Source of the DNA: Vulcanimicrobiota bacterium
Lineage (GTDB): Bacteria > Vulcanimicrobiota > Vulcanimicrobiia > Vulcanimicrobiales > Vulcanimicrobiaceae
Direction of reading: 5' to 3'
Assembly (NCBI GenBank): GCA_003140855.1
Contig: PLLF01000065.1
Span: 1 to 64,000, forward strand
DNA: 64,000 nucleotides
The notes under the pieces are model-generated. The model made no database searches. It saw nothing but the letters and a program-made list of their open reading frames with translations, and was not told the DNA's origin. Shown here in pieces: positions 1-64,000 of the stretch; positions within the stretch are counted from its first letter, which is position 1, and every line of letters begins with the position of its first letter. The translations under genes were made by a program, and so were the position numbers.

Positions 1-822
1 GGATACGGCTGCGAAGATCCGCGCGTCACGTTCATACCGGCGCTCGATCAGTACGTGATGGCGTACACCGCTTTCGGGCCGCAAGGTCCGCGGATTGCCA
101 TTGCGACGTCTAAAGACGGCTACAGCTGGCAACGCGTAGGAAAATTGGTGTTCGACAAACCCGGCATGCACATCGGCGACGACAAAGACGCGGCATTTTT
201 TCCGGAGCCGGTGCGATCTCCGGCGGGCGTGACGTCGCTCGCGTTTTACCATCGTCCGATGCTTCATCTCTCGGCGGTCGACGGCCGAGCCTCGATTCCG
301 ATCATCGAGCGCATGCCGTACAACGACCGGGAATCGATCCGCATCGGGTACATCCCGCTCGAGCCTGCATTGAAAGATCGCGAAAAGTTACTCGATGTTT
401 GCGAAAGCGAACTGGTGTTGGCGCCCGACGGGAACTGGGGCTCGCTCAAAGTCGGGTGCGGCACGCCGCCCTTGCGCATCGACGAAGGCTGGATGTCGAT
501 CTTCCACGGAGTCGACGTGATCGGCGAAGGCGCGCGGCCCAAACTGCGATACGCTGCGGGTCTTATGATCCACGACTTGCAGGACATCCAGAAGATCGTG
601 TATCGATCGGCGAAGCCGATTCTGAGACCGGAAGACGAGTCGGAGCTGCACGGCATCGTCGACAACGTCGTTTTTCCGACCGCGACCGATCCGCGCCCCG
701 ATCTCGGAGCGCGCGTATTCGATTTTTACTATGGTATGGCCGACTGGTCGATCGGAGCGGGCCGTTTGATGCTCGGAGGAGGCCCGGGCACGCAGCGCGA
801 GTCGGCCGAAAGCGCTGCTTAG
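1..822 (+). CDS. GH130-like glycoside phosphorylase/hydrolase, 5'-truncated
   Basis: The reading frame is open from base 1, so the gene begins upstream of the window; about 273 C-terminal residues remain. Visible GH130 hallmarks are GCEDPRVT near the left edge (the ED-x-R active-site strand), the substrate-loop region with GTPPLRIDEGW followed by SIFHG, and a late YYGMAD segment. The family phosphorolyses or hydrolyses beta-mannosides and related oligosaccharides using a single Asp acid. It is intracellular as far as can be seen, because no export signal lies in the visible part. The stop overlaps the likely true start of the next membrane-anchored protein. The exact substrate cannot be assigned. 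Confidence 0.72.
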   Translation, partial: GYGCEDPRVTFIPALDQYVMAYTAFGPQGPRIAIATSKDGYSWQRVGKLVFDKPGMHIGDDKDAAFFPEPVRSPAGVTSLAFYHRPMLHLSAVDGRASIPIIERMPYNDRESIRIGYIPLEPALKDREKLLDVCESELVLAPDGNWGSLKVGCGTPPLRIDEGWMSIFHGVDVIGEGARPKLRYAAGLMIHDLQDIQKIVYRSAKPILRPEDESELHGIVDNVVFPTATDPRPDLGARVFDFYYGMADWSIGAGRLMLGGGPGTQRESAESAA

Positions 823-862
823 GTTCTATGCGATCTCGGCGGCGATCGTTCTTACGATTGCA

Positions 863-1303
863 GTGATCGTCGCCGGTTACGCCAACCGCGATCCGATCAA
901 GTTGAAGATCGCTTCGGTGTACGTTCCGGTTCCGCCCAAAGCCGCGCAAGCCGATCTGGCCACGCGCCGGCGCGAACACGCTTTGGGCGTGGCTGCGCCG
1001 TGGGTGCTGTCGGCGCTCCCGGAGTGTTTGCGGCAAACGTTCGAAGGATTCGGCTCGCACGCGTACGTCAGCTCGCTCCTTCCTTCGGGTTATGCGATCC
1101 AGCCGTCCGGAACGCAGCTGCAGTTCGGCGACTGCAGCGTCGTCGCGCGCGAAAAAGACGTTTTGGTGCGCCGCGGCCAAGATAGGTTTTATGTTCCGGC
1201 TCCCGCACAGCTCTTCAAAAAAGGTTCTTCCATCGCGCTGATGCACGAGGCCGGCGCGCGCGTAACCCTGCGCATCTACGAACCGGCGACCTCCAAGCTG
1301 TAA
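863..1303 (+). CDS. small membrane-anchored hypothetical protein
   Basis: I do not recognise the family. From GTG at 863 it is 146 residues. The same frame is open upstream and encodes a convincing hydrophobic anchor (FYAISAAIVLTIAVIVAG) that the GTG start would cut. No ATG, GTG or TTG lies in frame further upstream before a stop at 767-769, so a CTG at 815 may be the real start. The rest is predicted extracytoplasmic, ending in a compact basic/hydrophobic domain. It sits between the GH130 gene and prfC, and its stop overlaps the prfC ATG (TAATG), which suggests co-transcription. Confidence 0.55.
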   Translation: MIVAGYANRDPIKLKIASVYVPVPPKAAQADLATRRREHALGVAAPWVLSALPECLRQTFEGFGSHAYVSSLLPSGYAIQPSGTQLQFGDCSVVAREKDVLVRRGQDRFYVPAPAQLFKKGSSIALMHEAGARVTLRIYEPATSKL

Positions 1304-2958
1304 TGAGCGACCTGGCATGCGAAGTGCGCACGCGGCGCACGTTCGCGATCATTTCACATCCCGACGCCGGCAAGACGACCCTGACGGAAAAATTGCTGCT
1401 CTATGGCGGCGCCATACAAACCGCCGGGCAGGTTTCGGCGCGGCGGGCACAACGCGCCGCCACTAGCGATTGGATGGAGCTCGAAAAGCAGCGCGGAATT
1501 TCGATCACGTCGACGGTTTTGCAGTTCGAGTACGGCGGCTGCACCGTGAATTTGCTCGACACGCCCGGCCACCAAGACTTCGGCGAAGACACCTATCGCA
1601 CGCTGCTGGCCGCCGACAGCGCGGTGATGCTGATCGATGCCGCCAAAGGCGTCGAGCCGCAAACCAAAAAATTGTTCGCGATCTGCCGCGCGCGCCGCGT
1701 TCCGCTCTTGACGTTCATCAACAAGATGGATCGCCCCAGCCGCGACCCGCTCGAACTGCTCGACGAACTCGAGAACGTCTTGGGCATCGGCGTCTTTCCA
1801 ATGAACTGGCCGCTCGGCAACGGCCCGTCCTTCAAGGGCGTCTTCGATCGCGCCACGCAGCGCGTGCACCTGTTCGAACGCGCCACGCACGGATCCAAGC
1901 GCGCGAACGTTCAGGTTACCGGCGTCGACGATCCGCAGATTCGCGAACTGCTCGACGACCGGTCGTACGGCCAGTTCCTCGAGGAGATCGAACTGCTCGA
2001 AGGTGCGGGCGCCGAGTTTGACGCGGGCGCCATGCTGCGCGGCGACGTCTCGCCGGTCTTTTTTGGAAGCGCCGTGACCAATTTCGGAGTGCAGCTTTTC
2101 CTCGACGATTTCATAAAGCTGGCTCCCTCGCCCACGCCACGCCGCGTTGTTGACGGGGGTCAAGAGTGTCATGGTGAGCCTGTCGAACCACGCCCGAGCG
2201 AAGTCGAGGGCCGCATGATCGACCCCACTTCCGATCAATTCACCGGGTTTGTGTTCAAGATCCAAGCGAACATGGATCCGCGCCACCGCGATCGCGTGGC
2301 GTTCGTCCGTATTTGCTCGGGGCGGTTCGAGCGCGACATGACGGTGCGCAACGGCCGCACCGGAAAAGACGTGCGGTTGTCGCGCGCGATGCGGTTGTTT
2401 GCGAGCGAGCGCGAGTCGCTCGAGGTCGCCTACGCCGGCGACGTGGTCGGCTTGGCTAACCCCGGCGTGTTCGCGATAGGAGATTCGTTGAGTGAGGGCA
2501 AGCCGGTTCTGTTCGAGCGATTTCCGGCTTTTGCGCCCGAGCACTTCGCGCAAGTGCGCAGCGTCGACGCGGCGAGCTACAAGTCATTCGGCAAGGGGAT
2601 CGCGCAGTTACGTGAAGAGGGAGCGATTCAAGTGATGTATCCGCTGGGATCGATGCGCACCGAACCGGTCCTGGCAGCCGTGGGCGAGCTGCAGTTCGAG
2701 GTGGTGAAGCATCGCCTCGAATCGGAATACAATGTCAAGACGCTCTTTACGAAGCTGCCGTTTTCCATCGCGCGCCGCGTCCAAGGCGATTCGGAAAGCG
2801 TGCGCGCCGCGCAATTGCCTTCGAGCGCCAAACTTCTGGAGGATTGGGACGGAGCTCCGGTAGCGCTTTTCGAGTCGGATTGGAGCGTGCGTCTGGCCGA
2901 AGAGTGGAATCCCAAGTTGCGTTTTGTGGAGTTCGCAGGTGAAGGCGCCGTCGTTTAG
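1303..2958 (+). CDS. prfC: peptide chain release factor 3
   Basis: This is a translational GTPase that recycles RF1/RF2 from the ribosome. It carries P-loop HPDAGKTT (about residues 19-26), switch II DTPGH (86-90) and NKMD (140-143). The RF3-specific FTGFVFKIQANMDP stretch marks domain II. It is 551 aa against about 530 for the family. The excess lies between LAPSPTPR and FTGFVFK, where about 32 residues replace the roughly 13 found in E. coli RF3. That segment is encoded by a dispersed repeat (2168-2211). The ATG start overlaps the preceding stop, and the 3' end overlaps the downstream dehydratase by 20 bp. Confidence 0.95.
   Translation: MSDLACEVRTRRTFAIISHPDAGKTTLTEKLLLYGGAIQTAGQVSARRAQRAATSDWMELEKQRGISITSTVLQFEYGGCTVNLLDTPGHQDFGEDTYRTLLAADSAVMLIDAAKGVEPQTKKLFAICRARRVPLLTFINKMDRPSRDPLELLDELENVLGIGVFPMNWPLGNGPSFKGVFDRATQRVHLFERATHGSKRANVQVTGVDDPQIRELLDDRSYGQFLEEIELLEGAGAEFDAGAMLRGDVSPVFFGSAVTNFGVQLFLDDFIKLAPSPTPRRVVDGGQECHGEPVEPRPSEVEGRMIDPTSDQFTGFVFKIQANMDPRHRDRVAFVRICSGRFERDMTVRNGRTGKDVRLSRAMRLFASERESLEVAYAGDVVGLANPGVFAIGDSLSEGKPVLFERFPAFAPEHFAQVRSVDAASYKSFGKGIAQLREEGAIQVMYPLGSMRTEPVLAAVGELQFEVVKHRLESEYNVKTLFTKLPFSIARRVQGDSESVRAAQLPSSAKLLEDWDGAPVALFESDWSVRLAEEWNPKLRFVEFAGEGAVV
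2168..2211 (+). repeat. dispersed short repeat inserted in frame in prfC
   Basis: The block begins GTCATGGTGAGCCTGTCGAA and continues with a CGAGCGAAGTCGAGGG half. It is a diverged member of the same CTGAGCTTGTCGAAGG-type repeat seen at 28330-28371 and 49567-49599. It lies inside the prfC reading frame without breaking it and adds a charged loop (ECHGEPVEPRPSEVEGR) between two RF3 domains. Confidence 0.7.
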
Positions 2959-3892
2959 CTCGGTCCAAGCCGCCGCAGAACGTTTGCGCGGCGTGGCGCA
3001 CCGCACACCCGTGCTGACATCGCGTACGCTCGACGAGCTCGTGGGCAGTTCCGTATTTCTCAAGTGCGAGAACTTTCAACGCATGGGCGCCTTCAAGTTT
3101 CGCGGAGCGTACAATCGCATCGTACAGCTCGATGCACAAGCGCGCGCGCGCGGCGTCGTGGCGTTTTCCAGCGGCAATCACGCGCAAGGCGTCGCGCTTG
3201 CCTGCAAGCTGCTCGGCATTCCCGCAACGATCGTCATGCCGTCGGATGCGCCGGCTTCAAAAACTGCCGCGACGCGCGATCTGGGAGCCGAGATCGTTAC
3301 CTACGATCGGCACAAATCGCATCGCGCGGAGATCGCGCAAGAGCTATGCAAGGGCGGCGCGACGCTGGTCCCGCCGTTCGACGATCCGGAGATCGTCGCC
3401 GGCGCTGGAACTGCAGCTCTGGAGTTGCTGGCGGACGTTCCCGACATAGACGTCATCGTGACACCGGTCGGCGGAGGTGGGCTGCTTTCGGGAACGGCCT
3501 TAGCTGCGCACGGCATCAACTCGGCGATCGACCTCCACGGAGTGGAACCCGAGGCGGGCAACGATTTTCAGCAGTCGCTCGAACGCGGGGAAATCGTGCA
3601 GACCGACGTTCCGAAGACGATCGCCGATGGCTTACAAACGACAGCGCCCGGCGAAATCACGTTTCCGATCGTGCGCAGCCACGTGAAATCGATCGTAACG
3701 GTGAGCGACGGCCAACTGTGCGAGGCGATGCGCTTCGCCTTCGAGCGCATGAAGATCGTCATCGAGCCTAGCGGCGCAGCCGCGCTTGCGGCAGTCATGC
3801 AACGGAAGCTGCCGGCGCAGGGCAAGCGCATAGGCATCGTCATCAGCGGCGGTAATATCGACGCCGGCAGATTCGCGTCGCTTACTGCGTAA
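2939..3892 (+). CDS. PLP-dependent threonine dehydratase / serine racemase family
   Basis: This fold-type II PLP enzyme probably deaminates threonine or serine to the 2-oxo acid. The Schiff-base lysine lies in GAFKFRGAYN (about Lys53), the substrate/phosphate loop is SSGNHAQG, and the PLP-phosphate loop is the glycine-rich GGGGLLSG. It is 317 aa and ends after the catalytic domain without an ACT regulatory domain. That matches catabolic threonine ammonia-lyase or serine racemase rather than feedback-controlled IlvA. I chose GTG 2939 because GGAG lies 7 nt upstream; a TTG at 2924 is the alternative. It overlaps prfC by 20 bp. Confidence 0.88.
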   Translation: MKAPSFSSVQAAAERLRGVAHRTPVLTSRTLDELVGSSVFLKCENFQRMGAFKFRGAYNRIVQLDAQARARGVVAFSSGNHAQGVALACKLLGIPATIVMPSDAPASKTAATRDLGAEIVTYDRHKSHRAEIAQELCKGGATLVPPFDDPEIVAGAGTAALELLADVPDIDVIVTPVGGGGLLSGTALAAHGINSAIDLHGVEPEAGNDFQQSLERGEIVQTDVPKTIADGLQTTAPGEITFPIVRSHVKSIVTVSDGQLCEAMRFAFERMKIVIEPSGAAALAAVMQRKLPAQGKRIGIVISGGNIDAGRFASLTA

Positions 3893-3901
3893 CCGCTGAA
3901 G

Positions 3902-4480
3902 TTACGGTTTGCGGCCCATCGAATAGAACTCATCGTTCGGACGCATGTCCATGAGCCCAGCCATGCGGTTTGAAAAACCGAAGAACGCGGCAATCGCGGC
4001 GATATCCCAAATGTCGTCGTCGCTGAAACCGGCCAAGTGCATTTCGTCGATCTCGTGTTCGGTTGCCGCGAAACCCGGCTCGTTCACGCGCGACGCAAAC
4101 TCCAGCATAGCGCGCAACCTTATCGGCAGCTTCGCAGTGCGCCAGTTGTTGGCGATTTGTTCGGCGAGAATCGGATCTTTGCTGAGAACGCGCAGGGCAG
4201 CACCATGCGCGACCATGCAATACTGACAGCGGTTTTCGGACGAAACGGCGACGACGATCGCCTCGCGCTCGACACGGCTGAGGTTTCCGGGACCTTTCAT
4301 TAGCACGTCGTGGTACGCCATGAAAGCGCGGAAGTGTTCGGGCCGCCTAGCGTACGCGCGAAAAACGTTTGGGACGAATCCCAATTTTTCGCGATTCTTC
4401 GCGTAGACTTCGGCTATATCGGCGGGCAGATCGCTTTCTGCCGGTTCGCCGAAGCGCGATATGGCGTTACCGTGGGCCAT
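3902..4480 (-). CDS. AhpD-like peroxidase-related protein (carboxymuconolactone decarboxylase fold)
   Basis: This 192-aa cytosolic protein carries the CxxC-x3-H redox motif CQYCMVAHG in the middle and a conserved acidic patch (REAIVVAVSSENRCQYC). That is typical of the uncharacterised peroxidase-related branch of the AhpD/CMD superfamily. Such proteins reduce peroxides through a dithiol/disulfide cycle. Its start overlaps the end of the upstream VPS10-like gene by 14 bp, so it is the distal gene of that minus-strand unit. The C-terminal FSNRMAGLMD helix is also typical of the family. Confidence 0.85.
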   Translation of the reverse strand: MAHGNAISRFGEPAESDLPADIAEVYAKNREKLGFVPNVFRAYARRPEHFRAFMAYHDVLMKGPGNLSRVEREAIVVAVSSENRCQYCMVAHGAALRVLSKDPILAEQIANNWRTAKLPIRLRAMLEFASRVNEPGFAATEHEIDEMHLAGFSDDDIWDIAAIAAFFGFSNRMAGLMDMRPNDEFYSMGRKP

Positions 4481-7460
4481 TTAGATCGCGATCGACGACA
4501 TTTACCGCCGCGATCGCTTGCGGCGTGGGCGCGGCGTCCGCGGATTCGACCACGTCCAGCAGCGAAGCGAGCTGATCGTTGTCGCCGCCGTAACGTTGCG
4601 CGGCGGCAGTGTCTTTGCGCGCCGTTGCCTGCTGCATCCGGGCATAGCTGACTCCCATGAGGCTTGTGATTCGCATCGCTAGTGTAAACTGCGAGCGGAG
4701 GGCAGGCATGCCAATCGTTACGCGCGGATCCATTTTCAGTTGTAGCGTGGCGCTTTGGGTCCTGGTCATCCCGTTGACGGACAGCTTTACCGTATACGTG
4801 CCGGGCAGCGCGAGTGCGCCTTGCGGCACCGGCGGCGTGTCGTGCACGATCGCCGAGATCGGATAGTCATACGAAACAGCCGGAGGATACGAGTAGCGGT
4901 AATCCCACGTGAATCGATGCGCGCCCGCGGTGGTCGACGGAATTTGCGACGGGCGAACCCAGTATGCCGGCACGCGAAGCGCGGGAACGATTGGGTCGCT
5001 TTTTCCGGTGCTGGACCATTCGCGCACCAGATTTCCCACCGAGTCGTAAACTCCGACGCTCACCGCGCCGTGCACGTCCTGCGGTAAATAATAATCGATG
5101 ATCGCGCCGTCCGGCGGATTCTTGCCGGCGGGTTCCTCCGGCGGAAGGGGCGTGTCGGTCCACGTGTCGCGCCGCACGCGATACGCTGTTTGGGCGACAA
5201 ATAAACACGGGCAGATCGGTGGCGCAATGAAGTCCGTTCCGGTCTTGCGTTCTTCTGCGAATACTGCAGCTACCTCGCGGAGCGGTGCGATGTCGTCGAG
5301 AATCCAAAACGAGCGCCCGTGCGTTCCCGCGACGAGATCGTCGCCGTGGATAACGAGATCGCGAATCGAAGTGGACGGCAGGTTAAGCTGCAGCGATTGC
5401 CACCTCGTCCCGTCGTCGTAGGAAAAATAGACCGTGTTCTCGGTTCCCGCAAAGAGCAGGCCGCGCTGTTTGGGATCTTCGCGCACCGTGTCGACCGGCG
5501 CGTTGTCCGGCAAGTCGCTGTTCAAAAGCTCCCAGTGCGCGCCGAAGTCGTGCGTGCGGTAGATGTACGGATGCATGTCGTCCAGACGCAAGCGCGTGAC
5601 GGCAACATATGCCGTTCCGCGATCGAAATGAGATGAATCGATTTGCGAGATTTTCGACCACGAACCCGACGCCGCGGCTAGACCCGGCGGCGAAACGTTA
5701 CTCCAATGCTTGCCGCCATCGCGCGTCAGCCAAATCCATCCATCGTCGGTGCCAGCCCACAAAAGATTCTTGTCGATGTATGACGGCGCCAAACTGTAAA
5801 CGACGCCGCGATGGACGCCTTGCGCCAGCGGGCTTTGCGTAAACGGTCCGAGGTTGGCCGGGACGCCCGGGTCCGCGCGCGTGAGATCGGGACTGATGGT
5901 CCGCCAGTGCCGTCCGCCGTCGGTCGTCGCAAAGACGACGTTCGATCCCAAGTAGAGCGTCCGATTGTCGGCGCGGCTGAAAACGAGCGGATTGGTTCGG
6001 TTGTAGCGGTACTTCCCGCGTTCGTAACTGGGCGAGACGTCCTGCGTCTGCTGCAGCGTCTCGTCGTAACGCGAGACAACGCCGCCACCCGCGCCGTAAA
6101 TGATCGTCGGATGCAGCGGATCGGGCGCGACGTAGCCGTACTCCGACGCGCCGACCGGATGCCAGTAGCGAATCCAAATCGCGCCGTCGTCGCTGCGGCT
6201 GGGCACTTCCGCGCTGCCGCTCTCCTGTTGGCCGCCGAACACGCGGTACGGAAAGCGATCGTCGGTGATGACGTGATAGAACTGCGCCGTCGGCTGGTTG
6301 TACCACGAGCTCCACGTCCGGCCATAGTTTACTGAAAGCGTTGCGCCTTGATCGCAGCCGAGCAGAATGATGTTGCGATCGCCGGGATCGATCCAGACGG
6401 TGTGGTAATCGTCTCCGCCGGGCGCGCCCTTGAACCCAATCCACGTTTTTCCGGCATCGGCCGAGCGGTAGGTCTGCGTATTCGCTGCAAATACAACATC
6501 GCGATCGGACGGATCGACGGCGAGTCCCGAAAAATCGTCCCCGCGCCCGCACACGCGCGATTCGGAGCTCGCTTGGATCCAGCTCGCACCGGCGTCGCTT
6601 GTACGATAAATCCCGCACCCCTTATCGTCGTTCACCCATGCGTACAGTCTTTGCGAATCTCCCGGCGCAATTGCCAAACCGATGCGGCCTACGTTTGCGG
6701 GAAGGCCGGTGCGCAGCTGCGTCCAGGTCGTGCCGCCGTCCGCCGATTTATAGAGTCCGCCGTCTTGGAAGAGCTGCAGAATATCGCGCAAGCGCCACGG
6801 CGGATTGCGTGAAGCCCACAACGCGGCGTAAACGATATTGGGATTTCGCGGATCGATCAGGACGGTAGCCGCGCCGGTGTTTTCATCTTTGCCCAGCACT
6901 TTTTGCCAGGACTGACCGCCGTCGGTGCTGCGGTAAAGGCCGCGCTCGTCGTTCGGCCCGTACGGGTGCCCTAAAACAGCGGCGAAGACGCGATTGGGAT
7001 TGCGCGGATCGATTGCGATGCCGGCGATCTGCCGCCCGTCGCGTAAGCCAAGATGCACCCAAGTCGCGCCGGCGTCGGTCGATTTGTAAATCCCGTCGCC
7101 AACGGAAAGATCGGGACGGCGCAAACCTTCGCCCGAACCGGCGTACAAGATATTCGGGTCGCTTGGCGCGACGGCGAGCGCGCCGATCGAGCCGGTGTAT
7201 TGCCCATCGAAGATTGGATCCCACGTGCGTCCGTAGTCGGTGCTCTTCCAAATCCCGCCGTCGGTCGCGGCCATGTAATAGGTTCCACGCTGCGACGGAA
7301 CGCCGGAGACTGCGACCGTGCGGCCTCCGCGAAACGGACCGATCATCCGCCACTGGAGTGCGCCGTAATATGCGGCCGGAACGGTTTGCGCATGCGCCAG
7401 GAAGGTCGTTCCGACGGCGAGCGCGGCAAGCGCGGCCGCGAATAAGAACGCGCGGATCAT
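4467..7460 (-). CDS. secreted VPS10/BNR-repeat beta-propeller protein
   Basis: This is a 997-residue exported protein with a classic Sec signal peptide (about residues 1-25, ending AHAQ). The body is a long run of BNR/Asp-box repeats (S-x-D-x-G-x-TW, e.g. STDYGRTW, STDGGQSW, SADGGTTW), which build one or two sortilin/VPS10-like beta-propellers. A C-terminal region resembles the domain that follows the propeller in bacterial sortilin-like proteins. The catalytic or binding role is unknown; many relatives are labelled glycosyl hydrolase without biochemical proof. A longer paralogue lies at 50503-53733. Its 5' end overlaps the YkgJ gene by 4 bp. Confidence 0.85.
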   Translation of the reverse strand: MIRAFLFAAALAALAVGTTFLAHAQTVPAAYYGALQWRMIGPFRGGRTVAVSGVPSQRGTYYMAATDGGIWKSTDYGRTWDPIFDGQYTGSIGALAVAPSDPNILYAGSGEGLRRPDLSVGDGIYKSTDAGATWVHLGLRDGRQIAGIAIDPRNPNRVFAAVLGHPYGPNDERGLYRSTDGGQSWQKVLGKDENTGAATVLIDPRNPNIVYAALWASRNPPWRLRDILQLFQDGGLYKSADGGTTWTQLRTGLPANVGRIGLAIAPGDSQRLYAWVNDDKGCGIYRTSDAGASWIQASSESRVCGRGDDFSGLAVDPSDRDVVFAANTQTYRSADAGKTWIGFKGAPGGDDYHTVWIDPGDRNIILLGCDQGATLSVNYGRTWSSWYNQPTAQFYHVITDDRFPYRVFGGQQESGSAEVPSRSDDGAIWIRYWHPVGASEYGYVAPDPLHPTIIYGAGGGVVSRYDETLQQTQDVSPSYERGKYRYNRTNPLVFSRADNRTLYLGSNVVFATTDGGRHWRTISPDLTRADPGVPANLGPFTQSPLAQGVHRGVVYSLAPSYIDKNLLWAGTDDGWIWLTRDGGKHWSNVSPPGLAAASGSWSKISQIDSSHFDRGTAYVAVTRLRLDDMHPYIYRTHDFGAHWELLNSDLPDNAPVDTVREDPKQRGLLFAGTENTVYFSYDDGTRWQSLQLNLPSTSIRDLVIHGDDLVAGTHGRSFWILDDIAPLREVAAVFAEERKTGTDFIAPPICPCLFVAQTAYRVRRDTWTDTPLPPEEPAGKNPPDGAIIDYYLPQDVHGAVSVGVYDSVGNLVREWSSTGKSDPIVPALRVPAYWVRPSQIPSTTAGAHRFTWDYRYSYPPAVSYDYPISAIVHDTPPVPQGALALPGTYTVKLSVNGMTRTQSATLQLKMDPRVTIGMPALRSQFTLAMRITSLMGVSYARMQQATARKDTAAAQRYGGDNDQLASLLDVVESADAAPTPQAIAAVNVVDRDLNGPR

Positions 7461-8134
7461 CTACGGAGCGAGTTTTTTTTGCGGTGTTTCGGCTGGAAGG
7501 GCGGTCCGATTTTCAGCACTTTGTCGCGCGGGAGATCCTTGTTTACGTCGTCGCAGCCGATCGGCGAGAAGTCGCGGCAGTCCGCCGGGCGGCCTTCGTA
7601 TATTCCGCAGTAAAAGCGTCCGGGGCGCGATTCCTTGAGGAACACGCATTGATCCGCGATGTCGTCGGTGACTTTTCGCAGATAGCCCAGATGATATCCA
7701 TCGGCCGAGGTGCGTTTGACGACGTATTCGTCGAGCACTTCCTGCGAGGTCATATGCAAGTGCGCCGCGATGCGGTCGACGTCGGCACGGCTCACGAAAG
7801 GTTCGTAGCCGCTGCAGCATTCGGCGCAGCCCGGCGGGCAGGCGACGTTCTCGGGCAAATCCCGCAGGTGCTTGCGCGCCAATTCGATCACGTGAGCGAC
7901 GGCCGCAACGAACTCGGGATCTTCGTTATATTTGTAGATCCACTCGCGTTCGATGTTCTCGCTCGAGTTGTAGTAGTGGTTGATCGTTTGGTTGTAGGTG
8001 ATCGTAATGTGCTCTAGATCGATCTCGATGTCTTGGACTCGTTCCATCGGCGTCGTATCGAGCATCTCCGGATGCGTGGGTTGTCCGGTTTCGAGCGTGA
8101 ACTTTTTCAGGGCGGTCAAATCGATGGTAGTCAT
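7457..8134 (-). CDS. YkgJ-family cysteine-cluster protein
   Basis: This 225-aa cytosolic protein carries the YkgJ signature: CPPGCAECC in the middle, then CVFL, CGIYEGRPADCRDF and a final Cys, which together are thought to bind zinc or an Fe-S centre. The N-terminal 90 residues are acidic and helical and are not part of the domain. It is the first gene of the minus-strand run with the VPS10-like and AhpD-like genes and is divergent from the ROK kinase across about 57 bp. The biochemical role of the family is unknown. Confidence 0.8.
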   Translation of the reverse strand: MTTIDLTALKKFTLETGQPTHPEMLDTTPMERVQDIEIDLEHITITYNQTINHYYNSSENIEREWIYKYNEDPEFVAAVAHVIELARKHLRDLPENVACPPGCAECCSGYEPFVSRADVDRIAAHLHMTSQEVLDEYVVKRTSADGYHLGYLRKVTDDIADQCVFLKESRPGRFYCGIYEGRPADCRDFSPIGCDDVNKDLPRDKVLKIGPPFQPKHRKKNSLRR

Positions 8135-8191
8135 ATCGCCGGAGTTATTCGACGGAGGTTTTTTAAGGCCCCGGCGAGAGAAGCATAAACA

Positions 8192-9142
8192 GTGCGCACA
8201 GCTATCGGTGTCGACCTCGGAGGCTCACACGTTACCGCCGGAATCATCGGCGAAGACGGCGCGATCCTCGGCCAGTTCGAGCAGGACATCGAAGACCGCT
8301 CCTTCGACGCGGTCGTCGCTTCGCTGCAAACCGTCGTAGACAACGCGCTCAAGGACGGCAAGGCAAAGGACGCGATCGGAATCGGCGTGGGCTCGCCGGG
8401 CAATATCGACCCTCGCAGCGGCGCCGTCTTGTATTCGCCCAATCTCTTGTGGACGAACGCTCCGCTGGGCGAGCGTCTGCGCAAGCGCTATCCGCTGCCG
8501 GTCTTCGTCGCCAACGACGCGCGCTGCGCGACGCTCGGCGAGCACACGTTCGGAAGCGGGAAAGACACGCAAGACTTCGTGCTGCTGACGATCGGTACGG
8601 GAATCGGCGGCGGCATCGTTTCGGGCGGAAGGCTGCTGATCGGCAACCGCGCGGGCGCGGGCGAAATCGGCCACCACCAAATACGCCCGACCGACGGCTT
8701 TATCTGCGGATGCGGAAAAACCGGATGCTTTGAAGCGCAAGCCTCCGGCACTGGACTCATTCGGCACGCCTTTGTGATCGCGCCCTCGTTTCCGCGCAGC
8801 CAACTGCTCGAACGCGAACGCGACAAGCTCGGATCGAAAGCGATCAGGCGCGGCGCGCAAGCCGGCGACGCGCACGCCTCGGCCGCGTGGCGCAATTTTG
8901 CCGCCGATCTCGCGCTCGGACTTGCAAACATCATCGCTTTTGTAAATCCGGAAGTGATCGCGCTGGGCGGCGGCGTCAGCAGCGCGGGCGACTTCATGCT
9001 CGACTCGGTGCGAGCTCACGTTGACGAATTGACCACGATGGTCCCGCGCGGCACGACCAGGCTCGAGATCGCGAAGCTCGGCAACGACGCCGGCCAAGTA
9101 GGCGCCGCAAAAATGGCATTCCAAGGCGGCCTCACACCCTGA
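8192..9142 (+). CDS. ROK-family sugar kinase (glucokinase-like)
   Basis: This 316-residue ATP-dependent sugar kinase has the N-terminal phosphate-binding motif GVDLGGSHVTAG, the catalytic-region LLTIGTGIGGG and the EIGHHQI zinc-ligand histidine. It also has the ROK zinc cluster CGCGKTGCFE. Lack of an N-terminal helix-turn-helix shows it is an enzyme rather than a ROK repressor. Glucose is the most likely substrate, but N-acetylhexosamines are possible. It starts at GTG 8192, so no ATG is needed. Its stop lies within the probable leader of the next gene. Confidence 0.88.
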   Translation: MRTAIGVDLGGSHVTAGIIGEDGAILGQFEQDIEDRSFDAVVASLQTVVDNALKDGKAKDAIGIGVGSPGNIDPRSGAVLYSPNLLWTNAPLGERLRKRYPLPVFVANDARCATLGEHTFGSGKDTQDFVLLTIGTGIGGGIVSGGRLLIGNRAGAGEIGHHQIRPTDGFICGCGKTGCFEAQASGTGLIRHAFVIAPSFPRSQLLERERDKLGSKAIRRGAQAGDAHASAAWRNFAADLALGLANIIAFVNPEVIALGGGVSSAGDFMLDSVRAHVDELTTMVPRGTTRLEIAKLGNDAGQVGAAKMAFQGGLTP

Positions 9143-9156
9143 AAGTTTTCGCCGTT

Positions 9157-9600
9157 TTGTATCTCTCCATGCTAGCGGTGAAGCTCCCGTTCGGCCTGAC
9201 GCCGGAAATCATCAAGATGATCATGACGCCGCTGAAAGGCCATCCGGCCGCGATGCCGGCAGACACGGTTCCCTTCGAAGGCTGCGTTCCGGCGATGGGT
9301 TACCACTATGCCAAGCCCAAGGACTTTCCGTTCGGGCCATTCTACGGTTACTACAACGGTAAAGCGGTGTTCACCGAAGTGATGATCGACAAGCGATCGT
9401 TCGAGCAGGGAAAGAGTTGGAACGATCTTCTGAAACCGCTGCCGGGATACGCGATCGATCACGTTGACATTTGGTTCGAACCGTATGGCCATCCGGGCTA
9501 CCGGCTCGCGCACTACGACCTGCACGCATGGTACGTTCCGCATCGCGTGCACATGAGGTTCTGCGGAAATGCCACCGGGAAGCGGCCAGCTTACCTATAG
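9157..9600 (+). CDS. TTHB210-like small protein, copy 1 (export signal missing or degenerate)
   Basis: This is about 147 aa and nearly parallel to the next gene: both share GC-x-P-x-MGYHYAKP, PFGP-x-YGYYNGKA, FTEVM, IDHVDIW and HGHPGY/YGHPGY-type segments. The pattern recalls the TTHB210-like (DUF5602) family, which has no agreed activity; I hold that name loosely. Unlike copy 2 it has no clear signal peptide from TTG 9157 or ATG 9172. A CTG at 9139, overlapping the kinase stop, would give a short hydrophobic leader (KVFAVLYLSMLAV). It may be cytosolic, weakly exported or decaying. Confidence 0.6.
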   Translation: MYLSMLAVKLPFGLTPEIIKMIMTPLKGHPAAMPADTVPFEGCVPAMGYHYAKPKDFPFGPFYGYYNGKAVFTEVMIDKRSFEQGKSWNDLLKPLPGYAIDHVDIWFEPYGHPGYRLAHYDLHAWYVPHRVHMRFCGNATGKRPAYL

Positions 9601-9660
9601 CGCTCAGAATGACAAAGTGATTTGTTGCTGAACCTGCCCCTTGCAATGGAGGTTGCATAA

Positions 9661-10179
9661 GTGAAAAAACGCGCTTTTCTTTTGGGTCTTTCGCTCGCTG
9701 CCGCCGCGAGCTTGCTGGCAGCGACGCCGGCTCCTAAAGCACCGCCGACGGGTAAACTTCCGCCGGGAATGACGCCCGCGATCCTTCAGATGATGATGAC
9801 GCTGCCCAAAGGGCCGCATCCGTCCGTTATGCCGGCCGGTACCGTGCCGGTTTCGGGGTGCATTCCGACGATGGGCTATCACTATGCCAAGCCGGGAAAT
9901 TTCCCGTTCGGCCCGGTCTACGGCTACTACAACGGCAAAGCGACGTTCACCGAAGTGATGGTCGACAAGGCGCAATTCACGAAGGGCGCGAGCTGGGACG
10001 AGGTTCTAAAGCCGCTGCCCGGCTACAAGATCGATCACGTCGACATCTGGTATGAATCGCACGGGCATCCTGGTTACACGATTCCGCACTACGACATCCA
10101 CGCGTGGTACATTCCGCACAGCGCGCACATGACGTTCTGCGGCAACACGTCCGGGAAGCGCCCCGCGTTCTTGATGTAA
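9661..10179 (+). CDS. TTHB210-like small exported protein, copy 2
   Basis: This 172-aa protein has a good Sec signal peptide (MKKRAFLLGLSLAAAASLLAA). The mature domain is clearly paralogous to the protein encoded just upstream (GC-x-P-x-MGYHYAKP, GPVYGYYNGKA, TEVM, YDIHAWYIPH, CGN-x-SGKRPA). The many Tyr/His/Trp residues and two conserved cysteines suggest a compact extracytoplasmic beta domain. I provisionally place it in the TTHB210-like/DUF5602 group; function unknown. GGAGG-type bases lie about 10 nt before the GTG start. It abuts the convergent glycosyltransferase. Confidence 0.65.
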   Translation: MKKRAFLLGLSLAAAASLLAATPAPKAPPTGKLPPGMTPAILQMMMTLPKGPHPSVMPAGTVPVSGCIPTMGYHYAKPGNFPFGPVYGYYNGKATFTEVMVDKAQFTKGASWDEVLKPLPGYKIDHVDIWYESHGHPGYTIPHYDIHAWYIPHSAHMTFCGNTSGKRPAFLM

Positions 10180-10180
10180 A

Positions 10181-11368
10181 CTAGACGCTAATAGCTTCGC
10201 GCAGCGGCACGTACTCGTCGTCGGACGGGATCGTGCCGCGCAGCGCGATCTGCGCGATGAGCGCCGCGATGCGGCGCGAACTGCGTTTGGGAGCGATCAG
10301 CTCCTGGTTGCGCTGCATCGCTTCGAGGCGGCGCGGGTTGCGCACCAGTCCGTCAACGGCCCGCACGATCTCGGCGATGCTGTTGATGGCGACGACGCCG
10401 ATTCCGTTATTGCGCACGAAGTCCACGTTGCCGCGCTCTTGCCCGGGAATGTAGTCATAAACCACGACCGGCAGCTGCGCGGCGTTGGCTTCGGCCAGCG
10501 TTCCGGGGCCGGCCTTCGTTACCAGCAGATCCGCGGCGCGCATCAATTCGGGAATTTTGTCGGTGAATCCCAAGACGGTCATCGGCGTCGGAAGCGTGCG
10601 CGCGAACTCTTCGATTTTCGCGCGCATCGTTTCGTTGCGGCCGCACACGACCACCAAGTGCATCGGGAGCCGCGCTTTAGCCAAGCGCAAAGTAGCGTGC
10701 AGCAGTTTGCCGCCGCCTTCCCCGCCTGCCATCAATAACGTCACGAATGTATTTTGCGGCAAACCCAGTTGCGCGCGCAGCTCGTTCTTGCCGCCGGTAA
10801 CGTCGTCGAAGTTGGGATGAATCGGCTGGCCGAGCATTCGTAAATGGTTTATGGGAACGCCGCGCGAGAGCGCGCGTTCGTACACTTCGCGTGCGGGCAC
10901 GACCACTGCATCCGCTTCCGGCGTGAGCCACGACTCGTGCACCTTCCCGAGATCGGTAATCACCGTTACGATGGGAATGTGTTGCATCGCAGCGTCGGCG
11001 CGCGCGCGCAGAGCCGCATGGTTGAGCAGCGGATGGATCGAGACGATCACGTCGGGTTTATAATCCAGAAACAGATCGCGTAAGCGCTCGCGATAGAGCG
11101 GTTCGCAGAAACGAACCAGCGCCTTGTAGCGGCGCCGTCCGTTGGTCGCATAGTACAGCGCGCCGTACACCGGCGGTGCGTATCGAAGCGCTGCCGAGTA
11201 GCCCCAACCCAGCTGCGTGAGCGGAAAAGCGCAGTGCGCGGCCACATCCTCGATGCGTTGCTCGAACTCCGGATTGCGGATTTCGTCCAAGGCGACCGCA
11301 ATCGCGTTGGCGGCGCTGCGATGGCCGCCACCGGTATCGGAGATCAGAAAGAGGGCGCGTTTCTTCAA
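10181..11368 (-). CDS. MGDG-synthase/UgtP-like diacylglycerol glycosyltransferase
   Basis: This 395-aa GT28-type enzyme opens with SDTGGGHRSAANA, the acceptor-binding signature of monogalactosyl/monoglucosyl-diacylglycerol synthases. The C-terminal nucleotide-sugar half shows LLMAGGEGGGK, GRNE, LGFTDKIPELM and the donor-site KAGPGTLAEA. It should transfer glucose or galactose from a UDP-sugar to diacylglycerol at the inner membrane face, making glycolipids or an anchor. A MurG-like role is less likely because of the N-terminal motif. It overlaps the upstream hydroxylase-like gene by 4 bp, so the two may act on lipids together. Confidence 0.85.
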   Translation of the reverse strand: MKKRALFLISDTGGGHRSAANAIAVALDEIRNPEFEQRIEDVAAHCAFPLTQLGWGYSAALRYAPPVYGALYYATNGRRRYKALVRFCEPLYRERLRDLFLDYKPDVIVSIHPLLNHAALRARADAAMQHIPIVTVITDLGKVHESWLTPEADAVVVPAREVYERALSRGVPINHLRMLGQPIHPNFDDVTGGKNELRAQLGLPQNTFVTLLMAGGEGGGKLLHATLRLAKARLPMHLVVVCGRNETMRAKIEEFARTLPTPMTVLGFTDKIPELMRAADLLVTKAGPGTLAEANAAQLPVVVYDYIPGQERGNVDFVRNNGIGVVAINSIAEIVRAVDGLVRNPRRLEAMQRNQELIAPKRSSRRIAALIAQIALRGTIPSDDEYVPLREAISV

Positions 11369-11868
11369 GCTTTGACTCCTGGGGGCGCCGTGCGGCGCCG
11401 TCTGGTTGGAGAGAGTGCGGCCAGAAGCGCCCGCGCAGGGGCGTCATAAAAGCGAAAAATGTCGCCGAACTCAGTTGCTGGATTTCGGTGATGCCCGTTG
11501 TGGTCCTCGGGCAGCACGATTCCGAGCGTGCCGAAGGCTGCCCGCAGTGCGGGTGGAGAGCGCCACCCCAGGTCGCCCGAGTGCCGCCACCACACGTGCA
11601 GCTGCCCGACCGCCAGGCCCGCCAGGGCGCCCGCCCAAGAGACGCGCCAAAGCAATGCTGCGACCGCCAGGTAAGGCAGCGCGCCCAGCAATCCGTCGAG
11701 CAGTACGGCCGGATCGCGCGACATCACGGCGTGGTCCCAGTACGAGCGCCGGCGGTCGTGATGCGTGCGCAGATGCAGAGTGAACCATAGGTGCTGCGGC
11801 ACATGATAGAAGAACGTCGATCCAAAATCGCCGGCTACGAGGACCACAAACGCTGCCAGGAATGCCAT
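11365..11868 (-). CDS. fatty acid hydroxylase / sterol desaturase-like membrane protein
   Basis: This 167-aa protein has hydrophobic segments and histidine clusters HLRTHHD, WWRHSGD and HNGHHRNP, which are the di-iron ligands of the fatty-acid-hydroxylase superfamily. It is short for the family (usually 200-300 aa) and starts inside the first membrane helix, so some N-terminal sequence may be missing. Co-transcription with the downstream lipid glycosyltransferase (ATGA overlap) suggests lipid modification. Its ATG (11866-11868) nearly coincides with the ATG of the divergent transglycosylase at 11862-11864. Confidence 0.7.
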   Translation of the reverse strand: MAFLAAFVVLVAGDFGSTFFYHVPQHLWFTLHLRTHHDRRRSYWDHAVMSRDPAVLLDGLLGALPYLAVAALLWRVSWAGALAGLAVGQLHVWWRHSGDLGWRSPPALRAAFGTLGIVLPEDHNGHHRNPATEFGDIFRFYDAPARALLAALSPTRRRRTAPPGVKA

Positions 11869-12545
11869 TGACGTGCCGCCTTCGCGCTGCCGCGGGAGTT
11901 TGCTTGGCGATCTGCGCGTGCGCCGGGCCTGCTCCCGAGACGACGCCGAACACCAAGGTGTTCATACCCACCGTCGTGGACGCCGCGATGTCGTGGCATC
12001 TGCCGACATATGCAAACGTTCTCCACGGCATGCGCCTCCTGCAAGACGGACCGCCCACGCGCAGCGCGACGCTCGCTATCGCGCGCACGATACTGTACAC
12101 GAATTCAAAGCTGGCGCCCGTTGACGCGCTCGAGCTGGCCGACGCTACCGAGCGCGCCGCACGCGCGCAGGATCTGCCGCCCGAATTCCTAGCCGCGACG
12201 CTGCTGCAAGAGTCTGCTTTCGATCCGCGTGCGCTCTCGGCCGCGGGCGCGATCGGCATCGCGCAATTTATGCCTGAAACGGCCGCGGATGCGGGAATCG
12301 ATCCGTTCGATCCGTTCGAGTCGATCCGCGGCGCGGCATCGCTGCTCGGCTCGTACGTGCGAGCCTATGATACGACGTATCCAAATCCGATCACCGCCGC
12401 ACTGGCGGCCTACAATGCCGGGCCAGGCGCCGTGGCTGCCTACCATGGCATTCCGCCGTATGCCGAGACGCATGCATATATCAACGACGTGATCGACCGC
12501 TGGGCAAAGATTACAGGTTATGAAAAGCCAATAGAACGGCAATGA
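11862..12545 (+). CDS. SLT-domain lytic transglycosylase, probable lipoprotein
   Basis: This 227-aa exported protein has a short hydrophobic leader ending in a lipobox-like ICAC near residue 20. The C-terminal half is an SLT/goose-lysozyme-like domain: the catalytic Glu is in LLQESAFDP, followed by GAIGIAQFMPETA, then AALAAYNAGPGAV and YINDV. It should cleave the MurNAc-GlcNAc bond of peptidoglycan with 1,6-anhydro products. It overlaps the next lipoprotein gene by 4 bp (ATGA). A second, unrelated-looking SLT enzyme is at 49619-50263. Confidence 0.85.
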   Translation: MPLTCRLRAAAGVCLAICACAGPAPETTPNTKVFIPTVVDAAMSWHLPTYANVLHGMRLLQDGPPTRSATLAIARTILYTNSKLAPVDALELADATERAARAQDLPPEFLAATLLQESAFDPRALSAAGAIGIAQFMPETAADAGIDPFDPFESIRGAASLLGSYVRAYDTTYPNPITAALAAYNAGPGAVAAYHGIPPYAETHAYINDVIDRWAKITGYEKPIERQ

Positions 12546-13018
12546 AACGTTCTATTGCGGCGGTTCTTTTCGCTTCGTTGGCGTTGGCGGGCTGCGGCAG
12601 TGCGACTGACGGTCTCGATTTTAAGGCTCCTGCCGGCTGGACAGCGCTGCCTGCGTTCATCGGTTTCGGACATTTACAGATATGGACCAAAAAGGCTTCC
12701 GATAATAAACAAGACGAGATGCTCATGCTCGTGCGCGGCCAATCGACGACGACGCTGGACTTAAAGACGCTGCCTCAGACGGGCATGGGAGCGCTCAAAG
12801 CGCAAAGGCAATCGACGATCAAGATTTGCGGGAACCGTAGTGCGCAATACCTCAGCGCAGTTGGTTCAGGCCATAGCGGGAAGCCGCAGGCGTTGGAAAT
12901 GGTCTCGACGCCGGTGGGCGGTCAGATCTTCCTCGCGATGTATATTCGTCCGCAGTCGGATCCCGCCGACCCGCAAGCTGAGGCTGCTATTCGATCGCTT
13001 TGCGCCGCTAAGACCTAA
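12542..13018 (+). CDS. hypothetical lipoprotein
   Basis: This 158-aa protein starts with a clear lipoprotein signal (lipobox ALAGC, Cys18). The mature part begins with a small beta-rich segment reading like a PsbP/DUF1795-type fold (FKAPAGWT, then repeated short strands) and contains two later cysteines (KICGN, SLCAA). I do not recognise a function. The ATGA overlap with the transglycosylase suggests the two are translated together and act in the envelope. The 3' end overlaps the convergent dienelactone hydrolase by 4 bp. Confidence 0.7.
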   Translation: MKRSIAAVLFASLALAGCGSATDGLDFKAPAGWTALPAFIGFGHLQIWTKKASDNKQDEMLMLVRGQSTTTLDLKTLPQTGMGALKAQRQSTIKICGNRSAQYLSAVGSGHSGKPQALEMVSTPVGGQIFLAMYIRPQSDPADPQAEAAIRSLCAAKT

Positions 13019-13782
13019 CCTTCAAAACAGTCTTGCAAGAAGGCTTGCACGAGATTCCACGAGTCCGCCACCGCAGTGGCAACCGCTTCGTCTGAGAATC
13101 GTTCTTGCCGGGCGACCGCGCGCGGCGTGCCTTGCCGGAAGAACGCATGGCCGACACCGGGATAGACCTCGAGCTTGTATTTGATTCCGTGCGCATCCAG
13201 CTCTTTGCGGATGCGCTCGATGTCCTCGGGCGGAATGCCGCGATCTTCCGCGCCGAAGCACAACAGCAGGGGTGCGCGAATCTTGTCGACTTCTTGCAGA
13301 GCTCCGGGCTCGCCGCTGCCGAACGGCTTCACGATCGATCCACCGTAGAAACAGATCGCGCCGCGCACGTCCGGAAGCGTCGTGCTCAAGAACGCGACCG
13401 CGCCGCCCATGCAAAATCCCCAGGTCGCGATCTTGCCGTCGCGCACGAAGTCTTGATCCTTCAGCCATGCGATCGCGGCGCCCAGGTCGGCATATAACGT
13501 CGCACGTGTAACGCTATTGCGCGCTTCGAGCGCTTTTTGCATGGATGATTCGTCGTACGCGAGATCGAGATTCGGATGGGTTCGATGGTAATAGTTGATG
13601 GCGAGGGCGGCATAGCCGGCGGCCGCCAGCATATCGGTTATGCGCCGCATCTCGGCGTTCACACCGAACACTTCTTGCAGCACGATGACGGCAGGGTGAG
13701 GTCCGGAACCGGACGGAGGGCGCGCAAGATAGGAATCCATCTGCGAGCCGTCGACAGAAATATTCACAGCCTGACTTATCAT
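13015..13782 (-). CDS. dienelactone hydrolase family protein
   Basis: This 255-aa cytosolic alpha/beta hydrolase has the nucleophile elbow GFCMGGA (cysteine nucleophile, as in true dienelactone hydrolases), the acid in CFGAEDRGIP and the histidine in GVGHAF. The N-terminal VIVLQEVFGVN is the usual DLH oxyanion strand. Substrate cannot be fixed; dienelactones or other short ester/lactone compounds are possible. It is divergent from egtD across 31 bp. Confidence 0.88.
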   Translation of the reverse strand: MISQAVNISVDGSQMDSYLARPPSGSGPHPAVIVLQEVFGVNAEMRRITDMLAAAGYAALAINYYHRTHPNLDLAYDESSMQKALEARNSVTRATLYADLGAAIAWLKDQDFVRDGKIATWGFCMGGAVAFLSTTLPDVRGAICFYGGSIVKPFGSGEPGALQEVDKIRAPLLLCFGAEDRGIPPEDIERIRKELDAHGIKYKLEVYPGVGHAFFRQGTPRAVARQERFSDEAVATAVADSWNLVQAFLQDCFEG

Positions 13783-13813
13783 CGCTCTCCTCTTCCCCGG
13801 GAGGCTCCCACTT

Positions 13814-14815
13814 ATGCGCGCGGTTACTACGGCTCCTATGGACCGCCTTCAGATCGTCACGGTGCCGCAGCCCCTGCGTCTTCCAAGTTTTGCCGAGGAC
13901 GTCGCTGCCGGGTTTGCCGCGCGCCCGAAAAAGCTGAACTCAAAGTACTTCTACGATGCGGTCGGGTCGGCGCTTTTCGACGCGATCACGCTACTGCCCG
14001 AGTACTATCTGACGCGCGCGGAAACCGCCATCTTACGCGAATGGGGTTGGGAAATCGTACGGGCGCTCGGCAACCCGGTCGAGTTCGTCGAGCTCGGCAG
14101 CGGCAGTGCGGCCAAGACGCGCATTTTGATCGAAGAGGCGCTGCGCGTGCAGCGCACGCTGCGCTACTCGCCGATCGACATTTCTGCCGAAGCGCTCCGC
14201 GCGTCTGCAGGCTCTCTCGTTGAAAGTTACCCTGCGCTGCGCGTGTGCGGTTATGTCGCCGATTATTTTTCGATCCTCGATACGCCGCATCTGCGGCGAA
14301 CCGAAAAAGTACTCTTTATGTTCATGGGTTCGAACATCGGCAATTACGAGCCACCCGAAGCTGTTGCATTGCTGCGCCGGGTCGCCGCGCTGCTGAAACC
14401 GGGCGACGGCTTGCTGCTCGGCGCGGATTTAAAAAAAGATAGACGCGAGCTGATGCTTGCCTACGACGACGCAGCCGGCGTCACCGCGGCGTTCAACAAG
14501 AACGTGCTGGTGCGGGTCGATCGCGAGCTGCAGGCTGACTTCGACGCCAAGCAATTCGAACACGTCGTCGAGTACGATGAAAAAACCGGCGGACTACATT
14601 CATACTTGGTCGCGCTAAGCGAACAGACCGTTACGATTGGAGCTCTTGGAACTACCGTGCATTTTAACGATGGCGAACGCATCCACACCGAGTCGGCGTA
14701 CAAGTACTCACCCGAGGATATCGCGGAGATGGCGCGAGCTGCCGGATTGAGCGTTTCGCGCGCATGGTTCGACGGCGACCGGCGCTTCAGCGTCAATCTG
14801 CTGGTGCGCGCGTGA
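13814..14815 (+). CDS. egtD: L-histidine N-alpha-methyltransferase of ergothioneine synthesis
   Basis: This 333-aa enzyme trimethylates histidine with SAM to give hercynine. EgtD features are present in order: PKKLNSKYFYD, FDAITLLPEYYLTRAE, the SAM site VELGSGSAAKT, DISAEAL, FMGSNIGN and the C-terminal HTESAYKYSPEDI that closes the histidine pocket. ATG 13814 is used; a second ATG at 13838 is possible. No egtB, egtC or egtE lies in this window, so the rest of the pathway must be elsewhere or absent. Its stop overlaps the S9 peptidase GTG (GTGA). Confidence 0.92.
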   Translation: MRAVTTAPMDRLQIVTVPQPLRLPSFAEDVAAGFAARPKKLNSKYFYDAVGSALFDAITLLPEYYLTRAETAILREWGWEIVRALGNPVEFVELGSGSAAKTRILIEEALRVQRTLRYSPIDISAEALRASAGSLVESYPALRVCGYVADYFSILDTPHLRRTEKVLFMFMGSNIGNYEPPEAVALLRRVAALLKPGDGLLLGADLKKDRRELMLAYDDAAGVTAAFNKNVLVRVDRELQADFDAKQFEHVVEYDEKTGGLHSYLVALSEQTVTIGALGTTVHFNDGERIHTESAYKYSPEDIAEMARAAGLSVSRAWFDGDRRFSVNLLVRA

Positions 14816-16887
14816 TCGCGCGCGCCGTTGCTTTCTGCGCGGCGGTGGCGTTCGCCGCCGCCATCCCGGGCGCCGCACTCGCCGCGCCCCGGCCCGTCGT
14901 GCCTGAAGATCTTTTTAAGTTTACGTTCATCACCGGCCCGCAGATCTCGCCCGACGGTACGCGCGTCGTCTTCGTCGTGACGCGCCTCAATGGTCCCAAA
15001 GAAACCTACGACAGCAATCTTTATCTCATTCCGGTCTCGGGTGGCGAGCCGAAACGGCTGGCGAACACGGGGCGCGACGGCGGTCCGGTCTGGTCTCCCG
15101 ACAGCCGGACGATCGTCTTCACGCGGGCTCCCGCCAAGAAGGGCACGCGTCCGCAGCTCTACGCGTACGACGTTGTGAGCGGCCGGCTGCGCCAGCTGAC
15201 GCATCTGAAAGCGGGCGCGAGCGGAGCCGCGTTTTCGCACGACGGGAAACGCATCGCCTTCCGGGTTGTTTCAATCGATCCGGCGCCCGCGGCGCGCATC
15301 GATTTCGCCGCCGCCGGCTTTAGACCGAAGAAAGATCAGACCAAGAGCGACGTGCGCGTGATCACGCAGATGCACTTCGAGGGCAACGGCGCGGGTTACA
15401 CCTACGACCGGCACCCGCACATTTGGGTGATGAACGCGGACGGCAGCGGCGCGCGCGCGCTGACGAGCGGAGTTTGGTCCGAAGGCAATCCGCGCTGGTC
15501 GCCCGACGATAAAGCGATTGCGTTCGACTCCTTGCGTTACCATTCGCCCAGCTTGGGCCCCAATGACATCTATACGATTCCGGCCGCGGGCGGAGCGATG
15601 CGCAAACTGATTTCAAACCAGCCTTCGAACGGTTTATTGGATTACGATCGCGGCCGCGAACTCTGGTTCTTCAGCGGCGGCGTGCGCGACCCGGCGGAAT
15701 TCCCCGCGCTCGTGCGCTCGCTTCCGGACGGCTCGCACCGCAAGACCGTGGTGCCCCTAAACACGATCGACTTCGGCGACAGCGTTCTCGCCGACATGGG
15801 CGAGCCGGGCGGATTGTGCGGGCCATATTTCGCTCCGCACGAGAGCTTCGTGTTGACGAACGTGGAAGAACCCGGTTACAGCGCGCTGGTGAAACTGGAT
15901 CCGCGCACGGGCAGCGTGCAACAGCTGACGACCTCGGGCGAAGCTACGGATTGTTCGATGGACGAAAGCGGGCATTACGCGGCTTACACGCTTTCGGATT
16001 TCACGCACCCGCGTGAAGTGTACCTGATCGATCTCACGACGGGTCAAAGCAAACGCCTCACGAGCATGAACGATGCGTTTCTCGGGCAGCTCCAACTTTC
16101 GACCCCGCAACCGTTTTCGATCGTCGACGACGCCGGTTTTACCGTGCGCGCGTGGTTTATGCCGGCCATCGGTTTGAAACCCGGAGAAAAGCGCCCGACC
16201 ATTCTGGATATTCACGGCGGTCCGGAAACGCAGTTCGGCGAGACGTTTTTTCACGAACTGCAAGTTTGGGCGGGTCTCGGATACAACGTCGTGTTTAGCG
16301 ATCCGCGGGGCAGCGTCGGCTTCGGCTACCCTTTTGAAGAGGCGCTGGCCAAGCACTGGGGCGCCGCGATGTGCGACGACGTCCAGCGCGTGATGGACGC
16401 GGCAATCAAACGGCCGGAGGTCGATCCCAACCGGCTCGGCGTCGCGGGCGGAAGTTACGGCGGCTACGCTACGCTGTGGGTCGTCGGCCACACGCGGCGC
16501 TATAAAGCGGCGATCGCGGAGCGCGTCGTCAGCAATTTGGCAACCGAGCAGCTCGCGGCGGATCTCGCTTCGGATAATGCGCTCGGCGGGCGCTACTCTT
16601 GGGGTCTGCCGTGGCAGGCGGGCAATTTGTATCTGCAGCAGTCGCCGATCTCGTCGGTCGCGAACGCGGTCACGCCGCTGCTGATTCTCCATTCAGAGGA
16701 AGATACGCGCACGCCGATCGATCAGACGCTGCAATGGTTCAACGCGGCGAAAATCCTAGGCCGCCCGATTGAGTACGTCGCCGTGCCCGGTGAGAACCAC
16801 GATCTCTCGCGCACGGGTTCGCCCATCCACCGGGTAGAGCGGCTGCACATTCTCGCGCAATGGTTCGCGCGCTACTTAAAACCCTAG
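14812..16887 (+). CDS. exported S9 family prolyl oligopeptidase / acylaminoacyl peptidase
   Basis: This is about 691 aa from GTG 14812, with a signal peptide ending GAALAA. The N-terminal half is a WD/TolB-like propeller (ISPDGTRVVF, WSPDSRTIVF, WSPDDKAIAF). The C-terminal catalytic domain has GGSYGGYATLW (Ser nucleophile), HSEEDTRTPID (Asp) and PGENHDLS (His). It trims short peptides outside the cytoplasm. A longer ATG form from 14764 lies inside egtD and would bury the signal peptide, so I reject it. The end overlaps the convergent permease by 4 bp. Confidence 0.9.
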   Translation: MIARAVAFCAAVAFAAAIPGAALAAPRPVVPEDLFKFTFITGPQISPDGTRVVFVVTRLNGPKETYDSNLYLIPVSGGEPKRLANTGRDGGPVWSPDSRTIVFTRAPAKKGTRPQLYAYDVVSGRLRQLTHLKAGASGAAFSHDGKRIAFRVVSIDPAPAARIDFAAAGFRPKKDQTKSDVRVITQMHFEGNGAGYTYDRHPHIWVMNADGSGARALTSGVWSEGNPRWSPDDKAIAFDSLRYHSPSLGPNDIYTIPAAGGAMRKLISNQPSNGLLDYDRGRELWFFSGGVRDPAEFPALVRSLPDGSHRKTVVPLNTIDFGDSVLADMGEPGGLCGPYFAPHESFVLTNVEEPGYSALVKLDPRTGSVQQLTTSGEATDCSMDESGHYAAYTLSDFTHPREVYLIDLTTGQSKRLTSMNDAFLGQLQLSTPQPFSIVDDAGFTVRAWFMPAIGLKPGEKRPTILDIHGGPETQFGETFFHELQVWAGLGYNVVFSDPRGSVGFGYPFEEALAKHWGAAMCDDVQRVMDAAIKRPEVDPNRLGVAGGSYGGYATLWVVGHTRRYKAAIAERVVSNLATEQLAADLASDNALGGRYSWGLPWQAGNLYLQQSPISSVANAVTPLLILHSEEDTRTPIDQTLQWFNAAKILGRPIEYVAVPGENHDLSRTGSPIHRVERLHILAQWFARYLKP

Positions 16888-17507
16888 CCGCTAACGCGGC
16901 GCGTCGCGAGACGTTCCATGGCTCGGAACGCGGCATCGGCTGCAATCGCCAGGAGCGCGGCGGGAATGCTGCCCGCCAAGGTTTGTTCGACGTAACGGCG
17001 CTGCAGTCCGAAGAAGATCTCGCTTCCCAGACCGCCGGCGCCGACGTAGCCGCCCAACATCGCGATCGCAATCAACGCAACGGTGGCCAATCGCAAGCCG
17101 CCGAGCATGACCGGCGAGGCGAGCGGCAACTCCACGCGCCAAAATTGCTGCCACGCCGACATGCCGATTCCGCGCGCGGCGTCGAGCTGCGCCGCCGGCA
17201 CGGCGCGCAGTGCCGCGGCGATGTTGCGCACGAGAATGAACTGGGCGTACGCAGCGAGCACGATGATTACGGGGAGCGCGCCCAATCCGAAATACTTTAC
17301 GAGCAGCGCGAGCAGCGCGAGCGACGGAATCGCGTAGATCGCGCCGAGCACCCCGAAGAGCGGGGCCGCGGCCCGCTGCACGCGCGCCGCAAAAATTCCC
17401 AGCGGCAGCGCGATTGCGAGCGCAATGCCTAGCGCCGTGAAAACGAGCGCCACATGCTGCAGCGTTAAGCCTGCAATCTGCCCGGCGTGCGAGAAAAGGT
17501 AGCTCAT
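16884..17507 (-). CDS. osmoprotectant ABC transporter permease (OpuCB/YehW type)
   Basis: This 207-aa inner-membrane protein has about five to six helices and the permease coupling loop (LDAARGIGMSAWQQFWRVELP). It is the distal gene of a four-gene minus-strand operon: permease, substrate-binding protein, ATPase, permease. This is the OpuC/ProU arrangement for glycine betaine, choline or carnitine uptake. It starts 4 bp inside the ATPase stop. Osmotic control is expected from the family, but I see no operator. Confidence 0.87.
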   Translation of the reverse strand: MSYLFSHAGQIAGLTLQHVALVFTALGIALAIALPLGIFAARVQRAAAPLFGVLGAIYAIPSLALLALLVKYFGLGALPVIIVLAAYAQFILVRNIAAALRAVPAAQLDAARGIGMSAWQQFWRVELPLASPVMLGGLRLATVALIAIAMLGGYVGAGGLGSEIFFGLQRRYVEQTLAGSIPAALLAIAADAAFRAMERLATRRVSG

Positions 17508-18286
17508 TCGCGCGCCAGCTCCGCGCGCAAGGCCTCGTAACGGCGCAGATCGGCATTCATCGCGAACAGCTGCGCTACGTACGGGCTCGCGGGCGCGCGC
17601 AGCACCTCTTCGGGCGTTGCGTACTGCACGAGTTTGCCTTCGCGCATGACCGCGATGCGATCGGCCAGGCGCAGCGCTTCCTCAACGTCGTGCGTCACGA
17701 ACAAGATCGTCGTCTGCAGCGTGCGCACGATCCGCAGCATTTCGTCTTGCAGAGATCTGCGCGCGATCGCGTCGACGGCGCCGAAGGGTTCGTCCATCAG
17801 CAGAACTTGCGGTTCGGCGGCGATCGCGCGGGCGACGCCTACGCGCTGCTGCTCGCCGCCGGAAAGCTCCCGGGGGGCGCGATTGCGGTAACGCTGCGGA
17901 TCGAGTCCGACGAGTTCGAGTAATTCGTCCACGCGCCGCGCTATGCGTTCGCGGTCCCAATGCAAAAGCTCCGGAACGATCGCAATGTTTTGCGCAACGG
18001 TCATGTGTGCGAAGAGTCCGACTGCTTGAATAACGTACCCGATGCTGCGGCGCAGCGCAGTCGGTTCGAAGGAGGCGACGTCGCGATCGCCGAGCGTTAC
18101 GGTACCGGCCGTTGGAATGACCAGCCGGTTGACGGTGCGCAGCAGCGTGCTTTTTCCGCAGCCCGACGGGCCCAGCAGTACTGTAAAACTTCCGGCGGGC
18201 ACCTGGAACGAAACGCCGTCAACAGCATTCCGGTCGGCTTGGGGATACCGTGCGGTGACCGAGTCAAAGCCAACGCTTACGCTAAT
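17504..18286 (-). CDS. osmoprotectant ABC transporter ATP-binding protein, non-canonical start
   Basis: This is an ABC ATPase with Walker A GPSGCGKST, Q-loop region, signature LSGGEQQRVGVARA, Walker B LLMDEPF and switch His in VTHDVEE. It lacks C-terminal CBS domains. The only standard start (GTG 18202) would remove the first strand and A-loop (VTARYPQAD, then VDGVSF), which are clearly encoded upstream in the same frame. Candidate starts there are ATT 18286-18284, which overlaps the TAG of the binding-protein gene, or CTG 18301. Either implies translational coupling. It energises the two flanking permeases. Confidence 0.85.
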   Translation of the reverse strand: MSVSVGFDSVTARYPQADRNAVDGVSFQVPAGSFTVLLGPSGCGKSTLLRTVNRLVIPTAGTVTLGDRDVASFEPTALRRSIGYVIQAVGLFAHMTVAQNIAIVPELLHWDRERIARRVDELLELVGLDPQRYRNRAPRELSGGEQQRVGVARAIAAEPQVLLMDEPFGAVDAIARRSLQDEMLRIVRTLQTTILFVTHDVEEALRLADRIAVMREGKLVQYATPEEVLRAPASPYVAQLFAMNADLRRYEALRAELARE

Positions 18287-19151
18287 AGATGAACTCCGCA
18301 GCGACTTCGCCCGGGTCGCGTTTGTTCAGATCTACTTCGACGTTGAGCCTGCGCAGCGCCGTGTCGGTGAGTACTCCGGAAACGCGATTGAGCGTCGCGA
18401 CGATCGGGCGGCGGCCGACGAAGAGTGAATCCAATCGTACGACCGGGACGATGTTGTACGGCGGCCAAAACCGGCGATCGTCCTCCAGTACGACGAAATT
18501 GTTCGCGGCAATCAGCGCATCCGTCGTGAAAGCTGTTGCCACGTCGGCATCGCCGCGTTTGAGCGCTTCGTATTGCAGGCCTATCTCGAACGTGCGCACG
18601 CTCTTGAACTTGAATCCACCGTAGAATTTCTGCAGGCCCGGCAGCGCGTCGGCGCGCGCCACGAATTCCGGTACGGCAGCCAGCCTGAGTTGCGGGGCCG
18701 CTTGCGCGCACTGCGAGAGCGTGCGGACGTTATATTTTTGCGCGACGGCGCGCGTTACGACCAAGCCTTGTGAATCGCTCCCAGGCGACGGGTTGAGGAT
18801 CGTCAGCCCAAACCGTTTCTCGTATTCACGCTTGACGGTTGCGAATAATTTCTTGGGATCGCGCATCGGCGGCATGTGCAGCACGTCGATCAACGCCGTT
18901 CCCGTATATTCCGGATACAATTGAATGTCGCCGCGCTGTATTGCGGCCATCGCAATCTGCGTGCTTCCTAAGTTCATGTGGCGGTCGATCCTAATCCCTC
19001 GCGTCTCCAGCGCGGCCGCGTAAACTTCGGCAACCGTAATGTTCTCGCTGAAATTCTTGGAACCGATCCGGAGCGCGCTAGTACGGCCGCATTGCGGCAG
19101 AACGAGTGCGGAACCGAAAAGCGCCATCGCGCGCGCGCGGGTCAGCTTCAT
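18282..19151 (-). CDS. osmoprotectant substrate-binding lipoprotein (OpuCC/OsmF type)
   Basis: This 289-aa periplasmic binding protein has a lipoprotein-like leader (LVLPQC, Cys about residue 21). The first mature segment is the family hallmark IGSKNFSEN, followed by YPEYTGTAL with the aromatic-cage region. It should capture quaternary amines such as glycine betaine or choline. It lies second in the operon, overlapping the first permease by 4 bp, which couples its translation to the transporter. Confidence 0.88.
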   Translation of the reverse strand: MKLTRARAMALFGSALVLPQCGRTSALRIGSKNFSENITVAEVYAAALETRGIRIDRHMNLGSTQIAMAAIQRGDIQLYPEYTGTALIDVLHMPPMRDPKKLFATVKREYEKRFGLTILNPSPGSDSQGLVVTRAVAQKYNVRTLSQCAQAAPQLRLAAVPEFVARADALPGLQKFYGGFKFKSVRTFEIGLQYEALKRGDADVATAFTTDALIAANNFVVLEDDRRFWPPYNIVPVVRLDSLFVGRRPIVATLNRVSGVLTDTALRRLNVEVDLNKRDPGEVAAEFIY

Positions 19152-19750
19152 GTCTTTACCTCCAGGCGGCGTTGCGTGAAAGCCAGTCCGAATTCGGCCG
19201 CCAGCGCGATCGCGGCGATCGTTCCCACGCCCAGCAGAAGCAGCTGCGGCTGATTGGCTTGCAAGCCCGTCGTTATATATTCACCGAGGCCGCCTGCACC
19301 GATGAACGCCGCCAGCACGGCGCTTGCGATCACTTCGGTCGTTGCCGTGCGCACGCCGGCGAACAGAACAGGAAACGCGAGCGGCCACTCTACGCGGCGC
19401 AAGATCTGCCCATCGGTCATTCCCAGGCCGCGCGCTGCATCGATCGCGGCGGCCGGCACGCTGCGAAAACCGAGATCGGTATTGATCGCGACCGGCGGGA
19501 TCACCAAGAGCGCGAGCGCGGCGAGCGCAGGCGCGAAACCGACTCCGAATAACGGAAGCATGAACGTAAGCACCGCCAAGCTTGGAACGACTCGCCCCAC
19601 GTTAGCGGCGATCAATACCGGCGCGCGCGCGCGCGGCACGTGCGATGCAAGCACGCCCAGCGGGATGCCTACGGTGCTGCCGGCTGCGAGCGCGGCAGCC
19701 GCCAGCTCGAGATAGGTTTGCACGTGCTGCCACAGATCGCCCCAGTTCAT
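19148..19750 (-). CDS. osmoprotectant ABC transporter permease (OpuCD type), operon head
   Basis: This 200-aa membrane protein is a paralogue of the distal permease, with the coupling loop AIDAARGLGMTDGQILRRVEWP and several hydrophobic helices. It is the promoter-proximal gene of the osmoprotectant operon. Its ATG occupies 19748-19750, within a CATG that could also start the divergent ppk frame. The real ppk start is probably 47 bp further on, so the shared promoter space is only about 46 bp. Confidence 0.87.
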   Translation of the reverse strand: MNWGDLWQHVQTYLELAAAALAAGSTVGIPLGVLASHVPRARAPVLIAANVGRVVPSLAVLTFMLPLFGVGFAPALAALALLVIPPVAINTDLGFRSVPAAAIDAARGLGMTDGQILRRVEWPLAFPVLFAGVRTATTEVIASAVLAAFIGAGGLGEYITTGLQANQPQLLLLGVGTIAAIALAAEFGLAFTQRRLEVKT

Positions 19751-19796
19751 GGCTTCCGAGTGTTTCCTCCCCGCACGGCGAATCCCACGTTTTCCA

Positions 19797-21905
<2,109 letters not shown>

Positions 21906-22022
21906 GGTCGAAGGGCGCCCCATCGTTTAATCGTTTCTTAATCGAACATTATGGAATCGTTTAGGCGATGAAAAGCTGCGACGGTAATCGTCGCGGCCAT
22001 TCTTCCATAAATAGGAGGACAC
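21906..22022 (+). promoter_or_regulatory. leader of TonB receptor with strong SD
   Basis: The 117-bp gap holds two TTAATCG direct repeats (about 21927-21943), a short hairpin (GCGACG-GTAAT-CGTCGC, 21978-21994) and a perfect AGGAGG (22013-22018) four bases before GTG 22023. The SD decides that start. No consensus promoter is obvious. Confidence 0.5.
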
Positions 22023-24923
22023 GTGAGTAAATATATCCGCATCCTGACCGCTACGGCATTGGCGCTGGGTCTCGTCGGGCCTTTGAGTATGGCGACGAGC
22101 TACGCCCAAACGCCGGCGGCGGCTCCAGCTGCCTCTACAACCGCCGGCACCGTCAACGGTGCAATACACGATTCATCGGGCGCGCCGGTCGCGAACGCGA
22201 CCGTCAGGATTACCGGCCCGTCCAACATGACGATCACGACGAACGCGCAAGGAAACTTTTCGTTCAGCAACGTTACGCCGGGGATCTACGCATTCGCGGC
22301 TACCAAGCCGGGGTACAACACTGCGACAGAATCGACCGTTGCCGTGCTCGCGGGCCAGACACAGACGCTGGCCGTTGTGATGAGCGCCATCACGTTCACG
22401 TCGCTGCGTACGATCGCCTCAGTGCGTTCCGTAGGGCATGGAACCTTCAATACGACGCCCGCTTCCGTTAGCGTCGTGACCTCGCAGGTCTTCCAGAACC
22501 AAGCGCAGCCGCAGGTCCGCGACGTGCTCAACGAGATCCCCGGCATCCAGATATCGCTCCCGGGCGGCTCAGCCAACGGCGCTGCGCCGGGGGCGATTAC
22601 GGTAGCGACGATCCGCGACGCCGCCTCGTACGAAACCGCCACCTTGATCGATGGGCACCCACTCTCCGTCGAAGACTACGGCGACTATGTCACGACCTTC
22701 CTGAACAGCTTCATGTTCAGCAACGTCGAGGTGATTAAGGGACCCGGCGCGACGGCGCCCGAAGTTAACAACGCGATCAACGGAACGGTAAACTTCCGCA
22801 CGAAGGACCCGACCTTGACGGCCACGCCCGACTACCAGTTCGGGTTCAACAACTTCGGCGGAACGTGGGCGAACTTCGGCATCGCGGACACGATCGGACG
22901 GCTCGGCTTCGTCGTCGACTTCGCGAATTTCAACGACCCGTCGGTGTTGAACGGAAGGAACGTACTCATAGACCCTTCCGGCTATTACCTCGGCCCGACG
23001 GCCACCTCCGATTCGCTATCGGGAACGGCGACGTATACGACCATCCCCAACACGGAGAGTTCCATCCAGACCGGCTATTCGCTGCTCGCCTGCTGCTACA
23101 CTATCCAGGGCTATCTCAACAGCACCTCGGAACTCATGAAGCTGCGCTACCACTTGTCTTCAGCAACGAACCTCACCGTGAGCTACCTCGGTGGACAGGC
23201 GTACAGCGACCAGACCAGCAATGTCGGCAACATCACGAACGCCACCTTCGCCCCCGGGGCCGGATACACGGGTTCACTCGCTCCTGGAGCATATCAGGTT
23301 GCCTATCTCTATCCTGCAAACGTGGAAACCAACAACGAGCCGATGTTCCAAGCTGAGTTCAGCTCGTCGATCGGCAACGATACGATCCTCGCGCGCTACT
23401 ACCACGCCTCGATTTACCGCGACGTCAATGCGAGTTCGGCTCCGGACGTCCTTGCCCCGTATAGGTTTAACCTTTACGGCACGTCCACCAATAATATCAA
23501 TACTTTCCCTTACCCCTACTATCCGGCGACCTACAACGGTGGTAGCACGACCGTCTTCAACCAAAATTATTACCGCCAGGTCGAAGCCGACCAGCTTGCC
23601 GGCTGGTCGTTCCAATACGATCATCCCTTTGCGACAGAAGACAACATCTCGCTTGCAATCGATCAGACGAATACGCAAGGCAAGGTCTATTCGTTGTTGC
23701 CGACGTACTCCAGCATTAGTTTGCCGCAAGGCTCCTCGCAGCTCTTCACGACCGTGCAGTTGCGTGCCGACCTGTTTTTGACTCCGAAGCTCGAGGCGAC
23801 GCTGGCGGATTACATGAACGTCTACCGCAGCACGTATCCGGCGAGCTGTCCATTCGCGTTCGGCTTCTCGAACTGCGCGCTCGACGGCAGCAACGTCACT
23901 TTCGCGACGACATCGACGAGTCATAACGACCCGCGCCTCGCACTCGAATTCCGACCCAATCCGAACATCGCGGTTCGCTTCGCGGCCGGCAGCGCGATCG
24001 CGCCGCCCTACCTCGGGTTGCTGAGCCAGATCTCGGCCCCGATAGCGTCGTACAATTCGACGACCGGCATCGCGACGATTACCAGGAACAGCGGGCAACT
24101 GAAGGCCGAGACCGCGTTCGGATACGATCTCGGCGCGGACTGGCGGCTGTTCGATCAGCAGACGATCGTCTCCGGCGACATCTACTTGAACAACCTCTTC
24201 AACCACTACTTCGGCCAATCGGTCAACAGCGGGACGATCTGTGGTACGCCGACTCCCTGCTCCGCTGGCGCCCCACCCGGCACACCCGTCTACTACGTGA
24301 CCAATACGAACATCAGCAACTTCCGCTTCGAAGGCGTCGAGCTTTCGATCAGCCGTCACCCCGTGACCGGCTTCGGCTACACGCTCTCGGGCGGCGTGCA
24401 GCGCGGTTACGTCTACAATCTCCCGCTGGGATTTTACTGTAGCCGCCCAGTCCCGTCGTGCATCAACAACCCCAACAAGTGGGATCAAAATCTGAACATC
24501 ATCGCAGGCCAGAACCTCAACGGCGAAGGTGCTGGGTCGGTTAGCTTCTATCCGTACTACGGGTTCAGCAGTACCGTGGGTTCACTCAACACGCGCGAGC
24601 CGTACTCCCAAGGGTACGGTGAACTCTCCTACGCGTTCCACGGTGGAGGCTACGTTTCGTTCGGCGACACCTACTACGGCAACAACAACTCCTTCAACCA
24701 GCGTCCGTTCATGATCGCGAACGCGACGGTACGGTTTCCGATCACCGGGGATATAGCACTTCAGGTTTCCGGGGAAAATCTGTTCAATACCCTCTCGGGG
24801 TACTTCCCGATCTACGGCGGCGGCCTGCCGATCTCGCTAGCCAACGGCGGCAGCGCCGCAACGACTGGCAACGTCTTTGGACCTGCGGTCTATACCATGG
24901 TCCTATCCAAGCGTCTGCCCTAG
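22023..24923 (+). CDS. TonB-dependent outer-membrane receptor with CarboxypepD-like N domain
   Basis: This 966-aa protein has a signal peptide (about 1-28), then a carboxypeptidase-regulatory-like beta-sandwich (about 37-120: GTVNGAIHDSSGAPVANATV). Next comes a plug domain (ASVSVVTSQVFQ, VRDVLNEIPGIQ, VEVIKGPGATAP, GTVNFRTKDP) and a long barrel ending in a short terminal strand (YTMVLSKRLP). It imports an unknown large ligand such as a siderophore or oligosaccharide with TonB energy. A degraded paralogue follows immediately. It is a single gene with its own terminator, and no TonB/ExbBD genes lie nearby. Confidence 0.9.
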   Translation: MSKYIRILTATALALGLVGPLSMATSYAQTPAAAPAASTTAGTVNGAIHDSSGAPVANATVRITGPSNMTITTNAQGNFSFSNVTPGIYAFAATKPGYNTATESTVAVLAGQTQTLAVVMSAITFTSLRTIASVRSVGHGTFNTTPASVSVVTSQVFQNQAQPQVRDVLNEIPGIQISLPGGSANGAAPGAITVATIRDAASYETATLIDGHPLSVEDYGDYVTTFLNSFMFSNVEVIKGPGATAPEVNNAINGTVNFRTKDPTLTATPDYQFGFNNFGGTWANFGIADTIGRLGFVVDFANFNDPSVLNGRNVLIDPSGYYLGPTATSDSLSGTATYTTIPNTESSIQTGYSLLACCYTIQGYLNSTSELMKLRYHLSSATNLTVSYLGGQAYSDQTSNVGNITNATFAPGAGYTGSLAPGAYQVAYLYPANVETNNEPMFQAEFSSSIGNDTILARYYHASIYRDVNASSAPDVLAPYRFNLYGTSTNNINTFPYPYYPATYNGGSTTVFNQNYYRQVEADQLAGWSFQYDHPFATEDNISLAIDQTNTQGKVYSLLPTYSSISLPQGSSQLFTTVQLRADLFLTPKLEATLADYMNVYRSTYPASCPFAFGFSNCALDGSNVTFATTSTSHNDPRLALEFRPNPNIAVRFAAGSAIAPPYLGLLSQISAPIASYNSTTGIATITRNSGQLKAETAFGYDLGADWRLFDQQTIVSGDIYLNNLFNHYFGQSVNSGTICGTPTPCSAGAPPGTPVYYVTNTNISNFRFEGVELSISRHPVTGFGYTLSGGVQRGYVYNLPLGFYCSRPVPSCINNPNKWDQNLNIIAGQNLNGEGAGSVSFYPYYGFSSTVGSLNTREPYSQGYGELSYAFHGGGYVSFGDTYYGNNNSFNQRPFMIANATVRFPITGDIALQVSGENLFNTLSGYFPIYGGGLPISLANGGSAATTGNVFGPAVYTMVLSKRLP

Positions 24924-24944
24924 ACGGAGCGGAACCATCAAAAC

Positions 24945-24980
24945 GCGGAGCGCCGGCGGGAACGGCGCTCCGCTTCTCTT
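24945..24980 (+). terminator. intrinsic terminator after TonB receptor gene
   Basis: An 11-bp perfect GC-rich stem (GCGGAGCGCCG / CGGCGCTCCGC) with a 7-nt loop is followed by TTCTCTT. The T tract is weak. It lies 21 bp past the receptor stop and directly before the pseudogene. Confidence 0.75.
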
Positions 24981-26060
24981 AGCGGCGTGACCTCGCAGAC
25001 GTTCGAGTACCGCGGCGAGTCGCAGGTAATGCACGTGCTCGACGTAGTGCCGGGCTTGCAGATAAGCGTTGCGGGCAACAGCGTCAACGCGGCTTCGCTG
25101 GCGGAATCAGCTTCGCGAACATTCGCGCCGCACGTTCGTACGAAACCTCGACGCTGATCGATGGCCACCCACTTTTTGTCGGCGATTACGGCGACTACGT
25201 CGCCAACTTCTTGAATAGCTTCATGTTCAAGGACGTTGAAACCGTCAAGGGTCCCGGAGCAACGGTTCCCCAGGTGAACTTTTGCGCTCGGCGGCACGGT
25301 CAACTTTCGCACGAAGGACCCGACGTATCTCCCGACCGGCGAGTTGCAAGTCGGCGCTGACAATCACGGCAGCACGATCCTGAATTTCGGATTTTCCGAT
25401 ACGGTCGGTCGTCTGGGCTACGTCGCGGCGTTCAGCTCGAACGTTTTGGAATCCGGCGTGAGCGGGGCGAGCGTTTTTATTTCGCCGCAAAGCCCGCAGC
25501 AGGCATCTTCAAGTAGAACAGCTCGACCGGAACGGCAGCGGGTTTCAATGACGTCTATCCGACGCCGATCGTCCCCGGCACGGTTTCCGGAGTCGAAAAC
25601 TCATACAACTTGGTGGCCTGCTGTCAAACCGTGAACAGCCTTTTTCAGAATGTCAGCGAGCTGCTCAAAATTGCGCTACCGGCTTTCGGGCGCAACGAAC
25701 GTTACCTTCACCTATTTAGGCGCGCAAACAACTGCCAATCAAGCCGCAAACACTGGCGATCACGCCGTCAACGTTTTCGATGAGCCCGTCGCAAGCCGCC
25801 GGCTACAGCGGCTCACCCGCGAACGGCAGCGTTTTGGACATCGGGTACGTCTGGACGCCCGAAACGGAGATCAACAACGAGCCGATCCTCGAAGGCGAAA
25901 TCCCCATCACGCTCAATCAGGACACCTTGTTGGCCCGGTACTACGCGGCGGGAATCCACCGGCTTATCTTTCAAGGCGCGATCGTCCACGTCACCGACGC
26001 TCATGATGCTCCGGGTGACCGGGCAGTATGCGGCAACGCAAGTAAATGTACTTGTCCCTA
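24981..26060 (+). pseudogene. TonB-dependent receptor relic with several frameshifts
   Basis: The region translates in pieces to a paralogue of the intact receptor just upstream: GVTSQTFEY, then SYETSTLIDGHPL and VKGPGATVPQ, then GGTVNFRTKDP, then VGRLGYVAAF, then LRYRLSGATN, and NNEPILEGEIPITLN. These blocks occupy different frames, with switches near 25097, 25277, 25515, 25670 and 25780, so at least four indels are needed. The signal peptide, the CarboxypepD domain and the C-terminal half of the barrel are absent. It cannot make a functional receptor. Confidence 0.88.
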
Positions 26061-26140
26061 GCACGATCAGAGTGTTTCTCACCAAATTCCTGGCAACGCA
26101 AACCCATAAGCAACCACAACTTTAGGTACCCGGTGTCGTG

Positions 26141-26602
26141 CTACGGAGTTCTGCGCAACTCTAAAACGGTTGCCCATTCGTGCGGCATCACCGGCTGCAC
26201 CGACAGGCGCGAACCTTTGCGCAACAATTCCATGCCGACCAGTCGCGGCTCGGCGCGCATGCGCGCCAGCGTGACCGGATGCGCGAATTCCTCAACGAAT
26301 GCGACGTCGACCATCTGCCACATGGGCTTAGCAGGCGTGCTGCGCGGATCGTAGTACTCGCCGCCTTTTTCGAACGCGGTAAAATCGGGATACGCCTCTT
26401 TTACGACTTTACAAATTCCCATGGCCGCGGGTTCGGCAATGCTCGAATGATAGAACAAGCCGAGATCGCCCAGGTGCATCTCGATCATGTTGTTGCGAGC
26501 TTGGAAATTGCGCACGCCGCTCCACGGCGTGGTGCCGTCGTTCTTGAGCTGCTCGAAGCTGAAGGCATGCGGTTCGGTCTTGAAAAGCCAGTATCGAGGC
26601 AC
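26141..26602 (-). CDS. EVE domain protein
   Basis: This 153-aa protein is nearly a bare EVE domain: YWLFKTEP, then WSGVRNFQARN, LGLFYHSS, then DPRSTPAKP and a C-terminal MPHEW. The aromatic pocket binds modified nucleobases in characterised EVE/YTH relatives. I chose GTG 26602, because the open frame upstream to 26944 is antisense to the cupin gene and not family-like. It overlaps nothing on its own strand. The start is 40 bp from the divergent cupin start. Confidence 0.88.
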   Translation of the reverse strand: MPRYWLFKTEPHAFSFEQLKNDGTTPWSGVRNFQARNNMIEMHLGDLGLFYHSSIAEPAAMGICKVVKEAYPDFTAFEKGGEYYDPRSTPAKPMWQMVDVAFVEEFAHPVTLARMRAEPRLVGMELLRKGSRLSVQPVMPHEWATVLELRRTP

Positions 26603-26642
26603 GCCGGAAGAATACGGTGCGTCGTTTGCGAAAACCCACGCG

Positions 26643-27137
26643 ATGGAAAAGACGACGCAAAAACGCGTGACGCGCGCGAACCGCAAGGGCTGGGATGGGG
26701 TCGAGGTCGAGGGATACCGCCCGGGCGCGGCCACCGGAGTCGAGCGCCACACGATCGTCGGCGGGCGCAAAGAGTCCGCGAGCGACCCTGGGCCCGGCAT
26801 CGAGGTACGATACTTCGAGTTAGCGCCGGGCGCCGTTTCGAGACTTGAAAAGCACGAGCACGAGCATTTCGTCATCGTAAAATGCGGACTCGGGCATGCG
26901 GTCATCGAGCAAGACGTTACGGAAATCGCCGCCAACGACGTCATCTACGTTGCGCCGCTGGAACTGCATCAGTTCGTCAATCGCGGTGAGGAGCCGTTCG
27001 GTTTTTACTGCATCGTCAATGCGGTGCGAGATTTTTCCCAAGAACCCAGCGCCGAAGACTTGGCGCGGCTCAATGCTTCGCCGGCCGGCAAGATCGCCAA
27101 ACCGTTTGCAGTCCCGCCGCCAGCGCGCAAGGATTAG
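26643..27137 (+). CDS. single-domain cupin protein
   Basis: This is 164 aa from ATG 26643. It has the two cupin motifs: HEHEHFVIVKCGLG (metal ligands HxH-x3-E-like) and NDVIYVAPLELHQFVN. Residues before 60 are a basic strand-rich segment. It is a likely metal-dependent small-molecule enzyme or binding protein; substrate unknown. The earlier ATG at 26487 is antisense to the EVE gene and rejected. It overlaps the convergent sulfurtransferase by 4 bp. Confidence 0.82.
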   Translation: MEKTTQKRVTRANRKGWDGVEVEGYRPGAATGVERHTIVGGRKESASDPGPGIEVRYFELAPGAVSRLEKHEHEHFVIVKCGLGHAVIEQDVTEIAANDVIYVAPLELHQFVNRGEEPFGFYCIVNAVRDFSQEPSAEDLARLNASPAGKIAKPFAVPPPARKD

Positions 27138-27973
27138 CCGGTAGCGACCGGCCGCGCCGGGTCGGCGATCCACTCACTCCACGAGCCCGGATAGAGGCGC
27201 GATCCTTCGAGGCCGGCGATCTCCATCGCGAGCAAATTGACGGCCGATGAAACGCCGGAGCCGCACTGGTGCACCAAGCGCTTTGGATGCACTCCCAGTT
27301 TTTCGTATTCGTCCCGCAATTGCGCCGGCGTTTTGAACATTCCGCGTTCGTCGAAATTTTGTTTGAACGGACGGTTGAGCGCTCCCGGAATATGCCCGGC
27401 AACGGGATCGATCGTTTCATTTTGGCCGGCGAAGCGATCGGCGGCGCGCGCGTCGAGCAACGTCAGCGTGTCGTCTGCCAGCGAGGCGTGGACGGCTCGT
27501 GCGTCAACGGTCATCTCGTGACGCGGTCGCGCTGCGATCGTTCCGTTTTGGGGGCGCGCCGGTTCCTGTGTGCTCACCGGCTTTCCGGCCGCGATCCACG
27601 CGGCAAAACCGCCGTCGAGAACTGCGACGGCATCGTGCCCGGCGTGCCGCGCCAGAAACCAGAATCGCGCCGCGAACATGTCCGCGCCCGCGTCATAGGC
27701 CACTACCTGCGTCGTCGGACCGACGCCGAGCTCGCGCAGGAACGCCGCGAATTGCGGGGGATCGGGCATCGGGTGACGGCCGTTCGTGCCGGTTTTTTCT
27801 CCGGCGAGCTCCGTTTCGACGTCAGCGAAAAATGCGCCGGGAATATGCGCCTGCGCGTACGCGCGACGGCCGGCGGTGAAGTCTTGCAGCGAGTGCCGGC
27901 AGTCGACGATTATCCAAGCGGGATCGTTCGCATGCGCGGCGAGCTTTTCGACCGAAACGATCGTGCGGTGCAC
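27134..27973 (-). CDS. sseA: two-rhodanese-domain sulfurtransferase (3-mercaptopyruvate type)
   Basis: This 279-aa protein has an inactive N-terminal rhodanese domain (VDCRHSLQD) and an active C-terminal one with catalytic Cys in HQCGSGVSS, close to the CGSGVT loop of mercaptopyruvate sulfurtransferases. It moves sulfane sulfur to acceptors. It is the last gene of a minus-strand run with a small membrane protein, BolA and monothiol glutaredoxin; the GTG start overlaps the Grx TAG by one base. The context points to sulfur/Fe-S housekeeping. Confidence 0.86.
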   Translation of the reverse strand: MHRTIVSVEKLAAHANDPAWIIVDCRHSLQDFTAGRRAYAQAHIPGAFFADVETELAGEKTGTNGRHPMPDPPQFAAFLRELGVGPTTQVVAYDAGADMFAARFWFLARHAGHDAVAVLDGGFAAWIAAGKPVSTQEPARPQNGTIAARPRHEMTVDARAVHASLADDTLTLLDARAADRFAGQNETIDPVAGHIPGALNRPFKQNFDERGMFKTPAQLRDEYEKLGVHPKRLVHQCGSGVSSAVNLLAMEIAGLEGSRLYPGSWSEWIADPARPVATG

Positions 27974-28323
27974 TACTGCAGGTTGATCGTGGTTTTCGGC
28001 TGGGCGGCTTCTCCGAATGTTTCTTGCAGAATGGTTTGCAGCTCGCCGTTTTCGGCCATCGGGCCCAAGATGTCGGTGTCCCCGTAAAACTTGCCGTTAA
28101 TGAAGACTTTCGGCAGCGTCGGCCAGTTGGTTAGCTCGGCAAGTTCTTCGCGCTTGCGCATGTCTTCCAGCACGTCCACGACTTCGAACGGGTAGCCGAA
28201 GCGATCGAAAAATTGGATCGTTTCCAGCGTGAACCCGCAGCGCGGCATCGTCTTGGTGCCTTTGCCGTAGACGAGAATCTTATTGTTGGCGATCTCGGAA
28301 TCGATTTGTTCGCGTGTGTTCAT
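27973..28323 (-). CDS. grxD: Grx4-type monothiol glutaredoxin
   Basis: This 116-aa protein has the CGFS-type site as PRCGFT (Cys about residue 29), the GSH-binding WPTLPKVFI and the GDTDIL turn. It should carry a glutathione-bridged [2Fe-2S] cluster, usually with BolA as partner. BolA is encoded immediately upstream, its TAA directly abutting this ATG (TAAATG), so the two are co-translated. The active-site Ser is Thr here, which still fits the monothiol class. Confidence 0.92.
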   Translation of the reverse strand: MNTREQIDSEIANNKILVYGKGTKTMPRCGFTLETIQFFDRFGYPFEVVDVLEDMRKREELAELTNWPTLPKVFINGKFYGDTDILGPMAENGELQTILQETFGEAAQPKTTINLQ

Positions 28324-28605
28324 TTATGTGTCATCCTGAGCTTGTCGAAGGACCCCTGAGCTTGTCGAAGGGCCATCCGGAAGTAGCGTTTTCAGTTCGA
28401 CCGCGTGAACGCGGCCGTCTTTTAGCGCGGGTTTTAACGCGCTGTATACGATTTGGTGCTGTTCGATCAGCGTTTTGCCGGCGAATCCGCCCGACCTAAC
28501 CGTAACGTTAAAGTGATCCATCGTGCCGGTGCGATCGACGATCTCGACGCGCGCGTCGGGCAGCTGGGATCGAATCAGCTCCGTGAGCGAGGCGTTGTCG
28601 ATCAT
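28324..28605 (-). CDS. bolA: BolA family protein with repeat-derived C-terminus
   Basis: This 93-aa protein has BolA signatures IEIVD-like VEIVDRTG, DHFNVTVRS, FAGKTLIEQHQIVYSAL and a C-terminal VHAVELKT. It binds Fe-S/Grx and modulates regulators or cluster transfer. The normal domain should end near LLP; the last roughly 16 residues (PSTSSGVLRQAQDDT) are encoded by two tandem copies of the dispersed repeat. So the repeat lengthened the protein without destroying it. It overlaps the small membrane protein by 4 bp and abuts grxD. Confidence 0.85.
   Translation of the reverse strand: MIDNASLTELIRSQLPDARVEIVDRTGTMDHFNVTVRSGGFAGKTLIEQHQIVYSALKPALKDGRVHAVELKTLLPDGPSTSSGVLRQAQDDT
28330..28371. 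repeat. two tandem copies of the CTGAGCTTGTCGAAGG repeat
   Basis: Two copies of CTGAGCTTGTCGAAGG sit head to tail at 28336-28351 and 28356-28371. The left copy is preceded by GTCATC. On the minus strand the translated frame gives the LRQAQDD tail of BolA. Confidence 0.85.
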
Positions 28606-28829
28606 GGACGCAGGCGCGCCGGCTCGTGACGCATCGTTTGAGCGAGCGCGCGAGCTTCGCGCAGCGTCTCGGGCAAATTGCTCGCGCTTTTGGCGAGCGC
28701 AGCTGCGATGACGACACCCGTCGCCGCGACCAGCACGGCCGGAACGCCTTTCGCCCGGAAAGGACCGGCTTCGATCGAGAAGGTGCGCGTGACGCGCGAA
28801 AGCCCTTTGAAAAACTTTTTGAAATTCAC
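28602..28829 (-). CDS. small single-pass membrane protein
   Basis: This 75-aa protein has a basic N-terminus, one hydrophobic helix (VPAVLVAATGVVIAAAL) and an amphipathic, Arg-rich C-terminus. I do not recognise it. It starts the operon leading to BolA, Grx and sulfurtransferase (ATGA overlap), so it may anchor or localise that sulfur/iron module. Confidence 0.6.
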   Translation of the reverse strand: MNFKKFFKGLSRVTRTFSIEAGPFRAKGVPAVLVAATGVVIAAALAKSASNLPETLREARALAQTMRHEPARLRP

Positions 28830-28865
28830 GGAGGCCTTAATAGTACGGGGATTTCTCGCCGGGGC

Positions 28866-29396
28866 CTATCGCCGAAGTCGCCGCCGGGGAGCCCGCGCGC
28901 GCTCCATGCACGGGAGCCCGCACCAGCGGCGCGAGCCGTTCTTGGTGTTATCCCAAAAATATGCGGCGCATGACTCGTTCGCGCAGCGGCACAGGCGGCT
29001 GAGATCCGCGGCGATCAGGCTCGCAATCGCAAGCGCGAGCGGAAAAAGGACCGCGGCGGCGCTCTCGTCGACCGAATATGCGACCGCCGGCGGGTTGCCG
29101 TGCAATTGCATCGTTCCGCGGCGGAGCGCGCCGCTGATGACGGCCACGGACGCCTCGGACGGACGGCCGCCGCGCGTGACCTCGCCGACTGTTTCCAGCG
29201 CCGCGGTCTGCAGCGTCCGCAATTCCAGCGCCATGGACGCGTCGAAGCGGGGCTTCGGAGCGCCTGCGAGAGGAGGCGCCTCAAAGGCGCCATTTCGTAC
29301 GCCGCCCCACCACTGAGCGGCGGCAAGGGGGTCTTCGAACGCGCCTTTCGCGTTCAGGAACGCGAGAGTCAACGAGAAAGCCGTACTCTGCTCCAT
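28866..29396 (-). CDS. CGNR zinc finger (ABATE domain) regulator
   Basis: This 176-aa protein has the CGNR signature CRCANESCAAYFWDNTKNGSR (split here: CRCANESC, then AYFWDNTKNGSRRWC) and LPCMERARAPRRR. The motif binds zinc and nucleic acid. The N-terminal about 120 residues are the helical ABATE ligand/oligomer region. Divergent to it is a quinone reductase gene, with an inverted repeat in between, so it may regulate that gene; this is inference. Confidence 0.83.
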   Translation of the reverse strand: MEQSTAFSLTLAFLNAKGAFEDPLAAAQWWGGVRNGAFEAPPLAGAPKPRFDASMALELRTLQTAALETVGEVTRGGRPSEASVAVISGALRRGTMQLHGNPPAVAYSVDESAAAVLFPLALAIASLIAADLSRLCRCANESCAAYFWDNTKNGSRRWCGLPCMERARAPRRRLRR

Positions 29397-29467
29397 GACT
29401 AACGATATTTTGCTATGGAAACCTGCATATCATGCCGCGCGAGCCGACCTCACAGAATGCAACCCAA

Positions 29468-29485
29468 GTCTAAATACATATAGAC
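29468..29485. promoter_or_regulatory. inverted repeat in divergent CGNR/quinone-reductase gap
   Basis: GTCTA-AATACATA-TAGAC is a 5-8-5 inverted repeat lying between two divergent genes. It is A/T-rich unlike the neighbourhood, so it may be an operator or part of a promoter. The regulator and target are unproven. Confidence 0.35.
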
Positions 29486-29537
29486 ATGGAGACTAGTGCG
29501 AGAAGGGCTGCTGTGCGGCGAAAACGCAAGGCACCCC

Positions 29538-30512
29538 ATGCAGGCGGTGCGTTTACACGAAACCGGCGGTCCCGAGAAGCTCCGGCTCGAGGACGTCCCC
29601 GCGCCGGAGGCCGGCGCTGACGAGACGATCGTGCGCGTCCACGCTGCGGCGCTGAACCACCGCGACGTGTTCATCACGCGCGGCCTCTATCCGAACATCG
29701 TCCTGCCCCGGACCCTTGGCGCTGACTGCTGCGGCGAAGCCGGCGGCGCGGAAGTGGTCATCGACCCGACCATCGGCTGGGGCGACGACGAACGGGTCTG
29801 GAACCCTGATGCCACGATCTTGGGCGTGCCGCTCGACGGCACGTTCGCACAGTTCGTGGCGGTCCCGCGAGAAAACGTGCACCCGAAACCGGAACATCTT
29901 TCCGTTGAAGAAGCCGCTGCGCTGCCGCTCGGCGGCGTGACCGCTTACCGCGCAGCCTTTGTGCGCGGCAAGTTACAGGCCGGCGAAACCGTGCTGATCA
30001 CCGGCGTCGGCGGCGGGGTGCAAACATTCGCGTTGCTCTACGCCAAAGCTGTTGGTGCACGCACCGTCGTAACATCGAGCCGCGACGGAAAGCTCGAGCG
30101 CGCCAAAGCGCTTGGCGCCGACGTCGCGATAAACTACGCGACTACGCCCGATTGGCACAAAGCGGTGAAAGCTGCGGTCGGCGCGGTCGATCTCGCAATC
30201 GATTCGGCCGGCGGCGATTCGTTCGCAAAGGCGCTGAGCGTCGTGCGCCCCGGCGGGCGTGCCGTCACCTATGGCGGCACCAGCGGCGACACGTCGCTCA
30301 AAATGTTTCCGATCTTCTGGCATCAGCTCTCGATATTCGGAACGTCGATGGGAAGCCCAGCGGACTTTAAAGCGATGCTTGCTTTCGTTTCGCAGCATCG
30401 CATCAAACCGATCGTGGATCGCGTCTACGAACTAGCGGAGATCAAGAGCGCGATGCAGCGCATGGACGACGCGCTGCAGTTCGGAAAGATTGTGCTGCGA
30501 ATTCCTCAGTAG
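29538..30512 (+). CDS. zinc-type alcohol dehydrogenase / quinone oxidoreductase
   Basis: This is 324 aa from ATG 29538. The N-terminal GroES-like part begins MQAVRLHETGGPEKLRL, a typical NADPH:quinone reductase start. The Rossmann motif follows (ITGVGGGVQTFAL), then VTSS and the conserved GGTSGDTS turn. The usual MDR catalytic zinc residues are not evident, fitting the zinc-independent quinone reductase branch. A GTG at 29496 would add 14 residues and has a weak GGAG; I prefer 29538 on family length. It may be controlled by the divergent CGNR protein. Confidence 0.85.
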   Translation: MQAVRLHETGGPEKLRLEDVPAPEAGADETIVRVHAAALNHRDVFITRGLYPNIVLPRTLGADCCGEAGGAEVVIDPTIGWGDDERVWNPDATILGVPLDGTFAQFVAVPRENVHPKPEHLSVEEAAALPLGGVTAYRAAFVRGKLQAGETVLITGVGGGVQTFALLYAKAVGARTVVTSSRDGKLERAKALGADVAINYATTPDWHKAVKAAVGAVDLAIDSAGGDSFAKALSVVRPGGRAVTYGGTSGDTSLKMFPIFWHQLSIFGTSMGSPADFKAMLAFVSQHRIKPIVDRVYELAEIKSAMQRMDDALQFGKIVLRIPQ

Positions 30513-30536
30513 CACATCCCACAGCACGGGATGCGC
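30512..30536. terminator. hairpin between convergent genes
   Basis: GCACATCCC and GGGATGCGC pair with one mismatch around a 7-nt loop. The hairpin sits exactly between two convergent stops. The T tract is short, so this is a probable rather than certain bidirectional terminator. Confidence 0.4.
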
Positions 30537-31460
30537 TTATTGGGAATTCGTAACTAGCGTATAGACGCGGAGGCGATCGATCCGAAGGTCTGCGCCGAGC
30601 TCTTCCTCCACGATCGCAGCATGTTCGGGGCCGACAACCGTGCTCCAAGGCGGGTTTAACAAGGATTCGTCCTGCGGTTCCAGTGGCGAGTTCGTTTCAT
30701 GTGAATGCACGCGACCTTCGCGTTCGAGCGCGACCAGGTAAGCGAGGATTTGCCGGGCCGCGGCAGCCCAGAGTTTCGGATCGGTACGCGCGTAAATTGA
30801 GCGCACGAGTTCGGGAACCGTCCGTTCGCCGTCTTTCAACGCGCCGATGATCTCCTGTTCGCGAATGCGCCGGTGCTCCAAGTATTCATCCAGCTTGGCG
30901 CGCGGGTCGCGCACCGGTTCGCCGTGTCCGCCGTAAATGGTTTGCGCTTGCGCGTACTCTGCGCGCAGGCGCTGCAAAGTGCGCACGTATGCGCGCATGT
31001 CTCCGTCGGGCGGTGCGACCACGACGTAACCTTCACCCAAAACGACGTCGCCGGTGAAGAGTGCGCGTTCGCTACCTTCGTAGAAGACCACGTGATCGGA
31101 GGAATGTCCGGGCGCGGCGATCGTTTGCAGCACAACGTTGCCTGTCGCGATCGTATCGCCGTCATTCAAGTCGCGGTCATGAGCGATGCGGCTGTTCGCA
31201 TTCGCGGCAACTTTTGCGCCGGTTCGCGCGCGCAAGAGCGCCGCCGCCGGGGCGTGGTCGGGGTGTCCGTGCGTCAGGCAAATCCATGCCAGGCGGGAGT
31301 TGATTCGGGCACATTCGGCGGCGAGAGCGTTGACGTGCGTCTCAATCGCCGGACCCGGATCGATGCAGATTGCCTCGCCGTTACCGCAGTCGATGACGTA
31401 CGAATTCGTGCCAGTCAACGTCATCGGCGACGGATTCGGAGCGCGGACCAGCGTTACCAC
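30537..31460 (-). CDS. MBL-fold metallo-hydrolase (LACTB2-like)
   Basis: This 307-aa enzyme has the metal motif LTHGHPDHAPAA (HxHxDH), a later metal His in APGHSSDHV and FTGDVVLGEG. The C-terminal about 90 residues form a winged-helix-like extension as in LACTB2-type nucleases. Substrate may be RNA or a thioester/glyoxalase compound. It overlaps the upstream Nudix gene by 7 bp, which suggests a joint hydrolase operon. Confidence 0.83.
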   Translation of the reverse strand: MVTLVRAPNPSPMTLTGTNSYVIDCGNGEAICIDPGPAIETHVNALAAECARINSRLAWICLTHGHPDHAPAAALLRARTGAKVAANANSRIAHDRDLNDGDTIATGNVVLQTIAAPGHSSDHVVFYEGSERALFTGDVVLGEGYVVVAPPDGDMRAYVRTLQRLRAEYAQAQTIYGGHGEPVRDPRAKLDEYLEHRRIREQEIIGALKDGERTVPELVRSIYARTDPKLWAAAARQILAYLVALEREGRVHSHETNSPLEPQDESLLNPPWSTVVGPEHAAIVEEELGADLRIDRLRVYTLVTNSQ

Positions 31461-32206
31461 GCGTCTTCCAATGCAGCCGGCAGCGCAAATCCGTTTTCCA
31501 CGGTATCGGGCGTCAACGCGAGAATCGGCTTGGTGCGCGCGAACTCTAGAAGATCGTCGACGTTTGCAAAGGCCGCGAGCCTTTGTAGGTGTTTGATCGT
31601 GGGATAAACCAGATGAAGCTCGCCGGCGGCATTGCGCGCGAGCGCGTCCGCGGGCGAGATCCAGAGACCGTCATGTGTTTCATGAGTGTCGGCTGCCGCG
31701 ACCGCATCCGGCAGTGTGCGCGCCAGAAAAAAATGTGTGTTGTAACGATCCGGAAATTGGGCCGGCGTAAGCCACTGCGAAAAGAACGTCAGCGCGCGCG
31801 CGTCGGCGTACAGGTCGCGCGTCTCCAACAGCTCGAGAAAATTTGCGCGCGATTCCGGCGCGCCCGCGGCGATCGCTTCGCCGCGTACATCACGCGCGAG
31901 CAGGACGCCGGCCTCCTCTAATAATTCGCGCAAAGCCGCGAACAGGAGCCCGGCCGCTTCGCGATTCGACGCTAACGGAACAGTGGACCCGGGTGCGGCC
32001 CGCGCCCTGAACTGCGCGTCGATGTCGTTGGGCGAAATGCGCATTCGCGCGAGCGCGCGCTCGCTTAGATCGGTTTCCGAGACAGTACCGCCGGGAAAAA
32101 CATAGGCGGCGGGAACGAAATGACTGCTGTGACTTCGCCGCAGCATGAACACTTCAAAGCGAGCGCCTGCCGGACGAACGAGCATCACGGTGGCGGCTAA
32201 ACGCAC
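31454..32206 (-). CDS. Nudix hydrolase (NUDT19-like)
   Basis: This 250-aa protein has the Nudix box split by an insertion: FPGGTVSE early and AALRELLEEAGVL about 50 residues later. The insertion is typical of the NUDT19/CoA-diphosphatase-like branch. It would cleave a nucleoside-diphosphate compound, possibly CoA. It is the upstream gene of a two-gene unit with the MBL hydrolase. Confidence 0.82.
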   Translation of the reverse strand: MRLAATVMLVRPAGARFEVFMLRRSHSSHFVPAAYVFPGGTVSETDLSERALARMRISPNDIDAQFRARAAPGSTVPLASNREAAGLLFAALRELLEEAGVLLARDVRGEAIAAGAPESRANFLELLETRDLYADARALTFFSQWLTPAQFPDRYNTHFFLARTLPDAVAAADTHETHDGLWISPADALARNAAGELHLVYPTIKHLQRLAAFANVDDLLEFARTKPILALTPDTVENGFALPAALEDAW

Positions 32207-32242
32207 AGGGAACCCTGTTGGAAAGGGGAGCGTTTCAAGTAT

Positions 32243-32665
32243 ATGAACACGCGATTTGTTTCCGGCTTTGCCGCCGTCCTTTTAGCGCTTACGTGCAGCG
32301 TATCGGCTTTTGCCGGCACCGGCACGAACGCGGCGCCGACGCCGCCTCCGACCGCGTCGCCGAACCCGCTGCCGACGCTGCCGGGCAGCATCGTCAACGA
32401 CGCCATCAACGCGCTCGGCGGGATCGTCAAAGCGGCCTACGGCTGGAACGATACGGAGTCACTCGGCACCGTTACGTTTTATCGCGGCTATGACATGCAG
32501 CTGCGTCTGCAGCTCAACCGGTATCGCGCGATTCGTCTGCATCGCGGTACCGTGATCAATCCGCGCGGCTATTCGATCCACGAGGGCGATACAGTCGACG
32601 TGCGCGGCCGCCCGCAACCGGACGGCTCGCTCGAAGCCGACATGATCGTCGTACAGGGCCACTAG
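32243..32665 (+). CDS. small secreted protein with Pro-rich linker
   Basis: This 140-aa protein has a signal peptide ending AFAG, a Pro/Thr/Ala-rich stretch (about 28-46) and a compact strand-rich C-terminal domain (TFYRGYDMQLRL, then RGYSIHEGDTVDVRG) that reads like a small OB/beta-barrel. I do not recognise a family. Divergent from the Nudix gene across 36 bp. Confidence 0.6.
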   Translation: MNTRFVSGFAAVLLALTCSVSAFAGTGTNAAPTPPPTASPNPLPTLPGSIVNDAINALGGIVKAAYGWNDTESLGTVTFYRGYDMQLRLQLNRYRAIRLHRGTVINPRGYSIHEGDTVDVRGRPQPDGSLEADMIVVQGH

Positions 32666-32688
32666 CCGCCTCCTCCAAATCACTTCCC

Positions 32689-33114
32689 ATGCGCATCGCA
32701 CTGGGAAGCGACGAGTCCACGGAATTGACGGCTGCGCTCGAGCGCGATTTGCGCGAGCGCGGCCACGAGGTCGTATTGCTTGGCGCGCTCAAAGCCGGTG
32801 ACGACGAAGCCTGGCCCAGCGTCGGCCGCCGCGTCGCTGAAGCCGTCGCGGCGAAAAGCTGCGATTACGGCGTGGTCTGCTGCTGGTCCGGAACCGGCGT
32901 CAGCATCGCCGCCAATAAAGTGACCGGGGCGCGCGCGGCGCTTTGCAACGATCCCCAAACCTCTGCGCTGGCGCGCGAATACAACGACGCCAACGTCCTC
33001 GCCCTGAGCCTGCGTGCGACGCCGCTTTCGGAAGTGAAAGCGATATTGGATGCGTGGTTTACCACGCAGCCGACCGCCGATCCGAAATATCGCGCCATGA
33101 TCGAACAGACCTAG
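32689..33114 (+). CDS. RpiB/LacA/LacB family sugar-phosphate isomerase
   Basis: This 141-aa enzyme has the strand-loop GSDEST in place of the common SDHAG and CCWSGTGVSIAANK, where the catalytic Cys aligns with that of RpiB (CGTGIG). The anion-hole TGV and the NAN-like loop are kept. So the fold and cysteine are intact while the substrate loop His is replaced. Ribose-5-phosphate isomerisation is possible, but another pentose or hexose phosphate is equally likely. It follows the small secreted gene by 23 bp. Confidence 0.8.
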   Translation: MRIALGSDESTELTAALERDLRERGHEVVLLGALKAGDDEAWPSVGRRVAEAVAAKSCDYGVVCCWSGTGVSIAANKVTGARAALCNDPQTSALAREYNDANVLALSLRATPLSEVKAILDAWFTTQPTADPKYRAMIEQT

Positions 33115-33171
33115 GGCTGCAATCCAAACCGAGCTCCCGCCCGTTCTCTCAAGCGAAAGGAGCTTCCACAC

Positions 33172-33783
33172 GTGTTTACTTTTCGTCATATCCTTGCAGC
33201 CGTTGCGCTTTGCGCGCTCGCTGCGCCGGCGGCTGCGGCCGCTTCGGGGATGGCTTCCTCCTCGAGCATGATCAAAATGGAGCCATCTCGTTTTTCAGGT
33301 CCGGGTGTCTACACTGGACCGCCCGCGTTACCCGTGACGCTTTCGCTTATCATGGCCGGAGGCGGCCCGCAGCATTTCGATACGGTGATGCTGCTCAAAG
33401 TTCTCGCGGGTAAAAACTTCAACGCCGAGGTTGCGAAGCTCACGAAACAATACGGCAAGGCTAAGGTCGGTAATTTTCTGACCGTGTTCAACTTCGTGAT
33501 CGCCGACTCGCTGAAAATCGTAACGGCGGCTAAAGTCAAACTGCCGTCAAAGCCCTCACCCGATCCGAAGAACGGTAAAGCTTTGGCCGCCGCGCTTTGG
33601 AATGCCGGCGTGATTCCCGGCGGGTGGAGCGTCGAAGTGATGCTCGACCGCGCGGTTTCACACCCAATCCATCTGCAAGTTATGAAAGATATCGATGCGA
33701 AATACGGCATCGCCGAAGATGCCGACTATCACATCATTCTCACCACCGCGATGCAGGATCTCAAAGCCGCCTACATGCTGTAA
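33172..33783 (+). CDS. secreted hypothetical protein
   Basis: This 203-aa protein starts at GTG 33172 with AAGGAG about 10 nt upstream. It has a signal peptide (1-21). The mature protein is a mixed alpha/beta domain with LSLIMAGGG and a long hydrophobic-amphipathic middle. No cysteines or known motif are seen. Family unknown. A strong symmetrical terminator follows it. Confidence 0.6.
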   Translation: MFTFRHILAAVALCALAAPAAAAASGMASSSSMIKMEPSRFSGPGVYTGPPALPVTLSLIMAGGGPQHFDTVMLLKVLAGKNFNAEVAKLTKQYGKAKVGNFLTVFNFVIADSLKIVTAAKVKLPSKPSPDPKNGKALAAALWNAGVIPGGWSVEVMLDRAVSHPIHLQVMKDIDAKYGIAEDADYHIILTTAMQDLKAAYML

Positions 33784-33795
33784 GCCTGTCGCCCC

Positions 33796-33836
33796 TTACA
33801 AGAAGAAAGCGTGCTCTGCACGCTTTCTTCTTGTAA
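33796..33836. terminator. perfect 19-bp stem bidirectional terminator
   Basis: TTACAAGAAGAAAGCGTGC and its exact complement flank a 3-nt TCT loop. The stem runs through A-rich and T-rich ends on both sides, so it can end transcription from both the plus gene to the left and the minus VKOR-like gene to the right. Confidence 0.88.
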
Positions 33837-33923
33837 GCACCGGCGGTAGACTCAGCTCCCGGGCTCCGGTGAGAATCCCGGATTACTCTCGAGATAAGCG
33901 GGATTATACCCATGCAAGGCCCG

Positions 33924-34304
33924 CTAAACAAGCCACGGCAAGATGAGGGCAAGCGACCAGTTGACGGCATGGGCGGTCCAGCAGTACGGACACTTTTTCT
34001 TCGTTACGAAAAGTAGGCTGTACGCCAAGTACGCGGACGTCCCGGCCGCACATAGGGCTGCCAGCTCGGTGAGTATGAAGAAGATTTGCGCGTGGGCCAG
34101 CCACGTAACCGCGACGACTCCCACGTAGTAGAGTATTCCGAACAGCGCGTTCGGCAGCCCAGCGAATAGCTTTGCGCGGGGCGACTTGACGACGCTTGGC
34201 CCTTTGACCTCGCCGTGCTTGGCACGGATGCTCTTTCGGAGCATGAAAACGGAAGCGTAAAACCCCACGGCGCATAAAAACGAAACGATGGAGCGTAGGA
34301 GCAT
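33924..34304 (-). CDS. VKOR-like membrane thiol oxidoreductase, loop cysteines absent
   Basis: This 126-aa protein has four hydrophobic helices. It has the VKOR-type VTKKKCPYCWTAHAVN with the membrane CxxC and LPNALFGILYY. The first extracytoplasmic loop, which normally carries a second cysteine pair, lacks cysteines here (SVVKSPRAKLFAG). So it may be a shortened oxidoreductase that relies on a separate partner such as a DsbA-like protein. None is encoded nearby. Confidence 0.72.
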   Translation of the reverse strand: MLLRSIVSFLCAVGFYASVFMLRKSIRAKHGEVKGPSVVKSPRAKLFAGLPNALFGILYYVGVVAVTWLAHAQIFFILTELAALCAAGTSAYLAYSLLFVTKKKCPYCWTAHAVNWSLALILPWLV

Positions 34305-34346
34305 CCGATTACCCGTCTACGATCGCTAGCCCGCCGCCTGGCGGGC

Positions 34347-34973
34347 ATGGGGCTGCTGCTGGCGTCGTTTGCGCTCGCGGCGCTCGTTATCCGTTACCAG
34401 CCTTACGTAGAGCATCATATCCTCCGGCCCATCGGTCCCAAGGTGGCGATTCCGCTGGCCACCGTTCTCTTCGCGCTCGTTGCATCCGCGCCGTTTTCCG
34501 TGACGGACGCCCTCGCGATCATGAACGGCGTCGTCTTCGGGCGGTTTTGGGGATCGCTCATCGACATCGTGGGCATCATCTTCGCGGCGATGATCGGCTA
34601 CTGGATCAACCGTCACGCCACCCATTTGTTGGACCTCCACAAGGCGATCTCGAAATTGCCCGCCTGGATGAAGCGGTTCCGCGTCGGCTCGCCGATGTTC
34701 CTCATCGTCGTGCGGGTTATTCCCGGTTTCGGCGGCACCGTCGCTACCGCCACCGCGGCGGCATTCAAAGTGCCGCTTTGGATCCATGTCGTCACGATGT
34801 CGGTCGTGGCGATTCCGCTATGCGTCTTGCTGACGCTGTTCGGCGACCAGGTTACGACGCTCGTCCACGGCGCCGAAGCTCGCGCGCACATGTACATCTT
34901 GCATCACCGCCCGCATTGGCACATCCACTTGCGGCGCCGGACGCCGCACATACCGGCCGGCCCGACGCAATGA
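34347..34973 (+). CDS. VTT-domain (DedA/TVP38) membrane protein
   Basis: This 208-aa protein has several hydrophobic helices and the VTT features FSVTDALAIMNGVVFG and RVIPGFGGTV (re-entrant loop with the conserved Arg/Pro/Gly). It probably scrambles or transports phospholipids. The C-terminus is His/Arg-rich (HHRPHWHIH). An upstream extension from ATT near 34307 with GGAG before it is conceivable. Its stop overlaps the RNase D ATG (ATGA). Confidence 0.82.
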   Translation: MGLLLASFALAALVIRYQPYVEHHILRPIGPKVAIPLATVLFALVASAPFSVTDALAIMNGVVFGRFWGSLIDIVGIIFAAMIGYWINRHATHLLDLHKAISKLPAWMKRFRVGSPMFLIVVRVIPGFGGTVATATAAAFKVPLWIHVVTMSVVAIPLCVLLTLFGDQVTTLVHGAEARAHMYILHHRPHWHIHLRRRTPHIPAGPTQ

Positions 34974-36145
34974 CGAGCGTACAAAGCGTCGATACGCCGC
35001 AAGGGTTGGAAGAACTTCGCAAACGTCTCGAGAGTGCCGAACGCGTGGGCGTCGACACGGAATTCCACAACGAACGAAGCTACACGGCCCGGTTGATGGT
35101 CGTGCAGATTGCTTTCGCAGACGGCTTCGCGGTCGTCGATCCGTTGGCGTTGCCGGATTTGATGCCGCTCGCGCAGGCGCTGGCGAAAACGACCGTCGTA
35201 GGGCACGCGCTTGGAAGCGACCTTAAGATTTTCGCCGATCGCTTCGGCATCGTTCCGCAAAATGTTTTCGATTGTCAGATCGCGGCCGCGTTTTTAGGAT
35301 ACGGGCTGTCCATCTCGCTGGCCGACCTCGTGCGCGACGTGCAGGGAGTGCGTTTGAGAAAACTTCACACCGTCAGCGATTGGTCGAAACGGCCGCTTTC
35401 CGAAGGTCAACTCGAGTATCTGATCGACGACGTCGCGCACTTGCTCGCGATGCACGATCATCTCACCCGCCGGCTGATAGAAAAAAATCGCTACGAGTGG
35501 GCGCTGGAGGAGTGCCGTCAACTAGCGGATCTCAATCGTTACCGCGTCGACGAACGGCGCCTGTACGCGCGCATTCCCGGCGCGAATCGCATGAACCGGC
35601 GCGAGCTGGCCGTTCTTTCGGAGCTCGCAGTCATGCGCGACCGGCTCGCGCGCGAGCGCGACGTTCCTTTGAAATACGTCATGCCCGACGACGTGCTGGC
35701 GGGTCTTGCAACGCTGCGGCCGCATCGTCTCGAGGAGTTGACGCAGTTGCGCAGATTGGATCCGGGCGGGCGCCGCGCGCTCGGTCCGGCAATTCTCGAA
35801 GCGGTGAAACGCGCCGAAGCGTTGCCGGAAGATGAGTTGCCTCCGCGGTTGAGCCGGCCGCTCGGCAACGCGCGCGAAACGCTGGTTGCGCTGATGAGCG
35901 TGCTGGTCGGGGAAATCGCGCGCGAAAATGAGGTTCCGTCGAGTTTGCTGGCGCCGCGGGCGGTGCTCGAGCGCGTCGCGCGCGAACTGCCGTCCGATCG
36001 TGAGGCTTTTGCGCGGGCGCTCGATCTCACGCCGTGGCGCATGCACCTGGTCGCCGAGCGTTTGTGGCAACTGCTTTCGGGCGAGGCTGCGCTGCGCATC
36101 GAAGGCTATGCGGGCGGCGATCCGCGAATCCTCTTGCAATCGTGA
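34970..36145 (+). CDS. rnd: ribonuclease D
   Basis: This 391-aa 3'-5' exonuclease has DEDD motifs: VDTEFHNE (Exo I), GHALGSDLKIF (Exo II) and YLIDDVAHLLAMH (Exo III). HRDC domains follow, the first beginning around residue 210. It trims tRNA 3' ends and other stable RNA. It overlaps the VTT gene upstream and aconitase downstream (GTGA), forming one dense cluster. Confidence 0.92.
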   Translation: MTSVQSVDTPQGLEELRKRLESAERVGVDTEFHNERSYTARLMVVQIAFADGFAVVDPLALPDLMPLAQALAKTTVVGHALGSDLKIFADRFGIVPQNVFDCQIAAAFLGYGLSISLADLVRDVQGVRLRKLHTVSDWSKRPLSEGQLEYLIDDVAHLLAMHDHLTRRLIEKNRYEWALEECRQLADLNRYRVDERRLYARIPGANRMNRRELAVLSELAVMRDRLARERDVPLKYVMPDDVLAGLATLRPHRLEELTQLRRLDPGGRRALGPAILEAVKRAEALPEDELPPRLSRPLGNARETLVALMSVLVGEIARENEVPSSLLAPRAVLERVARELPSDREAFARALDLTPWRMHLVAERLWQLLSGEAALRIEGYAGGDPRILLQS

Positions 36146-38892
36146 TTCAATACGCCGGCAGCTTCAAGGCCATCGACCGCTTGCCCGTCGGCGATCGCTC
36201 CTACTCTTATATAAGACTGGCAGCGCTCCAGGATGCGGGCATCGCAAATCTCGCCCAGCTGCCGTTTTCTCTGAAGATTTTGCTCGAGAATCTGCTGCGC
36301 TTCGAAGACGGCGTTTCGGTGGAACGCGCCGACGTTGAAGCGCTGGCGCGCTGGCACCCGAGCCAGCGAAGCGATCGCGAAATCGCATTCCGTCCCGCGC
36401 GCGTCTTGCTGCAAGATTTTACGGGCGTTCCGGCGGTGGTCGATCTGGCCGCGATGCGCGATGCGATGGCGGAGATGGGCGGAGATCCCAAGGCGATCAA
36501 TCCGCTGCAGCCCGTCGAGCTGGTGATCGATCATTCGGTGCAAGTCGATGCGTTTGGATCGAGCAAGGCTTTTGCAGAGAACGCGCGCCTGGAGTTCGCG
36601 CGCAACCGCGAGCGTTATGCCTTCTTGAAATGGGGCCAGGAAGTATTGCACAATTTCCGCGCCGTTCCGCCGGATACCGGAATCGTGCATCAGGTGAACA
36701 TCGAGTTCTTGGCGCGCGTCGTATTCGGCGCCGGGGGAGCTGGGATCGACGGAAGCACGTTGGCCTTCGCGTATCCCGACACTGTCGTAGGTACTGACTC
36801 GCACACCACGATGGTCAACGGTTTGGGAGTTCTTGCGTGGGGTGTCGGCGGTATCGAGGCAGAGGCGGCGATGCTAGGACAGCCGATCACGATGCTGATC
36901 CCCGACGTTATCGGTTTCCGGCTGGAAGGAAAGCTCAAACCCGGAGTTACCGCCACCGATTTGGTTTTGACCGTAACGAACATGCTACGCAAGAAAGGCG
37001 TCGTCGGTAAATTCGTCGAGTTTTACGGCCGCGGCCTTTCGAATCTTCCGGTCGTCGATCGCGTGACCATCGGAAACATGTCGCCGGAATACGGATCGAC
37101 GTGCGCGATCTTTCCGATCGACACGCAAACGCTGGATTATCTCCGCCTGACCGGGCGCGGGCCCGAGCAGATCGCGCTGGTTGAAGCTTACGCGAAAGCG
37201 CAAGATCTCTTCCGTACGGACGAAACGCCTGATCCGTTGTTCAGCGACACGCTCGAACTCGATCTTGGCACGGTCGAAACGAGTTTGGCGGGACCGCGCC
37301 GCCCGCAGGATCGCGTCGCGCTGTACGACGTAAAACGCACGTTCAACATCGCGCTGGGGGAATGGCAAGCCCTGCGCGACGCAAAGCCTGGCAGCAACGA
37401 CGCGCGCATGGAGAGCGAAGGCGGTATGGGCACAGCGGTCGCCGTGAAGCCAAAAACGGAAATCGCCGACGGCTCGGTTGTGATCGCCGCAATCACGAGC
37501 TGCACGAACACCAGCAACCCCAACGTGCTGATCGGCGCCGGACTGCTCGCGCGCAACGCGCTGAAACGCGGGCTGAAAACAAAACCGTGGGTCAAGACGT
37601 CGCTCGCGCCCGGCTCGAAGGTCGTGACCGAATACCTCAAGCGAGCCGGCTTGCAAAAATACTTGGATCAGCTCGGCTTTTATCTGGTCGGATACGGCTG
37701 CACGACCTGCATCGGGAACAGCGGGCCGCTACCGCTCGAGATTGCAGAAGCGGTGGCCGAACAAGATGCGATCGTGGCGGCGGTGCTTTCGGGAAACCGC
37801 AACTTCGAAGGGCGCATTCACCCGCAAGTTCGCGCGAATTATTTGGCTTCGCCGCCGCTGGTGGTGGCATATGCGCTGGCCGGCCGCATGGACATCGATC
37901 TTACGACCGAGCCTTTAGGTGCGGACGAAGCCGGCAAGCCGGTCTATTTAAAAGATATCTGGCCCGACGATGCGGAGATCTCGCAGGTCATCGCCGAAGC
38001 GATCAGCGACGAACTCTTTAAGGCCAACTATCGCAACGTGTTCGCGGGCGATGAGAATTGGGCGAAGCTGCACGTGCCCGCCGGCGAACGGTATGCCTGG
38101 GATCCGAAGTCCGAATACGTCAAGCGGCCGCCCTATTTCGAACGCATGCCGGCCGAACCGCCGCCGCTGAGCGACGTGCGCGGTGCGCGCGTGCTGGTCA
38201 TGGTGGGCGACAGCGTGACGACCGATCACATCTCGCCGGCAGGCAACATCGCGCGCAACAGTCCCGCCGCCAAGTATTTGATGGAACACGGAATCGAGCC
38301 GCCCGATTTCAATTCCTATGGTGCGCGGCGCGGAAATCACGAAGTGATGATGCGCGGCACATTTGCCAACGTACGCTTGCGGAATCTATTGGTTCCCGTC
38401 GAAGGCGGATACACGCGCTTGTTGCCGTCCGGTGAGCAGATGTCGATCTACGATGCGGCAATGCGCTACAAAGCCGAAAACGTTGCGCTGCTGGTGCTGG
38501 CCGGCAAGGAGTACGGCTCGGGATCTTCGCGCGATTGGGCCGCCAAGGGTCCGCATCTCTTGGGCATCAAGGCCGTGCTGGCCGAATCGTTCGAGCGGAT
38601 TCATCGCAGCAATTTGATCGGCATGGGCATTTTGCCGCTCGAATTCATCGGCGGCGCGGATCGTTCGACGTACGCGCTCACGGGTGAAGAAGTGTACGAC
38701 ATTACGGGCTACAGCGAAGGAATCAGGCCCGGCATGCACGTGGACGTCCGCGTCACCGGCCCGCACGATCGTTTCCTCGATTTCAAAGTGCTGCTGCGGA
38801 TCGACACACCCAACGAAGCGGAGTATTTCCGGCACGGCGGCGTGCTGCAGTTCGTGCTGCGCCAGTTACGCTCGCGCCGCCCAACCGCGTGA
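36142..38892 (+). CDS. acnA: aconitate hydratase A
   Basis: This is about 916 aa from GTG 36142. It interconverts citrate, cis-aconitate and isocitrate in the TCA cycle. The [4Fe-4S] ligands are visible in ITSCTNTSNP and GCTTCIGNSGP; the swivel domain contains KEYGSGSSRDWAAKG. An ATG at 36034 would lie far inside rnd and is rejected. It is co-transcribed with rnd and the TMEM175-like gene through 4-bp overlaps. Confidence 0.95.
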   Translation: MIQYAGSFKAIDRLPVGDRSYSYIRLAALQDAGIANLAQLPFSLKILLENLLRFEDGVSVERADVEALARWHPSQRSDREIAFRPARVLLQDFTGVPAVVDLAAMRDAMAEMGGDPKAINPLQPVELVIDHSVQVDAFGSSKAFAENARLEFARNRERYAFLKWGQEVLHNFRAVPPDTGIVHQVNIEFLARVVFGAGGAGIDGSTLAFAYPDTVVGTDSHTTMVNGLGVLAWGVGGIEAEAAMLGQPITMLIPDVIGFRLEGKLKPGVTATDLVLTVTNMLRKKGVVGKFVEFYGRGLSNLPVVDRVTIGNMSPEYGSTCAIFPIDTQTLDYLRLTGRGPEQIALVEAYAKAQDLFRTDETPDPLFSDTLELDLGTVETSLAGPRRPQDRVALYDVKRTFNIALGEWQALRDAKPGSNDARMESEGGMGTAVAVKPKTEIADGSVVIAAITSCTNTSNPNVLIGAGLLARNALKRGLKTKPWVKTSLAPGSKVVTEYLKRAGLQKYLDQLGFYLVGYGCTTCIGNSGPLPLEIAEAVAEQDAIVAAVLSGNRNFEGRIHPQVRANYLASPPLVVAYALAGRMDIDLTTEPLGADEAGKPVYLKDIWPDDAEISQVIAEAISDELFKANYRNVFAGDENWAKLHVPAGERYAWDPKSEYVKRPPYFERMPAEPPPLSDVRGARVLVMVGDSVTTDHISPAGNIARNSPAAKYLMEHGIEPPDFNSYGARRGNHEVMMRGTFANVRLRNLLVPVEGGYTRLLPSGEQMSIYDAAMRYKAENVALLVLAGKEYGSGSSRDWAAKGPHLLGIKAVLAESFERIHRSNLIGMGILPLEFIGGADRSTYALTGEEVYDITGYSEGIRPGMHVDVRVTGPHDRFLDFKVLLRIDTPNEAEYFRHGGVLQFVLRQLRSRRPTA

Positions 38893-39434
38893 ACGAATCC
38901 AAGGACGAAACCGAACAGCGGCTTATTCGCCGGCTGGAGTCGTTCTCCGACATCATCATCGGTTTTAGTTTGGCGCAGCTCGCGCTCAGTTTGACGATTC
39001 CCAAGAACGGCGCCCTTGGGTTACTCGAGAATCCCGCGCCGCTGATCGCATTTGTCATTACATTCACGATCGTATGCGGCATGTGGTGGGCCCATCATAA
39101 GCTCTTCGTTCATTATTTCGTGCCGATTCCAGTCATGGTCATACTGAACTTCGTGACCCTCGCCGGCGTGAGCTTCGCGGTTTACAGCGTACAGTTGATG
39201 CTGCATGCCGGGACACCAGCGACACCCGGACATCCGGCCATTCCCGGTCACGCATCGCTGGATTTTGCTTTTTATGAATGGTCGCTCGCGGTCGTATACG
39301 TGCTGCTCGCCGTCCAATATTTCTATGGATGGACGGTGCGGCGGAAGCTCGTGCCGCCGGGAATCGCCGATCGTGGCTTACGTGCAGCGCTCCTGCTCGG
39401 CGGAATCGGCATTACCTTCGGTGTTGTCCGGTAA
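38889..39434 (+). CDS. TMEM175-like potassium channel, 3' end apparently frameshifted
   Basis: This 181-aa product has hydrophobic helices and the TMEM175 N-terminal R-x3-FSD motif (RLESFSDIIIGFSL). It starts at GTG 38889, overlapping the acnA stop. The frame ends at LLLGGIGITFGVVR without the usual last helix. A helix-like stretch with GYLIVAYAVPLRLL lies just downstream in another frame (39458-39541), so one indel near 39430 may have split the gene. As it stands it is probably truncated. Confidence 0.75.
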   Translation: MNESKDETEQRLIRRLESFSDIIIGFSLAQLALSLTIPKNGALGLLENPAPLIAFVITFTIVCGMWWAHHKLFVHYFVPIPVMVILNFVTLAGVSFAVYSVQLMLHAGTPATPGHPAIPGHASLDFAFYEWSLAVVYVLLAVQYFYGWTVRRKLVPPGIADRGLRAALLLGGIGITFGVVR

Positions 39435-39536
39435 TATCGGTGCGCGATGGCGTCCGCGTGAGTGGGCTGCAGTACATCGGCTACTTGATCGTCGCGTACG
39501 CAGTTCCGTTACGCTTGCTATTTCGTTACTTAGAAT

Positions 39537-40775
39537 CTAGACGAGCGCCCGGCGCAAATCGGCTAGCACCGTAGCCAGGTAGGCCGCGAAACGCGCTGCC
39601 GATGCGCCGTCGATCACGCGGTGATCGTACGATAACGAAAGCGGCTGGATCAAGCGCGGAACGAACTGCTCGCCGTCCCACAGGGGCCGCACGGCAGCGC
39701 GGCACGCGCCGAGGATCGCCACTTCGGGAGCGTTGATGATCGGCGTGAAGTACGTCCCGCCGATGCTTCCGAGGCTGGAAATCGTAAACGTGCCGCCTTG
39801 CATTTCGGCGGACGTGAGCTTTCCTTCCCGCGCTTTGGCGGCGAGATCGGAAGTCTCTTTAGCCAGATCCGCGATGCCCTTGCGATCGGCTTGCTTTATG
39901 ACCGGCACGAGCAAACCGTCCGGCGTATCGGCAGCGAACCCGATGTTGTAATATTTTTTGTACACGAGCTCGCCGCCGTCGAGCGAACTGTTGAAATCCG
40001 GGAACCGCTTGAGCGCGGCTACCGCGGCTTTGATCAAGAACGCCAGCATCGTAACCTTGATGCCGCGCTTGCCGAGCTCCGCATTGAGTTCTTTACGAAA
40101 CTCTTCGAGGTCGGTGACGTCGGCGTCGTCGTCTTGGGTCACGTGCGGAATCGTCACCCAATTGCGTTGCAAGACCGGGCCGGAGATTTTTTTGATGCGC
40201 GAGAGCGGTTTGCGTTCGATCTCACCGTATTGCGCGTAGTCGATCTTCGGCATCGGCGCCAATTGTAAGCCGCCCGCGCCCGTGCGAGCTCCACCATCTC
40301 GCACTGCACTTTTCACGAAATTCTGAACGTCTTCGCGCGTGACGCGCCCATTTGGTCCGCTCGGCGCGACCGCATGCAAATCAACGCCGAGCTCACGCGC
40401 GAACCGGCGAATGGAAGGACTCGCGTGCACGGAACCGTTTTCACCCGCGCGGCTTTCCGCAGCCGCGGGCGCAGCTTTAGGAACTTCCGCGGCAGGCGCA
40501 ACTTTGGGAGAGTCAGCCTGTGGTGCCGGCGCGTTTTCCGTTTGCGCGGGCTCGAGTGTCGCGATGATCGAGCCTTTTGAAACTTTGTCACCGACCTTCA
40601 CGCGCACGTCACCGAGCACGCCGTCGGCGGTCGCCGGCACTTCCAGCGCGGCTTTTTCGGACTCGAGCGTGATCAGTGAATCGTTCTTCTTGACCTTGTC
40701 GCCCGGCTTGACCAGTACTTCGATAACGAGAATGTCTTTGAAGTCACCGATATCCGGAATTTTTAGTTCGATCAC
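39537..40775 (-). CDS. aceF: dihydrolipoamide acetyltransferase, E2 of pyruvate dehydrogenase
   Basis: This 412-aa protein has one lipoyl domain (about 1-75) with lipoylated Lys in ESEKAALEVP, then a Pro/Ala linker. A peripheral-subunit-binding domain follows (SPSIRRFARELGVDL). The acyltransferase domain ends with the catalytic DHRVIDGASAARF. It accepts acetyl from E1 and passes it to CoA. It overlaps aceE by 4 bp. No E3 (lpd) gene is in the window. Confidence 0.93.
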   Translation of the reverse strand: MIELKIPDIGDFKDILVIEVLVKPGDKVKKNDSLITLESEKAALEVPATADGVLGDVRVKVGDKVSKGSIIATLEPAQTENAPAPQADSPKVAPAAEVPKAAPAAAESRAGENGSVHASPSIRRFARELGVDLHAVAPSGPNGRVTREDVQNFVKSAVRDGGARTGAGGLQLAPMPKIDYAQYGEIERKPLSRIKKISGPVLQRNWVTIPHVTQDDDADVTDLEEFRKELNAELGKRGIKVTMLAFLIKAAVAALKRFPDFNSSLDGGELVYKKYYNIGFAADTPDGLLVPVIKQADRKGIADLAKETSDLAAKAREGKLTSAEMQGGTFTISSLGSIGGTYFTPIINAPEVAILGACRAAVRPLWDGEQFVPRLIQPLSLSYDHRVIDGASAARFAAYLATVLADLRRALV

Positions 40776-43459
40776 ACGGTCACCGGATTGGGCTTCTCCG
40801 GGTTGAGTCCGTACTTCTTGATCGCGGCCGTTACCACTCCAGGTTTGATTCTACCGTCATCGGCCAGCGCTTTCAGCGCCGCGACGGCCACATAGTAACG
40901 GTTGACCTCGAAGAACTCGCGCAGCTTGCGGCGCAGATCGCTGCGCCCGAAACCGTCGGTGCCGAGCGTGACGTAACGGCGATCGAGATACGGACGAATT
41001 TGGTCTGCGAACGTCCGGATGTAATCCGTGGAGGCGATTGCCGGACCTTCGCGGCCGTGCAAACACTGCGCGACATAGGATTGGCGCGGTTTCTCTTCGG
41101 GATGCACGAGATTCCAACGTTCGGCGCCGATGCCGTCCCGGCGCAGTTCGTTGAAGCTGGTGACGCTCCACACGTCGGCGGCTACGCCGAAATCGGCTGC
41201 GAGCAGTTCAGCGGCGGCCTCGACCTCGCGCAAAATTGCGCCCGATCCAAGCAACTGGACCCTGCCGTTCTTTCCGGCAACACCCTCATGCAACAAATAC
41301 ATGCCGCGCAGAATGCCTTTTTCGACGCCTTTGGGCATGTCGGGATGGCGGTAGTTTTCGTTCATGACCGTGATGTAGTAGTAGACGTCTTCTTGGTCGT
41401 GCAGCATCCGGCGCAAACCGTCTTGGATGATTACCGCCAATTCGTACGCATAGGTCGGATCGTACGAGACGCAGTTTGGAATAAATGAAGCGAAAACTTG
41501 GCTGTGCCCGTCTTCGTGCTGCAGTCCCTCGCCGTTCAGCGTCGTGCGGCCCGACGTGCCGCCGATGAGAAAGCCGCGCGTGCGCGAGTCCGCTGCCGCC
41601 CACGCGAGATCGCCGACACGCTGAAAACCAAACATTGAATAGAAGGTATAAAACGGCACCATCTGTACGCCGTACGTCGAGTATGACGTGCCCGCTGCAA
41701 TCCACGACGAGATCGCGCCGGCTTCGTTGATGCCTTCTTGCAGAATCTGTCCTTGTTTGTCTTCGCGGTACCACATCAGCTGGTCGGCGTCTTGCGGGTG
41801 ATAGAGCTGTCCGACCGACGAGTAGATGCCGAGTTGGCGGAACATGCCTTCCATGCCGAAGGTGCGCGATTCGTCGGCGACGATCGGCACGAGCCGCGGC
41901 CCGAGGGTCTTATCTTTGATCAGCGCGCTCAATATGCGCCCGAACGCCATGGTCGACGAGATCTCGCGGTCGCCCGTGCTCTTCAATTGCGCATCAAATG
42001 CCGATAGCGGCGGAACTTCAAGCGCTTCGGCTTTCGTGCGTCGCGACGGAATGTAGCCGCGCCGTTTGACCAAATCGCGCAGGTACTTCATCTCCGGCGT
42101 ATTTTCCGCCGGCCGGAAAAACGGCAACTGTTCGACTTGATCGTCCGGAATCGGCAGGTGAAAGCGGTCGCGAAACGCGCGCATCGATTCCACTTTCATT
42201 TTCTTGGCTTGGTGCGCGATGTTCTGCGCTTCGCCGGATTCACCCATCCCATAGCCTTTGATGGTCTTGGCAAGGATGACGGTCGGTTGGCCTTTGTGCG
42301 CAACGGCGGCCGCGTACGCTGCGTAGACTTTGCGCGGATCGTGGCCGCCGCGTTGTAACGCCCAAATGTCGTCGTCGCTCATGTGCGCGACGAGTTCCGC
42401 CGTCTCGGGATAGCGATTGAAAAACTTTTCGCGCACGAAGCGCCCGTTGTTGGCTTTGAACGTTTGATAGTCGCCGTCGACGCACTCGCTCATCACCTGA
42501 ACGAGCTTGCCGCTATGATCGCGCTCGAGCAGCGGATCCCAGTTGCTGCCCCAGATCACTTTGATTACATTCCAGCCCGCCCCCTTAAAGTCGGTTTCGA
42601 GTTCCTGAATGATCTTGCCGTTGCCGCGGACGGGACCGTCAAGACGCTGGAGATTGCAATTGACGACCCAAATCAAGTTGTCGAGTTTCTCGCGCGCCGC
42701 CAGCGCGATTGCACCCATCGATTCGGGTTCGTCCATTTCGCCATCGCCCAAAAACGCCCACACTTTGCGATCGCCCGCCTCGATGATGCCGCGGTCGTTC
42801 AGATAATGCATGAAGCGCGCTTGGTAGATCGACATGATCGGCCCCAAGCCCATCGAGACCGTCGGGAACTGCCAGAAGTCCGGCATCAGCCAAGGATGCG
42901 GATAGGACGAGAGGCCTTTTCCGTCAACCTCGCGCCGGAAATTTTCGAGCTGCTCGGCGGTGATGCGGCCTTCGATAAAGGCGCGGGCGTAGAATCCGGG
43001 CGCAGAGTGTCCTTGAAAGTACACGAGATCGCCGAGTGTCTTTTCCGACGGAGCCCGAAAAAAATAATTGAAGCCGACGTCGTACAGCGTTGCCGCGGAA
43101 GCAAAGCTTGCGACGTGGCCGCCGAGTTCGGAGGATTCTTTGTTCGCGCGCGCGACCATGGCCATCGCGTTCCAGCGCACATAGTGGCGGATGCGCGTCT
43201 CGAGCTCGTCGTTGCCCGGCATCGGCTGCTGCTCGGCCGTGGGAATAGTGTTGACGTACGGCGTCGATAATCCGAGCGAGACGTGTGCGCCGCCGCGCTG
43301 CGCGGCTTCGACGATCGCGCCGATCAGCTCTTGTGCGCGAGCCGGTCCTTCATGTGCGAGGACACCTTGAATAGCTTCTACCCACTCGCGCGTTTCTTCC
43401 GAGTCGGGCTGCGTGGACGAGGCTGCCGGAGCGGCCTGGTCCTCCGCCGTTGTACTCAT
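40772..43459 (-). CDS. aceE: pyruvate dehydrogenase E1, homodimeric type
   Basis: This 895-aa enzyme decarboxylates pyruvate with TPP and loads acetyl onto E2. It has the TPP/Mg motif GDGEMDEPESMG and the downstream NLQRLDGPV. Family length and the large C-terminal domain match the AceE class of Gammaproteobacteria-type E1. It is the first gene of the aceEF pair; its ATG (43457-43459) overlaps the stop of the exporter gene upstream by 4 bp. Confidence 0.95.
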   Translation of the reverse strand: MSTTAEDQAAPAASSTQPDSEETREWVEAIQGVLAHEGPARAQELIGAIVEAAQRGGAHVSLGLSTPYVNTIPTAEQQPMPGNDELETRIRHYVRWNAMAMVARANKESSELGGHVASFASAATLYDVGFNYFFRAPSEKTLGDLVYFQGHSAPGFYARAFIEGRITAEQLENFRREVDGKGLSSYPHPWLMPDFWQFPTVSMGLGPIMSIYQARFMHYLNDRGIIEAGDRKVWAFLGDGEMDEPESMGAIALAAREKLDNLIWVVNCNLQRLDGPVRGNGKIIQELETDFKGAGWNVIKVIWGSNWDPLLERDHSGKLVQVMSECVDGDYQTFKANNGRFVREKFFNRYPETAELVAHMSDDDIWALQRGGHDPRKVYAAYAAAVAHKGQPTVILAKTIKGYGMGESGEAQNIAHQAKKMKVESMRAFRDRFHLPIPDDQVEQLPFFRPAENTPEMKYLRDLVKRRGYIPSRRTKAEALEVPPLSAFDAQLKSTGDREISSTMAFGRILSALIKDKTLGPRLVPIVADESRTFGMEGMFRQLGIYSSVGQLYHPQDADQLMWYREDKQGQILQEGINEAGAISSWIAAGTSYSTYGVQMVPFYTFYSMFGFQRVGDLAWAAADSRTRGFLIGGTSGRTTLNGEGLQHEDGHSQVFASFIPNCVSYDPTYAYELAVIIQDGLRRMLHDQEDVYYYITVMNENYRHPDMPKGVEKGILRGMYLLHEGVAGKNGRVQLLGSGAILREVEAAAELLAADFGVAADVWSVTSFNELRRDGIGAERWNLVHPEEKPRQSYVAQCLHGREGPAIASTDYIRTFADQIRPYLDRRYVTLGTDGFGRSDLRRKLREFFEVNRYYVAVAALKALADDGRIKPGVVTAAIKKYGLNPEKPNPVTV

Positions 43460-44397
43460 ACGGCCGCCTTCACCTCATAGCGGGCCTCTCCCCGCCGCTC
43501 CTCGCGTATGAAAATACCGATGGCGCCCAAGACGAGCAAGCCGCCGGCGACGGCGATCGCGGTAAGGCGTTCGTTGAATATCGCCAGCGCGAGCAGCGCC
43601 GCGACGACCGGCTCGACCAGCGTAGTGAATGCAACGGCGCTCGCGCTGAACCAGCGAAGCGCCGCGTTCATCGCCGTATGTCCCAGCAACTGCGAGACGA
43701 GGGCCATCGCGATGATTCCGCCCCACGCGACGCCGTCGTTGAGCGGAGGCGGCGGCTGACGGGTTGCGATCGCCGCGACGACGAGCGCGAGGGCCGCCCA
43801 TGTATAGGTTTGCGTGACGATCGCGCGCGTGCCGAACGATGCGCGCACCTCCCGTATCAAAATGAAGTAGACGGCGATTCCGATCGCGCCGGCGATCGCG
43901 AGGCTCGCGCCGAGAACGGCGTGTCCCGGAATGGGCGGCGGCGTCGCGGTGAATCCGACGACCATCACGAGCCCGGCCGCGGCGGCCGCGAAACTGAAGA
44001 AGGCCGGCGCCGAGAGTTTGAGACCGCGCGCGACCGCATCGTACAGCGCGGTCCAAATGGGCGTCGTCGCAACCAGTAACGTCGATATTGCCACCGAGGT
44101 GTATTGCAGCGACCAAATCCACGCTGCGAAATGGATCGCAAGCGCCAGTCCCGCCACGGCAAAGATCGCGCGGTCGCGGCCTGACATTTTGATGCGCTCG
44201 CGCGGCCTGCGGATCGCCGCCAGCGCCAGCAGGGCAATCGCCGCAATCGTCAGGCGCGACGCCGAGACGGCGATCGGGCCCGCGCCGGTCAGCGCAAAGC
44301 GCGCGAATATCGCTGCCGCGCCGACGGCGATCTGCGCCACCATCAGAACGAAGTACGGGCGAAGGCTTGCTTCGCGTGGCGCTGAACGCTTTGTCAT
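43456..44397 (-). CDS. EamA/DMT-family exporter
   Basis: This is a membrane protein of about 313 aa from ATG 44397 with ten hydrophobic helices in two EamA repeats. The second repeat shows LVSQLLGHTAMNAALRW and EPVVAALLALAIFNERL. It is likely an amino acid or metabolite exporter. An ATG at 44412 is equally possible. Its start codon overlaps that of the divergent sensor gene (CATG, 44395-44398). It ends 4 bp inside aceE. Confidence 0.82.
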   Translation of the reverse strand: MTKRSAPREASLRPYFVLMVAQIAVGAAAIFARFALTGAGPIAVSASRLTIAAIALLALAAIRRPRERIKMSGRDRAIFAVAGLALAIHFAAWIWSLQYTSVAISTLLVATTPIWTALYDAVARGLKLSAPAFFSFAAAAAGLVMVVGFTATPPPIPGHAVLGASLAIAGAIGIAVYFILIREVRASFGTRAIVTQTYTWAALALVVAAIATRQPPPPLNDGVAWGGIIAMALVSQLLGHTAMNAALRWFSASAVAFTTLVEPVVAALLALAIFNERLTAIAVAGGLLVLGAIGIFIREERRGEARYEVKAAV

Positions 44398-46093
44398 GCG
44401 GCGATTTTTCATCGTGCTATTGGGTCTGGCGATAATGTCGGTCGTCGTCTTCCAATACTGGCACCCGCTGACGTTCACGACCGGCATCGGTTTGGCTCCT
44501 AGGCCGGCTCCGGGCCAGCCCGGGTGGTTCTTGGCCGATCATCCTCGGGCCGGATCGGGTGTGCGCAAGGGCGATCTGGTAAATACAGGCGCCCTCGCTA
44601 CCGTGCAGTCGTACCGCTTGAGATCCGCGGCTCACGGATACCACGTGACGGTGCGAGTGCGGCGCGGAGGGTCAGAATTTCCGGTGCGGCTGACCGCCAA
44701 ATTTCCAGCGCCTATCCCTGTCGACTGGGTCGAGCTGCTGACCGACTTTGTGTGGATCGGACTGGCCACGGTCATCGCCGCGCGTAAGCCGAACGCGATG
44801 ACGGTTTCGTTCTTGGCATTTACGGCGTTCCTGGTGAATTTCGTTCCGGCCGTCTCGTCATTTGGATTCTTGAACGATGCCGCGTTTGCGGTCGCTGCTT
44901 ATGTATTACCACCACTCATCGCAACGTTTCCAAATTTCTTCCTAGCGCTGTTTGCGGTATATTTTCCGTCGGGCCTGAACAGGCCGTGGCGGCGTTACGC
45001 ATCCTATGCAATTTACGTTGCAATGACGATCGTGCTCATCTCGGATGCGATCTTGTTGCCGCGCGGCGTGTTGCCTTTCAGCGACGTGCTGGCTCTTACC
45101 GAGATTTGGATCATGGCGCTTGGCGTCTTTGCGATTGCGATTGCTTCTTACGTTCAGGCGACTGCAGCAGAACGGCCCCGGATCGGGCTCGTGCTTGCGG
45201 GGTTGACGATTTCACTCGGAGCGACGACGATATTCGATTCGTACTTCATCGTGTCGTCGGGCCCCATAAACGTTGCCTTTGTAGACGCGATGCGTATCGT
45301 GAGCGTCGCGCTGCCGCTTTCGGTAGCATATGCCGTGCTGCGGTACCGCGTAATCGACATCGGGTTCGCCCTGAACCGGACGGCAGCGTATGGCATCACT
45401 TCCGTGCTGCTGATTGCGCTGTTCGCAGCGCTCGAGTGGGCTGCGGAGCGATTCATCGCGACAACGAACCACGTCGAAAGCGCGCTCATCGATTTGGCGA
45501 TCGCGCTGATCGTTGTCTTTTCGTTCAGGTTCGTCCACCTCCGCGTCGATCGCGCGGTCGACAACCTGCTCTTCCGAAAGCGTCACGAAGACGAGGCCGC
45601 TCTGCGCCGCTTTGAAGAGAACGCCCATTTTTACACGGATCCGCACGCTCTGCTGCGCGACGCGCTCGCAGTGATAAAAAAGCGGTGCGAGGTGGCATCG
45701 GCGGCGATCTACTTGCGGACCGACGCGGGCTACGAGCCGGCAGGGTCGTCGTTCGCGGCCCCCAGCGCCGTCGATCCGAACGATGCCGCGCTTGTGGACG
45801 TCCGTGCGCACCGAGCCGTCGTGGATTTGACCGAACAGCATAGCTCCGTGCCGGGCATTCGCTTATATCCTATGCTGGTCGCGGCAGACTTAGCCGGATT
45901 CTTGACCATCGGCGAGCGCGATGGCTTCGAAGAAATGCCCGCCGATATTGACCGCGCTCTGACGTCGCTCGTGATCTCCCTGGCGCATTCGCTCCACGCA
46001 CTGAAACATGCCGAGAAAGAGGCGGAGATAAACCGGCTGCGCGACCAGCTCGCCTCGCTTTCACTCAAAGGAATCCAAGCGCAGTTCGGGTAG
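44396..46093 (+). CDS. multi-helix membrane sensor with PDZ-like loop and GAF domain
   Basis: This is about 565 aa from ATG 44396. One N-terminal helix is followed by a PDZ-like extracytoplasmic stretch (about 30-105), then seven or so membrane helices (about 115-380). Next comes a cytoplasmic GAF-like domain (from about 420) and a C-terminal coiled-coil (ALKHAEKEAEINRLRDQL). The layout matches membrane histidine kinases or PP2C phosphatases, but no HATPase, PP2C or GGDEF domain is present. So it is a sensor without its output domain, which may act by protein contact. Longer upstream starts are antisense to the exporter. Confidence 0.7.
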   Translation: MRRFFIVLLGLAIMSVVVFQYWHPLTFTTGIGLAPRPAPGQPGWFLADHPRAGSGVRKGDLVNTGALATVQSYRLRSAAHGYHVTVRVRRGGSEFPVRLTAKFPAPIPVDWVELLTDFVWIGLATVIAARKPNAMTVSFLAFTAFLVNFVPAVSSFGFLNDAAFAVAAYVLPPLIATFPNFFLALFAVYFPSGLNRPWRRYASYAIYVAMTIVLISDAILLPRGVLPFSDVLALTEIWIMALGVFAIAIASYVQATAAERPRIGLVLAGLTISLGATTIFDSYFIVSSGPINVAFVDAMRIVSVALPLSVAYAVLRYRVIDIGFALNRTAAYGITSVLLIALFAALEWAAERFIATTNHVESALIDLAIALIVVFSFRFVHLRVDRAVDNLLFRKRHEDEAALRRFEENAHFYTDPHALLRDALAVIKKRCEVASAAIYLRTDAGYEPAGSSFAAPSAVDPNDAALVDVRAHRAVVDLTEQHSSVPGIRLYPMLVAADLAGFLTIGERDGFEEMPADIDRALTSLVISLAHSLHALKHAEKEAEINRLRDQLASLSLKGIQAQFG

Positions 46094-46102
46094 TCGCGTA
46101 TT

Positions 46103-46178
46103 ACGCGGGAGCTTGAGTGCTGAGAGGGCAGATTTGCCGACCGCCGTCACCTGATGCGGGTAATGCCGCCGGAGGAAG
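46103..46178 (+). promoter_or_regulatory. TPP riboswitch (THI element) upstream of thiC
   Basis: The conserved core is present: GGGAGCTTG, CTGAGAGGGC, GACCG, ACCTGATGCGGGTAATGCC and CGGAGGAAG. The 3' stem strand contains the GGAGGA that serves as Shine-Dalgarno for thiC ATG 46185. So TPP binding should block ribosome access rather than only terminate transcription. Confidence 0.96.
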
Positions 46179-46181
46179 TAG

Positions 46182-49107
<2,926 letters not shown>

Positions 49108-49608
49108 ATGATGAAGCCGTGCGCCGTGTTCTTCGATCGCGATGGTACGCTGATCGAAAACGTCCCTTACAACGGTGACCCTGAAGCCGTGCGTCCGTTC
49201 CCGGGCGCGCGCGAGGCGCTCGATAAACTTCGCGCGCAAAAAATTCCGCTCGGCGTCATTTCAAATCAGAGCGGGATCAGCCGCGGGTTTTTTACGCGCG
49301 AGCAGGCTGAAGCAGTGAACCGGCGCGTGGAGGAGTTGCTCGGGCCGTTCGACGTTTGGCTCTTCTGTCCGCACCAGCCCAATGACGAGTGCGAGTGCCG
49401 TAAACCCAAGCCAAGGTTGATCCTGGATGCGGCGCGCGCGCTCGGCGTCGAGCCTGAGTGCTGCATCATGGTCGGCGACTTGCCGAGCGATCTGGAAGCT
49501 GCGCGCAACGCCGGCGCGCACCCGATGGCGATCGACGTGAACCGATCGCTGGTTCAGGCGATCGATGTCATCCTGACCCTTCGACAAGCTCAGGATGACA
49601 AAGTATGA
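49108..49608 (+). CDS. gmhB: heptose bisphosphate phosphatase GmhB with repeat-derived tail
   Basis: This 166-aa HAD hydrolase has FFDRDGTLIENV (nucleophile Asp), SNQSGI, the zinc site CPHQPNDECECRKPKP and GDLPSDLEAA. It dephosphorylates heptose 1,7-bisphosphate for LPS core or S-layer sugars. The C-terminal LRQAQDDKV is encoded by the dispersed repeat and is identical for seven residues to the BolA tail. It directly follows the transporter stop (TAAATG). Confidence 0.88.
   Translation: MMKPCAVFFDRDGTLIENVPYNGDPEAVRPFPGAREALDKLRAQKIPLGVISNQSGISRGFFTREQAEAVNRRVEELLGPFDVWLFCPHQPNDECECRKPKPRLILDAARALGVEPECCIMVGDLPSDLEAARNAGAHPMAIDVNRSLVQAIDVILTLRQAQDDKV
49567..49599. repeat. dispersed repeat hairpin at the gmhB 3' end
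   Basis: GTCATCCTGA and TCAGGATGAC form a 10-bp stem around CCCTTCGACAAGC. It is the reverse-orientation copy of the 28.3-kb repeat, translated as the gmhB tail. Confidence 0.85.
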
Positions 49609-49618
49609 GGCTAACTCA

Positions 49619-50263
49619 TTAGCGGGAAGCGGACCAGTACTGGACGTCCGGCGACCCGTAGATCACCCGAACTTTTGAAGCCGCGGGGCGAACGTGAACG
49701 TCGCGGCTCAAGCGCTTCCACGCGTTCATCACTTTGACGACGTAGTGTTGCGTTTCATAATAAGGCGGAATGCCACCGAATTCCGATACTGCGTTTGGTC
49801 CGGCATTATATGCAGCGAAGGCTAGCGAGTAGCGGTGCGGACTGTTGCGATATTTTTTCAGGAAGCCGCCCAGATAATGCGCCGAGCCCTGCAGATTCTG
49901 ATACGGATCGCGCGGGTTGACGTGCAACGAGCGTGCCGTTCCGGGCATCAGTTGGCCAAGGCCGATCGCGCCTGCATAGGAGCGCGCGTGCGTGCGCCAA
50001 GCCGACTCGACGCTGACGAGTGCGACCAAAATATTCGCATCGACGCGCCAGCGCACGGCATTTTGCAGGACGTGTTTAGCGAGGCTGGAGCTTTGCCATA
50101 ACGGCAGATGCGGATTGAATTTGCGCAGTATGCGCGCATATGCGCTCACCGCTGCCGGATTACTGGCGACGACGGCCGGCGCTGCCGAGGCTGCCAGGCT
50201 GGCGAGCGGAACGAGGCACAACGCAAAAAAGGCCGCGACTATGAACGCGATGAGTCTGCGCAT
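49619..50263 (-). CDS. SLT-domain lytic transglycosylase (secreted)
   Basis: This 214-aa protein has a signal peptide (1-24). The catalytic Glu is in SVESAWRTHA, followed by YAGAIGLGQLMPGTA, AFAAYNAGPNAV and the Tyr-rich YYETQHYV. It cleaves peptidoglycan. Domain order matches small MltC/Slt70-catalytic types. It converges with gmhB and is divergent from a small membrane gene. Confidence 0.88.
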   Translation of the reverse strand: MRRLIAFIVAAFFALCLVPLASLAASAAPAVVASNPAAVSAYARILRKFNPHLPLWQSSSLAKHVLQNAVRWRVDANILVALVSVESAWRTHARSYAGAIGLGQLMPGTARSLHVNPRDPYQNLQGSAHYLGGFLKKYRNSPHRYSLAFAAYNAGPNAVSEFGGIPPYYETQHYVVKVMNAWKRLSRDVHVRPAASKVRVIYGSPDVQYWSASR

Positions 50264-50279
50264 ACCGTGGAATACGAAT

Positions 50280-50316
50280 GGAGGGTGCGTCTCCCTCCCG
50301 CGCAGGACCCCCCTGC
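50280..50316. other. twin hairpins in the divergent gap
   Basis: GGAGGG / CCCTCC (50280-50285, 50293-50298) and GCAGG / CCTGC (50302-50306, 50312-50316) form two adjacent stems between the divergent transglycosylase and small membrane gene. They could be operators or leader structure; there is no other support. Confidence 0.35.
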
Positions 50317-50351
50317 TAGTAAATCCTTACAATAACCGAACACGCCCCCTC

Positions 50352-50492
50352 GTGAGCCGCCGCGGTTGGTTATACGTCATTGCCCTTTTTTTCGTGGTGA
50401 TGTGCGGGATGATCGCCTTTAGCGAGTGGTGGGCGTACAACAAGAACGTACCTTATTACGAGAACGTAGGGAAAAGTCACGCAGCGCACTAA
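50352..50492 (+). CDS. 46-aa single-pass membrane protein
   Basis: From GTG 50352 the frame gives a basic start, one hydrophobic helix (WLYVIALFFVVMCGMIAF) and a short Tyr/Asn-rich tail. It lies 10 bp before the VPS10 giant gene. There is no strong SD, so the start is a guess. I do not recognise a family; it could be an accessory to the secreted protein. Confidence 0.45.
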   Translation: MSRRGWLYVIALFFVVMCGMIAFSEWWAYNKNVPYYENVGKSHAAH

Positions 50493-50502
50493 AGCGCGGT
50501 TC

Positions 50503-53500
50503 ATGTTGCGACGCATTCCGGTTTTCGTTCTTTTTCTGTTTTTCGGCTTTGTTCTGGCGCCACAAGTTGCGCGCGCACAAGCCACGCCCGCGCCGGCGCC
50601 CCGGCCCGGTTCGACCGGCCAGCCGAAGCCGCAAAATCCGACTCCGGTTCCGAGCCCCAGTCCCAGCCCCGGACCGCCGTTTTCGAACATGCAGTGGCGG
50701 TCGATCGGGCCGGCGCTCCCGGGCGGGCGCGTCGCGGCCGTCGCGGGTTCGCAGCGCGACGTCAACCTCTACTATTTGGGAGCCGCGGGCGGCGGCGTTT
50801 GGAAATCCACCGACGGCGCCGAGACGTGGCAGCCGGTCTTCGACAAGCAAAAGGTTTCCGCGATCGGCGCAATCGCCATCGACCCGGCCAACGACGACAC
50901 CGTCTGGGTCGGAACGGGCGAATCGAATCCGCGCAACGACGTCAGCTACGGCGACGGCGTGTATAAATCAACCGACGGCGGCAAGACCTGGACGAATGTA
51001 GGCCTCACGCTGACCCGGCATATCTCGCGCATCTTGATCGATCCGCGCGACCCGAACCACGTGATCGTGGGCGCGCTCGGCGACGTCTTCGGCCCCAACG
51101 AGAATCGCGGCGTCTACGTCACCGACGACGGCGGTAAAACGTGGAGCAAGACGCTGTACGTGAGCGATCAGAGCGGCGTTTCGGACATGGCGATGGACGT
51201 GCAGAACCCGAACGTCGTGTACGCCGGCATGTGGCACTTCTTGCGCCAGCCTTGGACTTTTACGAGCGGCGGTTCCGACGACGGACTCTATCGTTCCGCC
51301 GACGGCGGACGCACGTGGACGAAACTCACGGGGACGGCAAAGGGTCTGCCCACCGGGTTTACGGGCCGCATCGGATTGGCCGTTGCGCCGAGCGACGGAA
51401 ACCGGGTGTACGCTATCATCGAATCGCCTGACGGCATTCTTTGGCGATCGGATGACGCGGGTTCGACGTGGACGATGGTTAGCAACGACACGCTCGTCGA
51501 TCAGCGGCCTTTTTATTTCACGCACCTTATCGTCGATCCGAAAAATTCCGACAAGGTGTATGCTATTTCAGAGTTTCTGGCCGTCTCCACGAACGGCGGC
51601 AAGAAATTCACGGAAACGGCACAGCAAGTGCACGTGGACTATCACGCGGCGTGGATCGCGCCGGACAATCCAAACCGCATGATCATCGGCGCCGACGGCG
51701 GCATCGCGCGCACCGTTGACGGCGGCGGCAACTGGTTCTTCGACCGCAACATTCCAATCGGTCAGGTCTATCACATCGGCATGTCAAACGAAAATCCGTA
51801 CTGGGTGTGCGGCGGCTGGCAGGATAACAACGGCTGGTGCGGACCCAACAATTCGCTTGATCCGTCGGGCAATTTGAACAAGTATTGGGTGGCCGCGGTC
51901 GGCGGCGACGGCGAATGGGTCGTGCCGGATCCGGCGGATCCGAACTGGCTTTGGGGCGATTCGGAAAACGGTTTCCTGACGATCTACAATAAGGTGACCA
52001 AAGATACGATCATCGCGCTTCCTTATATTCAGAACGCGATCGAAAGCTACGATCTTTCGAAGAGCAAGTTCCGTTTCAATTGGGATTCGCCGATCGCATT
52101 CGCGCCCTGGAATCCGCACATCGGCTGGCTGGGCGGAAACGTTATATTCCAAACGATCGATCGCGGCCGCCACTGGACGATCATCAGTCCCGATCTTACG
52201 CTCAACGATAAGGCGCACCAGCAGCCCAGCGGCGGACCGCTGGTCCACGACGTGTCGGGCGCCGAATATTCCGACAACCTCCTTTATATTGAAGGCTCGA
52301 CGCTGCACAAGGGTGAGATCTGGGTCGGCACCGACGACGGGTTGGTGCAAATGACGCTCAATGGCGGCAAGAGCTGGCGCAACGTCACGCCTCCGGGCGT
52401 TCCGCCTTACGGGCGTGTCGAAACGGTTGCGCCGTCGGCGCTGCACGACGGCACCGTCTTCGTGAGCATCGACCGGCACAAGTCGGGCGACTTCAAACCG
52501 TACCTGTTCGCATCCAATGACTTCGGCAAGACGTGGACCTCGATCGTGAGCAACTTGCCGGTCGATCAGTACGTGCGGTCGGTTAGGCAAGATATTCACG
52601 ACGGCAACATCTTGTATGCCGGTACCGAAAATGGCGTGTGGATATCGTTCGACGGCGGCAAATCATGGCAAGACTTCCGCAACAACATTCCGGCGGTATC
52701 GGTCCGCGAGATTCGCTTTCAACCGCAGTTCAACGATCTGGTGATCGCCACGCACGGCCGTTCGATCTACGTCATGGACGATATGCGCGTCATTCAGCAG
52801 CTGCAGAAGGCGATCGCGCAAGGATCGCTGGTCATCGGTCCGCGCACGGCTTATGAATACACGCTGCACTCCGACGATGAAGGAACCTACACCGACTACA
52901 GCGCGGACAATCCGCCCTACGGCGCGGCCGTGTACTTCTACCAAAAAACGCCGGGCAAGACCGCACCGGTCGTGCAGATATTGAATTCGGCCGGGCAAGT
53001 TATCCGGACGGTGCAAGGGTCACGCACGAGCAACAGCGGCAAAGAGACGCCGCGCGTGACCAACAAAGTGGGCATCAACCGCTACGTTTGGGATTTCCAA
53101 ATCGACGGCCCGGTTAAGTGGACCGGCGCCGCCAAGGTTTCCTACCAAGGCCCGGACGAAGGCGCGTATGTTCCCCCAGGACGCTACGCGGTGCGCATGA
53201 CGGTCGGCGGCAAGACGTCTACCGAACCGTTCACCGTCAAACCCGACCCGCGTTCGCAGTTCAAACATGCTGACTACGTTGGCAGCTACGAGTTCGTAAA
53301 GAAATATGCGCGTGAATTTTCGACCGTGGATACGATGTTGAACACGCTGGACTCGGTCAAGAAGCAGCTCGACGCCGCCGGCGCCGATCCGAAGGCGAAA
53401 GCCAATTCGGCCCTCGCCCAGCAAATTGCGGCCGCGATGACGGCTCGAGACACGCTATTCCACCAGTTGACCGCCGACTACCACAACGATGAAGACGGGA

Positions 53501-53733
53501 TACAAAAACCCGGGGCGTTACGCGAGGATCTGCAGGGCGTATTCTTCTTCGGCTTCGGGTTAATCACGCCCGCGATATCGGAGTTTGGGAAGCGCATGGA
53601 TGTTGAGTACAAAGGCGCTGTAGGCAATTATAACTCTTTCATCCAAACGACGATTCCGGCGCTGAATACCGCACTCACCGCGGCGGGACTGAAACCTATT
53701 ACCGGCGCCGCGCCGGTTGCAACCGGCATTTGA
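50503..53733 (+). CDS. large secreted VPS10/BNR-repeat protein
   Basis: This 1076-aa protein has a signal peptide (about 1-25), a Pro-rich linker (about 26-60) and then many BNR/Asp-box repeats (STDGAETW, STDGGKTW, SADGGRTW). They form a double propeller of VPS10/sortilin type. The last about 300 residues form a non-propeller C-terminal domain with a coiled-coil near the end. It is paralogous to the 997-aa protein at 4467-7460 and has the same internal order. Function is unknown; peptidase, glycosidase or binding roles have been suggested by annotation only. Confidence 0.85.
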   Translation: MLRRIPVFVLFLFFGFVLAPQVARAQATPAPAPRPGSTGQPKPQNPTPVPSPSPSPGPPFSNMQWRSIGPALPGGRVAAVAGSQRDVNLYYLGAAGGGVWKSTDGAETWQPVFDKQKVSAIGAIAIDPANDDTVWVGTGESNPRNDVSYGDGVYKSTDGGKTWTNVGLTLTRHISRILIDPRDPNHVIVGALGDVFGPNENRGVYVTDDGGKTWSKTLYVSDQSGVSDMAMDVQNPNVVYAGMWHFLRQPWTFTSGGSDDGLYRSADGGRTWTKLTGTAKGLPTGFTGRIGLAVAPSDGNRVYAIIESPDGILWRSDDAGSTWTMVSNDTLVDQRPFYFTHLIVDPKNSDKVYAISEFLAVSTNGGKKFTETAQQVHVDYHAAWIAPDNPNRMIIGADGGIARTVDGGGNWFFDRNIPIGQVYHIGMSNENPYWVCGGWQDNNGWCGPNNSLDPSGNLNKYWVAAVGGDGEWVVPDPADPNWLWGDSENGFLTIYNKVTKDTIIALPYIQNAIESYDLSKSKFRFNWDSPIAFAPWNPHIGWLGGNVIFQTIDRGRHWTIISPDLTLNDKAHQQPSGGPLVHDVSGAEYSDNLLYIEGSTLHKGEIWVGTDDGLVQMTLNGGKSWRNVTPPGVPPYGRVETVAPSALHDGTVFVSIDRHKSGDFKPYLFASNDFGKTWTSIVSNLPVDQYVRSVRQDIHDGNILYAGTENGVWISFDGGKSWQDFRNNIPAVSVREIRFQPQFNDLVIATHGRSIYVMDDMRVIQQLQKAIAQGSLVIGPRTAYEYTLHSDDEGTYTDYSADNPPYGAAVYFYQKTPGKTAPVVQILNSAGQVIRTVQGSRTSNSGKETPRVTNKVGINRYVWDFQIDGPVKWTGAAKVSYQGPDEGAYVPPGRYAVRMTVGGKTSTEPFTVKPDPRSQFKHADYVGSYEFVKKYAREFSTVDTMLNTLDSVKKQLDAAGADPKAKANSALAQQIAAAMTARDTLFHQLTADYHNDEDGIQKPGALREDLQGVFFFGFGLITPAISEFGKRMDVEYKGAVGNYNSFIQTTIPALNTALTAAGLKPITGAAPVATGI

Positions 53734-53777
53734 TCTAGGAGCTGACATGCGCGGTCCGGCGAGCTTGCCGCGACCCA

Positions 53778-54596
53778 TCACATGTTCAGACGCTTTAAGA
53801 ATGCTTCGTGTTTGAACGAACCGCCATTGCCGAAGCGAACGACGACCGATCGCGCAGACGGAATAACGTAGAGCGCTTGGCCGCCGGAGCCGCTCGCATA
53901 AACCGAATCGGGTGCGGCGCCCGGCGGTGCCAGCCACCAGCACAGACCGTAGCGCGGATTGGCCTGCGTCCCTTGGAAACATTCTGCGAATTCCTCGTGA
54001 CGCGCTAACACGCATTGCCCATAATGCACCCAATTGCGCGCCGTCAGAAAGGCCCCCGTCGGCAGCGGTTGGGTTCCATCCGCCAACTTTCGCCACGACG
54101 CTATCGCTACGCCGGCATCGTTCAAAATGCGCGCGCGCAAGTAATCGTGCGGCGACAGTCCGAGCGCGGTTAATTTTTTTGCCAGCACCGCGCCGAAGAT
54201 CTGCAGCGGGATCCCGCCGTATGTAAAACGATCGCCGGGCGGATCGCGCAGCAGCGTCGCCAGCGCCTTGTCATAAACGGGCACCGTGTTGCCGAGGCCG
54301 CCGAAGCCGATGCCGGCCGTGAGCGTCAGCAAATGGCGCAGCGTCACCTTCCGTTTAACGGGGTCGTCGCGCCAGGCGGGAAACGTCGCCCCGACGGTTT
54401 CATCGAGCTGCAGCAGGCCTTCGCGTTGCGCGATGACGGCTAGCGGACCCCAAAAACTTTTCGTTCCGCTATACAGTGCGTGCGGCTTGTCGCCGGAAAA
54501 TCCACCGCCGTAGTTTTCGAGAACCACGTTGGCGCCGCGCAAAACGATCAGCGCTTGCGGTTTGTGGCGCTCGTGATATGCGACGACCTCTTGCAT
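53778..54596 (-). CDS. beta-lactamase family serine hydrolase
   Basis: This 272-aa protein has the SxxK nucleophile in SGTKSF and a later Tyr in FTYGGI at the position of the YxN motif; the C-terminal HxG-like triad appears as SGSGG. No signal peptide is evident from this start, so it may be cytosolic or its start may be further upstream. Class C-like hydrolases of this type are mostly esterases or DD-peptidases. It is divergent from the DUF4337 gene. Confidence 0.8.
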   Translation of the reverse strand: MQEVVAYHERHKPQALIVLRGANVVLENYGGGFSGDKPHALYSGTKSFWGPLAVIAQREGLLQLDETVGATFPAWRDDPVKRKVTLRHLLTLTAGIGFGGLGNTVPVYDKALATLLRDPPGDRFTYGGIPLQIFGAVLAKKLTALGLSPHDYLRARILNDAGVAIASWRKLADGTQPLPTGAFLTARNWVHYGQCVLARHEEFAECFQGTQANPRYGLCWWLAPPGAAPDSVYASGSGGQALYVIPSARSVVVRFGNGGSFKHEAFLKRLNM

Positions 54597-54628
54597 GATG
54601 CGACGCTTCTGCGGCGTACTAGGAATGC

Positions 54629-55195
54629 ATGCCCGAATTCAACGCCGGCCACGCTCTAGACGAGGCGATGGAACGCCACGAACAGGTCGCGCAAGGCGGC
54701 ATCCTCGTTCCCGTCGCCGCCGCCGTTATCGCAGTCTTTGCCGCGCTCGCAACGCTGTTTGCGAATCATAACTCGATCTCGGGTTTGGCCGAAAAAAACG
54801 AAGCGATTCTCTATCAAATCAAATCCGCGGACCAATACGGCTATTATGAATCGAGCCGGATAAAGAGCCACGTCTACCAGGCGTTGCTGGGCAGTGGAGT
54901 CGTCGCTGCTAACGCGAAAGCGAAAATGCAGAGCACCATCGCGCGCGAGCAAACGAAGGCCGACAAGATTCTAAAGATCGCGCAAGAAGACGACGTGTCG
55001 GCCGCCGAGCACTTCAAGGACTCCGAGGGCTACATGAAAGCCTACGAAAAATTCGAGGTGGCTACAACGCTTTTTGAAGTGTCGATCGTGCTCGTTTCGA
55101 TTACGGCGCTGATGCGGACGCGCGCGATGCTTTTGGTGGCTGCCGGCGCAACCTCAGTGGGAATCGTGTTCTTCGTGCTCGGCTTTACTCACTAG
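54629..55195 (+). CDS. DUF4337-like membrane protein
   Basis: This 188-aa protein has one N-terminal helix (LVPVAAAVIAVFAALATLFA), a long soluble coiled middle (HNSISGLAEKNEAILYQIKSADQYGYYE) and two C-terminal helices. The pattern fits DUF4337. Function is unknown. Its last 42 bp overlap, antisense, the 3' end of tyrA. Confidence 0.75.
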   Translation: MPEFNAGHALDEAMERHEQVAQGGILVPVAAAVIAVFAALATLFANHNSISGLAEKNEAILYQIKSADQYGYYESSRIKSHVYQALLGSGVVAANAKAKMQSTIAREQTKADKILKIAQEDDVSAAEHFKDSEGYMKAYEKFEVATTLFEVSIVLVSITALMRTRAMLLVAAGATSVGIVFFVLGFTH

Positions 55196-55948
55196 AGCCT
55201 GCGCAGCGGCGTTCAATTTCGACGCCATCTCGCGCGCGTGGCGCGCGAGATTCTCAGCGCTGTAGGCAAAAATCTCGCGCCACAGCTCGGCATTCGAGTT
55301 TCCCAGGCGCAGTAGCTCGGCCGCCACCGGCCCACAGAACGATTCGACGTCGGCAATGCTCTGCTGGCGCAGCGACTTGGAGAAGAGCGTTGCCATTAAC
55401 TGCGGAAGATGTGAGGTCAGTGCGAGAATGTCGTCGTGCGCTGCCGGGTCGCTCGGGATCGCGCGCGCTCCCATCGCCGCAATGAAATCGCGCGCCCGCA
55501 TTTCGAGAGCTTTGTCGGCGGCCGGCACGTAGATCCAAGGTTTACCGAAGAACATCGTGGCCCGTGCGGCGCTCGGTCCGCTGCGATCGGAGCCGGCGAG
55601 GGGATGGGTTGCAACGAAGCTTGCAACGCCACGCGCGGCGTCGCAAATCGGAGTCTTTATCGAGGCGACATCGAGCACGAGCGTGGCACGCACGCTGCGG
55701 GCGCGCAGTGCTTCGAGTTCTTCCACAGTTGCGCGCGGCGGGACCGCGATCACGACCGTGTCGGCGTGTTCGTAGAGCGCGTCGTGCGTGACGATTTCAT
55801 CGATCGCGCCGCGCTGTAGCGCGGCATCGGCTGCCGCCGCCTGCGCGTCAAACCCAACCACTCGCCATCCGAGGTCGCGGCCGCGCAATCCAATCGAAGC
55901 GCCGATTAGCCCGGTGCCGATGATGCCGAGGGTCACGGGCGCGTTCAC
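55154..55948 (-). CDS. tyrA: prephenate dehydrogenase
   Basis: This 264-aa enzyme oxidises prephenate to 4-hydroxyphenylpyruvate for tyrosine. It has the NAD-binding GIIGTGLIGASIGL and the substrate motif HPLAGSDRSGP. GTG 55948 is chosen, because it overlaps the aroH TGA and starts right at the Rossmann strand. An ATG at 55987 lies inside aroH. There is no ACT domain. It acts directly after chorismate mutase encoded just upstream. Confidence 0.9.
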   Translation of the reverse strand: MNAPVTLGIIGTGLIGASIGLRGRDLGWRVVGFDAQAAAADAALQRGAIDEIVTHDALYEHADTVVIAVPPRATVEELEALRARSVRATLVLDVASIKTPICDAARGVASFVATHPLAGSDRSGPSAARATMFFGKPWIYVPAADKALEMRARDFIAAMGARAIPSDPAAHDDILALTSHLPQLMATLFSKSLRQQSIADVESFCGPVAAELLRLGNSNAELWREIFAYSAENLARHAREMASKLNAAAQALVSKAEHEEHDSH

Positions 55949-56319
55949 GGAGAGTCTTTGCCGGCGATATCCGGACGCAAAACCCACGCGCCTTCCAAGT
56001 ACGCGTGCTCGATCTCTGCTTGTTTGCGTTCCGTTTCCACATGCATCAGCACGCGCACGCAGCGCGCCATGGCGCCGGGAACGTCAATTTCGGTGAAGTG
56101 CAGCATGGGGACGTGCACCCATCCCATTTCGCGGGCGCCCAAAGCCGGGAAAGCGGCGTGGAGATCCGGCGTCATGCTGAAAAGCACCGACGCGATGTCG
56201 TCGAGCTCGATGCCGTTGCGCCCGGTCATCTCGGTCAGCAGACGTTTGGTTGCGTCGAGGATCGCTTGCGGCTCGTCCGCATCGACAGTAATAGCGCCGC
56301 GTATACCGCGCATCTTCAT
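55945..56319 (-). CDS. aroH: chorismate mutase, AroH type
   Basis: This 124-aa protein is a trimeric AroH-class mutase. It begins RGIRGAITV, and has a middle DLHAAFPALGAREMGW and LHFTEIDVPGAM. It converts chorismate to prephenate, the tyrA substrate. The two genes share a GTGA overlap, so flux is handed on within one operon. Confidence 0.9.
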   Translation of the reverse strand: MKMRGIRGAITVDADEPQAILDATKRLLTEMTGRNGIELDDIASVLFSMTPDLHAAFPALGAREMGWVHVPMLHFTEIDVPGAMARCVRVLMHVETERKQAEIEHAYLEGAWVLRPDIAGKDSP

Positions 56320-56378
56320 GCGCCGGGTTTCGCCGCGGCGAGGCGGGCTTACCGCTTGGACCGGAGAAGTCAGACGGC

Positions 56379-57086
56379 GTGGTCGGTCTAGAACACGTTA
56401 TCTTGAACATCGGCTTATGCAGAGCCGCCGCCCGGCTTTCACCCAACGCGACGGTCGCGATGCACGTCGTCGTAACCGATCGCATCAACCGGGCGGAGCT
56501 CGATCGCACGTACCCGATTCGGCGCGATACGAACAATCAAGCGCGGGTCGAATTCGATACGGCTTGGGGAACGTACCGGATCGCGATGAACATTCCGAAA
56601 TACCGCTGCAACGGAGTCGACTTCCTTCAAGTGCTGCCCGATCACGACCGCAGCTTGAACACGCACGTGCTGGATGGGCCGGCCAATGCGATGGCACCCG
56701 TATTGATTCTAGGGTCGCTGCCACAATCGTTCGCGTACGCGCAGCCATCGGTTGTGATGTTTCCCGCGACGCAGCGCTGCAATGGAGCCGTGGGCGATCC
56801 GCAGACAACCGGCATCGATAACCAACTTGAGCAAGACGCCTACTACGCATCGATTCGGACGCCGGCGCTCTATCATCAGCCGATCGCGGTCACGTTGGCG
56901 GTGCGGCTGCAAGATTCGAGCGGCGGGTTTCATTACGTGCGCATGCCGTGGAAATTCGAGTCGGGTTACGCGTGGCCGTCGGTGGGCCAACTGAACATCG
57001 ACGATGCCGTACTCGGATGGGTCGCCGAGCAGACCGAAGATATTTTGCTCTGCCCGCGCTTCTATGGAACGTCGGTCGTACACTAA
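56379..57086 (+). CDS. hypothetical protein with Cys and Tyr-rich domain
   Basis: This 235-aa protein starts at GTG 56379. It has a hydrophobic start and a strand-rich body (HVVVTDRINR, VEFDTAWGTYRIAM, YRCNGVDFLQVL). Two or three cysteines are spaced through it. The N-terminal stretch may be a weak signal, but a cut site is not clear. I do not recognise a family. It ends just before a strong terminator. Confidence 0.5.
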   Translation: MVGLEHVILNIGLCRAAARLSPNATVAMHVVVTDRINRAELDRTYPIRRDTNNQARVEFDTAWGTYRIAMNIPKYRCNGVDFLQVLPDHDRSLNTHVLDGPANAMAPVLILGSLPQSFAYAQPSVVMFPATQRCNGAVGDPQTTGIDNQLEQDAYYASIRTPALYHQPIAVTLAVRLQDSSGGFHYVRMPWKFESGYAWPSVGQLNIDDAVLGWVAEQTEDILLCPRFYGTSVVH

Positions 57087-57101
57087 GCGGCGGTAACAAA
57101 G

Positions 57102-57131
57102 AAAAAAGCCCGAATTGCTTCGGGCTTTTTT
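57102..57131. terminator. intrinsic bidirectional terminator
   Basis: AAAAAAGCCCGAA and its exact complement close a TTGC loop. The A/T runs on both sides make it a terminator for both convergent genes. Confidence 0.93.
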
Positions 57132-57148
57132 AATTTCGGCTCTAGGGT

Positions 57149-57649
57149 TTAGTGGTAGATGTTTTGGTGCGGTCCGGTCACCATGAAGAAGATCATCGGG
57201 ATGGAAAGCATCGTGTTTACGCGCGATGCCAGGAACGCAACGCGCCGCGCTTTGTTTTTCTCTTCGTCGGTCGCCGGCACGATGCCGAGCAGTTTCTTCT
57301 GGTTCATCCAGATGAACGTCCAAACGTTGATCAGCATGATCGTGCCCAACCACGCGCCGATGCCGATCGGTGCGAGTGCGCCTTGCAGACCAAACGCGTC
57401 TCCGATGCCTTTGAAACCGGCGAAGCTATAGAGCAGCGCCGCGCCGAAAACCCACGTCGCGACCGCGCCCCAGCGGAAGAACAGCAACGCGCGCGGCATG
57501 ATGTATTTGCTGATCGGGCCGGCTTCGCCGGCGGCAGTAGCCTCCTTGGTGGCCGCCGCGTTAACGAAGTTAAAGAAGTAGAGCAAGCCGATCCACATGA
57601 TGCCGGCGAGCACATGCAGCCAGCGCAGGATGATTTCACTCCATTCCAT
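57149..57649 (-). CDS. PuuD-like (urate-oxidase N domain) membrane protein
   Basis: This 166-aa protein has four helices and the first helix reads RWLHVLAGIMWIGLLYFFNF, the His-bearing start of the PuuD membrane domain. The C-terminal cytochrome c part of full PuuD is absent. So it may bind heme or quinone but cannot be a complete urate hydroxylase. It follows a 38-aa membrane protein with no gap (TAG-ATG). Confidence 0.72.
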   Translation of the reverse strand: MEWSEIILRWLHVLAGIMWIGLLYFFNFVNAAATKEATAAGEAGPISKYIMPRALLFFRWGAVATWVFGAALLYSFAGFKGIGDAFGLQGALAPIGIGAWLGTIMLINVWTFIWMNQKKLLGIVPATDEEKNKARRVAFLASRVNTMLSIPMIFFMVTGPHQNIYH

Positions 57650-57766
57650 CTATGCACCAACTCCTGCGGAATGTCTCACGATTGTTTCCGCAACCCAGTA
57701 TAGAATGCCGGTCAGGATCACCCCGCAGATGATCGTGCCCCACAACGAGTCCAACGGATTTTTCAC
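57650..57766 (-). CDS. 38-aa membrane microprotein upstream of the PuuD-like gene
   Basis: GTG 57766 is preceded at 8 nt by a perfect AGGAGG (57775-57780 on the minus strand). The product is one hydrophobic helix (LWGTIICGVILTGILYWV) with a short charged tail. Its stop touches the PuuD-like ATG, so the two are co-translated. Such proteins often act as small subunits (CydX/CcoQ class); this one is not recognisable by sequence. Confidence 0.68.
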   Translation of the reverse strand: MKNPLDSLWGTIICGVILTGILYWVAETIVRHSAGVGA

Positions 57767-58041
57767 TCCAGGTTCCTCCTATTTCGGCGGTGGCGGGGTG
57801 GTGCGGCCCGTTGCTACGGCTGCATTCCCATCGTTTATTTCCCAGATCGCAATGGCGGCTTCGCTGCGAGTCACGCGCTGGCCGCGATGACTGAAACAAG
57901 ACGTCTCATCCGAAGCGTCGGATTCTGCGCTCCCCGGACCCCTCCTCGCCTTAGGGGGCTGACGACCGAGCGCGGAGTACGTAGCCCGTCCAACCGGCCG
58001 AACGCGGTGCTACGGGCACCAGGAGGGGTAAAGGGACGAGT
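57767..58041 (+). other. 275-bp gap with paired segments; candidate structured RNA
   Basis: The segment holds ACCCCTCCT (57938-57946), which pairs perfectly with AGGAGGGGT (58021-58029). Inside are GCCCGT / ACGGGC (57984-57989, 58012-58017) and ACCG / CGGT stems. Upstream is a separate hairpin ATCCGA-AGCG-TCGGAT (57909-57924). No riboswitch core is recognised. The SD for the next gene (AAGGGA) lies just past the closing stem. Confidence 0.4.
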
Positions 58042-58464
58042 ATGATGATAAGAATTGTTCTTGCCCTCTTCGTTTTCGTTCAAGGCTCGACGGGCTTGGC
58101 AAACGCCGCCTGCAAGGGCGCGGACCCGGCGATTGTTTCAGCCGCCGTCAAAGGCATAACGTCGGACGGTCGCATCAACCGGTATGCTTTGAGCATACGC
58201 GTAGTCAACTTCGGCAGCATGAAGCAGCCTTCGAACCTCTTGCAATCGGTGGAGATCTATCAGAACGGCATCAAGCTCGATACGAAGGGCTTGCCGCCGC
58301 TCAAACCCGGACAAGCCTACGCTTTTCCATATGTCTTTCAGCGTTCAGTCGACGCGGGAGACGGCACCTCGACCTTAATGCTCAAGCTGGTGATGCGCCA
58401 ACCGTCGCCGCCTGGAAATATGGATTGTAACGCCGCCAACGATACGTACACGGTGACTTTCTAA
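58042..58464 (+). CDS. secreted CARDB-like small protein
   Basis: This 140-aa protein has a signal peptide ending ANAA. The mature part is an Ig-like beta sandwich: RYALSIRVVNFGSM, then VEIYQNG and LPPLKPGQAY, which match CARDB/DUF11-style adhesion or binding folds. ATG 58042 or 58045. Binding partner unknown. A structured leader lies upstream. Confidence 0.6.
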   Translation: MMIRIVLALFVFVQGSTGLANAACKGADPAIVSAAVKGITSDGRINRYALSIRVVNFGSMKQPSNLLQSVEIYQNGIKLDTKGLPPLKPGQAYAFPYVFQRSVDAGDGTSTLMLKLVMRQPSPPGNMDCNAANDTYTVTF

Positions 58465-58530
58465 GTTCATGCGCCGCGCGGCTCTGACGCACCGGCTGCT
58501 GTGGTTTCGGATTTTTTTGCTGGAGTGAAA

Positions 58531-59607
58531 TTGAAGCGATTAATTGCGGGGACCATAATGGTCCTCGCGATTTCGCTGGCGTGCTCGCTCGCGCAAGGCC
58601 CGGCAGTTGCCTTCGCCGTTGAGCCCGAGCGTCCAGGGCAGGGTTCGTTCCTAACGCGCGCGGTTGTTGTGCAGGGACAATTGTGGACCCTCTCGGACGC
58701 GGGCGTGTTGTCCAGCGTGAAATTGGATTCGCGCGTGATGCTTCGCCAGGGCATTGCGGGCGCGGTTCTTGACCTCTGCGTAAGAACCGGCAGCCCGCAA
58801 ATAGCAGTAGCCAATCGCGGGAACGATGCCTGGGCGATACAACACTTATCAAACGGCAAGTGGTTGATCGACGGTGTGGTTAAAACGCGTGGGGATCAAT
58901 TCATCGCGCTCGATTGCAGCGGTAACGATTTGACAGTGCTGATGTCGCGCCGTCTAATAGTCATTCACCGGGGCGCGCAACGAGTCGTGACGCTCTCCAA
59001 AAAACTCGTTCCCTACGACGTTGCATCGGTGTTCGGCACATCAAAGAATGTGTTCGTGGGTATAAATGCAGGCGAGTGGGGTGGCGGCCTACGCCGCATT
59101 GATCGGCAAACGGGTGGAGTCACCGTCATCCTGCGGAACGTCAGCGGCGCTTTGTGTGATGGACCTCTCAATACTGATTGCGATCCCGTCACCGCCATCG
59201 CGTCGGACCCCTGGAACGACCGGTGTGTGGTAATCGCTATCGGTCTCGAACACATGGCATCGCATGGGCGCATTGACGAGGTTTGCGGTGACAGCGTTCG
59301 GAGAGTTTACTATAAGAAAGTCACGTCCGCGTTCAGAGCGGATTGCAAGGAACCATCGGGCGAACCGTGCGAAACGGTCGCATTCTTTGGAATAGCACAG
59401 AAGGGTGACGAGGTGTTGGCGGTCGGCAACGACGGGCTCTATCAAATCCGAAAGGACGGTTCGGCCACGTACTCACGATTGCCGAAGTTTGTGACTGCGG
59501 GCGACGTCTACCTCAGCTACGATTTACCGGGATTCGTCTTAGTTCTCACTGACGTTAACAAACGACGGTCCGTAAGCGGTAGCGTTCCGCTGCTCATTCC
59601 GCGATAG
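58531..59607 (+). CDS. secreted hypothetical protein, propeller-like
   Basis: This is about 358 aa from TTG 58531, which has GGAG 5 nt before it; the longer frame from 58501 adds ten poor residues. There is a signal peptide ending AVAFA. Repeated strands such as GQLWTLSDAGVL, DAWAIQHLSNG, and GLYQIRKDG suggest a small beta-propeller, with several cysteine pairs (CDGPLNTDC, CKEPSGEPC). Family unknown. It follows the small secreted gene by 66 bp. Confidence 0.6.
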   Translation: MKRLIAGTIMVLAISLACSLAQGPAVAFAVEPERPGQGSFLTRAVVVQGQLWTLSDAGVLSSVKLDSRVMLRQGIAGAVLDLCVRTGSPQIAVANRGNDAWAIQHLSNGKWLIDGVVKTRGDQFIALDCSGNDLTVLMSRRLIVIHRGAQRVVTLSKKLVPYDVASVFGTSKNVFVGINAGEWGGGLRRIDRQTGGVTVILRNVSGALCDGPLNTDCDPVTAIASDPWNDRCVVIAIGLEHMASHGRIDEVCGDSVRRVYYKKVTSAFRADCKEPSGEPCETVAFFGIAQKGDEVLAVGNDGLYQIRKDGSATYSRLPKFVTAGDVYLSYDLPGFVLVLTDVNKRRSVSGSVPLLIPR

Positions 59608-59618
59608 GCTGGACTTTG

Positions 59619-59691
59619 TGGAGATGGGGGGACTCGAACCCCCGACCCCTTACATGCGAAGCAAGTGCTCTACCAGCTGAGCTACATCCCC
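59619..59691 (-). tRNA. tRNA-Ala (anticodon CGC)
   Basis: The minus strand folds into a standard cloverleaf: GGGGATG acceptor, D-arm with TAGCTCAGCTGGTAGAGC, anticodon stem CTTGC / GTAAG, and TTCGAGT T-loop. The loop positions give CGC, which reads GCG alanine codons. CCA is not encoded. A consensus promoter lies upstream at 59721-59750. Confidence 0.95.
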
Positions 59692-59720
59692 ACGATTTCA
59701 CGTAAACGGCAGCGCGGCTG

Positions 59721-59750
59721 ATTATACGGCCCTGCGAAAGGGCCTGTCAA
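59721..59750 (-). promoter_or_regulatory. consensus sigma70-type promoter of tRNA-Ala with palindromic spacer
   Basis: On the minus strand TTGACA (59750-59745) and TATAAT (59726-59721) are both exact, with an 18-bp spacer. The spacer is a near-perfect inverted repeat GGCCCT-TTCGC-AGGGCC. The start would fall about 20 bases before the tRNA. Confidence 0.9.
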
Positions 59751-59775
59751 AGCGGCGAAGGTCAAAGAATGATTC

Positions 59776-59790
59776 TGCGAATGATTCGCA
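59776..59790 (+). promoter_or_regulatory. Fur/Zur operator (7-1-7) before the regulator gene
   Basis: TGCGAAT-G-ATTCGCA is an exact 7-1-7 palindrome, the architecture of Fur-family boxes. A second overlapping GAATGATTC lies at 59768-59776, 11 bp before the one in this box. The site lies 12 bp before the ATG at 59803, so binding would block RNA polymerase or translation of the operon. Confidence 0.72.
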
Positions 59791-59802
59791 AATTAAGGGC
59801 AT

Positions 59803-60186
59803 ATGCGTGCCCAGTACTCGACCAAGCCCCGCGAGCAGGTTTCGGCTATCCTCAAACGCGAGCAGCGGTACCTCTCGGCGGCTGAAATTCACGGCCTGCT
59901 GCGCAAATCGCGGCAGAACGTTTCGCTTTCGACGGTCTACCGCACGTTGGATTTGCTCGCCGGCAAGGGCGAGGCAAGCGCGCGCGTTGACGCGGGCGGC
60001 GAAACGACGTATGTGGTCTGCGATCAAACGCACCACCACCATGCGGTCTGCAGAAAATGCGGCAAGGTGCAAGACGTTTCGTGTGAAGCGATCGAAAGCG
60101 TCGCGTCGGCTTTACGCACGCACCACGGATTTAAACTCGCCGATCATGAGATGCAGTTCTTTGGCACGTGTGGGGCGTGCAAATGA
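59803..60186 (+). CDS. zur: Fur-family regulator, probable zinc regulator
   Basis: This 127-aa protein has the winged helix with LSAAEIHGLL and SLSTVYRTLDLL. The metal region is THHHHAVCRKCGKVQDV, and the second CxxC is CGACK at the C-terminus. Its operator is directly upstream and it heads an operon with a complete Znu-type importer, so zinc is the best effector; Mn or Fe remain possible. ATGA overlap with the next gene. Confidence 0.86.
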   Translation: MRAQYSTKPREQVSAILKREQRYLSAAEIHGLLRKSRQNVSLSTVYRTLDLLAGKGEASARVDAGGETTYVVCDQTHHHHAVCRKCGKVQDVSCEAIESVASALRTHHGFKLADHEMQFFGTCGACK

Positions 60187-61046
60187 AATACATCGCTGCC
60201 GTTCTTATCGCCGCGCTATCGGCGTGCGCGTCTCCATCAGTCGCGACGAGCAACGGCCGCATTCCCGTCGTTACCACGTTTTCGACGCTTAATTCATTTG
60301 TCGAGGCGGTCGGCGGACAGTACGTAACCGTTCACAATCTCGTGCCGATCGGAGCCTCGCCCGAAACCTATCAGCCGACGCCGCAAGATATCGCGACGCT
60401 TGCCGATGCGCGGCTGCTCGTTGAGAACGGGAGCGGGATCGAATTATGGCTGCAGCACACGATCGCGACGGCCGGCAACCCGGACCTGCGGATCCTCATC
60501 CTCTCCGACGGCCTTCAAAGAATCGATCACAACCCGCATCTCTGGATGGATCCGGTGCTGGCGCGCGCCTACGTCGCCAAAGTCGCGCGCGCGCTCAGCC
60601 TCATGGACCCGGGACACGGTGGAGTCTATCAGCAGAACGCGCGGGCGTACGAGCAAAAGCTGGTTAGTCTTCAAGACGAGATCGCAAAAGCGATTGCAAC
60701 CATTCCGCCGCAGCGGCGCACGATGATCGTCTTCCACAACGCATGGCAATACTACAACAACCGTTTCGGCATCCGGACGGTCGGCGTGATCGAACTCGCG
60801 CCCGGCCAAGAACCGAATCCGTCCTATATCGGCAGCCTCGTCGACCTCGCGCGCAAATACAATGTGCGCGCGGTGTTCTCCGAACCGGAGTACAGTCCGA
60901 AAATCGCGCAGACGCTGGCCAAGAGCGCCGGCATTCGAACCGTCAGCGATCTCTATGACGATTCGATCGCCAACAATTCGCGCGTTCACGACTACATAAG
61001 CATGCTCCGTTACGACACGGGCGTCATCGTTCGGGCACTAAAATGA
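60183..61046 (+). CDS. znuA: zinc ABC transporter binding lipoprotein
   Basis: This is about 287 aa from ATG 60183. The lipobox is LSAC (Cys about residue 18). Metal ligands appear as HNLVPIG, DHNPHLWMDP, FHNAWQYYNN and a C-terminal Asp (DLYDD). There is no His-rich loop, which leaves Mn specificity possible. It delivers metal to the ZnuBC channel encoded downstream; ATGA overlaps join all four genes. Confidence 0.88.
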   Translation: MKYIAAVLIAALSACASPSVATSNGRIPVVTTFSTLNSFVEAVGGQYVTVHNLVPIGASPETYQPTPQDIATLADARLLVENGSGIELWLQHTIATAGNPDLRILILSDGLQRIDHNPHLWMDPVLARAYVAKVARALSLMDPGHGGVYQQNARAYEQKLVSLQDEIAKAIATIPPQRRTMIVFHNAWQYYNNRFGIRTVGVIELAPGQEPNPSYIGSLVDLARKYNVRAVFSEPEYSPKIAQTLAKSAGIRTVSDLYDDSIANNSRVHDYISMLRYDTGVIVRALK

Positions 61047-61828
61047 GCGATGCGATCGTCGTTCGCGATCTCGCCGTACGTTATGAAAATTTCATGGCGC
61101 TCGAGGGCGCGAACCTCACCGCGCGTTTCGGCGAAGCGTTGGGAATCGTCGGGCCGAACGGCTCAGGAAAATCGACGCTGCTCAAGACGATCGCCGGGCT
61201 GCTGCAGCCATCAGCCGGAAGCGTGTGCGTATTGGATAAAGAACCGCGCGAGCTGCCGCCGGGCACGATCGCCTACGTTCCGCAAATCGAAGCTGTCGAC
61301 TGGAGTTTTCCGGCGACGGTTTGGGACGTCGTTGCCATGGGCCGTTTCCCGCGCCTTGGTTTGTTTCGCCGCTTTGGAGCCGAAGATCGCAAGGCCGTGC
61401 ATCACGCGCTCGCGCAGCTGCGTATGCAAGACCTGTCGGACCGGCATATCTCGGCGCTCTCCGGCGGCCAACAGCAGCGCGCGTTCGTCGCGCGCGCCAT
61501 CGCGCAAGAACCGCGTGTGCTCTTACTCGACGAACCGACCACCGGCGTCGACGAGCAAACCGAAGAGTCGTTGCGCCGCGTCGTGCGCGAGCTGGTCGCA
61601 AGCGGCTTGCCCGTACTGATGGCGACGCACGATCTCGAACGCGCATCCGATTGGTTCGATCGGATCGTCGTGATCGACCGGCGCGTGCTCGCCATCGGCA
61701 CGCCAGATGAAGTCCTGAAAAGCGGCGCATATGCCGCCATCCGCGAGCACACGCATACGCACGGTCACTTGCGCACGGATCATGAATCGCATGCCGGCCA
61801 TGCCGCTCACCCGGAGATCACCCGTTGA
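61043..61828 (+). CDS. znuC: zinc ABC transporter ATP-binding protein with His-rich tail
   Basis: This 261-aa ATPase has Walker A GPNGSGKST, signature LSGGQQQRAFVARA, Walker B LLLDEPTTGVD and the switch His in ATHDLE. The C-terminal about 28 residues are rich in His (HTHTHGHLRTDHESHAGHAAH), an extension beyond the normal end that could sense or hold zinc. It powers ZnuB encoded next (TTGA overlap). Confidence 0.92.
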   Translation: MSDAIVVRDLAVRYENFMALEGANLTARFGEALGIVGPNGSGKSTLLKTIAGLLQPSAGSVCVLDKEPRELPPGTIAYVPQIEAVDWSFPATVWDVVAMGRFPRLGLFRRFGAEDRKAVHHALAQLRMQDLSDRHISALSGGQQQRAFVARAIAQEPRVLLLDEPTTGVDEQTEESLRRVVRELVASGLPVLMATHDLERASDWFDRIVVIDRRVLAIGTPDEVLKSGAYAAIREHTHTHGHLRTDHESHAGHAAHPEITR

Positions 61829-62658
61829 TCGAGCATCTGGTAGCGCCGTTCCACTACGCGTTCATGCAGCGCGCGTTTTTGACGGCGATTCTGGTCGGCG
61901 TGCTCTGCTCGACGATGGGAACCTACGTTATCCTGCGGCGCCTCGCGTTCATCGGCGACGGGATCGCGCATGCCTCGTTTGCCGGCATCGTCATTGCGTA
62001 TCTGCGCGGCACCAATTTCTATCTCGGGGCCGGCATCGTCGCGGTGTTGACCGCACTCGGCATCGGTTTCGTGCACCGCCGCGGACGAATCTCACTCGAT
62101 ACGACGATCGGCGTGCTGTTTACCGGCGCATTTGCGCTCGGCATCTTCCTGATGAGCCGGCAACGGTCGTATTCGGTCGACCTGCAAAGCTTTCTCTTCG
62201 GCGACATTCTATCGGTCAGCGCGCAAGACGTGCTGATGATCGTCGCGCTCGCGCTGGTCGTCGCCGTCGTTACGGCGCTCCTGTTTCGCGCGCTGCTCTA
62301 CACATCGTTCGATCCAGTGGTCGCGCAGGCCAGCGGCATGAACGCGGGCGCCATCGAGTATGTACTGCTGGTGTTGATCGCGCTGACGATCATCATCTCG
62401 CTGCAGGCGGTCGGCATTATCTTGGTCGCGGCGCTACTGGTTACGCCCGCCGCGGCGGCCTACCAGCTGACCAATCGTTTTGCGCCGATGATGGCGTTAT
62501 CCGCGCTCTTCGGCGCGCTGTGCGCCGTGGGCGGATTGTACTTGTCATACTATCTGGCGAGTGCGAGCGGCGCGACGATCGTGCTGCTGGCTACCGTCTT
62601 GTTTTTTGCGGCGGTCGGAGGCAAGCAGGTGCGGCTGGCTATTGCGCGGCGAACGTAA
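61825..62658 (+). CDS. znuB: zinc ABC transporter permease
   Basis: This 277-aa protein starts at TTG 61825 within the znuC stop. It has seven to nine helices and the ABC-3 family GDGIAHASFAG and LLVTPAAAAYQLT segments. It forms the channel for metal from ZnuA. Its last 20 bp overlap, antisense, the 3' end of a secreted protein gene. Confidence 0.9.
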   Translation: MIEHLVAPFHYAFMQRAFLTAILVGVLCSTMGTYVILRRLAFIGDGIAHASFAGIVIAYLRGTNFYLGAGIVAVLTALGIGFVHRRGRISLDTTIGVLFTGAFALGIFLMSRQRSYSVDLQSFLFGDILSVSAQDVLMIVALALVVAVVTALLFRALLYTSFDPVVAQASGMNAGAIEYVLLVLIALTIIISLQAVGIILVAALLVTPAAAAYQLTNRFAPMMALSALFGALCAVGGLYLSYYLASASGATIVLLATVLFFAAVGGKQVRLAIARRT

Positions 62659-63430
62659 GCGGCGCCGTGTAGATCGATGTGCCGTCGTCGAATTGTAACC
62701 ACATGCGATAGAGTCCCTTTGCAAGCGGCGGAAGTCGTAGCGCGTAGTCGCAGCATATTCCGCGATTGATTGCAGCGTCAATGCGCGTATACGACAGCGA
62801 TGACGTATTGATGAGAATTGCGTGCACCCACGCCACGTGATAGGGAGCGACGCCTGGAGTACGCGGGTTGCGTGTAATGTCGGCGGTCACGAGCTGCGGC
62901 TGCGCAGCGTGCACGCGCGACTGGTCGAGCGAAACGTCGTAAGGACCCGCACGCGCGTGAACCGCCGGCGCAACGACCGATGTGATGAGGTGACGCGGCG
63001 CGGTTCCCGACTCTAAGACAAAGCGAAACACGTGTTCGCGCAAACCCGCCGGCTGCGACGCCACGTATGCGTAGTACCGGTGCCCGCGCTCCAGCAGATA
63101 CGGCAAGCGGAAAACTCCGCTTCGCGACATCTGCGGATGCACGTGCCCGAACGAGAGAAAATCGTCGCGGACGATCACGATGTGCAGCGGCTCGTCTTCG
63201 GTCGGCGCGTAACGCGTGAGCGGTGCCGTGGAATGCGGCGCATATTGAATCAAGACGAGTGTTTGCAAGCCGTTAGCGCCGTTGACGAGCGAAAGCCTCG
63301 AAACCATCTGCGGTTTTCCTTGCGCGAGCGCGTATTGGCCGGTTTGCTGCAAAACCGCCGCGCGCGCAACGAAAACAGTCAGCGCACACGCAATGGCTGC
63401 AACTACTCCGCGGACCGTACGACTCTCCAT
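62639..63430 (-). CDS. secreted HVHP-motif protein, possibly metal-related
   Basis: This 263-aa protein has a signal peptide (1-24). The body has strand-rich repeats with LHIVIVRDDFLSFGHVHPQM and LERGHRYYAYVAS. The HVHP block recurs in secreted proteins found with copper or zinc genes. Cys pair ICC is seen near the C-terminus. Its tail converges with znuB. Role unproven. Confidence 0.6.
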   Translation of the reverse strand: MESRTVRGVVAAIACALTVFVARAAVLQQTGQYALAQGKPQMVSRLSLVNGANGLQTLVLIQYAPHSTAPLTRYAPTEDEPLHIVIVRDDFLSFGHVHPQMSRSGVFRLPYLLERGHRYYAYVASQPAGLREHVFRFVLESGTAPRHLITSVVAPAVHARAGPYDVSLDQSRVHAAQPQLVTADITRNPRTPGVAPYHVAWVHAILINTSSLSYTRIDAAINRGICCDYALRLPPLAKGLYRMWLQFDDGTSIYTAPLTFAAQ

Positions 63431-63663
63431 GTTTCCTTTCCGGATCGCTCCAAGAAACCGGCGGCGGCCAGTGCGTCCAGCGCCTCGGCCAGCGCCGCCC
63501 GCTCGTTCTTATTAGGCATACCCGCCCAGCGCATCGCCGCATCACCGAGATGAATATCCGCGCCTTCTCGCAGCAACTCGGAAAGGAAGCCGGCCGTTAG
63601 CTTCACGCGCTCCATGCGGCGCGCCACGGGCTCGAGCGCGCGTTCGAAATCGGTTTCAGCCAT
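63403..63663 (-). CDS. small helical protein, possible winged helix
   Basis: This 86-aa cytosolic protein has helices and a LDALAAAGFLERSGKETWRVV end resembling a winged helix. It overlaps the secreted gene downstream by 28 bp and the glycosidase-like gene upstream by 8 bp. Function unknown. Confidence 0.5.
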   Translation of the reverse strand: MAETDFERALEPVARRMERVKLTAGFLSELLREGADIHLGDAAMRWAGMPNKNERAALAEALDALAAAGFLERSGKETWRVVRSAE

Positions 63664-64000
63664 GCTTAGAGGCGTACGCTCTATAGGCTGCCTTCACCCC
63701 GTCCGGCAGCGCGGCGAACCACGAATCTTCGTACACGATCGGCGGCGGCGGTGCGATCGCGTGCCGGTTTTCCGCTGCGAAGGATTTGAGCACGCGCGCG
63801 ACCGGCTTCTCGCTGCCGTCGTCGCGGATGATGCCGAAGTTCAGCTCGTGCGGCGCGCAGTCGCAAGGCGGCCATGCGCGCAATTCCTCGACGTAGTCGG
63901 CCCAGCACCACCAAAACGCGCCAAGCGCGCCGCGTGCGTGGAGCCGGTCCAGCACGTCATAAGCATAGCGTGCCATTTCGTCTTCGCTCAAGCATGCAAA
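63656..64000 (-). CDS. glycoside-hydrolase-like protein, 5' end outside the window
   Basis: The frame is open to the window edge, and only about 114 C-terminal residues are visible. They contain GALGAFWWCWADY and NFGIIRDDGSEKPVARVL, which resemble the last strands of a GH5/GH2-type TIM barrel (the W-x-W near the active site and the KP loop). Substrate cannot be inferred. Confidence 0.5.
   Translation of the reverse strand, partial: FACLSEDEMARYAYDVLDRLHARGALGAFWWCWADYVEELRAWPPCDCAPHELNFGIIRDDGSEKPVARVLKSFAAENRHAIAPPPPIVYEDSWFAALPDGVKAAYRAYASKHG

Follow-up and report, generated by a model that had tools for sequence, protein, structure and literature searches.

A gene for a 38-aa membrane microprotein directly precedes that of a 166-aa membrane protein in the window, by which we mean the whole stretch of 64,000 nucleotides analysed here, and comparative genomics gives good support to reading the two as a two-subunit membrane unit. 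The pair is probably an undescribed obligate two-subunit membrane protein that is redox-active and linked to superoxide; its chemistry, a haem and the physical contact of the two proteins are what we infer from the comparisons below.

The microprotein gene occupies positions 57650..57766 of the minus strand, starts with GTG, stops with TAG and encodes the product MKNPLDSLWGTIICGVILTGILYWVAETIVRHSAGVGA. The gene of the larger protein, a short-form DUF989 / Urate_ox_N membrane protein matching PF06181, starts with ATG and occupies positions 57149..57649 of the same strand, and the TAG of the former and the ATG of the latter are contiguous, with 0 nt between them. As the earlier note had described, the microprotein gene has a strong Shine-Dalgarno sequence, AGGAGG (57775..57780, minus strand), 8 nt 5' of the GTG, and its stop abuts the partner's start; a Shine-Dalgarno-like AGGAG for the DUF989 gene is located within the microprotein ORF (57661..57665, minus strand). 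The terminator search returned an intrinsic-terminator-like hairpin at 57102..57131 (minus strand), the one found against 1.1 that chance would yield in a region of such size, which is plausible as a terminator because of its position 3' of the DUF989 gene and suggests a stand-alone two-gene transcript for the pair. The window genes downstream of the pair encode a type I chorismate mutase and a prephenate dehydrogenase according to the Pfam search, and no functional link to the pair was seen for them or for the divergent upstream gene. Between positions 59618 and 62658 the window also carries a tRNA-Ala gene (minus strand) and then a Fur-family regulator gene, which is followed by apparent metal ABC transporter genes for a binding protein, an ATPase and a permease.

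The earlier note had made its proposal depend on conservation of the microprotein beside PuuD homologues, and the pairing turned out to be near-invariant across Eremiobacterota, Nitrospirota and the Beta- and Gammaproteobacteria. The closest named contigs place the window in Candidatus Eremiobacterota. Strong relatives of the 166-aa protein were detected in 52 of the 99 genomes of the same GTDB family. Of the 53 Eremiobacterota loci examined, two of them in a single genome, 51 have an intact small ORF; in one of the others the ORF is visible but cut at the contig start, and in the last the contig breaks off within the larger gene. From a named genome collection, the best 80 of 531 confirmed relatives, that is, the most similar ones, were examined, of which 66 are outside Eremiobacterota (Beta-, Gammaproteobacteria, other Proteobacteria and Nitrospirota), and all 66 of these loci have the small ORF just 5' of the larger gene. 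A profile search detected the microprotein at strong scores in 51 of 149 genomes of the phylum, always together with the larger gene, and none of the 149 genomes has a microprotein without its partner; a lone extra copy (G078) is 35 nt away from the end of its contig. The larger gene was found alone in one genome of the 149, where it is cut by the contig.

The microprotein has one predicted transmembrane helix, placed at residues 8-33 in the predicted structure, and a conserved NPLDS motif at its N-terminus; its consensus is MKNPLDSLWGTxxxGxxLTxxLY and its length mostly 25-38 aa. The pN/pS ratio was 0.36 for the Eremiobacterota set and 0.34 for the other set, and out-of-frame ratios for the Eremiobacterota set were 0.92 and 1.73; judged from these alignments, the microprotein is under purifying selection, with a pN/pS of about 0.35. 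Between members of the same genus the DNA of the small ORF is 80-92% identical, and the 90 nt upstream of it 20-37% in most pairs. An SD-like core was present 5' of 110 of 119 homologous small ORFs, which mostly start with GTG or TTG in Eremiobacterota and with ATG elsewhere. On this comparative evidence, the microprotein gene is a real protein gene.

Two other explanations of the small ORF were weighed against these data. If it were a translational-coupling leader without a working product, one would expect the stop-start contact or 4-nt overlap seen at many Eremiobacterota loci, and the position of the partner's Shine-Dalgarno sequence within the small ORF would be accounted for; but the spacing to the partner varies between -4 and more than 100 nt, the codon positions show the pattern of a protein gene, and conservation at the amino-acid level together with a hydrophobic helix extends across phyla, so that we consider a mere leader highly unlikely. 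A small hydrophobic type I toxin of the Fst kind was suggested by weak matches of 10 of 36 members to the NCBIfam Fst model (best E 0.0019). These matches reflect a generic hydrophobic helix, and with the conserved NPLDS end, the fixed linkage to one membrane-protein gene and the strict co-occurrence against it, the toxin explanation retains next to no probability.

No family model in Pfam or NCBIfam covers the microprotein, and its motif was not found in the text of 5.39 million open papers. In the plasmid collection, the nearest microprotein-like ORF outside annotated genes directly precedes the short DUF989 gene of Acidibrevibacterium and is unannotated in the RefSeq plasmid, and in the phage collection no relatives were found. 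For an unannotated small protein the conservation is unusually strict: motif, position and partner are constant across at least three phyla.

The 166-aa protein scored 72.2 bits against Pfam Urate_ox_N PF06181 (cut-off 26.9), as all 36 of its relatives likewise match this family. Doniselli et al. (2015, PMC4562309), in the part of that account available to us, describe a short form of DUF989 that comprises helices I, II, V and VI of PuuD, lacks cytochrome c and occurs in gene contexts unlike those of puuD. Since the 166-aa protein exceeds the PF06181 gathering score and, by profile alignment to PuuD, has helices I, II, V and VI only, it is this already described four-helix form. The account of the short form, as far as it was available, treats the larger protein alone and mentions neither the microprotein nor a superoxide dismutase (SOD) neighbourhood. 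We found no description of the two-gene unit in the open literature.

To compare residues, 36 short forms were aligned with 20 full PuuD proteins. His12, Arg59, Met105, Arg143, Asn145 and Met156 are invariant in 36/36 short forms; Trp66, Met105, Asn145, Pro151 and Met156 are common to short forms and PuuD, whereas the invariant residues Arg59, Arg143, Tyr24 and Trp100 are the short forms' own. The only membrane-domain histidine of PuuD that is kept in all 36 short forms is His24 (His12 in the short form); His252 (His161) is kept in 31 of them, and His66, His72, His90, His178, His188 and His236, invariant in PuuD, are absent or replaced. The CxxCH motif was found in 20/20 full PuuD proteins and in 0/36 short forms. 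The two proteins thus have a homologous membrane core, with the TM1 His and the W, GTIM, N, P and M positions in common; but PuuD has eight helices and the short form four, the III-IV and VII-VIII regions being missing in the alignment, and the cytochrome c, the specific histidines, the loop and the purine context of PuuD are all lacking in the short form.

These comparisons bear on whether the pair is a urate oxidase or hydroxylase whose cytochrome c domain was lost or replaced, as the above-cut-off Urate_ox_N match and the automatic annotation of relatives as urate hydroxylase PuuD would have it. Apart from the loss of the PuuD-specific histidines and of cytochrome c, a complete PuuD with a CxxCH cytochrome c domain is encoded elsewhere in the same genome (G000:C61:12513-13406, locus L061), and the short form is present in many genomes without a full PuuD. 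No full-length PuuD match was obtained in the 18 genomes of one genus (g5), all of which have the short form, and the lone weak match there was the short form itself. The gene neighbourhoods also differ from those of puuD, as they do in the available part of PMC4562309, the short form's neighbours being unrelated to purine degradation. We consider a urate-oxidising pair extremely unlikely, and a urate oxidase function was rejected on residues, cytochrome c, gene context and distribution. Accordingly, where the earlier note saw a PuuD membrane domain without cytochrome c beside a 38-aa protein, the pairing and the lack of CxxCH are borne out, but not a PuuD that has lost its cytochrome: the partner is a short DUF989 protein without most of the PuuD histidines, and its annotation as PuuD is misleading, predicting urate degradation where none is supported. 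The microprotein was also considered as a displaced PuuD helix and rejected, since its profile showed no similarity to that of either full PuuD or the short form (probability below 1%). The full PuuD gene of G000 adjoins a UraD-like (OHCU decarboxylase-like) ORF and guaA, both named by eye from translations, and a long pentapeptide-repeat-like protein with ANLQ/GANL-type repeats is encoded nearby (L061:1641-2861, minus strand).

A role in haem synthesis, with the larger protein as a HemJ-like protoporphyrinogen oxidase and the microprotein as its subunit, was raised by a similar TM1 motif around the conserved His and by a weak similarity to UPF0093/HemJ that 7 of the 36 members show (best E 0.0057). 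HemJ itself is absent from 99/99 family genomes: no match to its Pfam model PF03653 was above the cut-off in them. Yet the short DUF989 is below the cut-off, and its distribution does not fit such a role. Ferrochelatase (12/99) and HemY (14/99 above cut-off) are for the most part found together, and their presence does not depend on that of the short DUF989, which is not distributed in a manner complementary to HemY in the haem-making genomes, and most carriers wholly lack ferrochelatase. The HemJ-like function was rejected by this distribution and is, in our estimate, very unlikely. We also noted that ferrochelatase, HemJ and above-cut-off HemY are missing from G000 and from most of the 99 family genomes, and that a heme-copper oxidase profile was matched in 95 of the 99, too many for it to be informative.

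The link to superoxide comes from the gene neighbourhood. Of the 35 Eremiobacterota genomes with both the unit and an Fe/Mn SOD gene, 22 have the two within about 3.5 kb of each other, where chance would give about 0.09; these genomes belong to 9 of 19 genera. The SOD gene is divergent in most of them, upstream and co-directional in one and downstream in two, and much of this adjacency is probably a single ancestral arrangement. Outside Eremiobacterota, an SOD gene was found within about 1.1 kb at 5 of about 66 loci among the best 80 of 531 relatives (about 0.1 expected): divergent at L097, upstream and co-directional at L105 and L130, and directly downstream and co-directional at L117 and L122. 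Counting L117 and L122, which are sister sequences, as one, these represent at least four independent placements in Proteobacteria/Nitrospirota. Pfam confirmed the neighbouring SODs for five representatives. SOD is the sole neighbour seen to recur in both Eremiobacterota and Proteobacteria/Nitrospirota; it adjoins a minority of the proteobacterial loci, among which argD-argF-argG is commoner.

SOD was undetected in 17 of 52 unit carriers versus 3 of 47 non-carriers (Fisher p = 0.001), and among genomes at least 90% complete in 10 of 30 versus 1 of 27 (p = 0.006), counts which ignore phylogeny and incomplete assemblies and in which the association is confounded by phylogeny. The window's own genome has the unit and neither a detectable Fe/Mn nor a detectable CuZn SOD. 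No CuZn-SOD was found in the SOD-less genomes except for one partial match; the search for Ni-SOD gave 0 matches, as did its controls. We put forward the superoxide-linked role as a new testable hypothesis.

The other neighbourhoods are varied. Downstream of the pair, argD-argF-argG is present at about 40 proteobacterial loci among the best 80 of 531. Genes for an O-methyltransferase, a flavin reductase and a metallo-beta-lactamase-fold hydrolase are near the DUF989 gene at 11 of 20 sampled Eremiobacterota loci (L206, L208-L212, L214-L216, L220 and L221), on the DUF989 strand in 10 of the 11, possibly as one operon. Two alphaproteobacterial plasmids carry a pqqA-pqqD-pqqE-(DUF989)-serC cluster (L169:2325-5570 and L170:2379-5564), with the rest of the PQQ pathway absent from the stretch shown; the cluster may make a different peptide-derived product. 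The pqq-linked counterpart on the Acidibrevibacterium plasmid has a microprotein ORF, and no recognisable one was found for the distant pqqE-linked homologue on the Methylovirgula plasmid; the pairing is therefore possibly not universal in the outermost relatives. In the midpoint-rooted tree, the Eremiobacterota sequences fall into a single clade (support 98/80) among proteobacterial sequences, a topology consistent with a single joint acquisition of both genes or with an ancient shared origin.

Such variety of surroundings combined with strict co-occurrence would also be expected of a two-subunit membrane unit unrelated to superoxide, for example a binder of a small molecule, haem or quinone, or a transporter, in which case the SOD neighbourhood would come from aerobic-stress co-regulation or a shared genome region. 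The recurrence of SOD in Eremiobacterota and in Proteobacteria/Nitrospirota in several orientations and the enrichment of SOD-less genomes among carriers speak against this reading, which we hold to be a possible but less favoured one. To our preferred explanation, namely one two-subunit complex that is not a urate oxidase and that handles superoxide or a related radical by means of a cofactor, we give about an even chance.

The pair was modelled as a single chain, with the TAG codon read through, and the model had a mean pLDDT of 87. The large protein was predicted as four long helices (pLDDT mostly above 90) and the microprotein as one helix (71-83). No solved structure resembling the model was found by sequence or by fold (best fold E 0.78). 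On the superoxide-linked reading, the two genes would be transcribed as one mRNA and translated in a coupled or adjacent manner, and both proteins would join one membrane complex. The microprotein would be the obligatory small subunit, with its glycine-lined helix packed on the four-helix bundle and the invariant NPLDS terminus lying at the membrane surface, and would stabilise the bundle or the cofactor site in the manner of CydX in cytochrome bd. The complex would oxidise or scavenge superoxide or a related oxygen-derived radical at the membrane and pass the electron to a cofactor, which may be a haem b held through His12 or a quinone, the radical chemistry taking place at this cofactor near His12 in a way comparable in principle to that of the cytochrome b561-type superoxide oxidase, which also has four helices.

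If the link to superoxide is right, the pair would add a second type to the minimal membrane superoxide enzymes, and the lack of a recognised superoxide dismutase in some aerobic genomes would be easier to explain. A further step, that such complexes of a short DUF989 with an obligatory 25-38-aa microprotein are new membrane superoxide-oxidising or -protecting systems that replace SOD in some bacteria, including the window's organism, we think rather unlikely. The pair offers a concrete two-gene system for purification.

With regard to known small subunits, the microprotein resembles CydX of cytochrome bd and CcoQ/FixQ of the cbb3 oxidase in its length of about 30-40 aa, its single membrane helix, and a gene that stands beside that of the large subunit and was never found without it in the genomes searched. 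It differs from them in having no family-level sequence similarity and a partner that is not an oxygen reductase: against FixQ/CcoQ PF05545 it gave an E value of 0.15 and 12.5 bits (cut-off 29), and no member matched at E 0.1. A two-subunit unit of the CydX/CcoQ kind, as suggested earlier, is thus a good reading of the strict pairing, but the microprotein cannot be recognised as a homologue of CydX or FixQ/CcoQ.

We know of no microprotein for the superoxide oxidase SOO/CybB, with which the larger protein may be compared in that both are minimal four-helix membrane proteins and a superoxide-linked role is proposed for the short DUF989. SOO/CybB, a cytochrome b561, has four helices, two haems b and an arginine antenna (PMC11869295). 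No sequence similarity between it and the short DUF989 was detected, and the latter has one invariant His among 36 sequences where SOO/CybB carries two haems b. The short DUF989 is thus not a member of the cytochrome b561 SOO family, and because of the single invariant histidine a two-haem arrangement is unsupported; by analogy, it could work similarly to SOO with one haem or a quinone.
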